This document shows positions 1 to 64,000 of a DNA stretch of 64,000 bases, one piece after another. The position numbers and the translations under genes are program-made. Source of the stretch: Euzebya rosea (GTDB lineage Bacteria > Actinomycetota > Nitriliruptoria > Euzebyales > Euzebyaceae); the NCBI RefSeq assembly GCF_003073135.1, contig NZ_PGDQ01000004.1:360363-424362 (forward strand), given 5' to 3'. Position 1 is the stretch's first letter; every line of letters starts with the position of its first letter. Under the pieces are notes generated by a model. The model did no database searches. It had not been told where the DNA came from and saw only the letters and a list, made by a program, of their open reading frames with translations.

Positions 1-583
1 CATCCAACAGGCCGTGCCGACCGCGCTGGTGGGACTGTTCGTGCGCCAGGACGACGCTGCGCTCAGTGGCGTCGGCGTCGGCCCAGAACACGGCGTCGAC
101 CGCGACCACGGGGCGGAGCAGTCCCACGGTGACCGCCGGTGTCCCAAGATCATCGACGACGGCGACCCGCCTCGGCCGATGGGTGGCCCCGACAACATCC
201 GCCGTCACCGCCGTCACCGCTGGGGCCGTGCGGACACGCCGGAGGAGCCGGCGCGAGCCGATGAGGTCCTTCGCAACGCACCACAGGCCCCGGCCGGGCA
301 GCAGCACGACCCAGGCGAGCAGCAGCGACGACTGCCACCACCCGAGTCCCCCGGTCAGCAGGTCGCGCAGCACTGTGCCGCAGGCGGCCACAAGGGTGCC
401 CGCCGGGCCCGCTGCGTCGGCGATGGCCTGTACGACCAGTCCCAGCGAGCCGACCCACACGGCGGCGGTCGAGAGCAGCAGCATCGTGACGGCGGCGCGT
501 GGTGCCCGTGCCTCGAGGTCACGGCAGGGCCGCCAGGCAAGCATTGTCAGGCCCATGGCCGTGAGCATGGCCGCGTGGATCAC
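1..583 (-). CDS. M56 (BlaR1/MecR1-like) membrane metalloprotease, partial
   Basis: Reading leftward from GTG at 583, the frame stays open to the window edge, so the C-terminal end is missing. The 194 visible residues begin with two or three hydrophobic segments and end with a HEQSH motif, matching the HExxH zinc site of M56 peptidases. The start overlaps the stop of the BlaI-type repressor gene by four bases (GTGA), the usual repressor-protease operon. In this family the membrane protease senses a signal and triggers inactivation of the BlaI partner. The signal is not evident; the copper and cytochrome neighbourhood makes a beta-lactam less obvious than an envelope or redox cue. Short overlapping ORFs on both strands here are shadows. 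Confidence 0.8.
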   Translation of the reverse strand, partial: MIHAAMLTAMGLTMLAWRPCRDLEARAPRAAVTMLLLSTAAVWVGSLGLVVQAIADAAGPAGTLVAACGTVLRDLLTGGLGWWQSSLLLAWVVLLPGRGLWCVAKDLIGSRRLLRRVRTAPAVTAVTADVVGATHRPRRVAVVDDLGTPAVTVGLLRPVVAVDAVFWADADATERSVVLAHEQSHQRGRHGLLD

Positions 584-972
584 GCCGATCCCCCGCTTTG
601 CGGTTCCGGGGCGCCGCCGAGCAGGCGGCGCAGCGCTGCAGCCTCGTCCGGATCGAGATCGGCGACGAAGTGCAGCAGGGCCGCGGTCCGGTTGCCCGCG
701 ACCGACAGCGCGTCGGCCATCGTGGCGGCCGCGTGAGCCTCACGCGTCGACGACGGCTTGTAGGTCCATGCCCGTCCGGCCCGACGCCGCCGGAGCAACC
801 CTTTGTCGTGCAGTCGGTTCATGACGGTCATCACCGTGGTGTAGGCGAGATCGTCCTCGAGCCTGGACAGCACGTCACGAACCTGCAGGTACTGACCCGC
901 GTCGTCCCAAGCCACCCGCATGATCTTGGCCTCGAGCGAACCGAGTTCCGGGGAATCCGCGCCAGCAGCCAT
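580..972 (-). CDS. BlaI/MecI/CopY-family transcriptional repressor
   Basis: 130 residues. The N-terminal half is the BlaI winged helix (LGSLEAKIMRVAW, then a TVMTVMNRLHDKGLL recognition region), followed by a short dimerisation tail. The ATG at 972 is chosen over an in-frame upstream start because AGGAGG lies seven bases before it. It is cotranscribed with the M56 protease and is divergent from the propeller operon starting at 1088. Dyads rich in TACA/TGTA in the intergenic region are probable binding sites. BlaI-type repressors dissociate from DNA when cleaved by the M56 partner; CopY relatives respond to copper. No metal-binding Cys motif is seen here, so the protease-linked type is more likely. 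Confidence 0.9.
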   Translation of the reverse strand: MAAGADSPELGSLEAKIMRVAWDDAGQYLQVRDVLSRLEDDLAYTTVMTVMNRLHDKGLLRRRRAGRAWTYKPSSTREAHAAATMADALSVAGNRTAALLHFVADLDPDEAAALRRLLGGAPEPQSGGSA

Positions 973-1021
973 GCACGGGCCTCCTCTCGTACGGGTGAAC
1001 AACAGTGAACGTGGCGTCCCA

Positions 1022-1060
1022 GACTACAGTGTGAATGTGAACCCTAGGACGTGTAGTACA
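1022..1060. promoter_or_regulatory. Probable BlaI operator region between divergent genes
   Basis: Between the repressor (start 972) and the propeller gene (start 1088) lie the inverted half-sites GACTACA (1022-1028) and TGTAGTAC (1052-1059). The second is itself nearly palindromic (TGTA-G-TACA). BlaI-family operators are built from TACA/TGTA half-sites. A related pattern (GACTGCAGTG then GTGTAGTAG) recurs at 10158-10183. Assignment is inference from motif and position. Confidence 0.5.
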
Positions 1061-1087
1061 ACCGTCGCTGACCGTCCAGGTCGTTCG

Positions 1088-1816
1088 ATGCGCCGCAGCG
1101 TGATTGGCCTCCTGCTCGGCGCGCTGTACCGCAGCGAGGACCAGGGGGCCTCATGGGATCTGGCTGGCCTGGAAGGACAGGACGCGATGTCGCTGGGGGC
1201 GCAGGATCCTGACGGGCTGCTGTTCGTGGCCGGTCATGAGGTGCTGCAGCGCAGTCGTGATGGCGGTGCCACGTTCGAGCCGCTCGCGCCGCCGGACCTT
1301 CCGTCGCTGGACATCCACGCGTTCGCGCAGTCCGCCAGCGATCCGGAGACGGTGTATGCGTTCGTGGTCGGCTTCGGCGTGTTCGTCAGCACCGACGCGG
1401 GTGAGACGTGGGAGGCCCGGGCCGGGGCCGGCCAGACGGTCGGCGCGGACACCTTCGCGCTGTTGGTCGACCCCGAGGACCCCGACGTGGTCCTGGCGGG
1501 TGGCGGGCAGAGCGGGCTGGCGCGCTCCGCCGATGGCGCCCGGACCTTCACCGTGGTCGACGAGGCGGGCGTGGGCTCGTTGACCGCCGACCCGGATGAC
1601 CCCGATCGGGTGGTCGCCCTGACCAGCGTGGGGGTGCAGGAGAGCATGGACGGCGGGCAGACGTGGTCCATGGTGGGCCCGCCAGACGTCGCTGGACAGC
1701 CGGTGACGATCGCCGCCGGCACCCAGGGCCGTATCTGGCTGGTCGCCGAGGAGCCCCGGCAGCTGTACGTGAGCACCGACGGCGGGTCCACGTGGCAGAC
1801 CGCACCGCCGGCCTGA
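1088..1816 (+). CDS. BNR/Asp-box beta-propeller protein (F510_1955-like), apparently N-terminally shortened
   Basis: 242 residues from ATG 1088. At least four Asp-box repeats of the S.DGG.TW type are visible (RSEDQGASW, RSRDGGATF, STDAGETW, STDGGSTW), the hallmark of BNR/sortilin-like propellers. A very short hydrophobic leader (MRRSVIGLLLGA) runs directly into the first Asp box. Full-length relatives normally carry a longer leader and a first repeat beginning with an HGL-type segment, so an internal deletion near the N-terminus is likely. Probably extracytoplasmic; the ligand is unknown. The 3' end overlaps the next gene if that starts at 1792. Confidence 0.7.
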   Translation: MRRSVIGLLLGALYRSEDQGASWDLAGLEGQDAMSLGAQDPDGLLFVAGHEVLQRSRDGGATFEPLAPPDLPSLDIHAFAQSASDPETVYAFVVGFGVFVSTDAGETWEARAGAGQTVGADTFALLVDPEDPDVVLAGGGQSGLARSADGARTFTVVDEAGVGSLTADPDDPDRVVALTSVGVQESMDGGQTWSMVGPPDVAGQPVTIAAGTQGRIWLVAEEPRQLYVSTDGGSTWQTAPPA

Positions 1817-2262
1817 CCGGCGACGCCGATCCGCCTGTCCGCCGCGCAGCCGGGGCAACGGCGTCGGTCGCCGTCGTGCTGGCCATCGCCGTCGCCGGCG
1901 TGGTGGCCTACCTGACCTCGTCGGCACATGGACTGCACGATCCGGTCCACGCGCTGCAGCAGTTCGACCTGTTCTACCTCGACCAGCCCGCGCCGCTGGC
2001 TGAACAGCTCGGTCTGCAGCCCGGCCGGCCCGTCCTGGTCGTGGTTTGTGAGGACTGCCAGGCGCCGGACGTGGACGCGCAGGTCCGCGTCACCGACGAC
2101 CCCGACGTCGCACGGCGCTACGGCCTGCTCACCGCGGAGGGCCGGATCGGTCCTGGCTACGCCGTGGTGGATGCCACGGGCACGTTGCGCTACCGGACGT
2201 TTGACCCCGCACCCGCCGCGCACTCCGAGGAGATCGCCGTGCTGCTGGACGCTGCCCGGTGA
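1792..2262 (+). CDS. Membrane-anchored protein with CEDC (CxxC) redox-like motif
   Basis: About 156 residues from GTG 1792, which overlaps the preceding gene; later GTG codons (for example 1876) are possible alternatives. After a short N-terminus there is one transmembrane segment (VAVVLAIAVAGVVAYLT). The outer domain has a beta strand leading into CEDC (VLVVVCEDC), then a thioredoxin-like order of elements ending in YAVVDATGTLRYRTFD. This looks like a divergent thioredoxin-fold or resolvase-of-disulfide protein on the outer face, but the fold is inferred. It overlaps the following membrane gene by four bases, so the three genes 1088-2792 form one operon. Confidence 0.6.
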   Translation: MADRTAGLTGDADPPVRRAAGATASVAVVLAIAVAGVVAYLTSSAHGLHDPVHALQQFDLFYLDQPAPLAEQLGLQPGRPVLVVVCEDCQAPDVDAQVRVTDDPDVARRYGLLTAEGRIGPGYAVVDATGTLRYRTFDPAPAAHSEEIAVLLDAAR

Positions 2263-2792
2263 GGCACGCCATCACTGCCGTGGTGGTCGTGGCGGTCGAG
2301 AGCTACCTGTACTGGCGCTACCGGACTCTGGGTGCGGAGTTCCACTTCTGGCTGCACGGCCTGTTCGGCGGTGCCATCGGGGTGGCCACGACGACGGGCT
2401 GGGCGCTGCTCCGCCGGCGCCGCCCCGGCGCGGTGTGGGGGCCGGGCTTGGCCGGGCACGTCTACTCCGCCTTCCCCGACGCCCTCTTCCTGTCCGCGGG
2501 GATCCTCCACGCCCTGTGGATGGACGCCTTCGCCTTCCACATCGCCCTGCACCTGATCCCCGCACCGCTTGTCACGATGCTGGGCGTGTTCGCGCTGACC
2601 CTGTTGGCCTGGCTGTCGGCGTCGTTGGACCGCCCCCGCACGGCGGTCGCTGCGCTCGTCCTCGCGGTCGGGGTGACGACGGTCGCGCTGCTGGTCGCAC
2701 CGGCCATCCCCACCACGGTCGAGCAGATCCGCGATGCGCCGGAGATCGCGCTGCTCTGCCCGCTTCGCGAGGTCGATGTCGCCTCGTGGTGA
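2259..2792 (+). CDS. Polytopic membrane protein of unknown function
   Basis: 177 residues from GTG 2259, overlapping the previous stop (GTGA). Five or so hydrophobic segments are visible, with His-containing stretches (EFHFWLHG, GILHALWMDAFAFHIALHL) in or near the membrane. These could bind heme or metal but match no family I recognise. It ends four bases before the convergent cytochrome c gene. Its place downstream of a CxxC protein and upstream of the cytochrome maturation operon suggests a redox or metal role, as inference only. Confidence 0.6.
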   Translation: MRHAITAVVVVAVESYLYWRYRTLGAEFHFWLHGLFGGAIGVATTTGWALLRRRRPGAVWGPGLAGHVYSAFPDALFLSAGILHALWMDAFAFHIALHLIPAPLVTMLGVFALTLLAWLSASLDRPRTAVAALVLAVGVTTVALLVAPAIPTTVEQIRDAPEIALLCPLREVDVASW

Positions 2793-2795
2793 TGC

Positions 2796-3332
2796 TCAGC
2801 CGTCGTCGGCGCAGACCTGCTGGGTGGTCTGCCGCTGCGATGCCAGCTGGTCGGGCGTCCACCAGGTGGTGATGTAGGCCAGCACCGCTCGGCGGTCCTC
2901 GGCGTCGAGGTCGTCGGCGAAGGCGGGCATCGTGGGGGTGCCCTCGGGAAGGCCGGGACGATCGGGCAGGCCCTCGGCGATGATGTCGAGCAGCTCGCAT
3001 TCGGCGTGGTGCCAGGTGTGGCCCTGGGCGTTGTGTCGTGGTGGGATGTCAGCGATCGCACCGCCCTGCGCCCCGCCGTGGCAGCTCATGCAGTTGGCTG
3101 CATAGATGGCCTCCCCCCGCTGGACCGCCGCGGCCTCCGCGCCGCTGGGCCCGCCGTCGGGGGTGGCGCATCCGGTCAGCACGACGACGAGGACGACTTC
3201 GGGGGCCTCGGTCAGGCTGGCGCCTTGCGATGGATCAGTGGTGGCGAGGAAGGAGTGCGCTGACGCCGGCCCCGCAAGCACCGCCAGGAAGGCGAAGGTG
3301 AGCGCCAACACACCTGCGGAACTCCGGCGCAT
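2796..3332 (-). CDS. Chimeric protein: CopC N-terminus joined to a c-type cytochrome lipoprotein
   Basis: 178 residues from ATG 3332, with GGAG nine bases upstream. Residues 1-25 are a signal peptide cut before His26 (AHSFLATTDPSQGASL), which is exactly the start of a CopC domain, where the new N-terminal His binds copper. CopC stops after about 25 residues (TEAPEVVL). The sequence then runs into VVVLTGC, a lipobox-like end of another signal peptide, and a monoheme cytochrome c domain with CMSCH (residues 81-85) and probable axial Met in GTPTMPAF. This looks like a deletion that fused two genes. The product may still be exported as a soluble cytochrome with an N-terminal copper site. Confidence 0.75.
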   Translation of the reverse strand: MRRSSAGVLALTFAFLAVLAGPASAHSFLATTDPSQGASLTEAPEVVLVVVLTGCATPDGGPSGAEAAAVQRGEAIYAANCMSCHGGAQGGAIADIPPRHNAQGHTWHHAECELLDIIAEGLPDRPGLPEGTPTMPAFADDLDAEDRRAVLAYITTWWTPDQLASQRQTTQQVCADDG

Positions 3333-3444
3333 CTGCTTCTCCTGTCCGGTCGATCTGGTCACAATCCCATTCGGCTTCGGCACCACAGGCTACGACGCTG
3401 CATAGTGGACGGTGCCACCGACGTGCGTCGGCAGGCGCCCCACC

Positions 3445-4095
3445 ATGACCATCACCCCGTTCCTCTCCTCCGCCGCAGATGCCAGCCGTGCCGCCGCGTC
3501 ACGCTGCGTGCTGGAACTGCAGGCCTGCCACCGGTCATACGGCGCGGTCCTGGCCCTGACCCCGATCACCCTGCGGGTGCAGCGCGGCGCGGTGTGCACC
3601 GTCACGGGTCCCAACGGGTCGGGCAAGACCACACTGCTGCGCATCGCCGCAGGGTTGCTGAAGCCGTCCGGAGGCGTGAGGACCGGTGGCGAGCCGGCGC
3701 TCTACGCCGCCGCAGGGGACGGGGCCAGAGCGACACAGACGGTCGGGCAGGCGGTGGCCGTCGCCGCGGCGCTGGGTGGAGGTGACGTCGAGGAGGCGAT
3801 CGAGCTCGCCGGCCTGTCAGCCCTGCGCACGAGCACGGTCGGTGAGCTGTCGGCCGGCCAGCGGACACGGGTCACCCTTGCGACCGTGCTGGCCGGCACC
3901 CCGGCCATCGCCTGCCTCGACGAGCCTGATGCGCATCTGGACGCCGACGGACGACGCTGCGCGGCGGGGGTCGTCGACCACCTCGCCCGCCGTGGTGCTG
4001 CCGTCCTGATCGCAACCCATGACCGTCGCTGGCTCCAGGAGCGACAGGACGGTCATCTCGAGCTGTCCCCGTCGAGGGGTGAGCGTGGTGGCTGA
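3445..4095 (+). CDS. ccmA: Heme exporter ATP-binding subunit CcmA
   Basis: 216 residues from ATG 3445. It has the ABC ATPase order: Walker A GPNGSGKTT, signature LSAGQ, Walker B AIACLDEPD, and a switch His in LIATHD. It is the first gene of a translationally coupled cytochrome c maturation operon running to about 10.1 kb. In System I, CcmA with CcmB and CcmC drives release of holo-CcmE from the membrane complex. The N-terminus has about 25 extra polar residues before the ABC core. Confidence 0.88.
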   Translation: MTITPFLSSAADASRAAASRCVLELQACHRSYGAVLALTPITLRVQRGAVCTVTGPNGSGKTTLLRIAAGLLKPSGGVRTGGEPALYAAAGDGARATQTVGQAVAVAAALGGGDVEEAIELAGLSALRTSTVGELSAGQRTRVTLATVLAGTPAIACLDEPDAHLDADGRRCAAGVVDHLARRGAAVLIATHDRRWLQERQDGHLELSPSRGERGG

Positions 4096-4738
4096 TGCCG
4101 GCAAGGTGCTGACCGTGTTCACGCGGGAGCTGGCAGTCGAGGCATCGGGCCGGCACCTGACCCGTGTCGCGGTCCCGTTCTCCCTCGCCGGCGTGCTGCT
4201 CGCCGGCCTGGCCTTCGGTCCGGCACCGTCGGTGCTGCAGGTGGTCGCCCCCGGCCTGCCCTGGCTGGTGGTGCTGCTCCTGGCCGCACCGTTGTCGCTC
4301 ACCGTCGCGGTGGCCGAGCGCGAGGACGGCTGCTGGGACCTGCTGCGCAGCCTGGCCGGCCCAGGCCCGCTGCTGTGGGGGAAGCTGGCGGCGATGTGGG
4401 TGTGGCTGACGGCCACCTGGACCGCCGCAGCTGGTCTCAGCATCATCGTGATGGGTGCCGGGATGGCGCTGTCATCGGTGCCTGCTGCCGCGCTCGGCAC
4501 CCTAGGCCTGTCGAGTGCCGTGGTCGTGTACGGCACCGCCGCCTCGGCAGCCGGCCGGACCGGCACGGGGCTGCTGACGGCGCTGGTCCTGCCGGCAGGG
4601 CTCCCGGCCCTCGTCGCGGGTACGCAGGCGAGCACGCCTGGCGTCGACGCCTCATCCTGGCTACTGCTGCTCCTGGCCTACGACCTTGCGGCCCTCGCCG
4701 TGGCGTGGGCCGTGTTCCCGACCCTGCTGGAGGAATGA
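4079..4738 (+). CDS. ccmB: Heme exporter membrane subunit CcmB
   Basis: 219 residues from GTG 4079; GTG 4085 or 4088 are equally possible starts. The N-terminus (KVLTVFTRELAVEA) matches the cytoplasmic start of CcmB, and about six hydrophobic segments follow. The gene overlaps ccmA by 17 bases and shares ATGA with ccmC. CcmB is the membrane partner of CcmA in cytochrome c maturation. Confidence 0.85.
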   Translation: MSVVADAGKVLTVFTRELAVEASGRHLTRVAVPFSLAGVLLAGLAFGPAPSVLQVVAPGLPWLVVLLLAAPLSLTVAVAEREDGCWDLLRSLAGPGPLLWGKLAAMWVWLTATWTAAAGLSIIVMGAGMALSSVPAAALGTLGLSSAVVVYGTAASAAGRTGTGLLTALVLPAGLPALVAGTQASTPGVDASSWLLLLLAYDLAALAVAWAVFPTLLEE

Positions 4739-5463
4739 CCGTGCGCATCCGACCCACCACCGTCCTGGGTGCTGCCGCCGCGGCGGCCGGTGGCGCCGCC
4801 GCAGTCCTCGGCCTCCTGCTCGCCCCTCCCGATGTCGTGCAGGGGCAGCCGCAACGGCTGATGTACGTCCACGTGCCGGCGGCATGGGTGGCCTACCTGG
4901 CCTTCGCGGGGGTGCTGGCCGCGAGCGTCGCCTACCTGCTGCGCCGCGACCTGCGGTGGGACCGACATGCTCGGTCGGCTGCGGAGTTGGGCGTCGGGCT
5001 GACTGCGCTGGCGATCGTGCTGGGAAGCCTCTGGGGCCGACCGGTGTGGGGAGTGTGGTGGACGTGGGAGCCCCGGTTGATCACCACCGTCGTCCTGCTG
5101 GTGGTGTACGTGGGCTACCTGGGGGTGCGGGGGCTGTCGGCGGACCCCCATGCCAGCGCACGACGGGCGGCGGTCGTCGGGATCGCGGCCTTCGTCAACG
5201 TCCCGATCGTGCACTACTCGGTGGTGTGGTGGCGGACCCTGCACCAGCCACCGACCGTGCTGCGGCCGGGGGGTCCGGCCGACTCCATCGAGCCGATGAT
5301 GCTAGCCGCGCTTCTGACCGCGGTGCTCGCCTTCACGCTTGCTGCGGTCTGGGTTCACCTCCGTCGCGTCGCGGTGCTCGCCCAGGACGACCCGGCCGTT
5401 CCCGCCGACGACGACATGCCACGACCACTGGAGCTGACCGTGACCGCGAGGACAAGCCGATGA
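4735..5463 (+). CDS. ccmC: Cytochrome c maturation protein CcmC (heme handling)
   Basis: 242 residues from ATG 4735 (ATGA overlap with ccmB). Six membrane segments are visible, plus the tryptophan-rich loop WGVWWTWEPRL and flanking His residues (VHVPAAW; PIVHYSVVWWRTLHQ) that bind heme in this family. CcmC loads heme onto the chaperone CcmE on the outer face of the membrane. The order C-D-E-F-G-H/I follows. Confidence 0.92.
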   Translation: MTVRIRPTTVLGAAAAAAGGAAAVLGLLLAPPDVVQGQPQRLMYVHVPAAWVAYLAFAGVLAASVAYLLRRDLRWDRHARSAAELGVGLTALAIVLGSLWGRPVWGVWWTWEPRLITTVVLLVVYVGYLGVRGLSADPHASARRAAVVGIAAFVNVPIVHYSVVWWRTLHQPPTVLRPGGPADSIEPMMLAALLTAVLAFTLAAVWVHLRRVAVLAQDDPAVPADDDMPRPLELTVTARTSR

Positions 5464-5558
5464 GCGACGGATGGGGCTGGGTGGTGGTCGGCTACGTGCT
5501 GACCGTGCTGGTGTGGGCCGGCTACGCGTGGTGGAGCGGCCGGGGGTTGGACCGATGA
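5460..5558 (+). CDS. ccmD: CcmD-like small membrane protein
   Basis: 32 residues, with both ends overlapping neighbours by four bases (ATGA at 5460 and at 5555). One transmembrane helix (WVVVGYVLTVLVWAGYAWW) and a short basic tail. Size, topology and position between ccmC and ccmE are those of CcmD, which stabilises the CcmC-CcmE complex. Sequence is poorly conserved in this family, so the call rests on context. Confidence 0.75.
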   Translation: MSDGWGWVVVGYVLTVLVWAGYAWWSGRGLDR

Positions 5559-5953
5559 GGCTGGCCCGACCGCGCACGCGGCTGCTGGTCGTCGCGGTCA
5601 CCGCGCTCGCCGCGATCGGCCTGCTGGCCACGAGCGGACTGGACGACAGCCTGGTGTACTACCGGAGCCCGGCAGAGGCCGCGTCGCTCTCCGCAGCCGA
5701 CGGACGCCTGCGCTTGGGCGGTCTGGTGCAGCCGGGCTCGGTCGTCCGCGACGGCGAGGCGGTCCGGTTCGTGCTGACCGACGGCGTCGCCGACGTGGAC
5801 GTGGTGCACCTCGGTGATCCGCCCGGCGTGTTCCAGGAGGGCCAGGGCGCACTGGTCGAGGGTGCCTTCGACGGTGACGGGGCCTTCCGCTCCGACCTGC
5901 TGATCGTCAAGCACTCCAACGAGTACGAGGCCGCATCCGAGGCTCGCCCGTGA
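5555..5953 (+). CDS. ccmE: Heme chaperone CcmE
   Basis: 132 residues from ATG 5555. One N-terminal membrane anchor is followed by an OB-fold domain (LRLGGLVQPGSVVR, VRFVLTDG, LVEGAFDGDGAFRSDLLIVKHSNEY). The KHSNEY segment matches the KHDExY heme-attachment motif, so the covalent heme ligand is His, as in the proteobacterial type, and not the Cys variant. It overlaps ccmD and ccmF. Confidence 0.92.
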   Translation: MRLARPRTRLLVVAVTALAAIGLLATSGLDDSLVYYRSPAEAASLSAADGRLRLGGLVQPGSVVRDGEAVRFVLTDGVADVDVVHLGDPPGVFQEGQGALVEGAFDGDGAFRSDLLIVKHSNEYEAASEARP

Positions 5954-7944
5954 ACAGCCTCCTCGGAACCGCCGCGCTGTCGCTCGGCTTCGTCACGTCG
6001 CTGGCTGCGACGGGATGGTGGGTGCTGAGCGTGCGCCGCCCCGAGCTCGCGCCGCGGGCGAAGCGCCTGACCGCGGTGATGGCCGTCGGGGCGGCGATGG
6101 CGTGCGCCGTGCTGGTGTGGGCGCTGGTCACCCACGACTTCAGCGTCCGCTACGTCGCGGAGAACGGCGCCCGCGCCGTGCCGCTCTACTACACCGTCAT
6201 CAGCCTGTGGGCGGCGCTGGAGGGCTCGCTGCTGCTGTGGCTGCTGGTGCTGTCGGGCTATGCGGTGCTGGTGATGCGCCGCGTCCACCCCCGGGCGGCA
6301 GCGCTGCACCCCTGGGTGATGGCGGTCATCTGCGGCTCTGCCGTGTTCTTCTTCGGGTTGGCGCTGTTCGCCGGAAACGCCTTCCAGGTGGTCTCGCCCG
6401 TGCCCGCGGATGGTCCCGGTCCCAACCCGTTGCTGCAGGACCACCCGCTGATGGGTGTTCACCCACCGCTGCTGTATCTCGGCTACATCGGCCTGACGGT
6501 GCCGTTCGCATACGCCGTGGCGGCGCTGATCACAGGGCAGACGGGCAGAGGTTGGCTGGTTGTGACCCGCCGCTGGACGCTCACCGCGTGGACGTTCCTG
6601 ACCGCGGGGATCATGCTCGGCGCCTGGTGGTCCTACGAGGTCCTCGGCTGGGGTGGCTACTGGGCGTGGGACCCGGTCGAGAACGCCTCGATCCTGCCGT
6701 GGTTCACCGCCACCGCGCTGCTGCACTCCGTCATGGTGCAGGAACGGCGGGCCACGCTGCGGGTGTGGAACCTCTCCCTGGCTGCCGCGACGTACCTGCT
6801 GGTCATCCTCGGCACCTTCCTGACACGAAGCGGCGTCGTCGCCAGCGTCCATGCATTCTCGCAGTCCGCGATCGGCCCGGCGCTGCTGGGCTTCTTCGCC
6901 TTCGTGCTGGTTAGCGTGGTCGCGCTGCTGATCTGGCGTTCCGACCGCCTCGGCCCCGTCGACCGGATCGACGCCGGCGCGTCGCGGGAGGCGGTGTTCC
7001 TGGGCAACAACGTCATCCTCGTCGGACTGGCCGTCACCGTGCTCATCGGCACCGTCTTCCCGCTGCTGGTGGAGGCCGTGAACGGAGAACGGGTGAGCGT
7101 CGGCGCGCCCTACTTCGACCGCATGGCGATCCCCCTCGCCCTCGCGATGCTCGTGCTCATGGGCGTCGGACCGCTGGTTCCTTGGGGGCTGGCTGACCCC
7201 CGAGCGCTCGCCCGGCGGCTGGCGGTGCCCTCCGCGCTCGGTCTGCTCACCATCGCCGCGCTCGGTCTGTCCGGCCGGAAGGGCGTCGCGCCGCTGGTCA
7301 CCATCGGCGTCGGCGTCTTCGTGCTGGCCACGATCGTCGACCGAGTCGTGACCGGATGGCAGTCAACCCGGGCAACGACCGGTCAACCCAGCCTGCCGGC
7401 CCTCTGGACGACCCTCGCCCGCCGCCGCCGTCTGTACGGCGGCCTGCTGACCCACGCGGGCGTCGTGCTCGCCGCGGTGGCGATCGCGGCGTCGTCCAGC
7501 TACAGCATCGACGGACAGCAGACGCTGGCCATCGGCGAGTCCTTCGTCGTGGGTGACCACACCGTGACGTTGGAGGGCATCACGCCACAGCGCACCGAGC
7601 GCAAGATGACCATCAGCATCCAGGTGGCGATCGCCGACGGGGACCGCGCTCTCGGCGTCTACGAGCCCGCGCTGAGCTTCTACCCCGCGTCCGTGCAGGC
7701 CATCGGCACGCCGTCGGTGCGGACCGGGCTCGCCGAGGATGCGTACCTGCTGCTGTCATCGGTCAACGACGACCGCACCGAGGCCACGGTCCGGCTGATC
7801 ATCAGCCCGCTGGTGCTGTGGCTGTGGGTCTCCGCAGGCGTCATGGTCACAGGCGCGGCGGTGGCAGCCTGGCCCGACCGGCGGCGTCGCCACGACGGTG
7901 CGGCGGTGGTCGATCAGCCAGCCGCGACGACGGTGGACGCATGA
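5950..7944 (+). CDS. ccmF: Heme lyase subunit CcmF
   Basis: 664 residues from GTG 5950. Polytopic, with the WWD signature (GWGGYWAWDPVENASILPW) and conserved outer His residues (LMGVHPPLLY; LLHSVMVQ). A C-terminal periplasmic region follows residue 500. CcmF with CcmH and CcmI joins heme from CcmE to the reduced CxxCH of apocytochrome c. It overlaps ccmE and the following redoxin gene by four bases each. Confidence 0.95.
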   Translation: MNSLLGTAALSLGFVTSLAATGWWVLSVRRPELAPRAKRLTAVMAVGAAMACAVLVWALVTHDFSVRYVAENGARAVPLYYTVISLWAALEGSLLLWLLVLSGYAVLVMRRVHPRAAALHPWVMAVICGSAVFFFGLALFAGNAFQVVSPVPADGPGPNPLLQDHPLMGVHPPLLYLGYIGLTVPFAYAVAALITGQTGRGWLVVTRRWTLTAWTFLTAGIMLGAWWSYEVLGWGGYWAWDPVENASILPWFTATALLHSVMVQERRATLRVWNLSLAAATYLLVILGTFLTRSGVVASVHAFSQSAIGPALLGFFAFVLVSVVALLIWRSDRLGPVDRIDAGASREAVFLGNNVILVGLAVTVLIGTVFPLLVEAVNGERVSVGAPYFDRMAIPLALAMLVLMGVGPLVPWGLADPRALARRLAVPSALGLLTIAALGLSGRKGVAPLVTIGVGVFVLATIVDRVVTGWQSTRATTGQPSLPALWTTLARRRRLYGGLLTHAGVVLAAVAIAASSSYSIDGQQTLAIGESFVVGDHTVTLEGITPQRTERKMTISIQVAIADGDRALGVYEPALSFYPASVQAIGTPSVRTGLAEDAYLLLSSVNDDRTEATVRLIISPLVLWLWVSAGVMVTGAAVAAWPDRRRRHDGAAVVDQPAATTVDA

Positions 7945-8546
7945 CGTCGATGCTCCACACCTTCGGTGTCCACGATGCGGCCGACGATGATGCCCCGGAC
8001 GAAAGGCCGCGATGGCGTCGTCGGTGGCCGCTGCTGATCGTCGTGGTGCTCGTCGCCCTCGGAGCCGTCGGCGTGCTCGGCACCGGGTTCGGACGAGATC
8101 CGACCGTGGTCGACACCGTGCTCATGGACCGACCTGCCCCGCCGCTGTCCGGTCCGACGCTCGAGGGTGGCACCGTCGACATCGCCGAGTTCGCCGGTCA
8201 GGTCGTGGTGGTGAACGTGTGGGCGTCGTGGTGCGTGCCGTGCCGCCGCGAGCACCCGCTGCTGGTGCGGGCTGCTGAGGTTCTGGAACCCTTCGGGGTG
8301 CAGTTCATCGGCATCAACACCCAGGACTCCGAAGACGACGCCCGCGCCTTCCTGGAGGAGCGAGGAGCCTTCGGCTATCCGAGCGTCCTGGATCCTGATG
8401 GCCGCTGGGCGGTCGAGTGGGGAACCTTCGGTGTTCCCGAGACGTTCGTCATCGACGCCGACGGACGGATCCGCGCCAAGAAGATCGGTGAGCTCACCGA
8501 GGGCTGGATCGTGGAGGCCGTCGGCCCGCTGGTGGACACCGGATGA
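7941..8546 (+). CDS. ccmG: CcmG/DsbE-type thiol:disulfide oxidoreductase
   Basis: 201 residues from ATG 7941 (ATGA overlap with ccmF). A cytoplasmic N-terminus of about 30 residues and one membrane anchor are followed by a thioredoxin fold with WASWCVPCRREHP, cis-Pro region FGVPETFVID and the GIN/D insertion typical of TlpA/CcmG. It keeps apocytochrome cysteines reduced for heme attachment. Unlike the redoxin at 10213, both catalytic residues are ordinary Cys. Confidence 0.92.
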   Translation: MTSMLHTFGVHDAADDDAPDERPRWRRRWPLLIVVVLVALGAVGVLGTGFGRDPTVVDTVLMDRPAPPLSGPTLEGGTVDIAEFAGQVVVVNVWASWCVPCRREHPLLVRAAEVLEPFGVQFIGINTQDSEDDARAFLEERGAFGYPSVLDPDGRWAVEWGTFGVPETFVIDADGRIRAKKIGELTEGWIVEAVGPLVDTG

Positions 8547-9703
8547 CACGTGCGCGCCCTTCTGCGACGGCCCTGCGGCGGCTGCTGACCGTCGGGGCGT
8601 TCGTCGCGCTTGCCGCTGGGTCGGCACTGGGGCTGTGGCAGGCGCTCGACGCACCACCCGGCACCCCCCAGCAGCAGGCGACGACCATCGCCACGGGCCT
8701 GCGCTGCCCCACGTGCCAGGGCCTATCGGTCGCAGACTCCGCGGCACCGATCGCGAACAGCATGCGCGAGATCATCGCCGAGCAGCTGGCCGACGGGCGC
8801 ACGCCCGACGAAGTCCGCGGCTACTTCGTCGCCCGCTACGGCGAGTGGATCCTGCTGTCGCCGCGCACCGGCGGGCTCGGCTGGCTGGTGTGGTTCCTGC
8901 CCGTCGCGGCGGTCCTCGGCGGAACAGGCGCAGCGCTGTTGCAGACCAGGCGGCGTCCCACCGCGGTGTCCTCGGCGGACCTGGACCACGCTGTCGAGCT
9001 GGCCGACGGGTACGCCGCGGGTCGGTTGGCCCTGCCGCAGACGCCGGCGGGTGAGCGGCTCGAGGCGGCCCTCGAGCTCGCATCCGCGATCGCCGACGAC
9101 CGTGAGGACGCGTCCACCGGTGCACACCGGAACGGGATGATCCGCATCGCAGCCGCGCTGGCAGCGCAGCGTCGCGAGGCGACCACGCCGGTCATGGCAG
9201 GCTCGCGAGCGACGGCGGTGGCGCCGGCGACGGACGACCGCGCCGCGGATGGTGTTGTGCGACGCCGTGGCATGTCGTGGGCCGGGGGTGCTGCTGCGTT
9301 CGCTGCCGTGCTCGTCGGCCTGCTGGCCTTCAACCTGGCACCCCGAGGCGTAGGCGACCTCCCGACGGGCAATCTCCCCGATGTCGACAGCGGACCCAGT
9401 GCGACCGCGGAGCTCGATGCGTTGCGCGCCAGCGTCGAGCAGGATCCGTCGAACATCGCAGCGCGCCTGGACCTGGCCTCACAGCTGTTGCAGGCGGGCG
9501 ATGTCGGCGGCGCACAAGTCACAGCCCGAGCGGTTCTTGACCAGCAGCCTGATCACCCTGATGGGCTCCTGCTGCTGGGCCTGGCGCTGTTCACCGACGG
9601 CTCAGCGGTCGCGCCCCAGACGCTGCAGCGGTTCCTCGACGCCGCGCCCTCCGAGCACCCCGGCATCCCGCTCGCCCGATCGCTGCTGGATCCGCAGCAG
9701 TGA
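8543..9703 (+). CDS. ccmH: CcmH-CcmI fusion (cytochrome c maturation)
   Basis: 386 residues from ATG 8543. The N-terminal part is CcmH: one signal/anchor helix, the redox motif LRCPTCQGLSVADS and EIIAEQLADGRTPDEVRGYFVARYGEWILL. Then come two more membrane segments and a C-terminal TPR domain (ARLDLASQLLQAGD and following) as in CcmI, which binds apocytochrome. The two are one continuous frame here, as in several lineages. Coupled at both ends to its neighbours. Confidence 0.9.
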   Translation: MTRARPSATALRRLLTVGAFVALAAGSALGLWQALDAPPGTPQQQATTIATGLRCPTCQGLSVADSAAPIANSMREIIAEQLADGRTPDEVRGYFVARYGEWILLSPRTGGLGWLVWFLPVAAVLGGTGAALLQTRRRPTAVSSADLDHAVELADGYAAGRLALPQTPAGERLEAALELASAIADDREDASTGAHRNGMIRIAAALAAQRREATTPVMAGSRATAVAPATDDRAADGVVRRRGMSWAGGAAAFAAVLVGLLAFNLAPRGVGDLPTGNLPDVDSGPSATAELDALRASVEQDPSNIAARLDLASQLLQAGDVGGAQVTARAVLDQQPDHPDGLLLLGLALFTDGSAVAPQTLQRFLDAAPSEHPGIPLARSLLDPQQ

Positions 9704-10113
9704 CGGCCCCGCGCCAGGCGGTAGCGGGCGTCCTGCTGATCATGGTGAGCGCCTGCGGTCCGACAGGGACCATCGCCGGACCCGCCACCGTCGCCGCAAC
9801 GCCGGCCGACCGCATCGACGTCGGCCTGACCGACTTCGCCATAGCCTCGTCGAGTGCCGTGGTCGTGGTGGGTACCGTCACGATCGACGTCACCAACGCA
9901 GGCGCCACCGCTCACGACCTGCGGATCGGTGGGGACGGCATCGACGAGCGCAGCGAGGTGCTGCCACCCGGCGGGACGACGACCCTCAGCATGGCGACCA
10001 CCGAAGCGGATCGCCTGACGCTGTGGTGCACCCTGCCAGGCCACCGCCGACAGGGGATGGAGACCACGCTGTCGATCGGGAATCGCTCCCCGGGCGGCGC
10101 GGGCGCCTCTTGA
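9700..10113 (+). CDS. Cupredoxin (plastocyanin-like) lipoprotein
   Basis: 137 residues from GTG 9700, overlapping the CcmH-I stop. Lipobox-like MVSACG after a short signal peptide, then a small blue-copper fold. Type I copper ligands are visible: His in TAHDL, then Cys, His and Met in WCTLPGHRRQGM. It is the last gene of the ccm operon. Likely role: electron carrier or copper carrier at the outer membrane face, partner of the matured cytochromes. One of at least four cupredoxins in the window. Confidence 0.85.
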   Translation: MTAPRQAVAGVLLIMVSACGPTGTIAGPATVAATPADRIDVGLTDFAIASSSAVVVVGTVTIDVTNAGATAHDLRIGGDGIDERSEVLPPGGTTTLSMATTEADRLTLWCTLPGHRRQGMETTLSIGNRSPGGAGAS

Positions 10114-10157
10114 GCCCGTTCGCCGCGCGGGTCCTGGCTCGTCCGGCACGCATGCGC

Positions 10158-10184
10158 GACTGCAGTGCTATCGTGTGTAGTAGT
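10158..10184 (+). promoter_or_regulatory. Possible promoter/BlaI-like operator of the seleno-redoxin gene
   Basis: GACTGCAGTG (10158-10167) and GTGTAGTAG (10175-10183) lie 30-55 bases before the TTG start at 10213. The arrangement resembles the dyad before the BlaI gene (GACTACAGTG and GTGTAGTAC at 1022-1059), with a shorter spacing. It may put the redoxin under the same repressor. Motif-level evidence only. Confidence 0.35.
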
Positions 10185-10212
10185 TCTGCGTCTGAGTAGG
10201 AGGGAGTTGTCG

Positions 10213-10794
10213 TTGGCCGTCAACCGTCGAGGACTGCGGCCGTCAGCGTCCATCGTCGCGATGGCGCTCATGGGGCTGCTCGCTGCCTGTGGCGGTGGTG
10301 ATGTCACCGATGCAGACGCTGCCGGGAACGCCCCAGAGGTCGCTAGCGAACAGGGACCCGTCGGGGCTGACGACCAAGGTGAGGCGGCGCAGCTGCTGTC
10401 CTTCACCGCATCAACCGTCTATGGTGATCAGTTCGAGGGGGCGGGTCTGCTCCGCCAGGACATCGCCATCTGGTTCTGGGCTCCGTGGTGACCGGTCTGC
10501 AACCGGGAAGCTCCCGATGTCGCGCAGGTTGCGCGGCAGCTCGATCAAGACGTGACGTTCCTCGGCGTGGCCGGTCAGGACTCGTTGGACAACATGCAGG
10601 CGTTCATCGACGAGTACAGCCTGCCGATGACGAACATCGCCGACCCTGACGGACGCCTTTCCGCGGCGCACTTCGAGATCCTCGGTCACTCCTCGTGGAT
10701 ATTCATCGATGGTGAGACGGGGGAGGTGACGCGGCACGTCGGGCCGCTGTCGCGCGAGGCGCTCGAGGAACGAGTGCAGGCGCTCGCCGCCTGA
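10213..10794 (+). CDS. Selenocysteine-containing TlpA-like redoxin lipoprotein (in-frame TGA at 10489)
   Basis: 193 residues if TGA 10489-10491 is read as selenocysteine. The TTG start has AGGAGGGAG six bases upstream. Residues 1-25 form a lipoprotein signal (LLAACGGG). The thioredoxin motif reads FWAPW-U-PVCNREAP: U93 sits where the first Cys of WCxxC belongs and C96 is intact. The frame continues without interruption through a normal thioredoxin fold (TFLGVAGQD, cis-Pro-like region HSSWIFIDGETG, C-terminal helix). Two hairpins suitable as a bacterial SECIS follow the TGA. Selenocysteine would lower the pKa and speed thiol-disulfide exchange. Neighbours are a ferric-reductase-like protein and a second Sec candidate, CcdA. 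The alternative, a nonsense mutation Cys to TGA, is unlikely given the second case nearby. Confidence 0.85.
10489..10535 (+). promoter_or_regulatory. UGA codon and candidate bacterial SECIS hairpins
   Basis: After TGA (10489-10491), CGGGA-AGC-TCCCG (10504-10516) forms a perfect 5-bp stem with its loop 17 bases after the codon. Then CGCGCA-GGT-TGCGCG (10521-10535) forms a perfect 6-bp stem whose GGU loop begins 35 bases after the codon. Bacterial SECIS elements need a hairpin just downstream of UGA with a G near the start of a small loop, so either could be used. The first matches the E. coli spacing better; the second has the better GGU loop. Confidence 0.65.
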
Positions 10795-10857
10795 GGGTCC
10801 GTTCCGTGCCGAAGCCGTAGTCGGAGCAGGAGAACTGCCGCACAGATCGGAGACCAC

Positions 10858-11585
10858 ATGGCCAAGAAGACGATGCGGATCTCGGTGGCCCGGCACACGG
10901 CGGTTGCCGTGCTGGGCCTCATGCTGATCGCGGTGTTCTGGGCTTCCCGCCCGCAGTGGATCCCGAGATGCGTTTGTGGAAGTCCGTCGGTGATGGCTCG
11001 CTGATCCTGCTGCTGGCCACGCTGGCGATCGGTCCGCTGGCGAAGCTCTGGCGCCCGGCGGGTCGCGCGATTGTTTGGCGTCGAGAAGCGGGCATCTGGT
11101 TCGCGGTCCTGGCGGCGGTGCACGCGATCCTGATCCTCAACGGCTGGGCTCGCTGGTCGCTGAGCCGCCTGTTCGGCTTCGAGTTCGTGGCCCAGCTCGG
11201 TCGTGAGGCACGGATGGAGCCCGGTTTCGGGCTCGCCAACCTCCTGGGCATCGTCGCGCTGGTGTGGGGACTGGCGCTCGCAGCCACCTCGACCGACGCT
11301 GCCGTCCGCCGTCTTGGACCGGCCTCGTGGAAGTGGCTGCACAGCGCAGCCCAGGTCGTCTTCTACCTCGTGCTGCTCCACGTCGGCTACTACCTGTTCC
11401 TGCACTACACGCTGTCGTTCCACCGGATGCCGCCGGAGCCAGACTGGTTCAGGATCCCCTTCGTTCTGCTCGGGCTGTGCGTGGTGGGGCTGCAGATGGC
11501 TGCGTTCGTCCACACGGTCCGACGTCGGAAGACGGCGCGGTCGTCCTCGCGTTCTTCGCGCGTCGCTGGCAAGGCAGCCTCCTGA
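10858..11585 (+). CDS. Ferric-reductase-like (MsrQ/YedZ-type) heme b membrane protein, probable frameshift near 10957
   Basis: The long frame (GTG 10956 to 11585) gives DPEMRLWKSVGDGSLILLLATLAIGPLAKLW and about five more membrane segments with paired His residues (AVHAIL, KWLHSAAQ, LLHVGYYLFLH), as in ferric-reductase-like transmembrane proteins. A matching first helix lies in another frame from ATG 10858 (MAKKTMRISVARHTAVAVLG, ending FWASRPQW). Restoring one G in the TGGATCC at 10957-10963 would join them in one frame. Either a single-base deletion broke the gene, or the shorter GTG-started protein is made. It sits between the two selenoprotein candidates and could pass electrons from the quinone pool to the redoxin. 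Confidence 0.65.
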
Positions 11586-11594
11586 CGAGGGGCG

Positions 11595-12467
11595 CTAGAC
11601 AGGGAAGATCTGGGCGAAGAAGTCGGCGAAGACCGCGAGGGCGATGAACCAGAGGCCGACGGCAATCAGCACGGCACCTCCCCACCGCTTGATCTTCGGA
11701 GCGGTCGCCTTGATCCGCTCGACGGTAAGTTCCTGCGCACGGGACACGGTGAACGCCGCGGTGAACATCAGCGCCAGGATCACGATCGCGGCGAGCCCGA
11801 AGGCCGTTGTGGCGACCCCGGAGCCACCGGTGACGAGAGCTTGCCCGGCCAGACCGGCCAGGATCGGCCCAGTTCACCCGAAGCCGGCGGCCAGGTAGAA
11901 GAAGCCGAACGCCGTGAACCCGGCGACGGGGTGCTGCCGCCGCAGCACGGCTTGCTTCTTGCTGAGATGCTTCGTGGCCCGCTCCACCGCCCGGAACGGC
12001 GAGTCCGCGAGGACACCGATCTGGACGAGGCCGAGCAGCACCAGGGCTGCGCCGACGACGACCCGCAGCGTGATGCCGACGGTGCTGGTGAACGTCACGC
12101 TCTCCGCCAGCGCACTTCCACCCAGACCGATCAACACTCCCAGCGCCAGAAGGAACAGCGCAGCGCCCCCAGCCATGGCTGCGGCGAACACCGCCGGGCG
12201 GTGCTCCTCGCGATCTTCTCCGCCGACCCGGCGGGACAGCAGCGTGACCAGCAGCGGGAAGGAGCACGGCGCGAAGAACGATGCGATGCCTGCGCCCGCG
12301 GCCAGCACCAGCAGGCCAGCGCCCTCCAGTGCGGGAAGATCGAACCGGGGGTACAGCTCGTAGCCCGCGTATCCCGCCAGCGCCACCACGAGTAACCCTG
12401 CCGTCAAGAGCGCATAGCGGGACCACGAACTCCTCTCACCCGTCTCCGTGCCTTCTCGATCCGTCAT
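11595..12467 (-). CDS. ccdA: Selenocysteine-containing CcdA/DsbD-type thiol transporter (in-frame TGA at 11876-11874)
   Basis: 290 residues with the TGA read as Sec198. CcdA proteins have six to eight helices and two catalytic cysteines, one in helix 1 and one in helix 4. Here the first is present (SFFAPCSFPLL, Cys68), and the TGA falls exactly at the second (FYLAAGFG-U-TGPILAGL). The frame continues past it to a normal C-terminus with two more helices and the tail ALAVFADFFAQIFPV. A hairpin with loop GGTCT begins 12 bases after the TGA. ATG 12467 starts the conserved part; ATG 12485 is an alternative. The protein would move reducing equivalents from cytoplasmic thioredoxin to outer redoxins. 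It is convergent with the ferric-reductase-like gene. Confidence 0.88.
11844..11876 (-). promoter_or_regulatory. UGA codon and SECIS-like hairpin in ccdA
   Basis: On the minus strand the TGA (11876-11874) is followed by CCTGGCC-GGTCT-GGCCGGG (11862-11844): a 7-bp stem with one T-G pair and a five-base loop starting 18 bases after the codon. The loop GGUCU and the 18-base spacing are, to my recollection, those of the E. coli fdhF SECIS recognised by SelB. This is the strongest SECIS-like element in the window. Confidence 0.8.
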
Positions 12468-12639
12468 GTGGCACACCGTAGACATTCCAGTCGACTGAAG
12501 GTCAAGCGGCGACCACGCCGGTGCTAGTGTGCGCCGGAGACGTCCGCCCAGCGGGCGAGGGTCCTCAGACGGGTTTAGCTGGCACGGACATGCCTGGAGC
12601 GATGTGCGAACAAGAGACCGTCCCGAGGGTCTGTTCGCG

Positions 12640-12977
12640 ATGCTGTCCCGCGTTCTGGCCGTGATGGTTCTGGCGGTGCTAGCCGCTTGCGCGCAGACCG
12701 CGCCGGTCACCGTCGATCTGGCAGTGCTCGCCGATCACAGGAGGCCTGGCACGGTCGTCTGGTCGAGGTCAGCGGCGTCGTCGAGACCTACCCGGACCCT
12801 CGTCACTACTGGGTCGAGGACGAGGCCGTGAACCGCGTCGAGCTGTGGCCCCCCCGGGGGTGGAGCGATCTGGTCGGACAGACCGTGACCGTCCGCGGAC
12901 GCTTCACGTTCGTGGAGGGGGAGGGTCGCAGGATCCACGTCGAGGAGGTCAGGACCCAGGACACCGGTGGGACCTGA
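12640..12977 (+). pseudogene. OB-fold-like lipoprotein split by a -1 frameshift near 12738
   Basis: From ATG 12640 a lipoprotein signal (MVLAVLAACAQ) leads to VDLAVLADH, after which the frame is wrong. From 12738 in the -1 frame the sequence continues sensibly: QEAWHGRLVEVSGVVETYPDPRHYWVEDEAVNRVELWPPRG to VRGRFTFVEGEGRRIHVEEV. The joined product is a 112-residue OB-like domain (GxxVxVxGxV strands). A single-base deletion explains it. It is divergent from the ccdA gene. Function unknown; programmed frameshifting is possible but there is no slippery heptamer. Confidence 0.6.
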
Positions 12978-13123
12978 CCTACCCGCCGTCGGTCCTCCCA
13001 GCGGGAACCTGAACGGCGTTCTGCGGCGTGCAGGGCCGTGACGAGGCTGGCGTGCGCACTACCGTCACGCTGCTGAACCGACCGGGACCGGGGCCGGGCC
13101 GGACGGTCGGGTTCGGGGTCGTG

Positions 13124-14458
13124 TCAGGTGTCGCCCTTGGTGGGCTCTGTCCAGCGAGGGCTGTCCCGCAGGCGTGTGAGGAACACCCGTTCGCCGAGGA
13201 AGACCAGTCCCATCCCGACGAGGCCTATCAGGACGATTGCCGGGTCGGTGGTGGTCTTCATGACCAGGAACGTGGCGAGCACGACAACGTCCAGGCCGAT
13301 CGCGGTCAGCAGCACCCACGTCTTGGCGTTCACTTCCTCTCGCAGGTGGCGCAGCACGCCGACGTGGACGGTCAGGTCCATGGTCAGGTACAGGATCGCC
13401 CCGAGGGAGGCGATGCGGCTGAGGTCGAACAGCATCGTCAGGGCGGCGGCGATCACCACCGTGTAGATGAGCGTGTGGGTCTGGATGGTGCCGGGCAGAC
13501 CGAGGTGGCGGTGCGGCACCAGCCGCATGTCGCTGAGCATGGCCAGCATCCTCGAGACCGCGAAGATGCTGGCGAGGATCCCCGATGCCGTGGCGATCAC
13601 CGCGATAGCCACGGTGAACCAGACGCCGAGGCTCCCCAGGGCTGGTCGGGCCGCCTCGGCGAGCGCGAAGTCCTTGGCCGCCACCAGCTGGTCCAGCGGC
13701 AGGGAAGCCCTCAGTGCGGCGACGACAGCGAGGTAGACAACCAGACACACGGCCAACGAGATCACGATCGCCCGGCCCACGTTGCGATGGGGGTCGATGA
13801 CCTCGCCGCCGCTGTTGGTGATCGTCGTGAACCCCTTGAACGCGAGGATGGCCAGCGCAACGCCGGCCAGGAACCCGCCCGGTCCGGCGGCACCAGGTCC
13901 GGCGCCGCTGGCGGCGGCAGCAGACCAGCCCGACGCCCACAACGCCGCGCCGGCGAACAGCAGGATCCCGGCGACCTTCACGATCGCGGTGACCTTCGAC
14001 ACCCGGTCGATCAGCTGGTTGCCGGCGACGTTGACGGCGAAGGCGGCGGCGATCAGCGCCACCCCGAGTCCCGGCACCAGCAGACTGTCCGCACCGACGT
14101 CGAACGGCTGCACCAGGTAGGTCCCGAACGTTCGGGCCACGAGGCTCTCGTTGATCACCATCGACAGGGCCATCAACAGCGCGGCCCAGCCGGTGAGCGT
14201 GGTGTCGCCATAGGCCTTGTGCAGGATCATGCCGATGCCGCCGGCCGACGGGAAGGTGGAGGACACGCGGATGTAGGAGTAGGCGGAGAAGCCGCTGATC
14301 ACCGCGGCGAGCACGAACGCCGCCGGGAACCACTGCCCGGCGAGCTCGGCGACCTGGCCGGTGAGGGCGAAGATGCCAGCACCGATCATCACGCCGGTGC
14401 CCATGGCGACGGTGCCAGACAACGTCAGGCTTGCCTGCTCATAGCGCGGAGAACTCAA
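13124..14458 (-). CDS. APC-family amino acid permease
   Basis: 444 residues from TTG 14458, coupled (TTGA) to the gene upstream. About twelve membrane segments; the N-terminal GVMIGAGIFALTGQVAELAG is the substrate-binding unwound helix of APC transporters, followed by SAYSYIRVSSTFPSAGGIGM. Substrate cannot be named from sequence. The link to a CsoR-like fragment is unusual and suggests it was placed here by rearrangement. Confidence 0.85.
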   Translation of the reverse strand: MSSPRYEQASLTLSGTVAMGTGVMIGAGIFALTGQVAELAGQWFPAAFVLAAVISGFSAYSYIRVSSTFPSAGGIGMILHKAYGDTTLTGWAALLMALSMVINESLVARTFGTYLVQPFDVGADSLLVPGLGVALIAAAFAVNVAGNQLIDRVSKVTAIVKVAGILLFAGAALWASGWSAAAASGAGPGAAGPGGFLAGVALAILAFKGFTTITNSGGEVIDPHRNVGRAIVISLAVCLVVYLAVVAALRASLPLDQLVAAKDFALAEAARPALGSLGVWFTVAIAVIATASGILASIFAVSRMLAMLSDMRLVPHRHLGLPGTIQTHTLIYTVVIAAALTMLFDLSRIASLGAILYLTMDLTVHVGVLRHLREEVNAKTWVLLTAIGLDVVVLATFLVMKTTTDPAIVLIGLVGMGLVFLGERVFLTRLRDSPRWTEPTKGDT

Positions 14459-14688
14459 GGAAAGGACCTCGCGATTCGGTCGATACCGGTTCGAGCAGTA
14501 GACCGCGCAGTCGGACCGCAGGACCCGCGGATCCGCAGCAGCCTCGTCAACGCGGTGTGCAGACGGGTGAGCGCATCCGGTCGAACCTGCTCGGGGTCGC
14601 CCGTCACCGTCGGGTCCACCATCCGCTGGATCCCGCGGACCTGGCCCTCCACGCGTCCAAGCCGCCGTCGCATCTCCCCACGATCCAT
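14455..14688 (-). pseudogene. CsoR-family repressor fragment with divergent C-terminus
   Basis: 77 residues. The start MDRGEMRRRLGRVEGQVRGI is the typical alpha-1 helix of CsoR/RcnR copper or metal repressors (RRLxRVEGQVRGIxRMV). Beyond residue 25 the similarity is weak. DALTRLHTALTRLLRI loosely matches the DVLTQIAAVRSAL helix, but the Cys-His-Cys copper ligands are absent, and the tail (GPTARSTARTG) looks out of frame. Likely a decayed repressor; it may still bind DNA only if the four-helix disc forms. Confidence 0.55.
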
Positions 14689-14723
14689 GGTTGCTTGCCT
14701 CCAGACCCGAGTCGGTTCGGGTT

Positions 14724-14996
14724 TCAGGTCAGCTGCTCGAGGCGTTCGCGGTACTCTTCGGTGTCGATCTCCCCTCGGGCATACCGCTCCTGGAGCAGGT
14801 CCCGGGCACGGCTTCGCGCATCACCGTCACGTCCGCGCAGCACGACCCACACGGCGCCGGCGATGATGGCGACCCAGGACAGCATCATCAGCGTGCCCCA
14901 CAGCCACATCCAGCCGCCACCCCAGCCGGACATGTGATCCCACCAGCCGCCGGCCTGGGCCAGCAGGGTGTTGGTTGCAGTGATCAGTGTCATCAT
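14724..14996 (-). CDS. SHOCT-domain membrane protein
   Basis: 90 residues from ATG 14996, chosen because GAGGAG lies six bases upstream. A Trp/Gly-rich outer stretch (GGWWDHMSGWGGGWMW) and one transmembrane helix precede a C-terminal SHOCT motif (DLLQERYARGEIDTEEYRERLEQL). Proteins of this form are common beside copper-resistance genes; the role is not known. It follows the cupredoxin/ATPase relic with two bases between. Confidence 0.8.
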   Translation of the reverse strand: MMTLITATNTLLAQAGGWWDHMSGWGGGWMWLWGTLMMLSWVAIIAGAVWVVLRGRDGDARSRARDLLQERYARGEIDTEEYRERLEQLT

Positions 14997-14998
14997 CG

Positions 14999-15598
14999 TC
15001 AACTCCTCATCGTGATCGGAACGTGGGCCTCCGGGTCTGTCGCCATCGCGGCGCGCGCCGCGTCCGAATCGCCGGCGCCACCGCCGACCTCCACATCGGG
15101 CTGGACCGGCGCGGCAGCAGGCGCGCCCTGGGTGAGCGCGCCAGTCTTGCCCAGGATGATGGCGTCCAGCCGCTGCGCGGTCTCCAACGCCTCGGCGGAG
15201 CGGATCAGGATGCCTGTGGTGCGCCCTCCTGGGTGCCTACCATCATCGAGAGCGGCGCGGCCAGCCCCAGCTGGGCCGAACTCCCCATGGCGGTCTGGGG
15301 TCATCTCTATAGTTGTGCGGACGTGGGCGGGTAGCAAGGCGTTGATCCCGAAATCGCTGAAGACCACCCGGGACATGCAGTCCCCCGCCTCCTGCCAGTC
15401 GAAGGCAAGCCGCAGCGGCACCCCCTGCTGCATCTCGATCCGATCAGGGGCGTAGCCGCCCTCGATGGTGAGGGTGACCTCTTGGACGCCGCCACGCAAC
15501 GTGGCGCGGCTGGCGTCCGGGCTGGCGAAGAAGAACCGCAGCAGCCCGGTGCTGCGAGCCACCGCGCCGAGCAGGATGATGACATCCATGCGCGTCAC
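14999..15598 (-). pseudogene. Cupredoxin domain fused to a copper-ATPase relic with lost phosphorylation site
   Basis: 199 residues from GTG 15598 (AGGAGG nine bases upstream). Residues 5-105 are a membrane-anchored cupredoxin-like domain of the kind found at the N-terminus of some copper ATPases (EVTLTIEGGYAPDRIEM, GDCMSRVVFSDFGI, EMTPDRHGEFG). The expected ACGMxxxHG end is gone. The frame then jumps to TGILIRSAEALETAQRLDAI-ILGKTGALTQG, the P-type ATPase phosphorylation loop with DKTGT changed to GKTGA. All membrane helices between are deleted. The catalytic Asp is absent, so no pump activity is possible; a residual copper-binding role is conceivable. Confidence 0.75.
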
Positions 15599-16110
15599 AG
15601 CCCACCACCTCCTATGGGGACGTCCGCCGATTGGACAGTGTCTGCTGACAGGGCGGCTGGCCTCACCGACGTGTTGGGCGGGCAGGGAACGTGGCGGCAG
15701 CCCAGTGCCGCCCGCATCGCCGCGCTGAGCTCCTCAGCGATGCGCTCGCGACACACCCACCCGCCGGCGCCACGGGCGAGTGCTCGCACGCGGTAGGCCT
15801 CATCGGGCTCCGGACCCACCACGATCACCCGGTCGGGTGCGAAGGCCTCCACGGCGGCCTTGCAGCAGATCGGCAGGTCGGCGTCGTCCACCACGACCAG
15901 TTCGGGCCGGGTGCGGGCGATCGCGTCCGCCAGCAGTTCCTCGCCGCGCGGCTGGACCACGCTCCAGCAGCCGTGCTCCGTGGTGAGGAGCTCCTCGCTC
16001 CAGCGGCGCATCGTCGGGTGGCGCAGCGCCACCAGGACCACCGGGGCCAAGTCGCACACCGGGCACTCCGCGTCCCCTCCGAGCCGGAGAACACTGCTGA
16101 TGGGGTCCAT
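15595..16110 (-). CDS. Stand-alone receiver-like protein with CPVC motif
   Basis: About 171 residues from ATG 16110; an upstream ATG at 16146 is possible and no clear ribosome site decides. The middle resembles a CheY-type receiver (ELVVVDDADLPICC, VIVVGPEPDEAYRVRALARGAGGWVCR), with no DNA-binding output domain. It is Cys-rich: CPVC near the N-terminus and CC after the acceptor region, which suggests metal or redox sensing, as inference. It overlaps the start of the cupredoxin/ATPase relic by four bases. Confidence 0.55.
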   Translation of the reverse strand: MDPISSVLRLGGDAECPVCDLAPVVLVALRHPTMRRWSEELLTTEHGCWSVVQPRGEELLADAIARTRPELVVVDDADLPICCKAAVEAFAPDRVIVVGPEPDEAYRVRALARGAGGWVCRERIAEELSAAMRAALGCRHVPCPPNTSVRPAALSADTVQSADVPIGGGGL

Positions 16111-16325
16111 GTGCACAAGACTGACGTGCCTCACCGCTGCGGGCATCGGAGTGGACTACCGATCCTCGCGCGCGGAAGGCTACGCACTCGACACGGCGCT
16201 GCAGGCGTACCTGCCACGGATGAACGCCCGATCGCGGTGGAGCCATGGCAGCCAGCGAAGGACATGGAGGTGCTCGGGACGAATGCGTCGTGGGCGGCAG
16301 GCCCCTTGATGTCCAGCCCGCGTCG

Positions 16326-16988
16326 CTACGGCCCGTTCGTCGGCTGCTCCAGCAGGCCGGCCTCGCGGGCCAGGCTTGCGAGCTTGGCGCGGGAACGTAC
16401 GCCGAGCTTGGTCTGGATGTGCGAGCGGTGGCTCTCCACCGTGCGCACCGACACCACCAGCTGTTCGGCGATCTCGGTGTTGGTGAAGCCGAGTGCGATC
16501 AGCCGCAGCACCTCGATCTCACGGTTCGACAGCTCACCTCCAGGACCCGCCAGGGCGGCCGGTGAAGCGTCGGGGCGCATCAAGGCAGCGCCCAGCCGTG
16601 GGTGCACGTGCTCCCCGCCGGCCGCCAACGCGCGCACCGCGGTGACCAGATCGGAGTCGGCGGCATCCTTGACCAGATAGCCCGTGGCGCCGGCAGCGAA
16701 GGCCCGCCGCAGATAGCCGATGTCGTCATGCACCGTCAACACCAGCACCGTGCTGCCAGGGCTGGACCGCAACACCGCATCCGTGGCATCGATCCCGCTG
16801 GCATCAGGCAGACCCAGGTCCATCACGACCACGTCAGGGTGGAGCTCGCCGGCCCGTGCGATCGCCTCTGCGGCGGTGCCCGCCTCGGCCACCACCTCCA
16901 GATCCTCCTGTTCCTCCAGCACACGCCGCAGCCCCGCCCGCACCACGGTGTGGTCGTCACACAAGATGATGCGGATCGTCTCAGCCAA
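16326..16988 (-). CDS. NarL/LuxR-type response regulator
   Basis: 220 residues from TTG 16988, overlapping the sensor kinase end by eight bases. Receiver domain with acidic pair CDDHT, acceptor Asp in DVVVMDLGLP, Thr in VLTVHDD and Lys in LVKDA; C-terminal helix-turn-helix LSNREIEVLRLIALGFTNTEIAEQLVVSVRTVESHRSHI. Phosphorylated by the adjacent kinase. Target genes unknown; the copper genes alongside are candidates. Confidence 0.93.
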   Translation of the reverse strand: MAETIRIILCDDHTVVRAGLRRVLEEQEDLEVVAEAGTAAEAIARAGELHPDVVVMDLGLPDASGIDATDAVLRSSPGSTVLVLTVHDDIGYLRRAFAAGATGYLVKDAADSDLVTAVRALAAGGEHVHPRLGAALMRPDASPAALAGPGGELSNREIEVLRLIALGFTNTEIAEQLVVSVRTVESHRSHIQTKLGVRSRAKLASLAREAGLLEQPTNGP

Positions 16989-18219
16989 CCGGCACCTCCA
17001 CCATCACCGCGGTGCCGACGCCTGGAGCCGACTCCACCCGCAGTGACCCGCCCGCCGTGGACGCGCGCTCTCGCATGCCCACGAGTCCCAACGATTCCTC
17101 GGCCGCCCTGTGGTCGAAGCCACGGCCGTCGTCCTCCACCACCGCTCGGACCCGGCTGTCATCGGCCACGAGCTGGATGCCGACGACAGTCGCCTCAGCG
17201 TGCCGCACCACGTTGGTCAGCGCCTCCTGGACCACGCGGTACAACACGGTCTCCACCTCCGTCGGCAGCCGGTCGGCCTCGCCGAGCCCCTCCACGTCCA
17301 GTTCCACGGCGATGCCGGCCCGCTGCTGGATGCTGTTGACCAGCCGCTCGAGCGCGGGCACCAGGCCGATGTCGTCCAGCACGGTAGGCCGCAACTCGAA
17401 CGCCAGATTTCGAACCCGCTCGAGCGCATCCGCGACTAGACCGCGGACTTCAGCCCAGTGCTCCGGCCGCACCTGCTGGCTGTCGGTGCCCGCCGCGAGG
17501 CCGTCCTCGGTCAGCCGCAGGCCCAGCAGAACCGAGGTCAGCGCCTGACCGATCTCGTCGTGCAGGTCTCGAGACACCCTGGCACGTTCCGCCTCCTGCG
17601 CCGCGATAACCTGCCCCAGCAGCTCCCGCTGCGCCGACTCTCGCGCCCGGGCTGCGGCCTCGCCGGCAACGGCGTTCGCTCGCTCCCGTTCGGCGGCGAG
17701 CAGCGATGCGGTCTCGATCGCCGCTGCCGACAGCCGCGCGAGCACCGTGATGGCCCCTTCATCACGGTCATCGAAGGGCATGCCGTCGACCCGGTCGCAC
17801 ACGTACAGGCTGCCGTAGCGGCCACGCGGGGTCACGATCGGTGCCCCGAGCAGCCGCCGCATCTCCGGATGTCCCTCCGGGAAACCCGCCGCCCTGGTGT
17901 CGGCGGCGATGTTGTCGACGCGCACCGGTGCCGTGGTCGAGGCGACAACCCCAAGCAGCCCGTCGCCAAGGGGGCACGAACTGATGGCCGCAACCTCCTC
18001 GGGCTCCAGTCCCTCCTGCACGAACCCTGTCAGCGCCCCCTGATCGTCCTGCAGTGCCACTGCGGCGTAGGAGGATCGGGCGACGCGGCAGGCCTGGGCC
18101 ACGACCGTGAACAGCACCCGGTCGAGGTCCCGCTCCGAGGACAGCGCCAGGGCCACGGCCGCCAGCCCAGCAGCACCTTCCGAAAGCCCCCCTGCCCGCA
18201 GGCCAGCCTCGCCATCCAT
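16981..18219 (-). CDS. GAF-domain sensor histidine kinase (NarX/DevS type)
   Basis: 412 residues from ATG 18219. Residues 20-170 form a GAF domain (LLGAPIVTPRGRYGSLYVCD), then a coiled coil, a HisKA_3 dimerisation domain with the phosphorylated His in RVSRDLHDEIGQALTSV, and an ATPase domain (VVRHAEAT, VEDDGRGFD, GLVGMRERASTAGGSLRVES). No membrane segment: a cytoplasmic sensor. Pairs with the overlapping response regulator. Confidence 0.93.
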   Translation of the reverse strand: MDGEAGLRAGGLSEGAAGLAAVALALSSERDLDRVLFTVVAQACRVARSSYAAVALQDDQGALTGFVQEGLEPEEVAAISSCPLGDGLLGVVASTTAPVRVDNIAADTRAAGFPEGHPEMRRLLGAPIVTPRGRYGSLYVCDRVDGMPFDDRDEGAITVLARLSAAAIETASLLAAERERANAVAGEAAARARESAQRELLGQVIAAQEAERARVSRDLHDEIGQALTSVLLGLRLTEDGLAAGTDSQQVRPEHWAEVRGLVADALERVRNLAFELRPTVLDDIGLVPALERLVNSIQQRAGIAVELDVEGLGEADRLPTEVETVLYRVVQEALTNVVRHAEATVVGIQLVADDSRVRAVVEDDGRGFDHRAAEESLGLVGMRERASTAGGSLRVESAPGVGTAVMVEVPVG

Positions 18220-18430
18220 GTCCGCGAACCTACCTCACCCTCGCAGGGCCGCGAGAGTCACCGGTAGGCCTCACAACACTGGCGAAGTATCGCGCGGCTG
18301 GGACAGTCGTTGAAGCCGCCGCACTGGTTCGCCCCGCTGGCGCCAACCTCCGCGGACAGTCAGAACCGCGGTCGGGCCGACATCGGGGGGAACCACGGAT
18401 CACGTTGCGGGAAGGACCGGCTCCTACGAC

Positions 18431-18727
18431 TCAACGTCGCAGCGAAGGAGGGGGATCATCCGGGTGCTGGGGCGGAACGGCGGGGCGGCCCGCCCCGTCG
18501 TCCGGGTGGTCCGTGTGGTTCATGCCCCGCATCATCATGGCCATCATGCCGACGCACAGCCCGGCGAACACCAGGAAGCCCACGTCCACCACGCCGGCCG
18601 CCACCAGCGCCACGGCAAGCACGACCATGGGGATGCAGCAGACCAGCATCATCCAACCGTGGCCGGTGGTAGGCCGGACCGTCGTCCTTGTCGTCGGGCG
18701 GGGACGCCCGTTGGCAGAGGCGGTCAT
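18431..18727 (-). CDS. Small Met-rich membrane protein
   Basis: 98 residues from ATG 18727, sharing ATGA with the gene upstream. Two hydrophobic helices (WMMLVCCIPMVVLAVALVAAGV and VGFLVFAGLCVGMMAMMMRGM) and a Pro-rich polar tail. The Met and Cys clusters inside the helices would suit soft-metal binding. Similar in layout to DUF2933-type proteins that accompany copper genes, including the one at 36978. The 210 bases between its end and the kinase gene hold nothing I can name. Confidence 0.65.
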   Translation of the reverse strand: MTASANGRPRPTTRTTVRPTTGHGWMMLVCCIPMVVLAVALVAAGVVDVGFLVFAGLCVGMMAMMMRGMNHTDHPDDGAGRPAVPPQHPDDPPPSLRR

Positions 18728-18996
18728 TGCGGGTCCGCCCACGACTGCGGCACACGGCCGAGCTTGTGGTACAGGGGGCAATAGCCGATGGCGCCGGTGA
18801 CCACGAGGTCGAGACCGGCGGCAGCGAGCAGGATCTCCAGCACGACCGCAACCGCAGAGTTCGCAGTGGCGACCAAGGCGAGCGCCGCGACGGTCGCGGC
18901 CGCGCCGAGCAGGATGCGTGCGGCCCGCTCGGCGGGGGTGATGTTGACGCTGAAGCGCGGACGACGCGTACTGCCACCCCGTGAATCGCTGTTCAT
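18724..18996 (-). CDS. DUF2892 (YgaP-like) membrane protein
   Basis: 90 residues from ATG 18996. Basic N-terminus, then NITPAERAARILLGAAATVAALAL and a second helix ending in GAIGYCPLYHKLG, the signature of DUF2892 transmembrane domains that are often fused to rhodanese domains or placed beside sulfur and metal genes. Coupled to the Met-rich protein downstream. Ribosome site GAGGAGAAGG precedes the start. Confidence 0.85.
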   Translation of the reverse strand: MNSDSRGGSTRRPRFSVNITPAERAARILLGAAATVAALALVATANSAVAVVLEILLAAAGLDLVVTGAIGYCPLYHKLGRVPQSWADPQ

Positions 18997-19242
18997 GACC
19001 TTCTCCTCTCGAGGCCCATTTCGTTGCTTGTCAGGGCATCATCCGCCTTCACATGCTGTTCGGCATCCGATGTGACTACCGAACTGGCTGCGGGCCGCTC
19101 CGGAGCCGGACGGGATCACCGCTCGAGTGTCGACTGGCCCGGGTGCGTGGTTGCCCGGACCGGGCATGCCGTAGTCCCCTCGGATGCGCAGGGTCCTGAC
19201 GCCCATCACGATGTGTTCGGGACTTCCACGAGGAGGCATGTG

Positions 19243-19425
19243 ATGTCGACAGGCAGAGAAGTCGTGACCATGGCCAAGCCGCGGTTGCGCAAGCTGCTCC
19301 CCGCACTGGGCACCCCCTGGCAGAGGGGAGAGGCCACCAACCCACCCTGGCGGCGGCATGACTCGGGACCGCAGGATCAGCCCGCCGAGCCGCACGACGA
19401 TGCGAGAGGAGGGCAGCGGTCATGA
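19243..19425 (+). CDS. Small protein of unknown function leading the ABC operon
   Basis: 60 residues from ATG 19243, with AGGAGG six bases upstream and ATGA overlap with the next gene. The sequence is basic and polar (MAKPRLRKLLPALGTPWQRG, then an Arg/Pro/Asp-rich tail), with no membrane segment or known motif. The strong ribosome site and coupling favour a real gene, possibly a leader peptide for the exporter. The 240 bases before it show no other gene. Confidence 0.55.
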   Translation: MSTGREVVTMAKPRLRKLLPALGTPWQRGEATNPPWRRHDSGPQDQPAEPHDDARGGQRS

Positions 19426-20120
19426 CCGCGGCATCGTCGACGACGAGTTCCGCCGGCGTGGACGCTGTCACCGCCGACGGACGGCCCGCGGTGGTGCTGA
19501 GCGCCCGCGGCATCACCAAGTCCTACGTCACGGGGATCTGGCCTCGGCGGCGCCGGCTGGACGTGCTGCGTGGAGCCGACCTCGAGCTGCGCGCAGGCGA
19601 GATCGTCGGCCTGGTGGGAGAGAACGGATCGGGCAAGTCCACGATGATGAAGATCCTGGTCGGCGCCCTCGACCGCGACGAGGGCACCATCCAGCGGCAG
19701 GGCGCCCTGGGCTACTGCCCGCAGGAGTCGATCCTGTACGAGCGGCTGACCTGCGACGAGCACTTCGAGCTCTTCGGTCAGGCTTACGGGCTCACCCGTT
19801 CCCAGGTCGAGTCCTCCCGCAACGAGATATACCAGCTCCTGGGCTTCGACCGCTGGGCCGGGGCACGGGTGGAGGAGCTGTCCGGGGGGACAGCGGCCAA
19901 GCTCAACCTGGGACTGGCGCTCCTGCCCGACCCGCAGATCCTTCTGCTGGACGAGCCCTACGCAGGATTCGACTGGGACACCTACCAGCGGTTCTGGGAC
20001 CTCACCCGGACCCGCCGCGACGCGGGACGGTCGCTGCTCATCATCAGCCACTTCATCACCGATGAGGACCGCTTCGACCGGATCTATGACCTGCGCGAGG
20101 GCAGGACGGTCCCACGATGA
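19422..20120 (+). CDS. ABC transporter ATP-binding protein
   Basis: 232 residues from ATG 19422. Walker A GENGSGKST, Q-loop LGYCPQES, signature LSGGT, Walker B ILLLDEPYAGFD and switch His ISHF. Belongs to the drug/Nod-factor exporter type of ATPases. The signature and membrane partner (overlapping by four bases) define a two-gene exporter whose substrate is not evident. Confidence 0.92.
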   Translation: MTAASSTTSSAGVDAVTADGRPAVVLSARGITKSYVTGIWPRRRRLDVLRGADLELRAGEIVGLVGENGSGKSTMMKILVGALDRDEGTIQRQGALGYCPQESILYERLTCDEHFELFGQAYGLTRSQVESSRNEIYQLLGFDRWAGARVEELSGGTAAKLNLGLALLPDPQILLLDEPYAGFDWDTYQRFWDLTRTRRDAGRSLLIISHFITDEDRFDRIYDLREGRTVPR

Positions 20121-21643
20121 CCGCCACCGCCTCGACCGGTCCCCAGAAGGGACCATCGCTGGGCCTGCTGGGCTGGCGCTACCTCGCCGAGTACGCCCGC
20201 CGGCCGTTGAACCTCGTGCTGCTGGTCGTCGTGCCTGTCGTGTTCGTCACCCTCTCAGCCGGGGCGATCGCTGACTTCGCCGATGCGCTGGGCGGGATCA
20301 CCGACCTGGGTCCGATCGAGGCCGCGACCGCGGGCTGGGCGGCGTCGCTGCTGGCCGGCGTCGCCGGGTTCTTCCACGTCACCGGTTCCCGCGAGGCCGA
20401 CCGGCGACTGGCAGCCGCCGGTGCGGGAACGCTGCGGGTGGTGGCGGCCAGGCTCACCTCGGCCCTGGGACTGGCGGCCCTCGCCGGCATCGGAGCGCTC
20501 GGGGCACTGACGGTGCGCACCGACCTCGCTGACGCTCCGCGGGTGGTAGGTGTCACATTGCTGATGGCGGTGACCTACCTCGGGATCGGTGCGATCGTCG
20601 GTGCCCTGGTTCGCTCCGAGCTCAACGGGTCCCTCGTCGTGGTGTTCGTCTGGCTCTTCGACGTCTTCTTCGGCCCCGCGTTCGGTGGCAGCGGCGTCGT
20701 GCTACGGACCTTCCCGCTGCACTTCCCCACGCTGGTGGTGACCGACGTCGCCTCCGGGCACGCAGGCCCCCTGGGCGGTGTCGGGCTGTCGGCGCTGTGG
20801 GCGGTCGGAGCGCTGTTGGCAGGCACGGCCGCGCTGGTGCGCACGACGCGTCCCTCGCCGCTGGCTCTCCCTCGGCCGGCCGGTCGTTGGCGCCGCATTG
20901 CCGTGGCGCTGCGCTACGGGTTTCGCGACTACCGTCGCAACCTCGTGCTGTGGGTCCTGCTGGTCGGGCTGCCGGTGGCGTTCATCACCCTGTCGATCGC
21001 CGTCACCCCCAACGATCCCACACCGGTGGAACTCATCGACGGCGGCACGCGGAGCCTCCAGGTCCTGCCGATGAGTGATCTCCACGGCGCCATCATGGTC
21101 CCGATCACCGCCGGGTTCCTCGCCGGCCTGGCCGGGCTGTTCGTCGCCCTCGGGTCAGCAGAGGGGGTCCGGCGGCTGGTGCTGGCCGGCTACCGGCCGC
21201 TGGAGATCCTGGCGGCCCGGCTCGGCGTCATTGTCTTCGCGGCACTGCTGACCACCGGCGTATCGTTGGCAGTGACCGGCGCCAGCTTCACGCCCGTGGA
21301 CTGGTGGGTCTTCGGGCTGGCCAACGTCCTCGTCGCGCTCACCTACGGAATGCTCGGCGTGCTCATCGGTCCTCGCTTCGGGCTTCTCGGCGGGCTCTAC
21401 CTGATGCTCGCGCTGCCCTTCATCGATGTCGGCATCGCCCAGAACGCCATGTTCGACGCCGCCCCACCCGCCTGGGCCGTCTACATGCCTGCCCACGGCG
21501 GCATCCGCGTGATGCTGGACGGCGCCTTCACCGCCAGCTTCGACGAACTCGCCGCCTTCGGGCTGGCCCTGACCTGGCTGGCCGGCGTGACCGTGCTGGC
21601 CGTCGCGCAGTTCCGCCACCTCGCCTCACCTCGCGCTGGCTGA
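20117..21643 (+). CDS. ABC transporter permease (two fused ABC2-type halves)
   Basis: 508 residues from ATG 20117. Two similar halves, residues 1-250 and 260-505, each with about six membrane segments; both begin with a basic RYLAEYARRPLNLVLLVV / RYGFRDYRRNLVLWVLLVG motif, so the gene looks like an internal duplication. Together with the preceding ATPase it would form a full exporter. It ends 32 bases before the convergent multicopper oxidase. Confidence 0.85.
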   Translation: MTATASTGPQKGPSLGLLGWRYLAEYARRPLNLVLLVVVPVVFVTLSAGAIADFADALGGITDLGPIEAATAGWAASLLAGVAGFFHVTGSREADRRLAAAGAGTLRVVAARLTSALGLAALAGIGALGALTVRTDLADAPRVVGVTLLMAVTYLGIGAIVGALVRSELNGSLVVVFVWLFDVFFGPAFGGSGVVLRTFPLHFPTLVVTDVASGHAGPLGGVGLSALWAVGALLAGTAALVRTTRPSPLALPRPAGRWRRIAVALRYGFRDYRRNLVLWVLLVGLPVAFITLSIAVTPNDPTPVELIDGGTRSLQVLPMSDLHGAIMVPITAGFLAGLAGLFVALGSAEGVRRLVLAGYRPLEILAARLGVIVFAALLTTGVSLAVTGASFTPVDWWVFGLANVLVALTYGMLGVLIGPRFGLLGGLYLMLALPFIDVGIAQNAMFDAAPPAWAVYMPAHGGIRVMLDGAFTASFDELAAFGLALTWLAGVTVLAVAQFRHLASPRAG

Positions 21644-21675
21644 CCGCGCGCCGGTCGCGCCGTTCGCGCCGGGGC

Positions 21676-23142
21676 TCAGGTGACGTTCAGCCAGGTCATC
21701 ATCCCGGCAGCCGCGTGTTCGAGCATGTGGCAGTGGAGGAGCCACTTGCCGGGGTTGTCGGCGAGGAATGCCAGCTCGACGGTTTCGCCCTGCCCCATCA
21801 GCTCGCTGTCCCGCCAGTCCGGCTGGGCCGAGGGAACGCCGTCGCGGGTGATGACCTGGAAGTGATGGCCGTGGAAGTGCATCACGTGGGGGAACGCCGT
21901 CTGGTTCTGGATGGTGACGACGACCGTGCGGTTGCGCGCGACTGTCGTGAGGGGCATGTCGAGATCGCCCGCGACACCGTTGAAGGCCCAGAACCGGCGC
22001 GCGTCCATCAGCTCCGGCATGGCGAGCGTCTGGCCGTCGAGCGTCGCGGCGGACATCCCGCCCATCGCACCCCCCTCCATCAGCAGATCGACGCGGACAG
22101 GATCATCCAGATCGAGCGCCGCACTGCCGGGCGCCCTGCTGGGCAGAGCCGGAACGTCCGGGAAGCTCGTGCGGATGGGCTCGTCGGGGCCGTAGCGGAA
22201 CGTGGCCCCGGGAGCAGCACCCTCCTGGGTCAGGAGCTCCAGCTGGCCGACCGCTCCCGGGTCCCCAGTCATGTCGACGACGACGTCGACCCGTTGCGCG
22301 GGTCCGAGCACGACCGGTCCGTCCACCTCCCGCGGTTCGATCGGGTAGCCGTCGAGCGCCACCGCGCTCGCGGGAAGATCCCCGAACGAGACGCCCAGGA
22401 TCCTGGCGTTGGCGGTGTTGATCAGGCGCATGCGGATCCGCTCGCCGGCCACGACGTCGATGTCGGGAGTGCTGCTGCCGTTGACGGTCAGCAGACCGCC
22501 TGTGCGGCCGCCGTGACTCCAGTCGCCCGCAGCGCCCATGCTGTCTTCGTCGATCTGCGACCGGTCGTCCAGACGCCAATCGTCGATGACAAGCGTCAGA
22601 TCCCCGTCGACGTCGTACGGTTCGGGTTCCTCCACGATCAGAGCGCCGTGCAAGCCCCGTGCGTTCTGCTCCCAAGAGCGGTCGTGAGTGTGATACCAGT
22701 ACGTCCCGGGGTGGGGCACGACGAAGTCGTAGTCGAACGCCTCGCCGGCGCTGACAGCGTCCTGCGTCAGGCCGGGGACGCCGTCCATGTCGTTGTCGAT
22801 GCTGATCCCGTGCCAGTGCACGGCCGTGGACTGCTCCAAGCCGTTCTCCAGGCGCACCCGCACTCGATCACCGGCGACGGCGCGGATCTCCGGTCCTGGT
22901 ACGGAGCCCTCGTAAGCCCATACGGCAGTCATCTCATCCGCCTGTCCTGACAGCTGTGCCATCGCGGGGGCGGCGCGCATCCGTTGGAACCCGGCAGGGA
23001 CGTCCTCGAAGCGAAGCTGCTGCGCGGAGATCTCGGCAGGCGATGATCCCGCCTGCAGACCAGCCCAGAGCCCACCTCCTGCCACGGGTACGGCTGCGGC
23101 AGCGAGGAGCGCCTGTCGACGTGAGAGCTTGCGGTTGCTCAT
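21676..23142 (-). CDS. Tat-exported multicopper oxidase (CueO/laccase-like)
   Basis: 488 residues from ATG 23142. The start is set by the twin-arginine signal RKLSRRQALLAAAAVPVAGG. Four copper motifs are visible: TAVHWHG and HTHDRSW in domain 1, HVMHFHGHHFQV and HCHMLEHAAAGMM in domain 3, which supply the type 1 and trinuclear sites. The Met at the end is a probable type 1 axial ligand. It oxidises Cu(I) or organic substrates outside the cell using oxygen. Fits the copper context of the island. Confidence 0.93.
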   Translation of the reverse strand: MSNRKLSRRQALLAAAAVPVAGGGLWAGLQAGSSPAEISAQQLRFEDVPAGFQRMRAAPAMAQLSGQADEMTAVWAYEGSVPGPEIRAVAGDRVRVRLENGLEQSTAVHWHGISIDNDMDGVPGLTQDAVSAGEAFDYDFVVPHPGTYWYHTHDRSWEQNARGLHGALIVEEPEPYDVDGDLTLVIDDWRLDDRSQIDEDSMGAAGDWSHGGRTGGLLTVNGSSTPDIDVVAGERIRMRLINTANARILGVSFGDLPASAVALDGYPIEPREVDGPVVLGPAQRVDVVVDMTGDPGAVGQLELLTQEGAAPGATFRYGPDEPIRTSFPDVPALPSRAPGSAALDLDDPVRVDLLMEGGAMGGMSAATLDGQTLAMPELMDARRFWAFNGVAGDLDMPLTTVARNRTVVVTIQNQTAFPHVMHFHGHHFQVITRDGVPSAQPDWRDSELMGQGETVELAFLADNPGKWLLHCHMLEHAAAGMMTWLNVT

Positions 23143-23264
23143 CGCCGCGCCTGAGAGCGTGGTGAACTGCGGTTCATGGGCGAACTGTACGTCAGTTCTG
23201 GCGCTGGTCAGGCCGTCCAGCTGATCCTGGGGGACAGTATGACGATCCATCGACTCATGGCACC

Positions 23265-24174
23265 GTGCGCATGACCGCCGTCACCTCGGTCGCGGGGCTG
23301 CTCGTGCTCGCGGGAACCCTCGCCGATCTCGTCGCCACGACACTTGCCGGAAGCCTGTCAGCCGGTTGGACCACCCGACGTCTCAGCCCCATGGGGTGGG
23401 CCGCGATCCGGCGCGTGGGCGCCGGCCGGCATCGACTGCTCCAAGGGGCTGGACTGCTCCTGGTTCTCGGTCTCGTGCTGCTGCGGATCCTCGGCCTCTG
23501 GATCGGTTGGACGCTGGTCCTGTGGGACACCGCTGGTTGGACCACATCTCAGGACCGGGCAGCTTCCGCGTGGAACGGCTGTACGCCGCCGGCTACACCC
23601 TCACGACGCTCGGGGTGGGCGACATCGTTCCCACGACGGCACTGGGTCGGGTGCTGATCGTCGTGTGCAGCGCGTCGGGTCTGCTCACGCTCACGCTGGC
23701 GATCACCTACCTGGTGCCGGTGCTGAACGCCGTGACGGCGAGGCGAGTGCTCGCAGCGACCTTGAACGCCCTGGGTGGGGACCCCGAGCAGGTGCGCCAG
23801 CGGCTGTGGCCCGGAGGCGATCTGAAGGGGACACGCGCAACGGTCGAGGGTCTGGCGTCCGACATCCGGTTCGTGACGCAGGCGCACTACAGCTACCCGG
23901 TCATGCACTTCTTCCACTGGCCGACGCCCGCCACCGCGTTCGCGCCGGCTTTCGCACGTCTTGCCCTCGCCGTCGAGACTCATCTGAACGCCTCGACGGC
24001 GCCACGGCCCCACCGCACCTGCATCTGCATCTGCTCACGAGTGCCATCGAGGAGCACATCACCGTGCAGATCGAGTCGTTCGTGACCGCAGGACCGGGCG
24101 CCGAGCATCCCCGTGGGAGGTTGCGCGCGATCGTCCGGGACGACGCTTGGTCGTGGGACCTCGTCGAGCCCTGA
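23265..24174 (+). pseudogene. Two-helix potassium-channel-like protein broken by two frameshifts
   Basis: Three frames must be joined: 23265 to about 23550 (helices LLVLAGTLADLVATTLAG and LLLVLGLVLLRILGLWIGWTL), then the -1 frame with the pore region RLYAAGYTLTTLGVGDIVPTTALGR and second helix to about 24000, then another frame for LLTSAIEEHITVQIESFVTAGPG to 24174. TLGVGD replaces the usual TVGYGD filter. Two shifts in 900 bases mean the gene is broken, or the sequence has errors. Intact relatives are Ion_trans_2 proteins with a long cytoplasmic domain. Confidence 0.7.
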
Positions 24175-24186
24175 CCTGGCTGTCTG

Positions 24187-24198
24187 ATACCCCCCGGG
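24187..24198. promoter_or_regulatory. CsoR-like half box before the His-rich/copCD operon
   Basis: ATACCCCCCGGG lies 42 bases before ATG 24240. It matches the left half and centre of the ATACCCCnnnGGGGTAT dyad used by CsoR copper repressors, with a degenerate right half. The corresponding position before the paralogous operon (44600-44616) has the better right half. Confidence 0.4.
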
Positions 24199-24239
24199 AC
24201 GCACTTCCTCCTCAGGATTGGGGCGGGTCTGTCGATACG

Positions 24240-24617
24240 ATGTTCGTCGTGCGTGCCCTCCTCGTCCTCGCTGTCTGCGTCATTGCGATGACGCAGAGCC
24301 TGGGCGTGCTCGTCTTCCACACCCACTTCGATGAAGTGGGTGATGGTGCCCGTCACCGCCACGCCTACGCATCCGATGATGACGGACACATTGGACATGC
24401 CGAGGACGTGAACTCAGCCGAGACGCCTCACGGCGGCGAGCAGACGGCCGCGCGCACCGCGGGCTTCGTGGTGGTGCTCGCTCTCGCGGTGATGGTTCTG
24501 AGCCAACGCACGCCGAGCGGACGGCACGGCCCGCCGGTCCTCGTGGCCAGAACGCAGCGAAGACGTGCGAGGCGCCATCCTGCGCGTCTCGCGATGCTGG
24601 CGATCCTGCGGGTCTAG
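24240..24617 (+). CDS. Small His-rich membrane protein, partner of CopC-CopD (paralog of 44659)
   Basis: 125 residues from ATG 24240. First helix (VVRALLVLAVCVIAMTQSLGVLV), then an outer loop rich in His and Asp (FHTHFDEVGDGARHRHAYASDDDGHIGHAED, shown in parts), a second helix (TAGFVVVLALAVMVL) and a basic tail ending HPARLAMLAILRV. The loop is a plausible copper or zinc site. A paralog with the same layout lies before the truncated CopC at 45223, so this small gene and CopC travel as a unit. No family name is known to me. No ribosome site is seen, so translation may be leaderless. Confidence 0.7.
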   Translation: MFVVRALLVLAVCVIAMTQSLGVLVFHTHFDEVGDGARHRHAYASDDDGHIGHAEDVNSAETPHGGEQTAARTAGFVVVLALAVMVLSQRTPSGRHGPPVLVARTQRRRARRHPARLAMLAILRV

Positions 24618-24742
24618 AAGCACGCGGGTCGCCCTCCCCTGCCGACGCATGCACCCAGCGGCGTGCAAGGGGACGGTGCCGTCGGCCTGCCGCAGCTTCG
24701 GAGGCCGCAACGACCCGTGCCATCGCGTGGGTGCGACCTCTC

Positions 24743-24768
24743 GTGGTTCGTCGACGTCGACGAACCAC
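24743..24768. repeat. 26-bp perfect palindrome upstream of copC-copD
   Basis: GTGGTTCGTCGAC (24743-24755) is followed directly by its exact complement GTCGACGAACCAC. Outside it, TGCGAC (24732-24737) and GTCGCA (24774-24779) continue the symmetry after five unpaired bases. It lies between the His-rich gene and ATG 24802. It could be a repressor dyad or an RNA hairpin controlling copC-copD. A decayed counterpart (CGCGACCACCCGTGGTTCGCG) precedes the second copy near 45100-45125. Confidence 0.8.
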
Positions 24769-24801
24769 CTCGCGTCGCAAATTCGAGGAGTTTCCAAGGT
24801 C

Positions 24802-26265
24802 ATGTCTTCAGCACGCAATCACATCCGCCGGATAATCCAGCCAGCCCTGCTCATCGTGGGGTTGCTGCTGGTCCTCGCCGCACCGGCGGCCGCCCACTCC
24901 GCACTGCAGTCCGTCGACCCCGCCCCAGACAGCACCTTCGACCAGCCCGTGCAGAGCCTGACGCTGGTCTTCGCCCAACCGGTCGATGTCCTTCCCAATT
25001 CGGTCCAGGTCACAGGTCCCGATGGGCAGACACTCGCCGTGGGTGAATCGGTACTTGCCGGTGACGGTGTCACCGTCACGGCTGAACTCGCCGAACCGCT
25101 GCCCCCCGGGACGTCATCCGTCGCCTGGCGTGTGATCGGAGGAGATGGTCACCCGATCGAGGGCGGGTACGTGATCACCAGCACCTCGCCCCCGACCGAG
25201 GGAGCTGCCCCGACAGTGGCACCGGCGGCCACAGCCGCAGGGCCGGAACCGTCAGCAGCGGAGTCACCCAACCCCGCCCCGTCACCCGAGACGGCGCCCG
25301 AAGATGCTGCTCCTGAGTCGAGCGAGTCCGCGGGGGCCGCTGCGGTCGTGTCGCCGCAGCCGCCTGACGTGGCGGCAGGGGAGCCGATGGCTCCCGAGAT
25401 CATCCAGGTGGTCGGACGGTGGCTCGTCTTCGCCGCGAGCCTTGTGGCGATCGGCGTTGTCGTGTTCGGCGTCGCGGTCCACCCCGACAGCCGCGCCGAC
25501 CAGCGGCTCCTGAGCCGCCTCGTCACCGGTGCGGCGGTGGTCGTCATCGTGGGCACGACGATGCAGCTCCTCGGTCACGTCGCAGTCATCGCGGGGGAGG
25601 GCATGAGCGGGATGACCAACACCTCCGCCTGGGACATCGTCCGCGGCTCGGGTCTGATGATGGCTTCGCTGCTGCGCATCTGGGGTGCCGGCGTCATCCT
25701 GGCTGGCACCCGCGGCTTCGTCCGCTGGTCACACGATCCCTCGCACGTCGGACCGATGCTGCTGGGTGCAGCGAGCCTCCTGCTGTCGTTCCAGTTCACC
25801 GGGCACACCGCGACGAGCACTCCCGGCCTCCTGGTGCGTCTGTCCGACGCCGCGCACGTCGGCGGAGCGGCGGTCTGGACTGGTGGCGTCGTGGGTCTTG
25901 CGGCAGTTATGGCCGCGCGACGGCACCGCGGTGACGACTCCAGGCTGGTTGTGGGACGCTTCTCCGTCGCGGCCACCGCTGCTGTGGTCCTGGTCGGCGT
26001 CGCCGGCAGCGCTCTCGCGGTCGTCGAGCTGGAGAGGGTCGGGCAGCTGTTCGCCACCGGCTACGGACGGGTACTGCTGGCGAAGCTGGCCATCGTCGGC
26101 TTGGTGGCAGCCGTCGGCGCGTTCAACCACACCCGCCTGGTGCCCGCCATCGTCAACGGCGACGACGAGTCCGCCGCCCGGATGCAGCGCACGATGCGGC
26201 TGGAGCTCGCGCTGTTCCCCCTGGCCATCGCGCTGACTGCCGTCCTCGTCCGGATGTCCCCGTAG
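24802..26265 (+). CDS. CopC-CopD fusion copper uptake/resistance protein
   Basis: 487 residues from ATG 24802. Signal peptide cut before His32 (AAAHSALQSVDPAPDSTF), giving the N-terminal copper His of CopC; the CopC domain runs to about residue 128 (GDGHPIEGGYVIT). A Pro/Ala/Glu-rich linker follows to about residue 205. The CopD part has eight membrane segments with conserved outer His residues (TGHTATST, DAAHVGGAAVWTGG, FNHTRLVPA). CopC-CopD/YcnJ proteins take up or sequester copper. Coupled in position to the His-rich gene upstream. Confidence 0.92.
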   Translation: MSSARNHIRRIIQPALLIVGLLLVLAAPAAAHSALQSVDPAPDSTFDQPVQSLTLVFAQPVDVLPNSVQVTGPDGQTLAVGESVLAGDGVTVTAELAEPLPPGTSSVAWRVIGGDGHPIEGGYVITSTSPPTEGAAPTVAPAATAAGPEPSAAESPNPAPSPETAPEDAAPESSESAGAAAVVSPQPPDVAAGEPMAPEIIQVVGRWLVFAASLVAIGVVVFGVAVHPDSRADQRLLSRLVTGAAVVVIVGTTMQLLGHVAVIAGEGMSGMTNTSAWDIVRGSGLMMASLLRIWGAGVILAGTRGFVRWSHDPSHVGPMLLGAASLLLSFQFTGHTATSTPGLLVRLSDAAHVGGAAVWTGGVVGLAAVMAARRHRGDDSRLVVGRFSVAATAAVVLVGVAGSALAVVELERVGQLFATGYGRVLLAKLAIVGLVAAVGAFNHTRLVPAIVNGDDESAARMQRTMRLELALFPLAIALTAVLVRMSP

Positions 26266-26302
26266 TGCGACCCGGCGGGGCATGAGTTGCCTCCAGGATC
26301 CG

Positions 26303-26330
26303 TGGCCGGCTGTGAACCGGCAGCCGGCCA
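26303..26330. terminator. Hairpin between convergent copCD and cupredoxin genes
   Basis: TGGCCGGCTG (26303-26312) and CAGCCGGCCA (26321-26330) pair perfectly over ten bases around an eight-base loop. It lies between convergent stop codons at 26265 and 26360. No T-run follows, as is common in high-GC actinobacteria. Confidence 0.6.
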
Positions 26331-26359
26331 TGACGTTCCTCGAAGGCGAGGACCGCACG

Positions 26360-26716
26360 TCAGCCGACGCGGAGCGTCGCCTCCATGCCCTCCTCGCGAT
26401 GGCCTTCGAGGGCGCAGTAGACCGCGTAGTCGCCGCTGGGCAGCGCCGGCAGCCTGTACGGTGCTGAACCACCCTCGAGGATGGCCAGGTGCACCAAGAC
26501 GTCCTCCGGTAACCCCTCGACCGTGAAGTCGTGGGGCACCGAACCGACGTTGGTGAGGGTCAGTTCGAAGTCGGGCGTGTCCGCTGGGACCCGGATGTCG
26601 ACGGGCCGGTACTCGAACTCATCCATGATGAGCTCGTCGGTCATGGTGGGGCTGCTGCACGCTGCCGCGCCGAGGAGCACCAGGAAGGCAGCGGCCATCA
26701 GCCGCAAGGTCAGCAC
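26360..26716 (-). CDS. Cupredoxin lipoprotein, copy 1 of a duplicated cytochrome/cupredoxin pair
   Basis: 118 residues from GTG 26716. Lipobox GAAACSS, then a blue-copper domain with His in VPHDF and Cys-His-Met in YCALEGHREEGM. Closely similar along its length to the protein at 54454 (shared blocks PHDFTV, EGLPEDV/DGLPDDI, YRLPALP, VYCALEGHRE). It lies six bases after the cytochrome c gene, so the two are cotranscribed. Likely electron acceptor or donor of that cytochrome. Confidence 0.88.
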   Translation of the reverse strand: MLTLRLMAAAFLVLLGAAACSSPTMTDELIMDEFEYRPVDIRVPADTPDFELTLTNVGSVPHDFTVEGLPEDVLVHLAILEGGSAPYRLPALPSGDYAVYCALEGHREEGMEATLRVG

Positions 26717-26722
26717 CCGCGG

Positions 26723-27106
26723 CTACTCCAGCAGTCCTGCGAGTTGCTGCTCCGCCCGAACGAAGGCGATGATGTCGGTGACGTCCTGTTCGCTCAGCCC
26801 GTCGATCGGGGGCATCGGTCCGAACTGCCAGTGGTGTGGCTGAACTCCGTTCTGCACGGCGGCGCGGAACGAGAACTCACCATGGTGGTTCGGCAGGTAC
26901 ACCGCATCCAGGTGCGGAGGCCCTTGATCCGTCCCTTGAAGGTCCGCGCCGTGGCATTGCGCACAGTTCGCTTGGTAGAGCGTCTCGCCAGCCGCGACGT
27001 CGCCAGCCGCGACGTCGTCGGCGACCGTTTCCGGGGTGCCCGACGGTTCGGATGCGCAGGCGGTGAGCAGCAGGACGAGGGTCGTCGTGATCAGGAGGAG
27101 ACGCAT
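26723..27106 (-). CDS. Monoheme cytochrome c lipoprotein, copy 1
   Basis: 127 residues from ATG 27106. Lipobox LLTACA; heme site CAQCH; probable axial Met in FGPMPPIDGLS; C-terminal helix DIIAFVRAEQQ. A conserved PNHH and QPHHW His pair set may bind copper. The block GTDQGPPHLDAVYLPNHH is identical in copy 2 at 54813. A CsoR-like box overlaps the start codon. Membrane-tethered, matured by the Ccm system; may feed a terminal oxidase or the cupredoxin. Confidence 0.9.
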   Translation of the reverse strand: MRLLLITTTLVLLLTACASEPSGTPETVADDVAAGDVAAGETLYQANCAQCHGADLQGTDQGPPHLDAVYLPNHHGEFSFRAAVQNGVQPHHWQFGPMPPIDGLSEQDVTDIIAFVRAEQQLAGLLE

Positions 27107-27119
27107 ACCCCGAGAGTAT
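27105..27119. promoter_or_regulatory. CsoR-like box overlapping the start of cytochrome c copy 1
   Basis: ATACCCCGAGAGTAT covers the ATG of the cytochrome gene. It is a shortened form of the ATACC...GGTAT dyad seen in full at 55186-55202 before the paralog. The conserved position in both copies supports a regulatory role. Confidence 0.4.
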
Positions 27120-27181
27120 CGGAAGCACCGGAGCAAGACTGGGCGTGGCAGCGGCCCCCAGAGCCCAGCCTGCGGCTGCGG

Positions 27182-28606
27182 TCAAGGCAGCAGCAGCGCG
27201 CCGGTGAAGGTCTGCAAGAGTGGTTCGGCCGCGACACCGGTACCGATCGTGGCGATCACGGCGACGCCGGTTGCGACGGCCGCGGTCTTGCCGAGAACCG
27301 GGACGGGGCCGGGGGCGGGGTCGAAGTATCCGGGACCGAGGACCCGCGCGTAGTAGGCGAGGGAGACGACGGAGTTGATGACAGCCAGCAGGGCCAGCCA
27401 CGAGAAGCCGGCGTCGATGGTGGCGGCGAAGAGGGCGAGCTTACCGGCGAAGCCGCCGAGCGGGGGGATGCCGACCATCGACAGGAAGGCGAGCACCAGC
27501 GCGGTGAACAGCCACGGGCGCCGTCGGGCCAGGCCGGCGTAGTCGGCCAGGTCGGTGCGGCCGCGGAGCTCCACGACGACGCCGAAGGCAGCGAGGTTGG
27601 CTGCGGCGTAGGCGGCGAGGAAGAGCAGCAGCGACGGGATGGCGAGGTCGCTGCGGCCAAGCGCCACGGGGGCCATGAGGGCGTAGCCGGTCTGTGACAC
27701 CGCTGACCAGCCGAGCAGCCGGCGCACGTCGGTCTGCCACAGCGCGGCCAGGTTGCCGAGGGTCATGGTGGCGGCGGCGATCAGGGCAATGGCGGGCCGC
27801 CAGCCCACGGGGGCGTCGGCGAGGAGTGCGGCGAGGCGGGCGATGGCGATGATCCCGCCGACCTTCGGAGCGGTCAGCAGGAAGGCCGCCGCAGGTGCGG
27901 GCGCGCCCTCGGCGACATCGGGCACCCACGGGTGCACGGGTACGGCGCCGACCTTGAACGCCATGCCCAACAGCAGCAGTCCGGTGCCGGCCAGCACCCC
28001 CAGTGGATCGGCGCCGGGGAGCGTCTGTGACAGCCCGGGGTAGGTGGTGGTGGTGCCCAGACCGAACAGGAGCACCACGCCGACCAGCATCAGGGCGTTG
28101 GTGAGGGCGCCGAGCAGGTAGTACTTGATCGCGGCCTCGCCCGACTCCTTGGACTGGCGGTGGTAGGCGGCCAGGACGTAGCCGGTGACGGAGGACAGCA
28201 GCAGTCCCAGCACCAGCTCCATGAGGTCGGCCGCGCCGGCCAGCAGCACCGCACCGAGGGTTGCGAACAGCAGCATCGTCTGCAGCTCGCCGGCCCGGTC
28301 GTCGCTGCGGAACCATTCGGCGGTGAGCCCCACGGTGATGGCGGCCACGGCCAGGACGATGAGCTTGCCGACGACGGCGGTGCCGTCCAGCGCGTAGGTG
28401 TCGAAGAACCCGATCCGCTGGACGGCGCCGAGCTGTGGGACGGTGGTGGCGGTGGCGACGCCGATGACGAGCAGGGACAGCCATGGGGCGTGGTGCTGCA
28501 GGCGCCGTGGGGTGAACAGCGCGGTGATGAGCACGACGACCGCGCCGGCCAGCAGCACGATCTCCGGGACGACCTCGCCGGCCGCCGCGGCCATGTCCAT
28601 CTCCAC
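27182..28606 (-). CDS. nuoN: NADH-quinone oxidoreductase subunit N-like antiporter subunit
   Basis: 474 residues from GTG 28606 (ATG 28600 also possible). Fourteen or so helices with the antiporter-family lysines and the motif AFKVGAVPVHPWVPDVAEGAPAPAAAFLLTAPK (shown whole only as landmarks: PVHPW, APAPA, LTAPK). Last gene of the leftward nuo-like operon, six bases after nuoM. It would form a proton channel in the membrane arm. Confidence 0.92.
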   Translation of the reverse strand: MEMDMAAAAGEVVPEIVLLAGAVVVLITALFTPRRLQHHAPWLSLLVIGVATATTVPQLGAVQRIGFFDTYALDGTAVVGKLIVLAVAAITVGLTAEWFRSDDRAGELQTMLLFATLGAVLLAGAADLMELVLGLLLSSVTGYVLAAYHRQSKESGEAAIKYYLLGALTNALMLVGVVLLFGLGTTTTYPGLSQTLPGADPLGVLAGTGLLLLGMAFKVGAVPVHPWVPDVAEGAPAPAAAFLLTAPKVGGIIAIARLAALLADAPVGWRPAIALIAAATMTLGNLAALWQTDVRRLLGWSAVSQTGYALMAPVALGRSDLAIPSLLLFLAAYAAANLAAFGVVVELRGRTDLADYAGLARRRPWLFTALVLAFLSMVGIPPLGGFAGKLALFAATIDAGFSWLALLAVINSVVSLAYYARVLGPGYFDPAPGPVPVLGKTAAVATGVAVIATIGTGVAAEPLLQTFTGALLLP

Positions 28607-28612
28607 GCTCGC

Positions 28613-30091
28613 TCAGCCTCCCATCGCGCGGGTCGCTGACTCGATCGGGCCGAGCAGCCACCGTGGATAGACGCCGATGACGATGACCAGGGCCAGCAGG
28701 ACGGCCAGCGACGCCGTCTCGACACGGCCCACGTCGGTCCAGTCGCCCCACCGCTCCGGCAGATCGCCGAGGAACATGCGCTGGAGGACCTGCAGGAACA
28801 GCGCTGCGGTGATGACGACACCGAGCAGGCCGATGCCTGCTAGCCATGGATAGACCGCGAAGGTGCCGACGAAGATCTGGAACTCGGCGATGAACCCGGC
28901 CAGCCCGGGCAGCCCGAGGCTTGCGAAGGCGGCGACGACGGTCGCCGCGGTCATGCGGGGCGCGCGGGCGGCCAGGCCACCGTAGTCGGCGATCTCGTAG
29001 CTCTGGCCCCGCTGCCAGATGCTGCCGCTGATCAGGAACAGCGCGCCGGTGATCAGGCCGTGGGCGACCATCTCCACCACCGCGCCGGTCAGCGCGAGGG
29101 TCTGGGCATCGCGGTCGCCCAGGCCGATGGCTGCCGCGCCGGCGGAGACGCCGAGGATGGTGTAGCCCATGTGGTTGACGCTGGTGTAGGCGATCCGGCG
29201 CTTGAGATTGGGCTGGCCGAGGGCCACCAGGGCCCCGTAGACGATGGAGACCACGGCGATGACGGCGAGGGGGAAGGCGAAGCGCTGGTACTGCTCGCCC
29301 ATCATCTGCAGCATGATGCGGATGAAGCCGTAGGTGCCGAGCTTCAGCAGGACGCCGGCCAGGATCGCGGAGGCCGGTGCAGGCGCGTCGACGTGGGCTG
29401 GCGGCAACCAGGTGTGCACCGGCACCAGCGGGGTCTTGACGCCCAGACCGATCGCGAACCCCCAGAACGCGAGGACCCCGAGCAGGCCGCTGCCGGCCAA
29501 CGGTTGGCTGGCGATGAGGGTGGGGATGTCGAAGGTCCGCGGGTCGGTCGCCAGGTACAGCGCGAGGATGGCCAGCAGCATCACCAGCGACCCGGCAAGG
29601 GTGTAGATGAAGAACTTCAGCGCCGCCCGCCGGGCGTTGCCATGGCCCCACACCCCGATCAGGAAGTACATCCCGACCAGCGACAGGTCGAAGAAGACGT
29701 AGAACAGGAACAGGTCCAGGGCGAGGAAGACGCCGAGCGACACCGCTTCGAGGAACAGCATCCAGGCGTAGTACTCGTGCCCGCGGCCGCGCAGGTCGGT
29801 CGGGTACGCCGTGGATGCGGCGAAGATCAACGCCGACATCACCGCGAGCACCAACGACATGCCGTCGACGCCCAGCTTGTAGGTCACCCCGAGGGAGGGG
29901 ATCCAGGGGGCCTGCTCGATGAGTTCGAACCCCCCGTTGCCGTCGAACTGCGTCCACACGACGATCAGCAGCAGCAGCGGTACCGCGGCGATGCCGGTGG
30001 CGACCCCGCGCTGCGTCGGCTCCGACGTGCGGCGCAGAGTGAGCATGGCGACCGCACCGAGGAGCGGCACGAGGATGGATGCGGTGAGCAC
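28613..30091 (-). CDS. nuoM: NADH-quinone oxidoreductase subunit M-like
   Basis: 492 residues from GTG 30091, with GGAGG seven bases upstream. Typical NuoM landmarks: YKLGVDGMSL, EAVSLGVFLALDLFLFYVFFDLSLVGMYFLIGVWG, VPVHTWLPPAHVDAPAPASAILA. All expected channel residues (Glu in helix 5 region, Lys in central helices) appear present, so proton pumping is plausible. Very long antisense ORFs across this gene and its neighbours are GC shadows. Confidence 0.94.
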   Translation of the reverse strand: MLTASILVPLLGAVAMLTLRRTSEPTQRGVATGIAAVPLLLLIVVWTQFDGNGGFELIEQAPWIPSLGVTYKLGVDGMSLVLAVMSALIFAASTAYPTDLRGRGHEYYAWMLFLEAVSLGVFLALDLFLFYVFFDLSLVGMYFLIGVWGHGNARRAALKFFIYTLAGSLVMLLAILALYLATDPRTFDIPTLIASQPLAGSGLLGVLAFWGFAIGLGVKTPLVPVHTWLPPAHVDAPAPASAILAGVLLKLGTYGFIRIMLQMMGEQYQRFAFPLAVIAVVSIVYGALVALGQPNLKRRIAYTSVNHMGYTILGVSAGAAAIGLGDRDAQTLALTGAVVEMVAHGLITGALFLISGSIWQRGQSYEIADYGGLAARAPRMTAATVVAAFASLGLPGLAGFIAEFQIFVGTFAVYPWLAGIGLLGVVITAALFLQVLQRMFLGDLPERWGDWTDVGRVETASLAVLLALVIVIGVYPRWLLGPIESATRAMGG

Positions 30092-30112
30092 TGATGGACC
30101 TCCGTGTGGCCG

Positions 30113-32119
30113 TCAGGTGTCGAGGAGGACGCCGAACAGGACGACCAGCCCGATGACGGCGATGACGTAGTAGTGGTGTGCAAGACCCGTCTGCAACCGA
30201 CGGGCCTGGGTGCCGGCGGCGCCGATCCGCTCCGCGATGGCCTCGACCGCGCCGTCGACGCCGCGGTCATCACCCCGACGGGAGATGTCACCGATCCAGG
30301 TCGTGGCGGCGGCGATGGCGGCCACGATGCCGTCGACCCCGAGCTCCAAGGTCCGGGTGACCCCGCGGGACGCGGCCCGTGCAGCGGCGGCGACGGTGCG
30401 GACGGCGCCGTCGACGACACGGTCGTCGAACCGGGGGAGTACCGACGTCAACCCGCCTGCAGCACGGGCGACGAGGCGGGGTGGCAGGTCCAGGACGGCG
30501 TCGTCGAACCGGGCTGCGACCGCTGCAGAGGCCAGCACGGGGGTGACGACCAGGCGCTGCGCCGCCGTCGTCGCACCGAACCAACCTGCCGCAGCATCGG
30601 CCAGGCGGTGGGGGAGGACGTCGCCCTCCCGCCGGACCGCCCACACCGCGACCGCAGCGCCGAGGAGCACCAGCACCACGGCCAGTACCAGCTCCCAGGG
30701 ATGGCCCGCGTCGATCGTGCCACCCACGAGCCCTTCGACGACCTCACGGGCCCCGGGCAGCCACAGCACCCCGAGGGCTGCGGAGGCCACCGCCAGCAGG
30801 ACGATCACGGCGACCTCCACCCGGTGCGGATCCGGCCGGTCGGGGTCTGGCGCGGGCCTGGTCCGGTCGCGCCCGAACGCCAGCAGGTGCAGCCGCAGTG
30901 CGTACACCGCCGACAGCAGACCCGCCAGGAACGCGAGAATCCCTGGGACGGGGCCGGCGGTGACGGCGGCGGCGACGATCTGCTCCTTGGTCCACGCCGC
31001 GCCCAGCGGCGGGGCGGCGGCCAGCGCCAGCGCACCGACCGCGGCGGCGACCGCCACCGTCGGCATGCGGCTGCCCAGATGCCAGCGACGCACGTCACCG
31101 GTGCCCGTCGCCGACATCCCGACCCCGACGGCGAGGAACAGCTGGGACTTGAGCAGCGCGTGGGCGACGAGGTGTGCCGCAGCCGCAGCCGGGGCGCCCA
31201 TGCCGACGGCGGCGAACATCAGCCCGTACTGCGCGGCGGTGGAGGCGGCGAGGATCCGCTTGCCGCGGACCTCGCCGAGCGCGACCACACCACCGACCAG
31301 CGCCGTGGCCAACCCGACCGCCGTGACCACCGGTCCGAACCAGCCCACGGTCGAGAACGATGGACCGAGGACGATCAGGGCGTAGGCCCCTGCCGCGACC
31401 ATGGTCGCGGAGTGCAGCAGCGCCGACACCGAGGTCGGTCCCGCCATCGCCGAGAACAGCCATGGTGAGAACGGCAGCTGGGCCGACTTCGACATCGCCG
31501 CCAGCAGGACGCCTGCGGCGACTGCGTCGAGCATCGGCCGGGGGACGTCACCGATGGCGTCGTAGGCGAACGACCCGGTCGAGGCGAACGTGACCCCGGC
31601 GGCGAGGATCAGCCCGATGCTGCCGACGCGGGTGGCGTTGAAGGCGTGGGCGGCCTTGCCGACCGCATCGGAGGAGCTCCACGCCGAGCCGATCAGCGCC
31701 CAGGAGCAGGCGGCGACGAGCTCCCAACCGATGGTGAGGGCGAGGAGGTCGGCCGCCAGCACCACCATCTGCATGGCGCCGGTGAAGGCCACCATCAGAC
31801 CCAGCAGCCGCGGTAGCCCCCTGACGTCCTCGTGCACGCTGGCGTAGGCCACCACCACCACGGCCACTGCCGGCACGAGCGCGGCGACGACCCCTGCGAC
31901 GCCGTCAGCAGCGAAGGTCAACGACAGCTGGGACGACCAGACGACGTCCAGCCGACCGTCGCTGACGGCGGCCACGACCGCCGCCGCGAGGCTGGCGGCC
32001 AGCAGGCTGATGGCGCCGGCCCCGAGCACCCCCCGCCGACGGGGTGGGGTGACCCGGATCCCGAGTGGCCACAGGAGGGCACCGCCCACGAGCGGCAGAA
32101 GGATCGCGGCGGCGATCAC
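30113..32119 (-). CDS. nuoL: NADH-quinone oxidoreductase subunit L-like
   Basis: 668 residues from GTG 32119, sharing GTGA with nuoK. N-terminal antiporter domain (LALTIGWELVAACSWALIGSAWSS, SAQLPFSPWLFSAMAGPTSVSALLHSATMV in landmarks) and a long C-terminal part with the amphipathic helix and final anchor (QTGLAHHYYVIAVIGLVVLF). The usual GWExVG is GWELVA. The lateral helix that ties the pump modules is therefore kept in this reduced complex. Confidence 0.92.
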   Translation of the reverse strand: MIAAAILLPLVGGALLWPLGIRVTPPRRRGVLGAGAISLLAASLAAAVVAAVSDGRLDVVWSSQLSLTFAADGVAGVVAALVPAVAVVVVAYASVHEDVRGLPRLLGLMVAFTGAMQMVVLAADLLALTIGWELVAACSWALIGSAWSSSDAVGKAAHAFNATRVGSIGLILAAGVTFASTGSFAYDAIGDVPRPMLDAVAAGVLLAAMSKSAQLPFSPWLFSAMAGPTSVSALLHSATMVAAGAYALIVLGPSFSTVGWFGPVVTAVGLATALVGGVVALGEVRGKRILAASTAAQYGLMFAAVGMGAPAAAAAHLVAHALLKSQLFLAVGVGMSATGTGDVRRWHLGSRMPTVAVAAAVGALALAAAPPLGAAWTKEQIVAAAVTAGPVPGILAFLAGLLSAVYALRLHLLAFGRDRTRPAPDPDRPDPHRVEVAVIVLLAVASAALGVLWLPGAREVVEGLVGGTIDAGHPWELVLAVVLVLLGAAVAVWAVRREGDVLPHRLADAAAGWFGATTAAQRLVVTPVLASAAVAARFDDAVLDLPPRLVARAAGGLTSVLPRFDDRVVDGAVRTVAAAARAASRGVTRTLELGVDGIVAAIAAATTWIGDISRRGDDRGVDGAVEAIAERIGAAGTQARRLQTGLAHHYYVIAVIGLVVLFGVLLDT

Positions 32120-32421
32120 CCGCGGAGTCGCTTCGTCTTCTCGGTGATGTCTGCCTTGCGGACGCGGTAGATGCCCACCATGACCGCGAAGCCCAGCGCG
32201 GCCTCGACCGCCATGACGGTCAGGACGACCACCCCGAGCATCTGGCCCTTGGGGACGCCTCCTGCGGCATGCGCCCACAGCGCCGCACCGGCCAGCAGCG
32301 CACCGTTGATGATCAGCTCGATGCCCATCATGATCATCACGAAGGACTGCTGGCTGATGGCGCCGTACACGCCGACGCCCACGAGCGCCGCGGCGACGAC
32401 CATCAGCACGTCGAGCGTCAT
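32116..32421 (-). CDS. nuoK: NADH-quinone oxidoreductase subunit K-like
   Basis: 101 residues from ATG 32421 (ATGA with nuoJ). Three helices with the buried Glu residues of NuoK (MMGIELIINGALL and MAVEAALGFAVMV). Both ends overlap neighbours by four bases. Confidence 0.93.
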   Translation of the reverse strand: MTLDVLMVVAAALVGVGVYGAISQQSFVMIMMGIELIINGALLAGAALWAHAAGGVPKGQMLGVVVLTVMAVEAALGFAVMVGIYRVRKADITEKTKRLRG

Positions 32422-33002
32422 GACGTCTCCTCCGGCGCGTCCGCGTCGAGGGGCACCAGGGACGGCGGGGCGGACCCCTCCTCGGCGTTGCCGTACCGGC
32501 CCCGCCGGCTGGTGATGGCGATGGATCCGATCATCGTGGCCAGCAGCGTCGCACCGGCGGTCTGGAACACCAGCATCGAGTCGCCGAGCTCCTCGACCCC
32601 CAGCTGCTCGGTGACCTCCGCCGACGTCTGCGTCGCGGGCTGGTCGGGGAAGTCGACCAGCACCCCGACGACGGCCAGGGCGAGGAACGCCACCACCCCG
32701 GAGACCTTTGCGACGGTGTGCTGGTGCACCATCGTCATGGGGTTCAGCCCGGCCGGGTTCATCATCAGCATTACCATGAAGATGGCCATCACGGCCATCT
32801 CCCCGGCCATCATCAGCATCACCGAGAAGCCCAGGAACCGGGCGTTGAGCAGCACCAGGATCCCGCCGACGCTGACGAAGGACGCCAGCAGCCAGAACGA
32901 CGCGCGGACCATCGAATCGGTGCGGAACACCAGCCAGCCCGTGATGACCGCGACGGCGCCGAGGACGACGCCGATGCCGTGGGCCACCGGGCCGAAGCTC
33001 AC
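32418..33002 (-). CDS. nuoJ: NADH-quinone oxidoreductase subunit J-like
   Basis: 194 residues from GTG 33002, overlapping nuoH by four bases. Five helices; the pi-bulge helix region reads LNARFLGFSVMLMMAGEMAVMAIFMVML, where family members have a conserved Tyr that is not seen here. The C-terminal tail is polar. Sequence is divergent from standard NuoJ but order and topology fit. Confidence 0.85.
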   Translation of the reverse strand: MSFGPVAHGIGVVLGAVAVITGWLVFRTDSMVRASFWLLASFVSVGGILVLLNARFLGFSVMLMMAGEMAVMAIFMVMLMMNPAGLNPMTMVHQHTVAKVSGVVAFLALAVVGVLVDFPDQPATQTSAEVTEQLGVEELGDSMLVFQTAGATLLATMIGSIAITSRRGRYGNAEEGSAPPSLVPLDADAPEETS

Positions 33003-33904
33003 AGGAGCCACCAGCCGGTGAGGAACACGTCGAGCAGCGCCAGCGGCAGCAGCCCCACCCACGCGAGGACGACGTAGCGCTCGGTCCGCACGCGCGGCAG
33101 CAGATGACGGGTTGTTGACAGGACGGCGAGCAGCGCGAGCGTCTTGATCGCGACCCACGCCACACCCGGCAGGAGGGGACCGTGCCAGCCCCCGAGGAAC
33201 ACCGATGCCCCCACGGCGCAGGCGCCGACGACCACGCCGCGGTGGGCGATCCGCCACAGGAGCAGCTGGACGCCCGATGCCTCCAGCTCGACCCCGCCCG
33301 CCAGGTCAGCGCCCGCAGGGGTGGCCAGCGGACCGTAGAACAGCACGCCGACCGCCGCCGCCAGGTAGATCGGCAGGCCGAGGGGCTGACGGACGACGTT
33401 CCACAGGCCCTCCTGGTCGGCCACGATCGCGTCGACGCCGAGGGACTCCGCCGGCAGGGCCGTGCTGATGAGCACCAACGCGAAGGGGATCATGGCCGAC
33501 AGCGCCTGGGCGAACATGCGGTAGCCCCCGATCATCGGGAAGGGGCTGTTGGGCGCCCACCCCTGCAGGAACACCGCGATCAGCACCAGCGCGGCCGCGG
33601 CGCCGAACAGCACGATGCCGTGGGACAGCGGCGCCAGCACGGTCTCGGGCGCGATCGGGACGACCGAGACCATGACCGCAGCGAGTCCCAGCAGCAGCGC
33701 AGGGGCCACGGCCCAGGCCTGCGCATCGGGGCGCTCGGTGGTCGTGCGCTGCTGCAGGAACTGCAGCGCGCCTCGTCGCCATGGCTGCTGCACGGCGGGA
33801 CCGATGGGGGCGCGGGCAACACCCGCCCCGACAGCGGCATCGACTGCCACGAAGCCGATGACCCCGACGGTCAGCCCGACGGCGGCCCAGATGACGCCGA
33901 TCAC
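32999..33904 (-). CDS. nuoH: NADH-quinone oxidoreductase subunit H-like
   Basis: 301 residues from GTG 33904. Eight helices; GPAVQQPWRRGALQFLQQRTTTERPDAQ corresponds to the quinone-entry segment (GPNRVGPxGxLQxxADxxKLxxKE) but lacks much of its consensus, and GVELEASGVQLLLWR replaces the EAESELVAGFxxEYSGM loop that lines the quinone chamber. Several quinone-path residues are therefore changed. This fits a complex that has lost normal quinone reduction. Confidence 0.82.
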   Translation of the reverse strand: MIGVIWAAVGLTVGVIGFVAVDAAVGAGVARAPIGPAVQQPWRRGALQFLQQRTTTERPDAQAWAVAPALLLGLAAVMVSVVPIAPETVLAPLSHGIVLFGAAAALVLIAVFLQGWAPNSPFPMIGGYRMFAQALSAMIPFALVLISTALPAESLGVDAIVADQEGLWNVVRQPLGLPIYLAAAVGVLFYGPLATPAGADLAGGVELEASGVQLLLWRIAHRGVVVGACAVGASVFLGGWHGPLLPGVAWVAIKTLALLAVLSTTRHLLPRVRTERYVVLAWVGLLPLALLDVFLTGWWLL

Positions 33905-35163
33905 GTCGCCACCTGATCGATTGGCGCGGTGCGGCGAAGGTCCAGGTCGAGGCTGTCCACGACCGCGACGGCATCCCCCCACTCCAACCCCACGAGCAGG
34001 TCGGGCAGCATCGGCAGCAGCTCGGCGGTGACCGATGCCGGGTCCTCGACCACCGGTCCGGGTTCGTGCAGCCGCGTCCCCGCGGCCGCAGCGAGGGCGA
34101 TCGACTGGTCGATCTCGGCCAGTCGCTGACGCCACCGGGCCCTGACGTCACCGCCTTCGCCACACACCGGGGTGAAGCCGAGGTCGTCGTAGGACGGGTC
34201 AGCAGACCGGGCATCCCTGCAGGATCCGGCGGCACGTGCCGCGAACCCGTGCCCGTCCCATGTGGTGTCCGCAAGTGTGCCGCACGGGGGCAGGGACCGT
34301 TCCACCGAGGTCCGGCGCAGCAGCCGCGCCAGCCCAGGACCGGCAGAGAGCAGCGCCTCGGGCGGCCCGTCGGTGTGCTGCACCATCCGTGCCGCGAGGG
34401 CGTGCAGACCGAGGAGGCGCAGGGTGCGGGCGATGGCCCGCAGGTGGTGGACCACGCGGGCCTGCTCCAGGGCGGCGACCCGCACCGGTTCGGTGGCCGC
34501 GCGAGCGAAGACGTCGGTGGGGGAGGAGGACACGGCCAGGAAGGGGTTGCCGTGGACGTGCACCTCCTGGACGAGGTCGCCCTGCAGGACCACGTCGAGC
34601 ATCAGCCCCACGGGGAACGGCGCGTAGAACGGACCGACGGGAACCGACAGGGCGTCCAGCTTCAGACCGTCCCGCAGGTCGTCGGCGCGATCGGGCAACG
34701 GCCGGCCGTGTGGCACCCCGCCCGTCATCCCCGAGCCGCCATGACCGAAGGGCCCGACACCACGCCAGGGCTCACGGCTCGTGGATGACATCAGTGGCGG
34801 TTCAGAGTCCCGGGTGCCGTCGATCAGGCCACGGTGCACCTCGAGGACCGCGGCGGCGACGTCGTCGTCGCCCGCCGTGGGCCGCAACGCCAGCGACGTC
34901 CCCCATCCGTCATCCGCATCCCCCCAACGGACGGTGGCCCGCGGGTGTGGAAGCGCGTCGTGCACGAGTGCTGCGGGCTCATGGAGCTCCGGCGGCAGGG
35001 CACCGGCCACCAGCAGGACGGTTGCGTGGCGGGGGGAGTCGACGACGTCCAGCCGCGGATCGCGCCGCAGGCGCTCGGCGTCACCGGCAGGTCCGCCACC
35101 ACTGCCCTGCAGCACGAGGACCGGGACCGGGGTGGCCGCCGCGAGGCGGCGCACCACGCCCAT
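33901..35163 (-). CDS. Fused NuoB-like/NuoD-like subunit without Fe-S cysteines
   Basis: 420 residues from ATG 35163, which shares its A with the nuoA stop (TGATG). Residues 10-80 follow the NuoB layout (VPVLVLQGSGGGP, LDVVDSPRHATVLLVAGALPPEL, LPHPRATVRWGD) but the CC...C...C ligands of cluster N2 are absent. Residues 150-420 resemble NuoD/hydrogenase large subunit (VGPFYAPFPVGLMLDVVLQGD, VVHHLRAIARTLRLLGLHALAARM). Only three cysteines occur, all in the C-terminal third and not in a cluster pattern. Position between nuoA and nuoH is that of NuoB-C-D. It may be a structural connector to an unknown partner instead of an electron-transfer subunit. The homology is weak and judged by eye. Confidence 0.65.
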   Translation of the reverse strand: MGVVRRLAAATPVPVLVLQGSGGGPAGDAERLRRDPRLDVVDSPRHATVLLVAGALPPELHEPAALVHDALPHPRATVRWGDADDGWGTSLALRPTAGDDDVAAAVLEVHRGLIDGTRDSEPPLMSSTSREPWRGVGPFGHGGSGMTGGVPHGRPLPDRADDLRDGLKLDALSVPVGPFYAPFPVGLMLDVVLQGDLVQEVHVHGNPFLAVSSSPTDVFARAATEPVRVAALEQARVVHHLRAIARTLRLLGLHALAARMVQHTDGPPEALLSAGPGLARLLRRTSVERSLPPCGTLADTTWDGHGFAARAAGSCRDARSADPSYDDLGFTPVCGEGGDVRARWRQRLAEIDQSIALAAAAGTRLHEPGPVVEDPASVTAELLPMLPDLLVGLEWGDAVAVVDSLDLDLRRTAPIDQVAT

Positions 35164-35519
35164 CACTGCCACGACAACGCCCCCTCACGCCAGGCGTACA
35201 GCACGCCGACGAGCAGGATGACGATGAACATCAGCATCTCGATGAGCGCGGTCACCCCCTCCTGCACGTAGACGACCGCCCACGGGTACATGAAGACCAT
35301 CTCCATGTCGAAGGCCAGGAACAGCACCGCCATCGTGTAGTAGCGCACGTGGTAGCGGTTCCATGCATGCGTCTGCGGCTCGCGGCCCCCGGTGAACGGG
35401 ACCATCTGCGATTCCGAGAGGGGGGCACGACCGAGTGCGCCGTCGACCCAGCGGCCCACGAGCACCGCAGCCGACGCCCCCAGGAACAGGGTCAGGACAC
35501 CCGCGAGTGGGAGCAGCAT
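35163..35519 (-). CDS. nuoA: NADH-quinone oxidoreductase subunit A-like
   Basis: 118 residues from ATG 35519. Three helices, with the typical loop RYHVRYYTMAVLFLAFDMEMVFMYPWAV containing the conserved acidic residues of helix 2. The Cys of the standard loop (ECG) is not found; the loop reads VPFTGGREPQTHAWN. First gene of the complex I-like operon proper, 17 bases after the YHS gene. Confidence 0.9.
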   Translation of the reverse strand: MLLPLAGVLTLFLGASAAVLVGRWVDGALGRAPLSESQMVPFTGGREPQTHAWNRYHVRYYTMAVLFLAFDMEMVFMYPWAVVYVQEGVTALIEMLMFIVILLVGVLYAWREGALSWQ

Positions 35520-35536
35520 CGTCTACGGGCTGGGCG

Positions 35537-35677
35537 TCAGGTGTAGTCCTCGGGGTTCTCCTCGAACTCCTCCGCACAGTCCTTGCTGCAGAAGTAGTAC
35601 GTCGAGCCGTCGTGGTCGACCGTCGCGACGGCGTCGCCCTCCTCAACCATCATGTTGCAGACCGGATCCTTCGCCAT
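35537..35677 (-). CDS. YHS-domain protein
   Basis: 46 residues from ATG 35677, with AGGAG eight bases before it. A single YHS domain: [21 protein letters not shown] then [19 protein letters not shown], carrying three of the usual metal-binding Cys residues. YHS domains accompany copper ATPases and bind copper or heme. It is cotranscribed with or just before nuoA and divergent from the ATPase pseudogene. Confidence 0.9.
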
Positions 35678-35819
35678 CGCATCTCCTATTCGTCGTCGTA
35701 GCGTGCACTGGATCGTCGGCACCTTACCGCACGGACTGGAACACCAACCATCCGCTTGCCGGTCATTGCCGTGCTTGCGGGCCCGGGCGGAGAACCCTCT
35801 ACGATGTGATGTCAGGAAC

Positions 35820-36936
35820 GCTTGTCCCCTCGGCCTGCCTTCCGCTGGCGACCTGCTCGTGGATGGCGGCACCTCTCACTTCCGGGACCCGAAGCGGCAC
35901 GCCGAGCTGCTCAGATCGTCAAGCTGGTGGCCAACGCCCAGGCCGGCAAGGGTGAGGCGCATCGGTGGGCTGGTCGCCGCAGTGGCGGTGCTGATCATCG
36001 CGTGCCCCTGCGCCCGGGGCCTGGCGACCCCGTCCGCGATCATGGTGGGGACGGGCCGCGGGGCGAACATCGGCATCCTCATCAAGGGCGTGGAGGTGCT
36101 GGAGCGAATCCGCACCATCACCACGGTGGTGTTCGACAAGACCGGAACCCTGACCACGGGGCGGATGTCGCTGACCGACGTCCAGGCCGCTGCCACCACT
36201 GAGGAGGAGCTGCAGCGTCGCGTCGGTGCGGTCGAGGCCGACAGCGAGCACCCCATCGGCCAGGCCATCACCACGGCTGCGCGGTCCCGGGACGACACCC
36301 TCCCAGCGGGGAGCGACGAGGCGCTCGCCGGGCATCGTGTGCGTACGGACGTCGATGGCGTCATGGTCTGGGTCGGTCGGCGCAAGCTGCTGGCCGAGGC
36401 CGGCCTGATCCTCGCCGAGGACCTCGACGACCGGGCCCGGGCGCTGGAGTCCGCCGGCAAGACGGCGGTCGTCGCCGGCTGGGAGGGTGATTTGCGGGGG
36501 GCCTGGCGGTGGCCGACACCGTCAAGGATGACGCCGCGGCGATCGTCGACCGGCTGCACGACATGTCCTGACGGTGGCCATGATCACCGGCGACAACGCC
36601 CGGACCGGACAGGCGGTGGCCGACGGCGTGGGCATCGACCGGGTGATGGCCGAGGCCCTGCCCTCCGACAAGCAGTCGGAGGTGCAGCGACTGCAGGCGC
36701 AGGGCGAGGTCGTGGCGATGGTCGGGGACGGCGTCAACGACGCCCCTGCGCTGGCGCAGGCCGACCTGGGCATCGCCATAGGCACCTCGCCATCCCCCTG
36801 GCGGCCCTCGGCCTGTCGAACCCCATCATCGCCGGCGCGGCCATGGCGTTCTCAAGCGTCAGCGTGGCACGAAGTCCCTGCGGCTGCGTCGCTTCGGCAA
36901 GGGCCGTCCGGCAACCTGATCTACTACGCCATATAG
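35820..36936 (+). pseudogene. Copper-translocating P-type ATPase pseudogene
   Basis: Recognisable pieces in three frames. [18 protein letters not shown] near 35905-35955; then [16 protein letters not shown] (CPC motif, Leu changed to Arg), [10 protein letters not shown] with intact phosphorylated Asp, and EHPIGQAI up to about 36500. After one frameshift, [22 protein letters not shown], and after a second, [13 protein letters not shown] and [24 protein letters not shown] deletion removes the helix hinge, and [16 protein letters not shown] lies in another frame. The N-terminal half and first four helices are missing. Not functional. Confidence 0.85.
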
Positions 36937-36977
36937 TGGTTGGTGCGCCGACAAGGGCGCCTTCGACTGGAGTCACG

Positions 36978-37277
36978 ATGAAGATGCTGAAGATGTGCAT
37001 GCACCCCAAGGTGATCGCCGCGATGGTGGCCGTCGCCGCCGGGGTGTGGCTGGTCGCCCCCGGCTGGTTCGCTGCGGCGCTGCCGATCCTGTTCCTCGCG
37101 ATCTGCCCGTTGTCGATGGTCGTCATGATGAAGATGATGATGCCGGGTGACGCTGCGAAGGAGGACACGGCCGACGACTCGTCGGAGGAGTCCCTCCGGG
37201 AGCGGTTGCGCCAGCTCGAATCCCAGCAGGCGGCCGTGTCCGAGCAGCTGCGGACCCACCGCCAGCCGCAGGGCTGA
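36978..37277 (+). CDS. DUF2933-like small membrane protein with coiled coil
   Basis: 99 residues from ATG 36978. Start [28 protein letters not shown] is typical of DUF2933-type proteins; two helices with a Met-rich segment ([12 protein letters not shown]) then a charged heptad-like tail ([20 protein letters not shown]). Probably binds soft metal at the membrane or assembles with other copper proteins. A TATAGT at 36932-36937, in the end of the ATPase pseudogene, may be its promoter. Confidence 0.75.
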
Positions 37278-37281
37278 CCCG

Positions 37282-37917
37282 ATGTCGCTGGGGCTGCCCG
37301 ACGCGCACGATCTGGGGACGGCCGATCGTGGTCGTCGTCCGGTCGCGCGGTGGGCGGTCCTCGGACTGGTCGTCCTGGTCGTCGCGGGCGTCGGTGCCGC
37401 CGTCGCCGCCGGGCTGCGGTCCGACGGCGGCGTGGCGACGGTCTTCCAGCCACAGCTGTCCACGCCACCCGGACTCGGTCCGGCGGTCGAGGAGGTCCCG
37501 GAGGACCTGCTCCCAGGGCCCCTGCTCCCCTTGGGTCCCGGACCGGAGGTGGATCTGAGTGCCTACGAGGGGCGGCCGCTGCTGGTCAACTTCTGGGCCA
37601 CGTGGTGCGGACCCTGTGTGGAGGAGATGCCCGTCCTGCGGGATACGGAACGGTGCTTTGGGGAAGAGGTGGCTTTCATCGGGATCAACGTGCAGGACAA
37701 CGAGGAGGCCGCTCTGGAGTTCCTGTCCGAACTTGACGTCACCTACGACCAGGCTCGCGATCCGATGGCCGAGTACTTCACGGCGATCGGTGGCTTCGGC
37801 ATGCCGACCACGCTGCTCGTCGACGCCGACGGTCAGATCACCTACCGCCACACCGGCGCCGTCGAGGCCGCCCAGCTGGACGACCTGTTGGCGGCGCATC
37901 TGGGGGTCTCGCCATGA
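37282..37917 (+). CDS. TlpA/ResA-type thiol:disulfide oxidoreductase
   Basis: 211 residues from ATG 37282, four bases after the previous stop. One membrane anchor, then a thioredoxin fold with FWATWCGPCVEEMP, the GINVQDNEE insert and cis-Pro GGFGMPTTLLVDADG. Both active-site residues are Cys, in contrast to the redoxin at 10213. Shares ATGA with the hydrolase gene. Likely reduces apocytochromes or cupredoxin copper sites. Confidence 0.92.
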   Translation: MSLGLPDAHDLGTADRGRRPVARWAVLGLVVLVVAGVGAAVAAGLRSDGGVATVFQPQLSTPPGLGPAVEEVPEDLLPGPLLPLGPGPEVDLSAYEGRPLLVNFWATWCGPCVEEMPVLRDTERCFGEEVAFIGINVQDNEEAALEFLSELDVTYDQARDPMAEYFTAIGGFGMPTTLLVDADGQITYRHTGAVEAAQLDDLLAAHLGVSP

Positions 37918-38876
37918 GGCCGTCTCCGCCGGCGGCCGTGGCGTCGGTCGTTGCGCTGGCTGCGGGCTCCTGGCTGGTGCGCCACGTGACCTCGCCGGCG
38001 GTCCGCGGCTGGTCGCCACCGTCGGGTGAGCGCGGGCGGGCCGGCGGGCTGGCCGTACGGCGTCTGGGTGCCGGCGAGGATCGGCCGGTCATCGTGCTGT
38101 TGCACGGCTTGACCGCGTCGGGTGACTGGTGGGGCGGCGGCTACGACGTCCTCGCGGAGGACGCGGAGGTGGTGGTGCCGGACCTCCTCGGCTTCGGCGC
38201 ATCGATGGACGTCGACCGCGGCGACTTCTCCCGGGAGGCACACCTGGATGCGCTGGACGCGATGGTGGACGAGCTGGGTCTGACCGGCCGCCCCCTGACG
38301 GTGGTCGGGCACTCCATGGGGACGCTGGTGGCACTGCACTGGGCTGCCCGTCGTCCGGAGACCGTCCGGGTGGTCGCGTTCAGCGCCCCGCTGTACGACA
38401 GCCGGGAGGAGGCTGAGCGGCACATCGCCCGCCTGGGCCCGCTCGAGCGGTTCTTCGGGCTGGACACCGGGTTGGCCGAGCGCACCTGCGCACTGATGTG
38501 TGAGTACCGCAGCACCGCGCAGTGGCTGTGGACCGCGGTGTCGCCGCAGTGGCCGGTGCGGTTGGCCCGACACGGGGTGCTGCACACCTGGCCGGCCTAC
38601 CTGGGCGGCATGGAGGGGCTGATCATCCGTGGCGAGTGGGAGACCGCACTGGAGCAGCTCGACGAACGGGGGGTGCCGGTGCTGCTGGCCGACGGGGCAG
38701 AGGATCCCATCCCGGTGGCCGGGCGGGCGCAGCGGCTGGCCAGCGCCCACCGGTGCGTGCGGACAGCCCGACACCCGTCCGCCGCACACGACCTGCCCGC
38801 TGCCTACCCCAACTGGTCGCGTGAGCAGGTGCGAGCGGCTGCGACGGGGACCGATCCATCGATCGATCTCGGCTGA
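37914..38876 (+). CDS. Alpha/beta hydrolase
   Basis: 320 residues from ATG 37914. Signal or anchor-like N-terminus (PPAAVASVVALAAGSWLV), oxyanion region LLHGLTASGDWWGG, nucleophile elbow VVGHSMGTL (Ser), Asp in LLADGAEDPIPV and His in HPSAAHDLP. Broad hydrolase family; substrate not evident. Why it is coupled to a TlpA gene is unclear. Confidence 0.88.
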   Translation: MRPSPPAAVASVVALAAGSWLVRHVTSPAVRGWSPPSGERGRAGGLAVRRLGAGEDRPVIVLLHGLTASGDWWGGGYDVLAEDAEVVVPDLLGFGASMDVDRGDFSREAHLDALDAMVDELGLTGRPLTVVGHSMGTLVALHWAARRPETVRVVAFSAPLYDSREEAERHIARLGPLERFFGLDTGLAERTCALMCEYRSTAQWLWTAVSPQWPVRLARHGVLHTWPAYLGGMEGLIIRGEWETALEQLDERGVPVLLADGAEDPIPVAGRAQRLASAHRCVRTARHPSAAHDLPAAYPNWSREQVRAAATGTDPSIDLG

Positions 38877-39515
38877 TCAACCGCACGCATCGTCACCGCA
38901 GTCGATCTTGCCCTCCCAGGCCTCGCGTCCCTCCATCACCGCGAAGCCGGCGATGACGAAGCCGGCCAGGGCGTCCAGCCACGTCCAGCCGAACAGGCTG
39001 AAGGCCAGCAGACCGGCGAAGGTGGAGACCGACAGCCATGCGCACAGCCGTGTCTCGGCGGCGTCGGCGATGACCAGTCTGGAGCCGAGTGCCTCACCGG
39101 CGCGGCGCTTGGCGCGGGCCAGCCACGGCATGATGACCACCGAAGCGCCGGTCAGGGCGACACCGATTGGGCTGGCGTCTGGCGTCTCATCCCCGAGCAG
39201 GCGGATGACGCCCTCGACTGTGACGTAGGCCGCCAGGGCGAAGAACGTCGCGGCGATGAACTTGAGCGATCGCCGTTCAGCGGCTTCGTCCACCTCACCA
39301 CCGCGCAGCTCGGAGAGCAGTCGGTGCAGCACCACGCCGGCGGCGGCCACCTCGATGCCAGAGTCCACCCCGAAGCCGATCAGTGACACCAGGCCCGCGG
39401 CCACGCCTGCGCCGACGGCGATGACGCCCTCGACCACGTTGTAGCCGATGGTCAGCTGCTCCAGCCGCACCGCGCGACGCGCAGGGCCACGTTGCCGGAG
39501 GTCGGTCGCCGTCAT
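38877..39515 (-). CDS. Cation diffusion facilitator-like transporter
   Basis: 212 residues from ATG 39515, sharing ATGA with the ArsR gene. Six helices with YNVVEGVIAVGAGVAAGLVSLIGFGVDSGIEV, where family members have the HxxxD/DxxxD metal site; here the first site reads GFGVDS and SVSTFAGL. The C-terminal cytoplasmic domain is reduced to the short tail EGKIDCGDDACG, with two Cys. The ArsR operon suggests export of a thiophilic metal such as Cd, Zn or Pb. Confidence 0.85.
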   Translation of the reverse strand: MTATDLRQRGPARRAVRLEQLTIGYNVVEGVIAVGAGVAAGLVSLIGFGVDSGIEVAAAGVVLHRLLSELRGGEVDEAAERRSLKFIAATFFALAAYVTVEGVIRLLGDETPDASPIGVALTGASVVIMPWLARAKRRAGEALGSRLVIADAAETRLCAWLSVSTFAGLLAFSLFGWTWLDALAGFVIAGFAVMEGREAWEGKIDCGDDACG

Positions 39516-39874
39516 CCCGTCACCGCGTCGCCGTAGGCGGGGCACAGGGCGACGGCGTGACCGGTCGCGGCCAGTAGATCCTCCGCAGCGGCCAGCAGGC
39601 GCCGTAGCTCCACCTCCGGCGCCAGGGCGTACACCGTCGCCCGTCCCTCCGGCCGACCGACGATCAGGCCGCAGTCCCGCAGGCACGCGCAGTGCGCTGA
39701 GACGGTGGACTGGGCCAGCTCGAGCTGGCCGGTCAGGTCCACGACCCGCTGGGCGCGGCCGGCGAGCAGCTGGAGGATCGCCAGCCGCGTCGGGTCCCCG
39801 AGGCTCCGGAACAAGCTGGTCGCGCTCGAGAACAACGCCGGTTCAGTATCTACATCTACCGCTGTCATCGTCAT
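39512..39874 (-). CDS. ArsR/SmtB-family metal-responsive repressor
   Basis: 120 residues from ATG 39874. Winged helix with LFRSLGDPTRLAILQLLAGRAQRVVDL, recognition helix LAQSTVSAHCACLRDCGLIVGRPEG. Cys residues in the recognition region (HCACLRDCG) and the C-terminal ALCPAY match the CmtR-like Cd/Pb sites, with ligands in alpha-4 and the tail. It controls its own operon with the transporter gene through the dyad over its start. Confidence 0.92.
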   Translation of the reverse strand: MTMTAVDVDTEPALFSSATSLFRSLGDPTRLAILQLLAGRAQRVVDLTGQLELAQSTVSAHCACLRDCGLIVGRPEGRATVYALAPEVELRRLLAAAEDLLAATGHAVALCPAYGDAVTG

Positions 39875-39884
39875 ACAGCGATGA
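39865..39884. promoter_or_regulatory. ArsR operator dyad over the arsR start
   Basis: TCATCG (39865-39870) and CGATGA (39879-39884) are perfect inverted repeats separated by eight bases and cover the arsR start codon. This arrangement is typical of autoregulated ArsR/SmtB repressors. Confidence 0.6.
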
Positions 39885-39932
39885 TATCCGCCCGACCACG
39901 CCTGACATCGGGCAGCGCATCCAAGGGTGGTG

Positions 39933-42900
39933 TCAGATGCCACGACCGGGTCCTTCCAGGGTGCGTTGATGCCGTCTGCCCACGTCATCTGGGCGGTACT
40001 GCTCTGCGATGGCGGTCTGATGAGCGCGACGCATCGCAGCCATGGCGAAGGAGCGTCCCGGCGTCGGTTCGACGTACTGCCTTCGACCGAGTGGCGCATC
40101 GCCCGTGACGGCGTGACGGTCGCGATAGGCGGCGACGGTGGCCAGGTCACCGAACCACTCCCGGCGTCGGTGTGCATCGACGGGGGGTCGGCCAAGGTGG
40201 CGCGTCCACCTGGCGCCATCGGCCAGAGCGGTCCGGCCGAGCTCCTCGGCGCGCTGCTGGATGAGCTGTTGACGAACGTCGAGTGCGGTTCGCATGTCGC
40301 CGGACATGGATCCTGTGACCACAGGGATCAGTCCGGCGATCAAATCAGGTGGTCGGGCTCGGGTCTTTTTGGCCAACGTGCTCACGGCAGTCTGGGCCCG
40401 GTGGTGCAGGACCGCGGCGATGTCATCGACGTCCTCCAACGGTCGTGCGTGCACGAGTCGTGGCAGGAGCGCGCTGACATCGAGGCGGTGGGCTTCGATG
40501 GTGCGCAGCGTGGCGCAGAGCGGTCCGAAGGCGTCAGAGGCGATGACTGCCTCCACCTGGTCCTCGCGTAGACCGCATGCACGGATGAGGGAGGTCCAGC
40601 GCGGTCGCTGTGCTGCGGCGGCGATGGTGTCGTACTCCGCGGCGAGCTGGGCGATGCTGCCGTAGCGGTCCTGTTCGGCAGTGATCATCTGGTGAGCGGA
40701 CGCCTCGGCACCGATGCGGGCGAGCACGCCGGCCAGTACCGCCCAGCCGGTCGGTGCGTCGGTGTGCTGGTGGGCTTCGATGTCGAGGGTGTCGGTGCAG
40801 GTGTAGGCGTCGTTTGACTGTCGTCCGCGGGTCATGGCGACGTACAGCGTCTCCCGGGTCATCCCCGGACCGACGATCGCGTGAGCGGTGTCCACCGTCG
40901 CGCCCTGCGCCCGGTGCACGGTCGTTGCGTAGCCCAGCTCGACGTGGGCGTCGACGTAGCTGGCGGGCAGTCGTGTCGGGCTGCTGGACGGCAGGCGCTG
41001 GCGGCGGACGTCGACGGTGCCGTCGGGGTGCAGGGCGGTGATGCGCCAGCGGTCCCCGTTGCGGACCCACCCGCCGGCGCCGTGGAGGCGCCGGTCGTTG
41101 CGACGGGTCACCACCACGTCGCCGACCCCGGCGGTGGTGCCGTCGTGCAACGCCACCGTGTCCGCTGCGTCGACGTGGCCAGAGGCGATCAGGTCGGCCT
41201 GGGCGCGGATGTTGAGGGCGAGGACCTGATCGCGGGTGGGGGCGATGAGCAGGCTGTGCTTCCCGGCGGCCTGGTCGGTCTGCCAGGCGGTGTAGGCGGT
41301 GTTGAGCATCTGTTCGGTGTCGCCGTCGTGCAGCCGGTCGTGCTGGCTGTAGGTGTCGAGGACGGTGGGGTTGCCGTCGCGTAGTTGCAGGGTTGCGGCG
41401 GCTTCCCAGGGCTGGGTGAAGCGGCGGACGTCGGTGAGGTGTGCGACGTCGTCGCGGTCGCGGGCGAGGAGTTGCAGGGCGCCGCCGGCATCGACGGATG
41501 CGAGCTGTGCGGGGTCGCCGACGACGAGGACCTTGGCGCCGACGGTGGCGGCGTGGTCGGCGATGGTGTGCAGGCTGCGGGTGCCGGCCAGGGACGCTTC
41601 GTCGATGATGACCAGCTGCCCGGCCGTCAGGGTCGCGTTGCCGGCGTGGTGGTCGTGCAGCCACTTGGCGAGCGTGTCCGCCGGGACGCCCAGGTCCTGA
41701 CCGAGGACCTCGGCGGCGGCCGCGGATGGGGCAAGGCCGATCACCGAGTTGGCGCCGTAGAGGCTGGTCCAGGCCTGGCGGAGGGTGCGCATGGCGGTGG
41801 TCTTGCCGGCGCCGGCAGGGCCGATCAGCACATCCACAACCCGCCCCGACGTCGCCACTGCGGTCACCGCGGCGGCCTGATCGTTCCCGAGCCCACCCGC
41901 CGTCACGGCCTGGTCGCTTGTGTGGGGAGGAAGGGTCGGTGCGGTGGTGGTGCGGCCGAGGTCGAGCAGCCGGTCCTCGGCGGCGAGAAGCTCGGCTGAG
42001 GTGAACACCTCACTGTGACGGGGTCGCAGCACGCTGGTCCCATCCGCACGGCGGAGCTCTGCGGGGACGGTGGCGAGTTCGGGCGGGGTGAGACGGACGG
42101 ACTGCTGTTCGGCTGCGTGCACGATCCGCCGCACGAGGCGCTCACGGTCGGTGGTGGTTGCGAAGCGGACGCCGGTGAGCTGGCGGGATGTCTCGGCGTG
42201 CAGGTTCCATCGGTGCCACGTCGACCGTCGTTCACCCACCACGTCCACGACCTGAGCTGCAACGCCTGCAACGGTTGCCTCCGACAGCGCGTCGGCGGTG
42301 AGCAGCTGCTGTCTGCGCTGGCCGTCGTGTAGCAGACCGGCTGCCCAGTCCTCGGCGGGCCGGGCGAGGACGGCAGAGGCCCGTTCCCGCCAGCTGGTCA
42401 TCAGCGCTGCGAGTGGCGTCACCGTCTTGTCGGGCCGGGTGGCCAGGGTGGCCTGCTGCCGCAGCTTCAGCACCGTCCGGGCTGTCGGCTGGTGGCCGTG
42501 TTCGGCGACGTAGGCGGCGACCAGGTCGTCCTTGACCGCCCCGATCGCCGCAGCCCGCGACGAGAACAGCTCGAGCAGCTCCTCGGGGACGCCGGTGAGA
42601 TCCCAACAGGCGTTGCGATCAGCGCCACGGTCGCGTTGGTGCCAGGTGAGCCCGAGAGTGCGGGTGAGGTGGTCGGCCAGCACCGCTCGGTAGTGCTCCG
42701 ACAGCGCCACCATCGCCGCATGCACCGGCCGGCCATCCAGGGATCGCCACTTGCCATCGAGGGCGGTCTGGACCTTGTTGGCGATCACGACATGGGTGTG
42801 CAGCTGTGGATCCCCCGCACGGGAGTCGACGTGATCGAAGGCGACTGCGCTCACGCCGGTGACGTCGACCTGGGCAACCGCCCCATCCCCGGCATCCGCG

Positions 42901-43472
42901 CCCATCCGGGTAGCGGCCACCTCCGCCTCGAACAGCCGCAGGACATCGTCGATGGCCGCATGGTGGGCAGCGACGATCTTGGCCTGCACCTCAGCGGGGG
43001 CGAGGGCCCACAGGACCGACACCGACTTGGGGACCGAGAAGGTCAAGTCGAACCCGGCAACTGCGCGACGGGTCGGTCGCGAGGCCTCTGCCGACTCGAT
43101 GGACGCCATGGCCGCGGCCCGCTGCTCACGATCCAGCCCCCCATCGAGCCGGGCGACCCGCGCCGCCACCCGCTCCGCCCGGGACAGGTACTGGGGGTAG
43201 GCACGACCCAGCGGGGCGCCGGTGATCGGGTCGCGCCCTTCGCCCAGCAGCAACGCCAGCTGGGCCTCCTCCACCACATCACCTGCCCGGATGCGGCCGT
43301 CCCCGAGGCCGGCCAGGCCGCTGCCGAGCCATCGCCCGGGTGGGGTGCCGTCCGCGGTGTAGTAGGCCGTCAACGGCAACCCGGACTGACGTTGCCCATC
43401 GCCGATGGCGACCGACGACGTCAGGTACCGGTAGCCATGCCCAGCCGACATCACCCGCATCGACACCGTCAC
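39933..43472 (-). CDS. MobF-family conjugative relaxase/helicase (TraA/TrwC-like)
   Basis: About 1179 residues; the start is uncertain among GTG 43472, GTG 43466 and ATG 43460/43451, with MRVMSAGHGYRYL as the conserved beginning. Relaxase domain: paired Tyr in LTAYYTADGTPPGRW (near residue 37) and the three-His metal site in DHVDSRAGDPQLHTHVV (near 225). Helicase domain: Walker A GPAGAGKTT, Walker B LVIIDEASLAG, and the UvrD-like VHRAQGATVDTAH. It nicks and leads a plasmid or ICE strand through a conjugation channel. No coupling protein or type IV secretion genes lie in this window. The 3' end stops 59 bases from arsR. Confidence 0.93.
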   Translation of the reverse strand: MTVSMRVMSAGHGYRYLTSSVAIGDGQRQSGLPLTAYYTADGTPPGRWLGSGLAGLGDGRIRAGDVVEEAQLALLLGEGRDPITGAPLGRAYPQYLSRAERVAARVARLDGGLDREQRAAAMASIESAEASRPTRRAVAGFDLTFSVPKSVSVLWALAPAEVQAKIVAAHHAAIDDVLRLFEAEVAATRMGADAGDGAVAQVDVTGVSAVAFDHVDSRAGDPQLHTHVVIANKVQTALDGKWRSLDGRPVHAAMVALSEHYRAVLADHLTRTLGLTWHQRDRGADRNACWDLTGVPEELLELFSSRAAAIGAVKDDLVAAYVAEHGHQPTARTVLKLRQQATLATRPDKTVTPLAALMTSWRERASAVLARPAEDWAAGLLHDGQRRQQLLTADALSEATVAGVAAQVVDVVGERRSTWHRWNLHAETSRQLTGVRFATTTDRERLVRRIVHAAEQQSVRLTPPELATVPAELRRADGTSVLRPRHSEVFTSAELLAAEDRLLDLGRTTTAPTLPPHTSDQAVTAGGLGNDQAAAVTAVATSGRVVDVLIGPAGAGKTTAMRTLRQAWTSLYGANSVIGLAPSAAAAEVLGQDLGVPADTLAKWLHDHHAGNATLTAGQLVIIDEASLAGTRSLHTIADHAATVGAKVLVVGDPAQLASVDAGGALQLLARDRDDVAHLTDVRRFTQPWEAAATLQLRDGNPTVLDTYSQHDRLHDGDTEQMLNTAYTAWQTDQAAGKHSLLIAPTRDQVLALNIRAQADLIASGHVDAADTVALHDGTTAGVGDVVVTRRNDRRLHGAGGWVRNGDRWRITALHPDGTVDVRRQRLPSSSPTRLPASYVDAHVELGYATTVHRAQGATVDTAHAIVGPGMTRETLYVAMTRGRQSNDAYTCTDTLDIEAHQHTDAPTGWAVLAGVLARIGAEASAHQMITAEQDRYGSIAQLAAEYDTIAAAAQRPRWTSLIRACGLREDQVEAVIASDAFGPLCATLRTIEAHRLDVSALLPRLVHARPLEDVDDIAAVLHHRAQTAVSTLAKKTRARPPDLIAGLIPVVTGSMSGDMRTALDVRQQLIQQRAEELGRTALADGARWTRHLGRPPVDAHRRREWFGDLATVAAYRDRHAVTGDAPLGRRQYVEPTPGRSFAMAAMRRAHQTAIAEQYRPDDVGRRHQRTLEGPGRGI

Positions 43473-43572
43473 CCACACCACCCCCGACACGCCGACCGAC
43501 CAGGACGCGCGGCCCACAGCCCACCTCGAACTGCAAGACGCGTGTCTGGTGTGACGGGGCCGAGGGGCTGTC

Positions 43573-43651
43573 TGTGTCAAGGATCCTGGAAGACGTTCGG
43601 GCGCTGCGATGGCTCGCGGTTTCGACGTGGCTGGCGGAGATTCCTGACACA
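43573..43651. repeat. Imperfect inverted repeat pair upstream of the relaxase, possible mini-element
   Basis: TGTGTCAAGGATC (43573-43585) faces GATTCCTGACACA (43639-43651), giving outward ends TGTGTCA with a GGAATC/GGATC tail. The pair resembles terminal repeats of IS256-type elements and would bound a 79-bp remnant. It could also be an oriT-linked inverted repeat, since it lies about 100 bases upstream of a relaxase gene. Confidence 0.35.
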
Positions 43652-43681
43652 GCACGGGCGGTGCCTGCGTCGTAGTTCGCG

Positions 43682-43969
43682 ATGGCGACACGGCTGCCGA
43701 CGAAGGCTCAGGAGGAGGGGCGCGCAAGGAGCTCGCGGTCGTCAACGTCGTCCGTCGGTACGGACGATCGCAATCCGGTCCTGCGCACGACGACGTCCTC
43801 GCCAGTTCCTGGTCGGAGCGCGACTGACGGGCGCGGCGCCACGGACGTCGCGGACTACGTGCGCCAGGTCGTCGACCGGGCCCCACCGCTCTCGGCGGCC
43901 CAACGAGAGCTGCTCGCCGACATCCTTCAGCGCCATGACGATGCAGGCACAGCGAGCGCTCCCGCCTGA
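43682..43969 (+). CDS. Small plasmid-type protein divergent from the relaxase
   Basis: 95 residues from ATG 43682. Basic, Ser/Arg-rich N-terminus and a compact end VADYVRQVVDRAPPLSAAQRELLADILQRH, a tail pattern common in small genes next to actinobacterial TraA relaxases. Function unknown, possibly an accessory DNA-binding protein at the transfer origin. Confidence 0.55.
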   Translation: MATRLPTKAQEEGRARSSRSSTSSVGTDDRNPVLRTTTSSPVPGRSATDGRGATDVADYVRQVVDRAPPLSAAQRELLADILQRHDDAGTASAPA

Positions 43970-44412
43970 CGCGTGATGTCAGTGCGGGGACGTACGGTCC
44001 GGTCGATGACGTCCGGGAGCTGGCGCCCCGCGGCCACTACCTCGCTGCCGAGGTCAGCCGGCAGCCATCTGCGACGAGGTGGGCTGCGCGGCAACGTGAC
44101 CTCAGCCACATCGAAGTCAACCCCGACCGGCTCTCCGGCAGCCCCGTGATCGCGGCTACGCGGAGTCCGGCTGACGACGTCGCCCGGCTCGCAGCTACGG
44201 ACGACGGCGAGGCGATCCTCTGGGCTGACTACGGTCAGACCGACGAGCAGATCGCTGATGCGAGGACGTGGTGGGCCGCAGTCACGGGGTACGCCCCTGC
44301 TTGCGGCCTGACCAGCCAGGGGCATCGGGCGACTGCTGTTGATCGACGCCAGCTTGGCGCCGCGCATCGCGACCGTGCTGGCTCCACCGACCCGCTGTGG
44401 GGATCCCTCTGA
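43939..44412 (+). pseudogene. Remnant of a small plasmid-borne gene without a proper start
   Basis: The frame is open from 43939 but its only standard start is GTG 44146 (88 residues). The upstream part still reads like protein (VDDVRELAPRGHYLAAEVSRQ, LSHIEVNPDRLSGSPVIAATR), and the later part has DGEAILWADYGQTDEQI and WWAAVTGYAP. The gene was probably longer and lost its 5' end. No family recognised. Confidence 0.4.
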
Positions 44413-44599
44413 CACACGATGGAGGATCCGTGCATCGTCACCATGGCCGCCGTCGTTGCCGTTCTGGCCTTCGTGGGCCGCGTCGCGCTCGCTTCGTGGG
44501 CCGCTCCGATGTGACCGGTGCGATTCGTCGGCGTCATGGGTGAACCGCGCGTGAGATGTCGTTGCCTTGAGGAATCCTCGCTCGAACCCTGACCGAGCG

Positions 44600-44616
44600 T
44601 TGCCCCTTGGGGGTAT
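44600..44616. promoter_or_regulatory. CsoR-like operator before the second His-rich/copC unit
   Basis: TTGCCCCTTGGGGGTAT matches ATACCCCnnnGGGGTAT in the right half and centre, with the left end degenerate. It lies 43 bases before ATG 44659 and just upstream of a promoter-like pair: TTGGGT (44625-44630) and TATAGT (44649-44654), 18 bases apart. Only four bases separate the -10 box from the ATG, suggesting a leaderless or near-leaderless transcript. Confidence 0.5.
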
Positions 44617-44658
44617 CCACGACTTTGGGTCGTGCCGCAACCTGCCGATATAGTCCGC

Positions 44659-45033
44659 ATGGTGCGCGTGCTCGTGCTCCTCTGCGTGAGCGTCATCGTG
44701 GTGACGCAGGGCCTTGGCGTGCTCGTGGCACATCCCCACTTCGACGCCATCGGGGACGGTGGGCAACACATCCATTCCTACGTCCCTGATGCCGATGGCC
44801 ACACCGGGCATCCGGAGGACGCCGCGCCGGCCGAAAGCGAGCACCGGAGGGGGCAGCCCACCGCGCGCCTGTCCGGCTTGGTGCTGCTCTGGGCTCTGGC
44901 GTTCGTCGCAGTTGTGCGCGGCAACCGGTCCGCCGATCAATCAACCGGCCCGGTGATGCCCGGCACCCGCGCAGGCCGTCCCCAGAAGCGTCATCCCTCG
45001 CGGCTCGCGCTGCTCGCCATCCTCCGGATCTAG
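44659..45033 (+). CDS. Small His-rich membrane protein, second copy
   Basis: 124 residues from ATG 44659. Same plan as the protein at 24240: first helix (VRVLVLLCVSVIVVTQGLGVLV), His/Asp loop (AHPHFDAIGDGGQHIHSYVPDADGHTGHPED in parts), second helix (LSGLVLLWALAFVAVV), basic tail ending HPSRLALLAILRI. Intact although the CopC gene after it is truncated, so it may have a function of its own or be a recent leftover. DNA similarity to the first copy continues past the stop (both end in TCTAGA and GCGGGTCGCCC). Confidence 0.7.
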   Translation: MVRVLVLLCVSVIVVTQGLGVLVAHPHFDAIGDGGQHIHSYVPDADGHTGHPEDAAPAESEHRRGQPTARLSGLVLLWALAFVAVVRGNRSADQSTGPVMPGTRAGRPQKRHPSRLALLAILRI

Positions 45034-45222
45034 AGGACAGCGGGTCGCCCGGCCCGTGCTGCTGCGTCCGCACCCGGCGCGCCAGCCCGCCCGGGCGTTC
45101 GTCACGCGACCACCCGTGGTTCGCGTGCACCGCTGACCCGCCTCGCTGCATTCGGGTGCGACCCGCGACCACTGGCTCCTGCCGGATGGTCCCAACGAGT
45201 CGCGACCAAGGAACGCATCGCC

Positions 45223-45516
45223 ATGACCACCCCCAACCAGATCCGGCGACCGATGCCGGCCAGCCTCGTGCTGCTCGGCCTGCTCGCCGCGCCCGACGCG
45301 GCCCACTCAGCGCTGCAATCCGCACACCCCGCCCCTGACAGCGGTACAGACCAGCCCGTGGACACGCTGTCACTGTTCGCCTGGCCTATCGAGGTCCTTC
45401 GTGACTCCGTCCAGGCCACCAGCCCCGTCGGCCAGACCCAACTCGAACCAGTCGGGCCTCCGACAGCGTCGCCCCCACTCAACCGACCGTTGTGTCGAGC
45501 GGAGGCATCGTCGTGA
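45223..45516 (+). pseudogene. Truncated CopC (second copy of the copC-copD gene)
   Basis: 97 residues from ATG 45223. Begins like the intact gene at 24802: signal peptide, then AHSALQSAHPAPDSGTDQPV with the N-terminal copper His. After about 45 residues of CopC (VLRDSVQATSPVGQTQL) it runs into unrelated sequence (RPLCRAEASS). The linker and the whole CopD part are missing. It overlaps the next gene. A secreted copper-binding fragment is possible but a relic is more likely. Confidence 0.75.
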
Positions 45517-46499
45517 TCCCCTCCCGTCAGGTGCCGCTTCGGCCGGGCGATCTCGTTGCGGTCAGGTCCGCCGAGGACATCATTGCGACCCTTGATGCTG
45601 ACGGACGGCTTGAAGGACTGCCCTTCATGCCGGAGATGCTCACCTACTGCGGTCAGACCATGCGCGTGCACAAGACGGCAAAGGTGACCTGCGACGGCCG
45701 GGCTGACCTTCGAGAGATGGATGACGCCGTGTTCCTCTCCGGCGTTCGCTGTGACGGATCTGCTCACGGCGGATGCCAAGCACGGTGTCTGATCCACTGG
45801 AAGGCCGCGTGGCTGGAACGTCTTGACCCCGACAGTGTCCGGGCGCTACCAGGCTGCGGCGAGCAGCTGACGCCGTCGCAGCGGGAGCGGCTCCTGCCGC
45901 TGGTGGCCCCGACCAGACGCAACACCGATGGCGAGAGCCCGGCCCATCTGTGCCAGGCCACCGAGATCCTTGACGCGACGCGGCCATTGCCATTCACCCG
46001 ACTGGCGCAGTACCCGCATCACGTGCGCAACTGGGGGCTGCGCCGGCTGGTGAAGGTCATGCTCGTCGCGCTGGTCAACAAGTACCAGGTCCTCAGCCGC
46101 CGGCTCCCACGACGGCTCCAGGTCAACGGGGGCGCGACCTTTCCGGCCGTGCAAGGCTCCCTTCGGAAGACACCGCCTGCCCCGTTCGAGCTACGACCCG
46201 GCGACCGCGTGCGGATCAAGAGCCGAGAGGAGATCGAGGCGACCCTGGACGCGAACAACGCCAACCGCGGCCTCATCTTCGATGTCGAGGAACTCCGCTT
46301 CTGTGGACAGGAGGCCACCGTGCTCCAACGCGTCGATCGCATCATCGACGAGCGCACCGGCAGGATGATCGACTTCAAGTCTGACGCCTACGTGCTGGAC
46401 GGAATTGTCTGCCCCGGCGACTACCACCGCCTCTGCGCCAGAGGCATCTACTCCTACTGGCGCGCCGTGTGGCTGGAGAAGCTCCCGCCAGCGCCGTAG
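45492..46499 (+). CDS. Two-repeat Cys-rich protein of unknown function
   Basis: About 335 residues from GTG 45492; GTG 45513 is another possible start. Two similar halves: residues 14-115 (LRPGDLVAVRSAEDIIATLDADGRLEGLPF, YCGQTMRVHKTAKVTC, GVRCDGSAHGGCQARCLIHWKAAWLERL) and 225-330 (LRPGDRVRIKSREEIEATLDANN, FCGQEATVLQ, GIVCPGDYHRLCARGIYSYWRAVWLEKL). Each has an SH3-like start and a Cys/His set (C...H...C...C) fit for a zinc or other metal. No signal peptide. I do not recognise the family, though similar proteins occur as hypotheticals in actinobacteria. Confidence 0.7.
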   Translation: MSSGGIVVIPSRQVPLRPGDLVAVRSAEDIIATLDADGRLEGLPFMPEMLTYCGQTMRVHKTAKVTCDGRADLREMDDAVFLSGVRCDGSAHGGCQARCLIHWKAAWLERLDPDSVRALPGCGEQLTPSQRERLLPLVAPTRRNTDGESPAHLCQATEILDATRPLPFTRLAQYPHHVRNWGLRRLVKVMLVALVNKYQVLSRRLPRRLQVNGGATFPAVQGSLRKTPPAPFELRPGDRVRIKSREEIEATLDANNANRGLIFDVEELRFCGQEATVLQRVDRIIDERTGRMIDFKSDAYVLDGIVCPGDYHRLCARGIYSYWRAVWLEKLPPAP

Positions 46500-46511
46500 G
46501 GGGGGGGCAAA

Positions 46512-46536
46512 CGGGTGTCCGGCGACCGGGCACCCG
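46512..46536. terminator. Hairpin between convergent genes
   Basis: CGGGTGTCC and GGGCACCCG pair over nine bases (one G-T) around GGCGACC, between convergent stop codons at 46499 and 46581. Suits a shared terminator. Confidence 0.55.
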
Positions 46537-46580
46537 CTTGACCCAGAGGTGTCGTTGCCAGGAATATCGCACACCACGTA

Positions 46581-47180
46581 CTACTCGGCTGGGCACTGTC
46601 GGTCGGCGGGGCGGTCGAAGTCCGGTACGGGTCGTGTGTTGGCCTCCTCGCGAGTTGTCGCGGCGCCGTTTTCGGCAATGTCCTCGATCAGCCAGTCCAT
46701 CTCCAGGATCTCACGGCGCTGGGCTTCGCTGATCGCCACGGCCAGATCGCACACTCGAACGTCGTCATTGTTGAACCGCTCGGAGCGGGTGATGGCCAAG
46801 GAGTGGTGAGGGATCATCGCCTTCATGAACGCGCCGTCATCGACAGTGGCCTGGCTGCGGTCGAGGGTCACGCCGACGGCGAAGACAAGAAGACTGACCA
46901 CGACAATGGCGATGTTGACTTTGGTACTGCGGTACATGTTGAGCATCCAGGCGAGCATGACCAAGCCCATCGTGCCGCCCATGGTGATTGCCATGAACAC
47001 GCGGCTCTGGCTGAACCGGACGTGGCTCAGCTCCCACGAGCCGACGAACATGACCCAGTACATGACCACGATCGCGGTCAGGATCATGGCGCCGAAGCGC
47101 AGGTACATGCCCTTCTGCATGCCCGAGCCGTCGTGATCACCGTCGGTTGCGTGGTGCTGGTCGGCCTGGTCGGATGTCAT
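46581..47180 (-). CDS. DUF305-family membrane protein
   Basis: 199 residues from ATG 47180, with AGGAG eight bases before it. His/Asp-rich N-terminus (DQADQHHATDGDHDGSG), three helices, then a DUF305 domain with the MIPHHSLAI motif (His pair) and REILEMDWLIEDI. DUF305 proteins are ferritin-like four-helix copper-associated proteins found with CopA/CopB genes. The 195 bases between it and the cupredoxin gene show nothing clear. Confidence 0.88.
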   Translation of the reverse strand: MTSDQADQHHATDGDHDGSGMQKGMYLRFGAMILTAIVVMYWVMFVGSWELSHVRFSQSRVFMAITMGGTMGLVMLAWMLNMYRSTKVNIAIVVVSLLVFAVGVTLDRSQATVDDGAFMKAMIPHHSLAITRSERFNNDDVRVCDLAVAISEAQRREILEMDWLIEDIAENGAATTREEANTRPVPDFDRPADRQCPAE

Positions 47181-47375
47181 CAGTTCAGCTCCTGTGCAGT
47201 CGGGTTCGGGAACGGTGCAAGGCAATCGCGGGCGAGCGACACCAGATGTCCGCGCCGCGGGCCATACCCGGATGAGTTGTCGGAATAACCCCTTCTGCCG
47301 ATGCCGTGGTCCAACGCGTCTCGCCGGTGAGCACGGTGAGGTCGTTCTTCCTGCACGACCGGCACCCTGCTCGGC

Positions 47376-47828
47376 TCAGGCCGGCTGGACGGTGATCACC
47401 ATCCCGGAGGCGTAGTGGCCAGGTTGGTGGCAGCCGATGAGGGTGCCGTCCGGGCCGCCGGTCACGAGCAGTTCGGCCGCCTCGCCGGGCTGGACGGTCA
47501 CGCCGTCGGCGTCGGAGTCGTCTGTCCCGTGGTCCATGTCGGCCATCTCGGCCATTTCCTCCTCGTGGGCCTCCTGGGCGGCCTCGTCCCCGACGAACGC
47601 GTCGTGGGCGAGGGTGCCCTCGTTGGCGAACTGCACGCGGACGGTCTCGCCGTCGGCCACGGTGATGTTGGTCGGTTCGAAGGCGATGTCGCGCATCATC
47701 ACCTCGATGGTTCGGGTTGCTGCGGTGTCGTCGTCGCTGGGGGGCGAGGAGCTGCATGCAGTCAGGAGGAGGCAGAGGACGGCGAGGGCCATCCAGAGGA
47801 CGCGGTGGGTGGTGGGCATGGTGATCAT
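47376..47828 (-). CDS. Cupredoxin (azurin/plastocyanin-like) lipoprotein
   Basis: 150 residues from ATG 47828. This start overlaps the stop of an ATPase tail relic (ATGA), which argues for it over ATG 47819. Lipobox LLLTACSS; blue-copper domain with His in TLAHDA and Cys-His-Met in GCHQPGHYASGM. A Met/His/Glu-rich insert (EEEMAEMADMDHG) between strands may be a further copper site. Was once coupled to a copper ATPase, so likely handles the pump's copper outside the cell. Confidence 0.88.
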   Translation of the reverse strand: MITMPTTHRVLWMALAVLCLLLTACSSSPPSDDDTAATRTIEVMMRDIAFEPTNITVADGETVRVQFANEGTLAHDAFVGDEAAQEAHEEEMAEMADMDHGTDDSDADGVTVQPGEAAELLVTGGPDGTLIGCHQPGHYASGMVITVQPA

Positions 47829-47899
47829 TCTCCGTCGAAGGTGCGAAGTCGGAGCGAGTTGCCCGCGATGGACGAACTCCAGGCCGCCATCGCTGCTCC
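47825..47899 (-). pseudogene. C-terminal relic of a copper P-type ATPase
   Basis: 24 codons reading GAAMAAWSSSIAGNSLRLRTF, then DGE and stop. This is the conserved C-terminus of CopA-type ATPases (GAAMALSSVSVVSNSLRLRRF). The rest of the gene is absent; the sequence upstream to 47958 (YLDPLITEQ) is unrelated. The stop overlaps the cupredoxin start. Third ATPase relic in the window. Confidence 0.7.
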
Positions 47900-47957
47900 G
47901 TGATGAGCGGGTCGAGGTACCCGAGCCCGCGAAGGGGGTCGTCAGTGCGGGGGCCAG

Positions 47958-48497
47958 TCAGGGCGAAGGCTCGAGCCCGGCCACCAGGTTGAATGATCCG
48001 GTGAGCACGTTCAGCGCGACCAGGGCGACGATGTCGAGGATGTCGCGGTCGGACAGCCCCAGCGCGCGGAGCCGGGCGACGTCGTCGTCGGTGGTCGAGC
48101 CCGGGTCGACGTGGACCTGCCAGCCGAAGGCGACGATCTCGGCGAGCCGGGGGTCTGCGGAGGTTCCCTGCTTCGCCATCGCGATCTCGGCCTCGTTGAT
48201 TCCAAGGCGGCGCGCGGCGTCGGTATGGGCGGTGAGGCACAGCGCGCAACCGAGGTTGGACTGCACCGCCAGCGAGATCCGCTCGGTGAGCGTTCGAGTC
48301 AGGCGGCTGCGGCCCATCGCACGGGAGAGCTCGAGGTAGCCGATCAGGGTCGAGGGGGATCCCGCCATGGTGGACACCATCGGCCCGACGGGGCCGCTGC
48401 GGGACTCCAGCTGGGCGAGGCGCTCCGCCACGCCTCCGCTGGTGGTGGCGGAGGTGTGGCGGGGGAAACGGTCGGAGGTGGTGGTGACGGTGGACAT
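47958..48497 (-). CDS. AhpD-like/carboxymuconolactone decarboxylase-family protein
   Basis: 179 residues from ATG 48497, with AAGGAG seven bases upstream. All-helical core with the redox pair GCALCLTAHTDAAR (CxxC followed by His) as in AhpD, and the C-terminal helix LNVLTGSFNLVAG. Likely a peroxidase or thiol-disulfide enzyme in the cytoplasm. It follows the membrane protein and ATPase genes in the same direction. Confidence 0.9.
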   Translation of the reverse strand: MSTVTTTSDRFPRHTSATTSGGVAERLAQLESRSGPVGPMVSTMAGSPSTLIGYLELSRAMGRSRLTRTLTERISLAVQSNLGCALCLTAHTDAARRLGINEAEIAMAKQGTSADPRLAEIVAFGWQVHVDPGSTTDDDVARLRALGLSDRDILDIVALVALNVLTGSFNLVAGLEPSP

Positions 48498-48558
48498 GTG
48501 GGTGCTCCTTCAGGCGGGGGGCCGGGGGACGGCGTCATCGGGATGTGGGTCCGAGGGG

Positions 48559-48906
48559 TCATGGGCTCCAGCCCAGCACGGCTGCCCCGAGGGTCAGGGA
48601 CGCGTACCAGACGAGCAGCGCCTGGAGGACCACGAGTGGGACCAGACGGGGGTGGCGATGGCTGATCCGGGCGGCCAGCAGCGCGTGGGCGACCCACAGC
48701 GCCTGGACCACCAGGACGGCCCAGCCGGGGGCGATCAACCCGGATGCGGAGAAGGGGAAGAACCAGATGCCGATCAGGGCGGTCCAGCCGATGCCGGCGA
48801 GCGCCCGGTCGAGGAGGACGGCACCCCGTGACCGTGGCGCGTGGCCACCGAACCAGAGCGGTGGCCACGGGCGTGGGGTGGGGGCGACGGGCGGGGCGTG
48901 GGTCAC
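48559..48906 (-). CDS. Small membrane protein coupled to the copper ATPase
   Basis: 115 residues from GTG 48906, overlapping the ATPase stop by four bases. Three helices ([56 protein letters not shown]), Pro-rich N-terminus. No family recognised. Translational coupling suggests an accessory to the pump. Confidence 0.7.
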
Positions 48907-51032
48907 CGCCGCCCTCCTGGGGTCAGGTCGACGCGGCGCAGCAGCTGGGCGTTGGCGGCCACGACGATGGTGGACAAGCTCATCAGCGTCGCCCCGACCG
49001 CCATCGGCAGGACGAACCCGGCGAAGGCGAGGACGCCAGCGGCGAGCGGGATGGCGAGCAGGTTGTACCCGGCGGCCCACCACAGGTTCTGGATCATCTT
49101 GCGGTAGCTGGCCGCGGACAGGCGGCGCACGCCGAGAACGCCGCGGGGGTCGTCGGATGCCAGCACGACGCCGGCGGACTCGATGGCGACATCGGTGCCG
49201 GCGCCGATGGCGATGCCGACGTCGGCGCGTGCCAGGGCAGGTGCGTCGTTGACACCGTCGCCGACCATGGCCACCACGTGGCCGCGGGCTTGAAGCGCCG
49301 CGACTGCGGCGTCCTTGTCGGCTGGCAGCACCTCGGCGAAGACCTCGGTGAGGCCCAGCTCGTCGGCGACCGCCTCTGCCACCTGGCGGGCATCGCCGGT
49401 GATCATGCCGACGGTGATCCCCAGGCGCCGCAGCTCGGCGACCGCCTCCCGGCTCTCCGGTCGGATCTCGTCCTCTAGGGCGAGGCTGCCGAGGACGACG
49501 CCGTCGCGGATGACGTGCAGCACGGCGGAGCCGCGTCGCTCCCATCGGCTGATCTGACTGGCGAGCGCCTCGGAGATTGCGACGTCCAGCTCGCGCAGCA
49601 GTGCCGGACCGCCGACGGCGACGGTGGCCCCGTCGACCTGGGCACGGACACCGCGGCCGGCGAGCGGCCTGAAGCCGGTTGCCGTAGGCGCACGAAGGCC
49701 TCGTGTGGCCGCCGCAGCGACGATGGCGCGGGCGAGGGGGTGCTCGCTGTCGGCTTCGACCGCGGCGGCCAGGGCCAGGATCTCCTCGTCGTCACCGCTG
49801 ACGGATGCGACGTCCACAACGGTGTGCGCGCCTCGGGTCAGCGTGCCGGTCTTGTCGAACAGCACCGCGTCGACGGTGCGCATCTGCTCCAGCGCCAGCC
49901 GGTCCTTGACCAGGATGCCGCTGCGGGCGGACTTGGCGGTCGAGATCGACGTCACCAGCGGAATGGCCAGGCCCAGCGCGTGCGGGCAGGCGATGATGAG
50001 GACCGTGACGGCCCGTGTGAGCGCGTTGGCTGGCTGGCCGAGCAGGGTCCAGACCAGCATGGTGAGGGCACCGCTGGCCAACGCGACGTAGAAGAGCAGC
50101 GCGGCGGCCCGGTCGGCGAGGACCTGGGTCCTGGAGCGGGATAGCTCCGCCTCCGCGACCAGGCGCTGAATGCCGGCGAGGGCCGTGTCGGCGCCGACCG
50201 CGTCGACCCGCAGTCGAAGCGCGCCATCCGTGGCGACGCTGCCGGCCACGACGCGGTCGCCCTCGGCGCGCGCGACGGGGTTGGACTCACCGGTCAGCAT
50301 TGACTCGTCGACATCGGCGGTGCCGGAGACGATGGTGCCGTCCACTGGGATCCGACCGCCGGGGCGGACCAGGACGACGTCAGCCATCCGCAGATCGGCG
50401 ACCGCGACGCGGATGGTGCTGCCGTCCGCCGACACTCGTTCGGCGTCGTCGGGGAGGAGCTCGGCAAGGGCGGCGAGCGCGCCGCGGGCCTGGCCGATGG
50501 CGCGCATCTCCAGCCAGTGGCCAAGGAGCATGATGACGATGAGGAGGGACAGCTCCCACCAGACCTCGACAGAGAACCATCCGAGGCTGGCGGCCATGCT
50601 CGAGCCGAACGCGACGGTGATCGCCATCGAGATCAGCAGCATCATCCCCGGAGTGCGCTCGCGTGCCTCGGCGATCCCGCCGGTCAGGAACGGCCAGCCG
50701 CCGTAGAGGAACACCAGCGTGCCGAGCACGGGGGAGATCAGCGCGTCACCGGTGAAGTGCGGGAAGGAGTAACCGAACCACATCTGGAGGTTGTGGCTCA
50801 TCGCGACGACCGGGATCGCCAGCAGCAGTGAGAACCAGAAGCGGTCGCGGAACAGGGCGGCGTGGTCACCGTGCCCGGCGTGTCCGGCGTGTCCGGCGTG
50901 CGCGTCGTGATCAGGGGTGTGGGTGACGGTCAGGTCGGCGGGGGCGGCCCCGTGGTGGGCAGGGCCGTGGTGGGCGGCCCCGTGGTGGGCAGGGCCGTGG
51001 TGGACAGGATCTGGTGTTGTGGTGGTGCGCAT
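48903..51032 (-). CDS. copB: CPH-type copper P-type ATPase (CopB-like)
   Basis: 709 residues from ATG 51032. N-terminal His repeats ([22 protein letters not shown] in parts, then [16 protein letters not shown]) replace the CxxC metal-binding domains. Eight helices with the ion site [12 protein letters not shown] (CPH), phosphatase loop LTGES, phosphorylation site [10 protein letters not shown] motif SEHPLARAI, hinge [15 protein letters not shown]-type pumps export Cu(II) or Cu(I) and need no soluble chaperone domain. It is the only intact copper pump in the window, while three relics surround it. Confidence 0.94.
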
Positions 51033-51148
51033 GACGGCAGCATGCGGTGCCTCGCCGTCCATCGACTGTCCAGCCGCTGTCCACGCCGCCGGGCTGCGGT
51101 GCCGGAGCCGACAGGCCCCGGACATTCCCACGCGGCAACGTCGGTGTC

Positions 51149-51349
51149 ATGGACGAGCTCGAGCTGATCGTCGTGGGTGTCGACGACCGCGAATCCCTCC
51201 GGCGGGTCAGTGCATGCATCCGCGACGTCGAGGGCGTCGTCACGCTGCTGGTCGACGCCCGCACGGGCCGGGTCCGCATGGGTGGCACCGCCTCCCGCGA
51301 CGCGGTCTGCCGGGCGATCGTCGAGGCAGGCTTCCGCATCGAGCCGTGA
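51149..51349 (+). CDS. HMA-fold-like small protein without the CxxC motif
   Basis: 66 residues from ATG 51149. Beta-alpha-beta pattern of copper chaperone domains (ELELIVVGVDDRESLRRVSACIRDVEGVVTLLVD, VRMGGTASRDAVCRAIVEAGF in parts), but GVDDRES stands where GMxCxxC binds metal. The two Cys present are elsewhere. Divergent from copB, next to the SARP gene. It may be a regulator or a chaperone that lost metal binding. Confidence 0.65.
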   Translation: MDELELIVVGVDDRESLRRVSACIRDVEGVVTLLVDARTGRVRMGGTASRDAVCRAIVEAGFRIEP

Positions 51350-51351
51350 CC

Positions 51352-54300
51352 TCAGACGCAGTCCGCGCACTCCTCGACGTCGCGCTGCTGCACGGCCGGG
51401 GCCGGCAGCCGGTGCAGGCGGCGCAGCGACGAGGCCCGAGCCAGCATGGCGCTGCAGCGCACACCCTCGCCGTCGCGCGCCGCAACCCGCGCGAGCTGCT
51501 CGCAGGACGCAGCCGTGACGCCCACGTCGGCGTGCCGCTCCCCGGCGTCGAGCGCCGCCAGCAAGACCGCGGTCACCTCGCCCGGGTCCACGGCGTCGTC
51601 GTCCAGCAGCGCTGCGCCGAGCCCAACCCTCGCTGCGGCCGCGTTGATCTCGACGCCCCCGGCGTCCAGGTGCGCGATCGCCTCGAGGTAGCGGGCCTTC
51701 GCGGCTGGACGGTCGCCTCGCAGCCGGGCTGCCGTGCCGCGGCCGAGTGCGATCAGCCCTTCGGAGGTCGCATCCGGGACCTGCACGGCGACCTGCTCGG
51801 CCTCTGACAGCTTGCGCTCCGCCGTGACGGGGTCCCCACGGTGCAATGCTGACTCGCCGAGCTCCACGAGCGCCCGCAGGAGGTTGTTCGGCAGGCCGCA
51901 CTCGGTGGCGACCGACACGACCTCCGACAGGAACCGCTCGGCCTCGTCGGTCCGGCCCGCAAGACGCATCGCCATGCCCAGGTGCAGCCGCACCGCCGAG
52001 CGTCCCCAGGCGTCGCCCAGCCGATCGAAGGCCGCGGCGGCGCGCTCTCCCAGCCCGATCGCCGCATCCGGGTCTCCCGCGTGCATCCGCAGCTCCATCT
52101 CGACGAAGTCGGCCAACGCCGATCCCCAGGCGTCGCCCACGGCGGCCAGCCGAGCTCGCGCAGCCGCGGCCTCGGCCACGGACGGCAGCGGGTCGGCGGC
52201 GGCGACGCCTTCGACGGCTGCGAGCAACGCCGAGACGGCCGCGGGACCCTCCAGGCCGAGGTCCTCGAGGAGCGCGCGGCTCTCTCGCGCGGCCGCCGCG
52301 GCGTTCGCGTGGGGGTGCACGATGCAGCCGGCGGGGCGCAGCACCAAGGACAGCGACTGCAGCGCCCGCGCGCGTGCCTCCGACGGGCGCGGCGGCGCGG
52401 CGGCGAGCATGGTGGCCAGCCGCCCTCGTCCGTCGGCTTGTCGGCCGACGTACCAGTACCAGCCGAGCGAGGCGGTCAGCCGCAGCCCGAGGTCGGCCTC
52501 GTGCTCGGTGTGCGCCTCGGCCCAGTCCAGAGCTGCCCGCAGGTTCGCCTCCTCCACGCCCACCAGCAGCAGCCAGCGCCGCTGGTCGGGGCCGCGGAGT
52601 CCTTGTTCGGCCTCCTCGGCGAACCGGGTGAAGAAGTCCGCGAGGCGTCGGCCGGTGCGCTCGGCGTCGTCGGGGTCGGCGCGGAGCTGCTCGGCGGCGT
52701 ACAGCCGGACGGTCTGCAGCAGGCCGAACCGGCCGTCGTCGGTGAGGGTGACCATCGACTGCGCGACGAGCCGGTCGAGCAGGTCGAGGACGACGACCCC
52801 GCGTTCGGCACACACGTCTTCGGCCGCCTCCACCGTCCAGCCACCGGCGAAGACGGACAGCCGGCGCACCAGGCGTTTCGCCTCCTCCGACAGCAGGTCG
52901 TAGCTCCAGTCGATGACCGCCCGGAGCGTCTGGTGACGTGCCTCCGCAGTCCGGGGTCCCGCGGTGAGGACGCCGAAGCTGTCGTCCAGACGTGCGAGCA
53001 GCTTCTCGGGGACCAGGACGCCGACGCGCGCCGCGGCGAGCTCTATGGCCAGGGGCATGCCGTCAAGACGCTCGCAGATCTGCGCCACCACGGGGTCGTC
53101 CTCGGAGATTCCAAGCCCGGGTCGCACCGCGTGGGCGCGGGCGACGAACAGCCTGGAGCCGTCGGCCGGGGGCAGTGGCGGCAGCGGCACCTGCACCTCC
53201 CCGTGCACGCCGAGTGCCTCACGGCTGGTGGCGAGGACGCGGACGCCGTCGCCGGCGCCAAGCAGGTCCTCGACCACGTGCGCACACGCGTCGATGAGGT
53301 GCTCGCAGTTGTCCAGCAGCAGCAGAACCCGGCGCTCGTGCAGCCAACGGCGGACGTGGGTAGAGGGATCGGCGTCGGGCCCGACGTCGAGGCCGATAGC
53401 CCGCGCGATGGCGGTCGGGATCGCCGCGCCGTCGGCCAGCTCAGCGAGGCGGACCAGCCAGCAGCCGTCACGGTGGGCGCTGGTCAGTTCGCGTGCGAGC
53501 GCCAGCGCGACGGTGGTCTTGCCCGCACCTCCCGGACCGGTGACCGTGACGACGCGGTGTACCGCGAGCGCCTCGCGGAGCTGAAGCAACTCGGCCTGGC
53601 GTCCGATCAGCGGGTGCAGGGCGGCTCCGATGTTGCCGCTGGTCGCCTGCGCGGCTGCCGGCGGCGCGAGCGCGGGGTCGTCGGCCAGGATCTGGCCCTG
53701 CAGCTGCCGGAGCGCGGCCGACGGCGGGAGACCGAAGCCCTCGTCGAGCACGCGGTAGCCGTCCTGGTAGATCTCCAGCGCCTCGGCGGTGCGGCCGCTG
53801 CGGTGCAGCGCGAGCATCAGCTGGCCGCGGAGCCGCTCCCGCAATGGATGCGCGGCAAGCAACGCCTGCGCCTCGCCGATGACCTGCTGGTGGCCACCTG
53901 CGGCCAGACGCTGCTCCAGCAGCTCCTCCAGCGCGTGCGCGTGCAGCTCCAGCAGCCTAGTGCTTTCGGTCCGGGCCCAGTCCAGCTCGATCATGTCCTG
54001 GAACGGGTCGCCACGCCACAGCGCCAGCGCCTCGGTGAACCGCCGGGCCGCCAGGAGCCGCTCGAACGCCACGAGGTCGACCTCGACCCCGTCGGCGAGG
54101 CGGTAGCCGGGCGGCTCGTGGATCACGGCCCCCGGAAGCGCCCGGCGCAGCTTGGCGACGCGCACCTGCAGCGCGTTGACCGGGTCGGCAGGCAGTCTCG
54201 CCCCCCACAACCCGTCGATCAAGCGGTCGGCGCTGACCGCACGTCCTCCGGCCGTCGCCAGCATCGCCAGTAGGCTCCGCTCCGCCAGAGGCAGTGGGAT

Positions 54301-54360
54301 CGGCGGGGAGTCGGGGTCGAGCCGCACCGCGAGCCGGCCGAGCACATCGATCTGCACCAC
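51352..54360 (-). CDS. SARP/AfsR-type regulator with NB-ARC-like ATPase and TPR repeats
   Basis: 1002 residues from GTG 54360 (a second GTG follows directly). OmpR-like winged helix (SLLAMLATAGGRAVSADRLIDGLWG), BTAD domain (ALALWRGDPFQDMIELDW), then a STAND ATPase with Walker A VTGPGGAGKTT, LLLDNCEHL, and a long helical TPR-like tail. Large SARPs switch on gene clusters in response to ATP-dependent signalling. Placement between the copper pump and cytochrome pair suggests one of these as target, but this is not shown. Confidence 0.93.
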   Translation of the reverse strand: MVQIDVLGRLAVRLDPDSPPIPLPLAERSLLAMLATAGGRAVSADRLIDGLWGARLPADPVNALQVRVAKLRRALPGAVIHEPPGYRLADGVEVDLVAFERLLAARRFTEALALWRGDPFQDMIELDWARTESTRLLELHAHALEELLEQRLAAGGHQQVIGEAQALLAAHPLRERLRGQLMLALHRSGRTAEALEIYQDGYRVLDEGFGLPPSAALRQLQGQILADDPALAPPAAAQATSGNIGAALHPLIGRQAELLQLREALAVHRVVTVTGPGGAGKTTVALALARELTSAHRDGCWLVRLAELADGAAIPTAIARAIGLDVGPDADPSTHVRRWLHERRVLLLLDNCEHLIDACAHVVEDLLGAGDGVRVLATSREALGVHGEVQVPLPPLPPADGSRLFVARAHAVRPGLGISEDDPVVAQICERLDGMPLAIELAAARVGVLVPEKLLARLDDSFGVLTAGPRTAEARHQTLRAVIDWSYDLLSEEAKRLVRRLSVFAGGWTVEAAEDVCAERGVVVLDLLDRLVAQSMVTLTDDGRFGLLQTVRLYAAEQLRADPDDAERTGRRLADFFTRFAEEAEQGLRGPDQRRWLLLVGVEEANLRAALDWAEAHTEHEADLGLRLTASLGWYWYVGRQADGRGRLATMLAAAPPRPSEARARALQSLSLVLRPAGCIVHPHANAAAAARESRALLEDLGLEGPAAVSALLAAVEGVAAADPLPSVAEAAAARARLAAVGDAWGSALADFVEMELRMHAGDPDAAIGLGERAAAAFDRLGDAWGRSAVRLHLGMAMRLAGRTDEAERFLSEVVSVATECGLPNNLLRALVELGESALHRGDPVTAERKLSEAEQVAVQVPDATSEGLIALGRGTAARLRGDRPAAKARYLEAIAHLDAGGVEINAAAARVGLGAALLDDDAVDPGEVTAVLLAALDAGERHADVGVTAASCEQLARVAARDGEGVRCSAMLARASSLRRLHRLPAPAVQQRDVEECADCV

Positions 54361-54453
54361 GCCCTCCTCGCATGGACGGTCCCCACGGCCAGCCGTGGAG
54401 AGGAAAGACTAGTCGCTGATCTCCGCCCTGCCCCGGTGCTTCGGAGCATTCCC

Positions 54454-54804
54454 TCACCTGACTCGCAGTCTTGCCTCCATGCCTGCTTCCCGGTGGCCTT
54501 CGAGCGCGCAGTAGACGTCGTATTCCCCGGCGGGGAGTGCGGGGAGCCGATAGGGCACCGATGCGTCCTCGAACACGGCAAGATGTACAAGGATGTCGTC
54601 GGGCAGGCCGTCGACGGTGAAGTCGTGTGGAACGGTCCCTGTGTTGGTGAGGGTGAGCTCGAACCCTTCGGTGTCGGCGGGAAGGTTGATCGTGGTCGGC
54701 CGGTAGGCGAAGTCGTCCATGACCAGCTCGTTCGTGGTCACCGGTGACTGGCAGCCGGCGCCAGCCACGGCGACGATGGCAAGGAGCACCCGAAGCGTGC
54801 GCAC
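54454..54804 (-). CDS. Cupredoxin lipoprotein, copy 2
   Basis: 116 residues from GTG 54804, eight bases after the cytochrome stop. Lipobox GAGCQS; His in VPHDF, Cys-His-Met in YCALEGHREAGM. Closely similar to the protein at 26360 along its full length. The same gene order, spacing and strand with the cytochrome c gene show that the pair was duplicated as a unit. Confidence 0.88.
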   Translation of the reverse strand: MRTLRVLLAIVAVAGAGCQSPVTTNELVMDDFAYRPTTINLPADTEGFELTLTNTGTVPHDFTVDGLPDDILVHLAVFEDASVPYRLPALPAGEYDVYCALEGHREAGMEARLRVR

Positions 54805-54812
54805 GGGCTGGA

Positions 54813-55187
54813 CTAGTCCAGGAGGCCGGCGGCCTGCTGCTGCGCACGGACGTAGGCGACGATGTCGGTCACGTCGTCGTCGCTGACTCCGTCGATCGGG
54901 GGCATCGGCCCGAAGCTCCAGTGGTGCGGCTGGACGCCGTTGCGGACGGCGAAGAGAAATGAGATGTCGGCGTGATGGTTGGGGAGGTAGACGGCGTCGA
55001 GGTGCGGCGGTCCTTGGTCGGTTCCGCGCAGGTCGGCGCCGTGGCACTGAGCGCAGTTGGCTTGGTACAACTCCTCACCGACGGCGACATCGGCGGTGGC
55101 CCCGTCGATCGGTCCGTCCGTTGTGGGAGTGCCGGCGCAGCCGGCGAGGAGCACGAGCAGGGCGGCCGCCGGGAGATGTGCGCGCAT
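54813..55187 (-). CDS. Monoheme cytochrome c lipoprotein, copy 2
   Basis: 124 residues from ATG 55187. Lipobox VLLAGCA, heme site CAQCH, axial Met in FGPMPPIDGVS, and the same PNHH/QPHHW set as copy 1. It shares the block GTDQGPPHLDAVYLPNHH with the paralog at 26723. A CsoR-like dyad overlaps its start. Upstream in-frame codons to 55310 overlap the box and the MBL gene and are not taken as start. Confidence 0.9.
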   Translation of the reverse strand: MRAHLPAAALLVLLAGCAGTPTTDGPIDGATADVAVGEELYQANCAQCHGADLRGTDQGPPHLDAVYLPNHHADISFLFAVRNGVQPHHWSFGPMPPIDGVSDDDVTDIVAYVRAQQQAAGLLD

Positions 55188-55202
55188 ACCCCCAAAAGGT
55201 AT
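55186..55202. promoter_or_regulatory. CsoR-like operator over the start of cytochrome c copy 2
   Basis: ATACCCCCAAAAGGTAT: five-base inverted arms ATACC and GGTAT around seven bases, total 17 as in CsoR sites (ATACCCCnnnGGGGTAT). It covers the ATG, as does the shorter version at 27105. Best conserved of the four boxes. Confidence 0.5.
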
Positions 55203-55218
55203 CGCGGAGCGTGACGTG

Positions 55219-55878
55219 TCACCATCCACGCTCCCGCCACTCGTCCAGCTTGGGCCGTTCAGCCCCCAACGTCGTGTCATCACCATGGCCCGGGTAAACC
55301 CACGTCTCATCGTCTAGAATGAAGAGGCGCTCGGTCACAGCCCGATACGCAGAGTCAAATTCCTCGGGACTTGTGGTCCTGCCAATCCCGCCCGGGAAGA
55401 GGGTGTCGCCCGTGAACAGGTGGCGTTCGCCCAGCAGGACCGACATCGAGCCAGGGGTGTGGCCGGGGTTGTGGATCAGCCGAACCGACGTCTCCCCGAA
55501 CGAGATGACGTCGCCGTCGTCGACGTGGCGCGACGCCTCCACGGGGATCATGTCGGCGTCGGCCGCATGGTGGACCACCTCGGCCCCGGTGGCCGCGGCG
55601 ACCGCCTCGAGCGCCTGCCAGTGGTCGCCGTGCCCGTGGGTCGTCAGGATCGTCGTCACCGTCACCCCGGCGTCGGCGATCGTGGCCAGCAGGGCATCGG
55701 CGTCGTTGGCGGCGTCGATCAGCAACGCCTCGCCCGCCGACGACAGCAGGTAGGCGTTGTTGTCCATCGGGCCGACCGACTGCTTGCGGAGGACCACCTC
55801 GGTGCCGTCGTCGAGGGCGACCGTGCGCTGGGCAGCCGGTCCGCCGGATTCCACGTGACCGTTCTCGGGATACGTCAT
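55219..55878 (-). CDS. MBL-fold hydrolase (glyoxalase II-like)
   Basis: 219 residues from ATG 55878. Zinc motif TTHGHGDHW, then NPGHTPGS, FTGDTLFPGG and the final His in YPGHGDDT. Glyoxalase II or persulfide dioxygenase relatives share this. First ordinary gene after the copper region. Confidence 0.9.
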   Translation of the reverse strand: MTYPENGHVESGGPAAQRTVALDDGTEVVLRKQSVGPMDNNAYLLSSAGEALLIDAANDADALLATIADAGVTVTTILTTHGHGDHWQALEAVAAATGAEVVHHAADADMIPVEASRHVDDGDVISFGETSVRLIHNPGHTPGSMSVLLGERHLFTGDTLFPGGIGRTTSPEEFDSAYRAVTERLFILDDETWVYPGHGDDTTLGAERPKLDEWRERGW

Positions 55879-55997
55879 GGCGCCGTTCTACCCGACGACC
55901 CCGCAGAGAAAAGTTCGACCACCGCTGTTAACGAAACGCAGGGTGCGCCGTCTACCCCCCGAACACGCCGCACCACCTACCCAAGGACACCCTGCTC

Positions 55998-56861
55998 GTG
56001 ACCCCTGCCCGCCGCACCCTGCTCGCGCCCGCCGTGGCGACCCTCCTGGTCCTCCTGCTGGCCCTCGCCTCGACCCCGGCCGCCGCCGACCCCCAGTGGG
56101 CCTCCGTCGACGACGCCACCATCCACCCCGGGGTGCAGATGTACACCGACGGCGCCCAGTGCACCGCCAACTTCATCTTCTACTCCACCGACTCCCAGAC
56201 CGGTGAGGTCGCCGACATGTACATCGGCTACGCCGCACACTGCGCCGGACTCGGCGAGGCCACCGACACCAACGGCTGCACCACCACCTCGCTGCCGTAC
56301 GGCACCGAGGTCGAGATCTCCGGCGCCAGCCAGCCGGGCACCCTTGCCTACTCGTCGTGGCAGGCCATGCAGGACGTCAACGAGACCGACGCCAACGCCT
56401 GTGCCGGCAACGACTTCGCGCTGGTCCTGATCGACCCCGCCGACCACGACAAGGTCAACCCCTCCATCCCGTTCTGGGGCGGTCCGCAGGGCATCAACAC
56501 CGACGGCGTCTCCTTCGGTGAGCGCATCTACTCCTACGGCAACTCCAGCCTGCGCCCCACCGACTCCATCCTGTCCCGCAAGGAGGGCTACGGCGTCCAG
56601 ACCGGTACCGGCGGCTGGCTGCACACCGTCTACACGACCAGCCCCGGCATCCCCGGTGACTCCGGGTCCGCCTACCTCGACAGCGAGGGCCGCGCCCTGG
56701 GCGTCGTCTCCACCCTGGCGTTGGCCCCCCTCGCCCTGTCCAACAACGTCAGCGACCTGAACAAGGCGCTGGACTACGCGATCACCAACGGCGGCATGGA
56801 CATCCAGATGGCCGAGGGCACCGAGGCGTTCGACCCCGGTCTCGGCACGATGCTCGGCTGA
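55998..56861 (+). CDS. Secreted trypsin-like serine protease
   Basis: 287 residues from GTG 55998. Signal peptide (LLAPAVATLLVLLLALASTPAAA), catalytic His in GYAAHCAG, Asp in GNDFALVLI and Ser in IPGDSGSAY. Several Cys for disulfides. A strong terminator follows at 56887. Confidence 0.88.
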   Translation: MTPARRTLLAPAVATLLVLLLALASTPAAADPQWASVDDATIHPGVQMYTDGAQCTANFIFYSTDSQTGEVADMYIGYAAHCAGLGEATDTNGCTTTSLPYGTEVEISGASQPGTLAYSSWQAMQDVNETDANACAGNDFALVLIDPADHDKVNPSIPFWGGPQGINTDGVSFGERIYSYGNSSLRPTDSILSRKEGYGVQTGTGGWLHTVYTTSPGIPGDSGSAYLDSEGRALGVVSTLALAPLALSNNVSDLNKALDYAITNGGMDIQMAEGTEAFDPGLGTMLG

Positions 56862-56886
56862 TCCCGCCTCAGCACGACATCACGCC

Positions 56887-56926
56887 GCAGGGCCGACCCG
56901 GGGAGGGGCGGCCCTGCTGGCGTTTT
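56887..56926 (+). terminator. Rho-independent terminator after the protease gene
   Basis: GCAGGGCCG (56887-56895) pairs perfectly with CGGCCCTGC (56909-56917), followed by TGGCGTTTT. Loop is 13 bases. Confidence 0.8.
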
Positions 56927-57026
56927 CGGACCGAACTCGTACACTCGTTCGAGTGACGTCTGCATCGTTCCGGCACGTGGGTTGCCATGTGGATCCCGTT
57001 GTCGCCCCGGGTAGGTTGGGCAAGCC

Positions 57027-59897
<2,871 letters not shown>

Positions 59898-59915
59898 CCG
59901 CCGGGCCGGGGTGCG

Positions 59916-60542
59916 TCAGTCGTCCTCGGCGAACCCCTCGCGACCGATGAGGGGCACGAAGCGCACCGACATCAAGTGCTCGGGGCCGACGATGTCGGCC
60001 CCGTGCCGGACCCAGCGTTGCAGGCTCGACCGGGACGGCGGCCCGACGGGGATCACCAGCCGGCCACCGTCCGCCAGCTGGTCCAGCAGCGCGGGCGGGA
60101 CCCGAGGACCGGTGGCCCCCACCGTGATCGCGTCGTAGGGCGCGTGGTCGGGCCACCCCAGCGTGCCGTCGCCCACGACGAGCCGGACGTTGCGCAGCCC
60201 CTCCAGCGCAGCGGTGGCGGTGTGCACCAACGACGGGTGGCGGTCCACGGACACCACCGAGCGAGCCAGCCGGGACAGGATGGCCGTCTGGTAGCCCGAG
60301 CCGGTGCCGACCTCCAGCACCGAGTCCCGGTCGGTCAGCCCGAGCGCCTCGACCATCCGCGCGATCAGCGACGGTTGGCTCGTGGTCTGTCCCTCACCGA
60401 TGGGCAGGGGGGCATCGCGCGTTGCCTGGCGCCGTTGTCCCCGGGGGAGGAAGGACGCGCGGTCGACCTCCCGGACGGCATCGAGGACCCGACCGTCCCG
60501 GACGCCGGCGTCCCGGCAGGCGTGCACGAGCGAGGCGGTCAC
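59916..60542 (-). CDS. pcm: Protein-L-isoaspartate O-methyltransferase
   Basis: 208 residues from GTG 60542, chosen for AAGGAG seven bases upstream; an ATG at 60578 lacks one. [25 protein letters not shown] site [15 protein letters not shown] and [20 protein letters not shown] are the family landmarks. Repairs isoaspartate in aged proteins. Confidence 0.94.
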
Positions 60543-60711
60543 GGGCGGCTCCTTCCACAGGTGGTGGACCTCGACCATAGAGGTCGACGGGCGGGCGACG
60601 TCGCTCGGCGCGGATCGGCGAGTGAACAAGATTCATCAAGTGCTGGACGGGGTCGTCCGACCGGGCGTACGGTGCGAAGGAGGGGTCGCCTGCCGGAAGA
60701 GGAGAACTGCC

Positions 60712-61188
60712 ATGAACGCCCGACCCGGAGACCGGATCTGCGTCAACTCGTCGAGCCCGTCAGCACCACCGCGGATGGGGACCGTGCTGGACGTCAAGCC
60801 GGGGGTCAGCTCACCCCTGTACCGCGTGGCCTGGGACGACGGCAGCGAGACGACCCTCGTCCCCAGCATGGGTGCCGCCGTCGTCACCGCCGACCACGCC
60901 CACCACGACGACGTCCCGGAGGCCACGTTCGGCTGCCACATCGACGTGGTCCTGCGGGAGACGGACGGGGAGTGCCGGGCTGTCGCCACGCTGGTCACGC
61001 CGCGCGGCTCGTTCAGCGCCGAGGGCGAGTCCCACCGCCACCCCGATGACACCGACGTCCCGATGATCGGCGAGGAGCTGGCCATGGGCCGTGCGCTGAA
61101 GCATCTCGGCAGGCAGCTCACCGCTGCGGCGATGGAGGCCATCGAGGACCACGAGTCGCGGCCCATCCACCTGCTGAACCCCATCTAG
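60712..61188 (+). CDS. DUF1918/DUF1876 domain protein
   Basis: 158 residues from ATG 60712, with GAGGAG seven bases upstream. N-terminal SH3-like DUF1918 (PGDRICVN, RMGTVLDVKPGVSSPLYRVAWDDGSETTLVPS) and C-terminal DUF1876 (CHIDVVLRETDGECRAVATLV, MIGEELAMGRALKHLGRQLT). Both are actinobacterial families of unknown function; the fusion of the two is a useful taxonomic hint. Confidence 0.88.
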   Translation: MNARPGDRICVNSSSPSAPPRMGTVLDVKPGVSSPLYRVAWDDGSETTLVPSMGAAVVTADHAHHDDVPEATFGCHIDVVLRETDGECRAVATLVTPRGSFSAEGESHRHPDDTDVPMIGEELAMGRALKHLGRQLTAAAMEAIEDHESRPIHLLNPI

Positions 61189-61325
61189 CGACCCCTCGCG
61201 GCGGCACCACCCGGCCACACGACCGGGAGGGCAGCAGCGCGTGTGTGCCTAGGCTTCGTCGAAGCCATGGTCATCGCCCCCGCCCCGTTCCCCGTCCAGC
61301 TGCCCACCGTGCGACGGGAGGGCTC

Positions 61326-62696
61326 GTGACGGCGTCCACCGAGGTGCTGGTCGTCGGTGGCGGACCTGCGGGGTTGGCCGCCGCCCTCCTCGCGGCCCGC
61401 GAGGGGCATCGCACCGTGCTGCTGGAGGCAGGCCACCGCGTCGGAGGGATGGCTGCCAGCGTGGAGATCGCGGGCCAGCGCGTCGACCTCGGCAGCCACC
61501 GCCTGCACCCCGCGGCATCCGCAGGGTCGATGGGGCTGCTCCGCGAGCTGCTGGGTGACGACCTGCAGGAGCGGCAACGTCGCGGGCGCCTGCGGCTGCA
61601 GGATCGCTGGGTGAAGTTCCCGCTCGAGCCGCCCGACCTGGCGCGCAGCCTGCCGCCACGCACGGCCGCCGCCATCGGCGCCGACCTGGTGACCGGCGCG
61701 GTCCGACGCGAGCGGCCCGCGGTCGACACCTACGCCGACGTCGTCAGGGCCAGGCTCGGGCCGACCGTGCTGAGGGACTTCCACGGACCGTACGCGCGGA
61801 AGCTCTGGGGTGTCGAACCCGAGGTGCTGGCCGGTGAGCTGGCGCGCCGTCGCATCGCCCTCACCGGGCTCGGGGACGTGGTCGCCAAGCTGCGACGAAC
61901 GGCGACCCCGACCGGCCGGCGGTTCCTGTACCCCCGGCTGGGCTACGGCCAGATCGTCGAGCGCCTGGCCGAGGAAGCAGCACGCAGCGGTGCGGACCTG
62001 CGCATCGGCAGCCGGCCGGTCGCGGTGACCCCGGGTACCGACGACGTCGAGGCGACCCTCGCGGACGGCACGACCATCCGCGCCGGACGGGTGCTGTGGA
62101 CCGCCCCGCCGACCGCGCTCGCCGACGCCGCGGGCCTGCCGGACGTCCCGCTCGCGCACCGCGGTGTCGTGCTGGTCTACCTGGTGGTCGATGCCGACCG
62201 CTGGCTGGACTGGGACGCCCACTACGTGCCGACCATCGGCGTGCCCTTCGTCCGGCTGTCGGAGCCCAAGAACTACCGCGACGGTCCTGACCCCGACGGC
62301 GTCACGGTCCTGTGCGCCGAGGTGCCCTGCACCGCCGGTGACGAGACGTGGTCGGCCAGCGACGACGAGCTCGGCGCGATGGTGCTGGACGGCATGGCCC
62401 GGCTCGACCTGCCCACGCCCCGCGTGGAGGGCGTCGAGGTCATCCGCCTGCCCAGCGTGTACCCGCTGCTCACGGCTGACGGGATCGACGAGGTCACGCG
62501 TGCGCAGCGGCAGGTGGAACGGCTCGACGGGATCACCGTCCTTGGCCGTCAGGGACTCGGCGTGGCCGACAACCTGCACCACGTCCTCGACATGTCCCGC
62601 GCGGCCGTGGCGTGCCTGGGGCCCGGCGGCGGCTGGGACCGGCGCCGCTGGGCCCGGGCCCGCGCCGGGTTCGACGACCACGTCGTCGAGGACTGA
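61326..62696 (+). CDS. FAD-dependent amine oxidase/protoporphyrinogen oxidase-like protein
   Basis: 456 residues from GTG 61326, with GGGAGGG upstream. N-terminal FAD motif EVLVVGGGPAGLAAALLAAREG, EAGHRVGGMAASV and DLGSHRLHP; C-terminal VLGRQGLGVADNLHHVLDMS. Resembles UDP-galactopyranose mutase/PPO-like NAD(P)-binding oxidoreductases. Substrate unknown. Confidence 0.85.
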   Translation: MTASTEVLVVGGGPAGLAAALLAAREGHRTVLLEAGHRVGGMAASVEIAGQRVDLGSHRLHPAASAGSMGLLRELLGDDLQERQRRGRLRLQDRWVKFPLEPPDLARSLPPRTAAAIGADLVTGAVRRERPAVDTYADVVRARLGPTVLRDFHGPYARKLWGVEPEVLAGELARRRIALTGLGDVVAKLRRTATPTGRRFLYPRLGYGQIVERLAEEAARSGADLRIGSRPVAVTPGTDDVEATLADGTTIRAGRVLWTAPPTALADAAGLPDVPLAHRGVVLVYLVVDADRWLDWDAHYVPTIGVPFVRLSEPKNYRDGPDPDGVTVLCAEVPCTAGDETWSASDDELGAMVLDGMARLDLPTPRVEGVEVIRLPSVYPLLTADGIDEVTRAQRQVERLDGITVLGRQGLGVADNLHHVLDMSRAAVACLGPGGGWDRRRWARARAGFDDHVVED

Positions 62697-62710
62697 CCGA
62701 CGACGCAGCG

Positions 62711-62743
62711 GAACGGGCCGCCCCCGATCGGGGCGGCCCGTTC
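62711..62743. terminator. Bidirectional terminator hairpin
   Basis: GAACGGGCCGCCCC and GGGGCGGCCCGTTC form a perfect 14-bp stem around CGATC, between convergent stops at 62696 and 62764. Confidence 0.85.
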
Positions 62744-62763
62744 ACGATCGTGCGACCGCTCGG

Positions 62764-64000
62764 CTAGGTCCATTCGGCCTTGCCGACGCCGTACTGCTCG
62801 ACCGGTGTGCCGTTGGCGTCCAGGTCGAGCGCACCGTTGCCGTTGCCGTCCACGACGACGAGGACGGTGCAGTCCGGTGCCTGCGAGGCCAGGCGCACGT
62901 CGATGTCGCCGTCCTCGTCGACCTCGGCGAGGTGGATGGTGCTGTCCCGGACGTCCTCACCGTTGACCTGCGCGATGCGCGCCTGTCCGGTGTCGGTGGT
63001 GGCGAAGCCGTCGGCGTCGCCGTCGTCGTCGGCATCGACGAAGGTGTCGACGTCGGCGCCGGTCACGTCGGCGTTCTCGCACGGGAAGACCACCAGGTCC
63101 AGCGGACCGTCGATGGGTTCCCCGTCGTAACGGCGGACGACGGTGAAGTCGTGCACACCCGGTGCCTCGGTGCTCAGCGCCTGCTGGGGCGTGACCGTGT
63201 AGGTCTGCGTCATTGCCGGGGTGTCCTCACCGTCGTCGCCGTCCCCGGAGCAGGACTCGGCGAGCCCCTCGGCCCCGTTGGCGACATCGAGCGACACGGC
63301 CTCGGTCCCACCCACGACCTGCAGGACCTCGAGGGTCGGGCAGTGGTCGCTGAACCACGTTGCGGCGTGTTCGCCGAGGAGGTCACGGTTGGCGGTCAGC
63401 AGGATCGGCGCCTCGAGCCGCCCGGACAGCTGACCGGCGGTCACGGCGTCGGGAAACGCGTCACCTGCGGCCAGCATGGCGGTGGTGTCCTCGAACCAGC
63501 CGGCATCGATGAACCAGTCGGCAACGATGGCGGCGGTGTCGGTGCGGTTGATGCCACCCAAGCGGGTGGTCAGGCGACCCTCGCGTTCGATCTCGGCCAG
63601 GACGTCGTCGCTGATGGCGTCGGGGCCACCGACGGCGATCACGTGCTCGGGATCGAGATCGATCAGCGCGTCCTGCGTCGCCTCCGGGAGGGTGTCCGGA
63701 TCGGTCAGCAGGAGGGGGATGGCGCCGTCGTTGGCGGGACCGCTGATCGACAGGGCGTCGGGGAAGTCAGTCCCGCTCGCCAGCGCAACGGTCGGCATGT
63801 CGTCAGCACCGAGCTCGGGCAGTCCACCGGCGATGGAACGAGCGGTCCGGGCGATGCGTGCGGCGGACTCGTACGGGTCGTCGTCGCCGACACGAGTGAC
63901 GGCCCAGCGCTCGGAGAGTGCGTCCTCGACGTCGCTGCTGATCGCCGCAGGGCCACCCAGCAGGGTCACGCGCTCGGCGCCCATGGTCGTCAGGGCGTCA
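62764..64000 (-). CDS. Cell wall-binding repeat 2 protein, 5' end beyond the window
   Basis: The frame is open to base 64000. Three CWB2-like repeats are visible (VTLLGGPAAIS, VIAVGGPDAIS, VLQVVGGTEAVS with ALASGTDFPDALS and LAAGDAFPDAVTAG), followed by a linker rich in Asp/Gly (SCSGDGDDGED) and a C-terminal beta domain containing calcium-type DADDDGDADGF and DGNGNGALDLD loops. Anchors to cell-wall polymers. Such proteins are abundant in Nitriliruptoria and relatives. Confidence 0.88.
   Translation of the reverse strand, partial: DALTTMGAERVTLLGGPAAISSDVEDALSERWAVTRVGDDDPYESAARIARTARSIAGGLPELGADDMPTVALASGTDFPDALSISGPANDGAIPLLLTDPDTLPEATQDALIDLDPEHVIAVGGPDAISDDVLAEIEREGRLTTRLGGINRTDTAAIVADWFIDAGWFEDTTAMLAAGDAFPDAVTAGQLSGRLEAPILLTANRDLLGEHAATWFSDHCPTLEVLQVVGGTEAVSLDVANGAEGLAESCSGDGDDGEDTPAMTQTYTVTPQQALSTEAPGVHDFTVVRRYDGEPIDGPLDLVVFPCENADVTGADVDTFVDADDDGDADGFATTDTGQARIAQVNGEDVRDSTIHLAEVDEDGDIDVRLASQAPDCTVLVVVDGNGNGALDLDANGTPVEQYGVGKAEWT

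Follow-up and report, generated by a model that had tools for sequence, protein, structure and literature searches.

A 2026 inventory lists 119 families of prokaryotic selenoproteins, including MerT-type, SO_0444, and UxxU metal selenoproteins and TsoB (PMC13188914). TsoB, a rhodanese/DsbD fusion-like protein (NF045694), is the only DsbD-related selenoprotein among them, and mercury transport offers a precedent for selenocysteine (Sec), in a putative mercuric transport protein that contains it (PF02411, C/SxxU; PMC13188914). CcdA-type "mercury transporters" of actinomycetes are listed for Gordonia and Mycobacterium (OBA35129 and BAX98527; PMC12195606, Table 4). A CcdA protein with Sec at the second catalytic cysteine is absent from the 119 families (PMC13188914), and a literature search pairing selenoprotein with CcdA or with "cytochrome c biogenesis protein" found no description of one in the titles and passages covered; these took in few subscription papers, and absence from them is not proof.

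Here we analyze a candidate for such a protein, encoded by a gene that we call ccdA-U, in the window, the whole 64,000-nucleotide stretch of Euzebya rosea DNA under study. The PC of the first motif and the C(x)GP of the second motif of the CcdA/DsbD transmembrane domain (DsbD_TM; PF02683) align with ccdA-U, which differs in its predicted Sec in place of the second Cys, its separate clade, its frequent fusion to HMA domains, its MerR-type promoter, and the lack of a cytochrome operon around it. TsoB differs from ccdA-U in its rhodanese fusion and its two Sec residues in a UxxxxU motif, and neither the window protein nor its relative in genome G001 matched NF045694 at 0.001. The MerT/CopZ fusion-like heavy metal transport selenoproteins (NF045683) resemble the ccdA-U relatives in joining a Sec-containing membrane metal protein to HMA/CopZ, but their membrane part is MerT, not DsbD_TM; the ccdA-U proteins searched had no match to PF02411 (MerT), and only the HMA part of the relatives matched NF045683. 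The Gordonia and Mycobacterium proteins, compared by description only, are likewise CcdA type, from actinomycetes, and annotated as mercury transport, but the table reports no selenocysteine in them (PMC12195606).

An in-frame TGA at the second catalytic cysteine

The translation of ccdA-U contains exactly one TGA, at residue 198 in the context FFYLAAGFG-U-TGPILAGLA, retains the first catalytic Cys (FFAPCSF), and closes at a TAG (Table 1). This is the frame that the initial annotation had proposed, to which we add the strand. The window protein scored 28.1 bits against PF02683, just above the curated cutoff of 27.1, and the G001 relative scored 27.9 bits; relatives from G015, G306 (copy G306b), and G054 had no PF02683 match at 0.001. 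Both catalytic columns are Cys in every ordinary CcdA aligned (21 of 21, of the GWTPCIGP and SLGCTLP types), and the TGA therefore falls exactly on the second catalytic Cys. The catalytic pair of ccdA-U would thus consist of a retained first Cys and a Sec in the column of the second. An AlphaFold model built from a two-row alignment only (the window protein and L052) had a mean pLDDT of 43, too poor for use. A PDB sequence search and a plasmid search returned no match.

Table 1. Positions of ccdA-U, its predicted signals, and nearby genes in the window
Feature	Position	Strand	Basis
ccdA-U, CcdA/DsbD_TM-type membrane protein, 290 aa with predicted Sec198	11595..12467	-	TGA-read-through translation; PF02683; alignment of relatives
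TGA codon 198, predicted to be read as Sec, second catalytic Cys column	11874..11876	-	Relatives and ordinary CcdAs
Cys68 codon, first catalytic Cys (FFAPCSFPLL)	12264..12266	-	Translation; Cys in 21/21 ordinary CcdAs
Putative SECIS hairpin, 7-bp stem, loop GGUCU at 11855-11851, 18 nt 3' of TGA	11844..11862	-	Fold; invariant codons; bSECIS model
Predicted MerR-family-type promoter, TTGACC-19 bp dyad-TACGGT	12475..12505	-	Pattern search of window and relatives
trx-U, thioredoxin/TlpA-like, FWAPW-U-PVC (FWAPW-U-PVCNREAP), TGA (probable Sec) at 10489-10491, start codon uncertain	10165..10794	+	Translation; Pfam AhpC-TSA/Redoxin
Ferric-reductase-like transmembrane protein, neighbor (context only)	10956..11585	+	PF01794, 5.4e-11

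Searches of the class and the phylum found ccdA-U in eleven further genomes, one of which is the public MAG Actinomycetota bacterium isolate 0813_bin3. The TGA occupies the same column in all 14 sequences that span the codon (12 genomes), where TAA and TAG never occur, and the G107 protein, the nearest Cys homologue at 33% identity, has TGC there. For a same-genus pair, dN/dS downstream of the TGA was 0.109/0.57, and the two G306 copies gave 0.092/1.06; the stretch before the TGA was similar. These values indicate purifying selection on the coding sequence that follows the TGA. Neither a sequencing error nor a plain stop codon can explain a gene in which a TGA is conserved and the sequence beyond it is under such selection.

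We also detected decayed copies of ccdA-U, at L058:1443-2265 (G001), L067:3985-4446 (G061), and L108:1501-1698 (G009). The second G001 copy is frameshifted, while the G061 copy and the second G009 fragment carry a TAG. These copies suggest turnover of such genes. Another DsbD_TM match with a TGA, at L146 in G001, looked like a decayed gene and was rejected as a selenoprotein.

Selenocysteine machinery, the hairpin, and a second candidate gene

The Euzebya rosea genome encodes selA, selB, selD, and tRNA-Sec, the machinery on which the proposal in the initial annotation depended; the tRNA-Sec scored 65 bits against a cutoff of 47. Across genomes that carry the ccdA-U family or its nearest kin, selA was above the cutoff in 12 of 14, and the two selA-negative genomes are only 74% and 83% complete.

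The stretch after the TGA folds into a hairpin with a 5-nt loop (CCUGGCC-GGUCU-GGCCGGG, -12.6 kcal/mol). It begins 11 bases after the codon rather than the 12 first counted, while the 7-bp stem and the loop start at 18 bases were confirmed in the fold. The likeness to E. coli fdhF noted in the initial annotation is borne out by the fdhF sequence (a query confirmed as fdhF in 5,368 of 5,426 E. coli genomes), in which a GGUCU loop also starts 18 nt after the UGA; the stem sequences of the two hairpins are different. The fdhF stem has a bulged U.

The window hairpin fits the bacterial SECIS model in all four of the features quoted in PMC13188914. The energy limit of that model was reached by 10 of the 14 sequences; two missed it by at most 0.3, and G199 and G306b were weaker. 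On its own the hairpin is weak evidence, because 15% of the 1,396 TGA triplets in the window fit the same model, and 38 of them are followed by a stem of equal or greater stability. Its fold was no better than that of shuffled sequences (z, 0.37), and no Rfam SECIS family scored above threshold in the window. No compensatory base changes in the stem were found among the relatives, and pair covariation does not by itself support the hairpin. Changes in the outer stem are one-sided, G306b and G199 have only a weak stem, and the stem is kept mainly through invariance.

Conservation of the TGA and the hairpin among relatives is what lifts the observation above chance. Of 57 conserved degenerate columns, just three show one and the same codon throughout the 14 sequences: +6 GCC, +7 GGT, and +8 CTG, the codons that form the hairpin loop. 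GGT accounts for just 16% of Gly codons in ccdA-U genes. This codon-level invariance is strong evidence for a SECIS element.

Taken with the comparative evidence, the SelA/SelB/SelD/tRNA-Sec set and the fdhF-type hairpin indicate that UGA198 is read as Sec, and we consider selenocysteine at this codon nearly certain on these sequence grounds. An error in the sequence, or a genuine stop at 11874-11876 in a pseudogene, could draw on the decayed copies in some relatives (the second G001 copy, G061, and the second G009 fragment), but it has to contend with a TGA shared by 14 sequences (12 genomes), purifying selection beyond it, SECIS codons that do not vary, and an encoded Sec machinery. It is refuted for the family, and we assign it practically no probability. 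Alternatively, the TGA might be read through by other means, such as a Trp suppressor or a near-cognate tRNA, given that the frame is open under any code in which TGA specifies a residue. That explanation seems to us very improbable, as the column is Cys in all homologues without TGA, tRNA-Sec and SelA/SelB are encoded, and the hairpin codons are frozen.

Approximately 1 kb from ccdA-U lies trx-U. Its TGA is retained across 16 related sequences, which have a different conserved hairpin (CGGGAGGCUCCCG). Thioredoxin-like selenoproteins of the UxxC type are a known kind, and trx-U is a probable second selenoprotein gene. A trx-U paralogue with one in-frame TGA, on another contig of the same genome (G000:C9:147797-148339), is probably a third.

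Control region, gene neighbors, and the ordinary CcdA

A search for the pattern TTGAC(A/C)-19/20 bp dyad TTC..TGGAA-TA(C/G) returned one match in the window, where none was expected by chance. In most relatives the same element precedes ccdA-U or its operon, whereas almost none of the other loci compared contains it. MerR-family activators have a known signature, a dyad combined with distorted 19/20-bp spacing, and the dyad CCTTCC..GGAAGG presumably resembles the sites of CueR (copper). Because the ATG of ccdA-U lies just 7 nt downstream of the -10 element, its mRNA is probably leaderless.

The relatives of ccdA-U are accompanied by genes related to metals. An HMA domain is fused N-terminally in G001, G015, G054, and G306b, and by eye in G022; in G306a and G199 it is a separate upstream open reading frame (ORF), followed in G199, after ccdA-U, by a P-type ATPase. 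MerR-family genes adjoin or lie close to ccdA-U in G001, G009, G022, G119, and G228 and, from inspection of the sequence, in G306. In G050, the promoter is followed by a DF-family thioredoxin-like gene, MerB, and ccdA-U, in that order, and a DF-family protein and MerR are neighbors of ccdA-U in G009. The Cys version in G107 is preceded by a C-terminal fragment of MerA and a MerR gene. True MerA was above the cutoff in only 2 of 14 genomes, under a model that separates MerA from related oxidoreductases too poorly for genome-wide calls of mer operons. The MerA and MerB neighbors suggest mercury; set against the CueR-like dyad, they leave both copper and mercury as candidates. In the window, ccdA-U has the promoter without an HMA domain or an adjacent regulator, and a search of the whole window revealed no MerR or HMA motif.

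Several further observations concern genes of these kinds. The DF-family (seleno)protein homologue of the G009 ccdA-U operon, L062:1446-1739 (minus strand), has Cys and scored 63.2 bits against the NF049942 cutoff of 70; a matching homologue with Cys was seen by sequence inspection in L061 (G050), upstream of MerB. G050 also encodes a different HMA/CcdA-like fusion, L128:1456-2529 (minus strand), whose second motif is CPSCTP and which lacks the first Cys; the same promoter element and two MerR-type ORFs lie nearby. In G107, a MerA-like oxidoreductase gene with one in-frame TGA (G107:C16:200235-201584) directly follows a true MerA gene and is a possible selenoprotein gene. Within the window, positions 14999-15598 (minus strand) hold a cupredoxin-like domain and then, by eye, a P-type ATPase-like stretch, apparently what is left of a copper gene.

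Separate from the ordinary CcdAs stands a clade (support, 100/99) of the Sec proteins together with the G107 protein, whose long branch makes its exact position there uncertain. The Euzebya rosea genome encodes three other DsbD_TM proteins. An ordinary cytochrome-type CcdA (GWVPCIGP) is encoded beside Ccm genes at G000:C4:359268-359909, approximately 0.5 kb before the window start. A cytochrome c maturation cluster occupies approximately positions 4375-9703 of the window, with CcmC/E/F-like genes recognized by sequence inspection and TlpA-like and CcmH genes by Pfam. The separate clade and the ordinary CcdA beside the Ccm genes indicate that ccdA-U is a specialized paralogue, not the cytochrome c CcdA. 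The assignment in the initial annotation stands as to the family and the catalytic column; the gene itself belongs to a distinct, metal-linked paralogue family.

A possible Cys/Sec relay for soft metals

On the evidence of the promoter and the neighbors, a metal-linked membrane function of some kind is likely for ccdA-U. In the mechanism that we propose, Sec replaces the second of two membrane Cys residues in a branch of CcdA/DsbD_TM, and a MerR-family metal sensor would switch on transcription of a leaderless mRNA at the dyad promoter with its 19/20-bp spacing. In most relatives, the soft ion, either Hg(II) or Cu(I), would first be bound by an HMA domain, N-terminal or adjacent (with a motif such as IHCDGC), and then exchanged with the intramembrane Cys68/Sec198 pair. 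This pair would carry it through the membrane to the next step, MerA/MerB or an efflux ATPase. The fusion to HMA speaks for such a handover between HMA and the Cys/Sec pair, by analogy with MerP and MerT. Selenolate is a better ligand and a faster exchanger than thiolate for Hg(II) and Cu(I). The advantage of Sec here could lie in the deprotonated state of selenolate at neutral pH, its tighter binding of soft metals, and its faster exchange.

The main alternative hypothesis is that ccdA-U is an electron (thiol/selenol) relay like ordinary CcdA, which would carry reducing equivalents from cytosolic thioredoxin to extracytoplasmic Trx-U and TlpA/DsbE-like proteins for repair or reduction under metal stress or for cytochrome c maturation. 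The CcdA family and its two conserved catalytic positions fit a relay of this kind, as do the thioredoxin-like Sec protein predicted nearby, the TlpA-like and CcmH genes in the window, and the thioredoxin-like DF-family gene in the G050 and G009 operons. However, the ordinary GWVPCIGP protein, encoded next to the Ccm genes and just beyond the window, already fills the cytochrome role, and the relatives of ccdA-U adjoin HMA, MerR, MerB, or P-type ATPase genes, not cytochrome genes. We regard the electron relay as possible, if rather doubtful. The membrane thiol transporter suggested by the initial annotation is, for a family of metal-linked paralogues, one of two live options.

Whether ccdA-U is a metal conduit rather than an electron relay is, in our judgment, an evenly balanced question. 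We favor, with moderate confidence, the overall reading of a Sec-CcdA branch that is switched by MerR and acts in the membrane as a metal-induced Cys/Sec relay of soft metals. The more specific proposal, a new family of CcdA-type, often HMA-fused selenoproteins that form a conduit for soft toxic metals through an intramembrane Cys/Sec pair and are unrelated to MerT, is put forward tentatively, at slightly less than an even chance.

As read from these genomes, a group of actinobacteria appears to make a Sec-containing CcdA that its control region and neighbors link to toxic metals such as mercury or copper. CcdA/DsbD_TM, a major bacterial route for thiol electrons across the membrane, would thereby enter the list of selenoprotein families, with a transmembrane catalytic site that contains Sec, and selenium would be tied to metal resistance in actinobacteria. 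Ordinary annotation splits such genes into two broken pieces, so further members may be hidden. The natural Sec/Cys pairs, in which G107 supplies the Cys form, would permit a direct test of what selenium contributes to a membrane relay.
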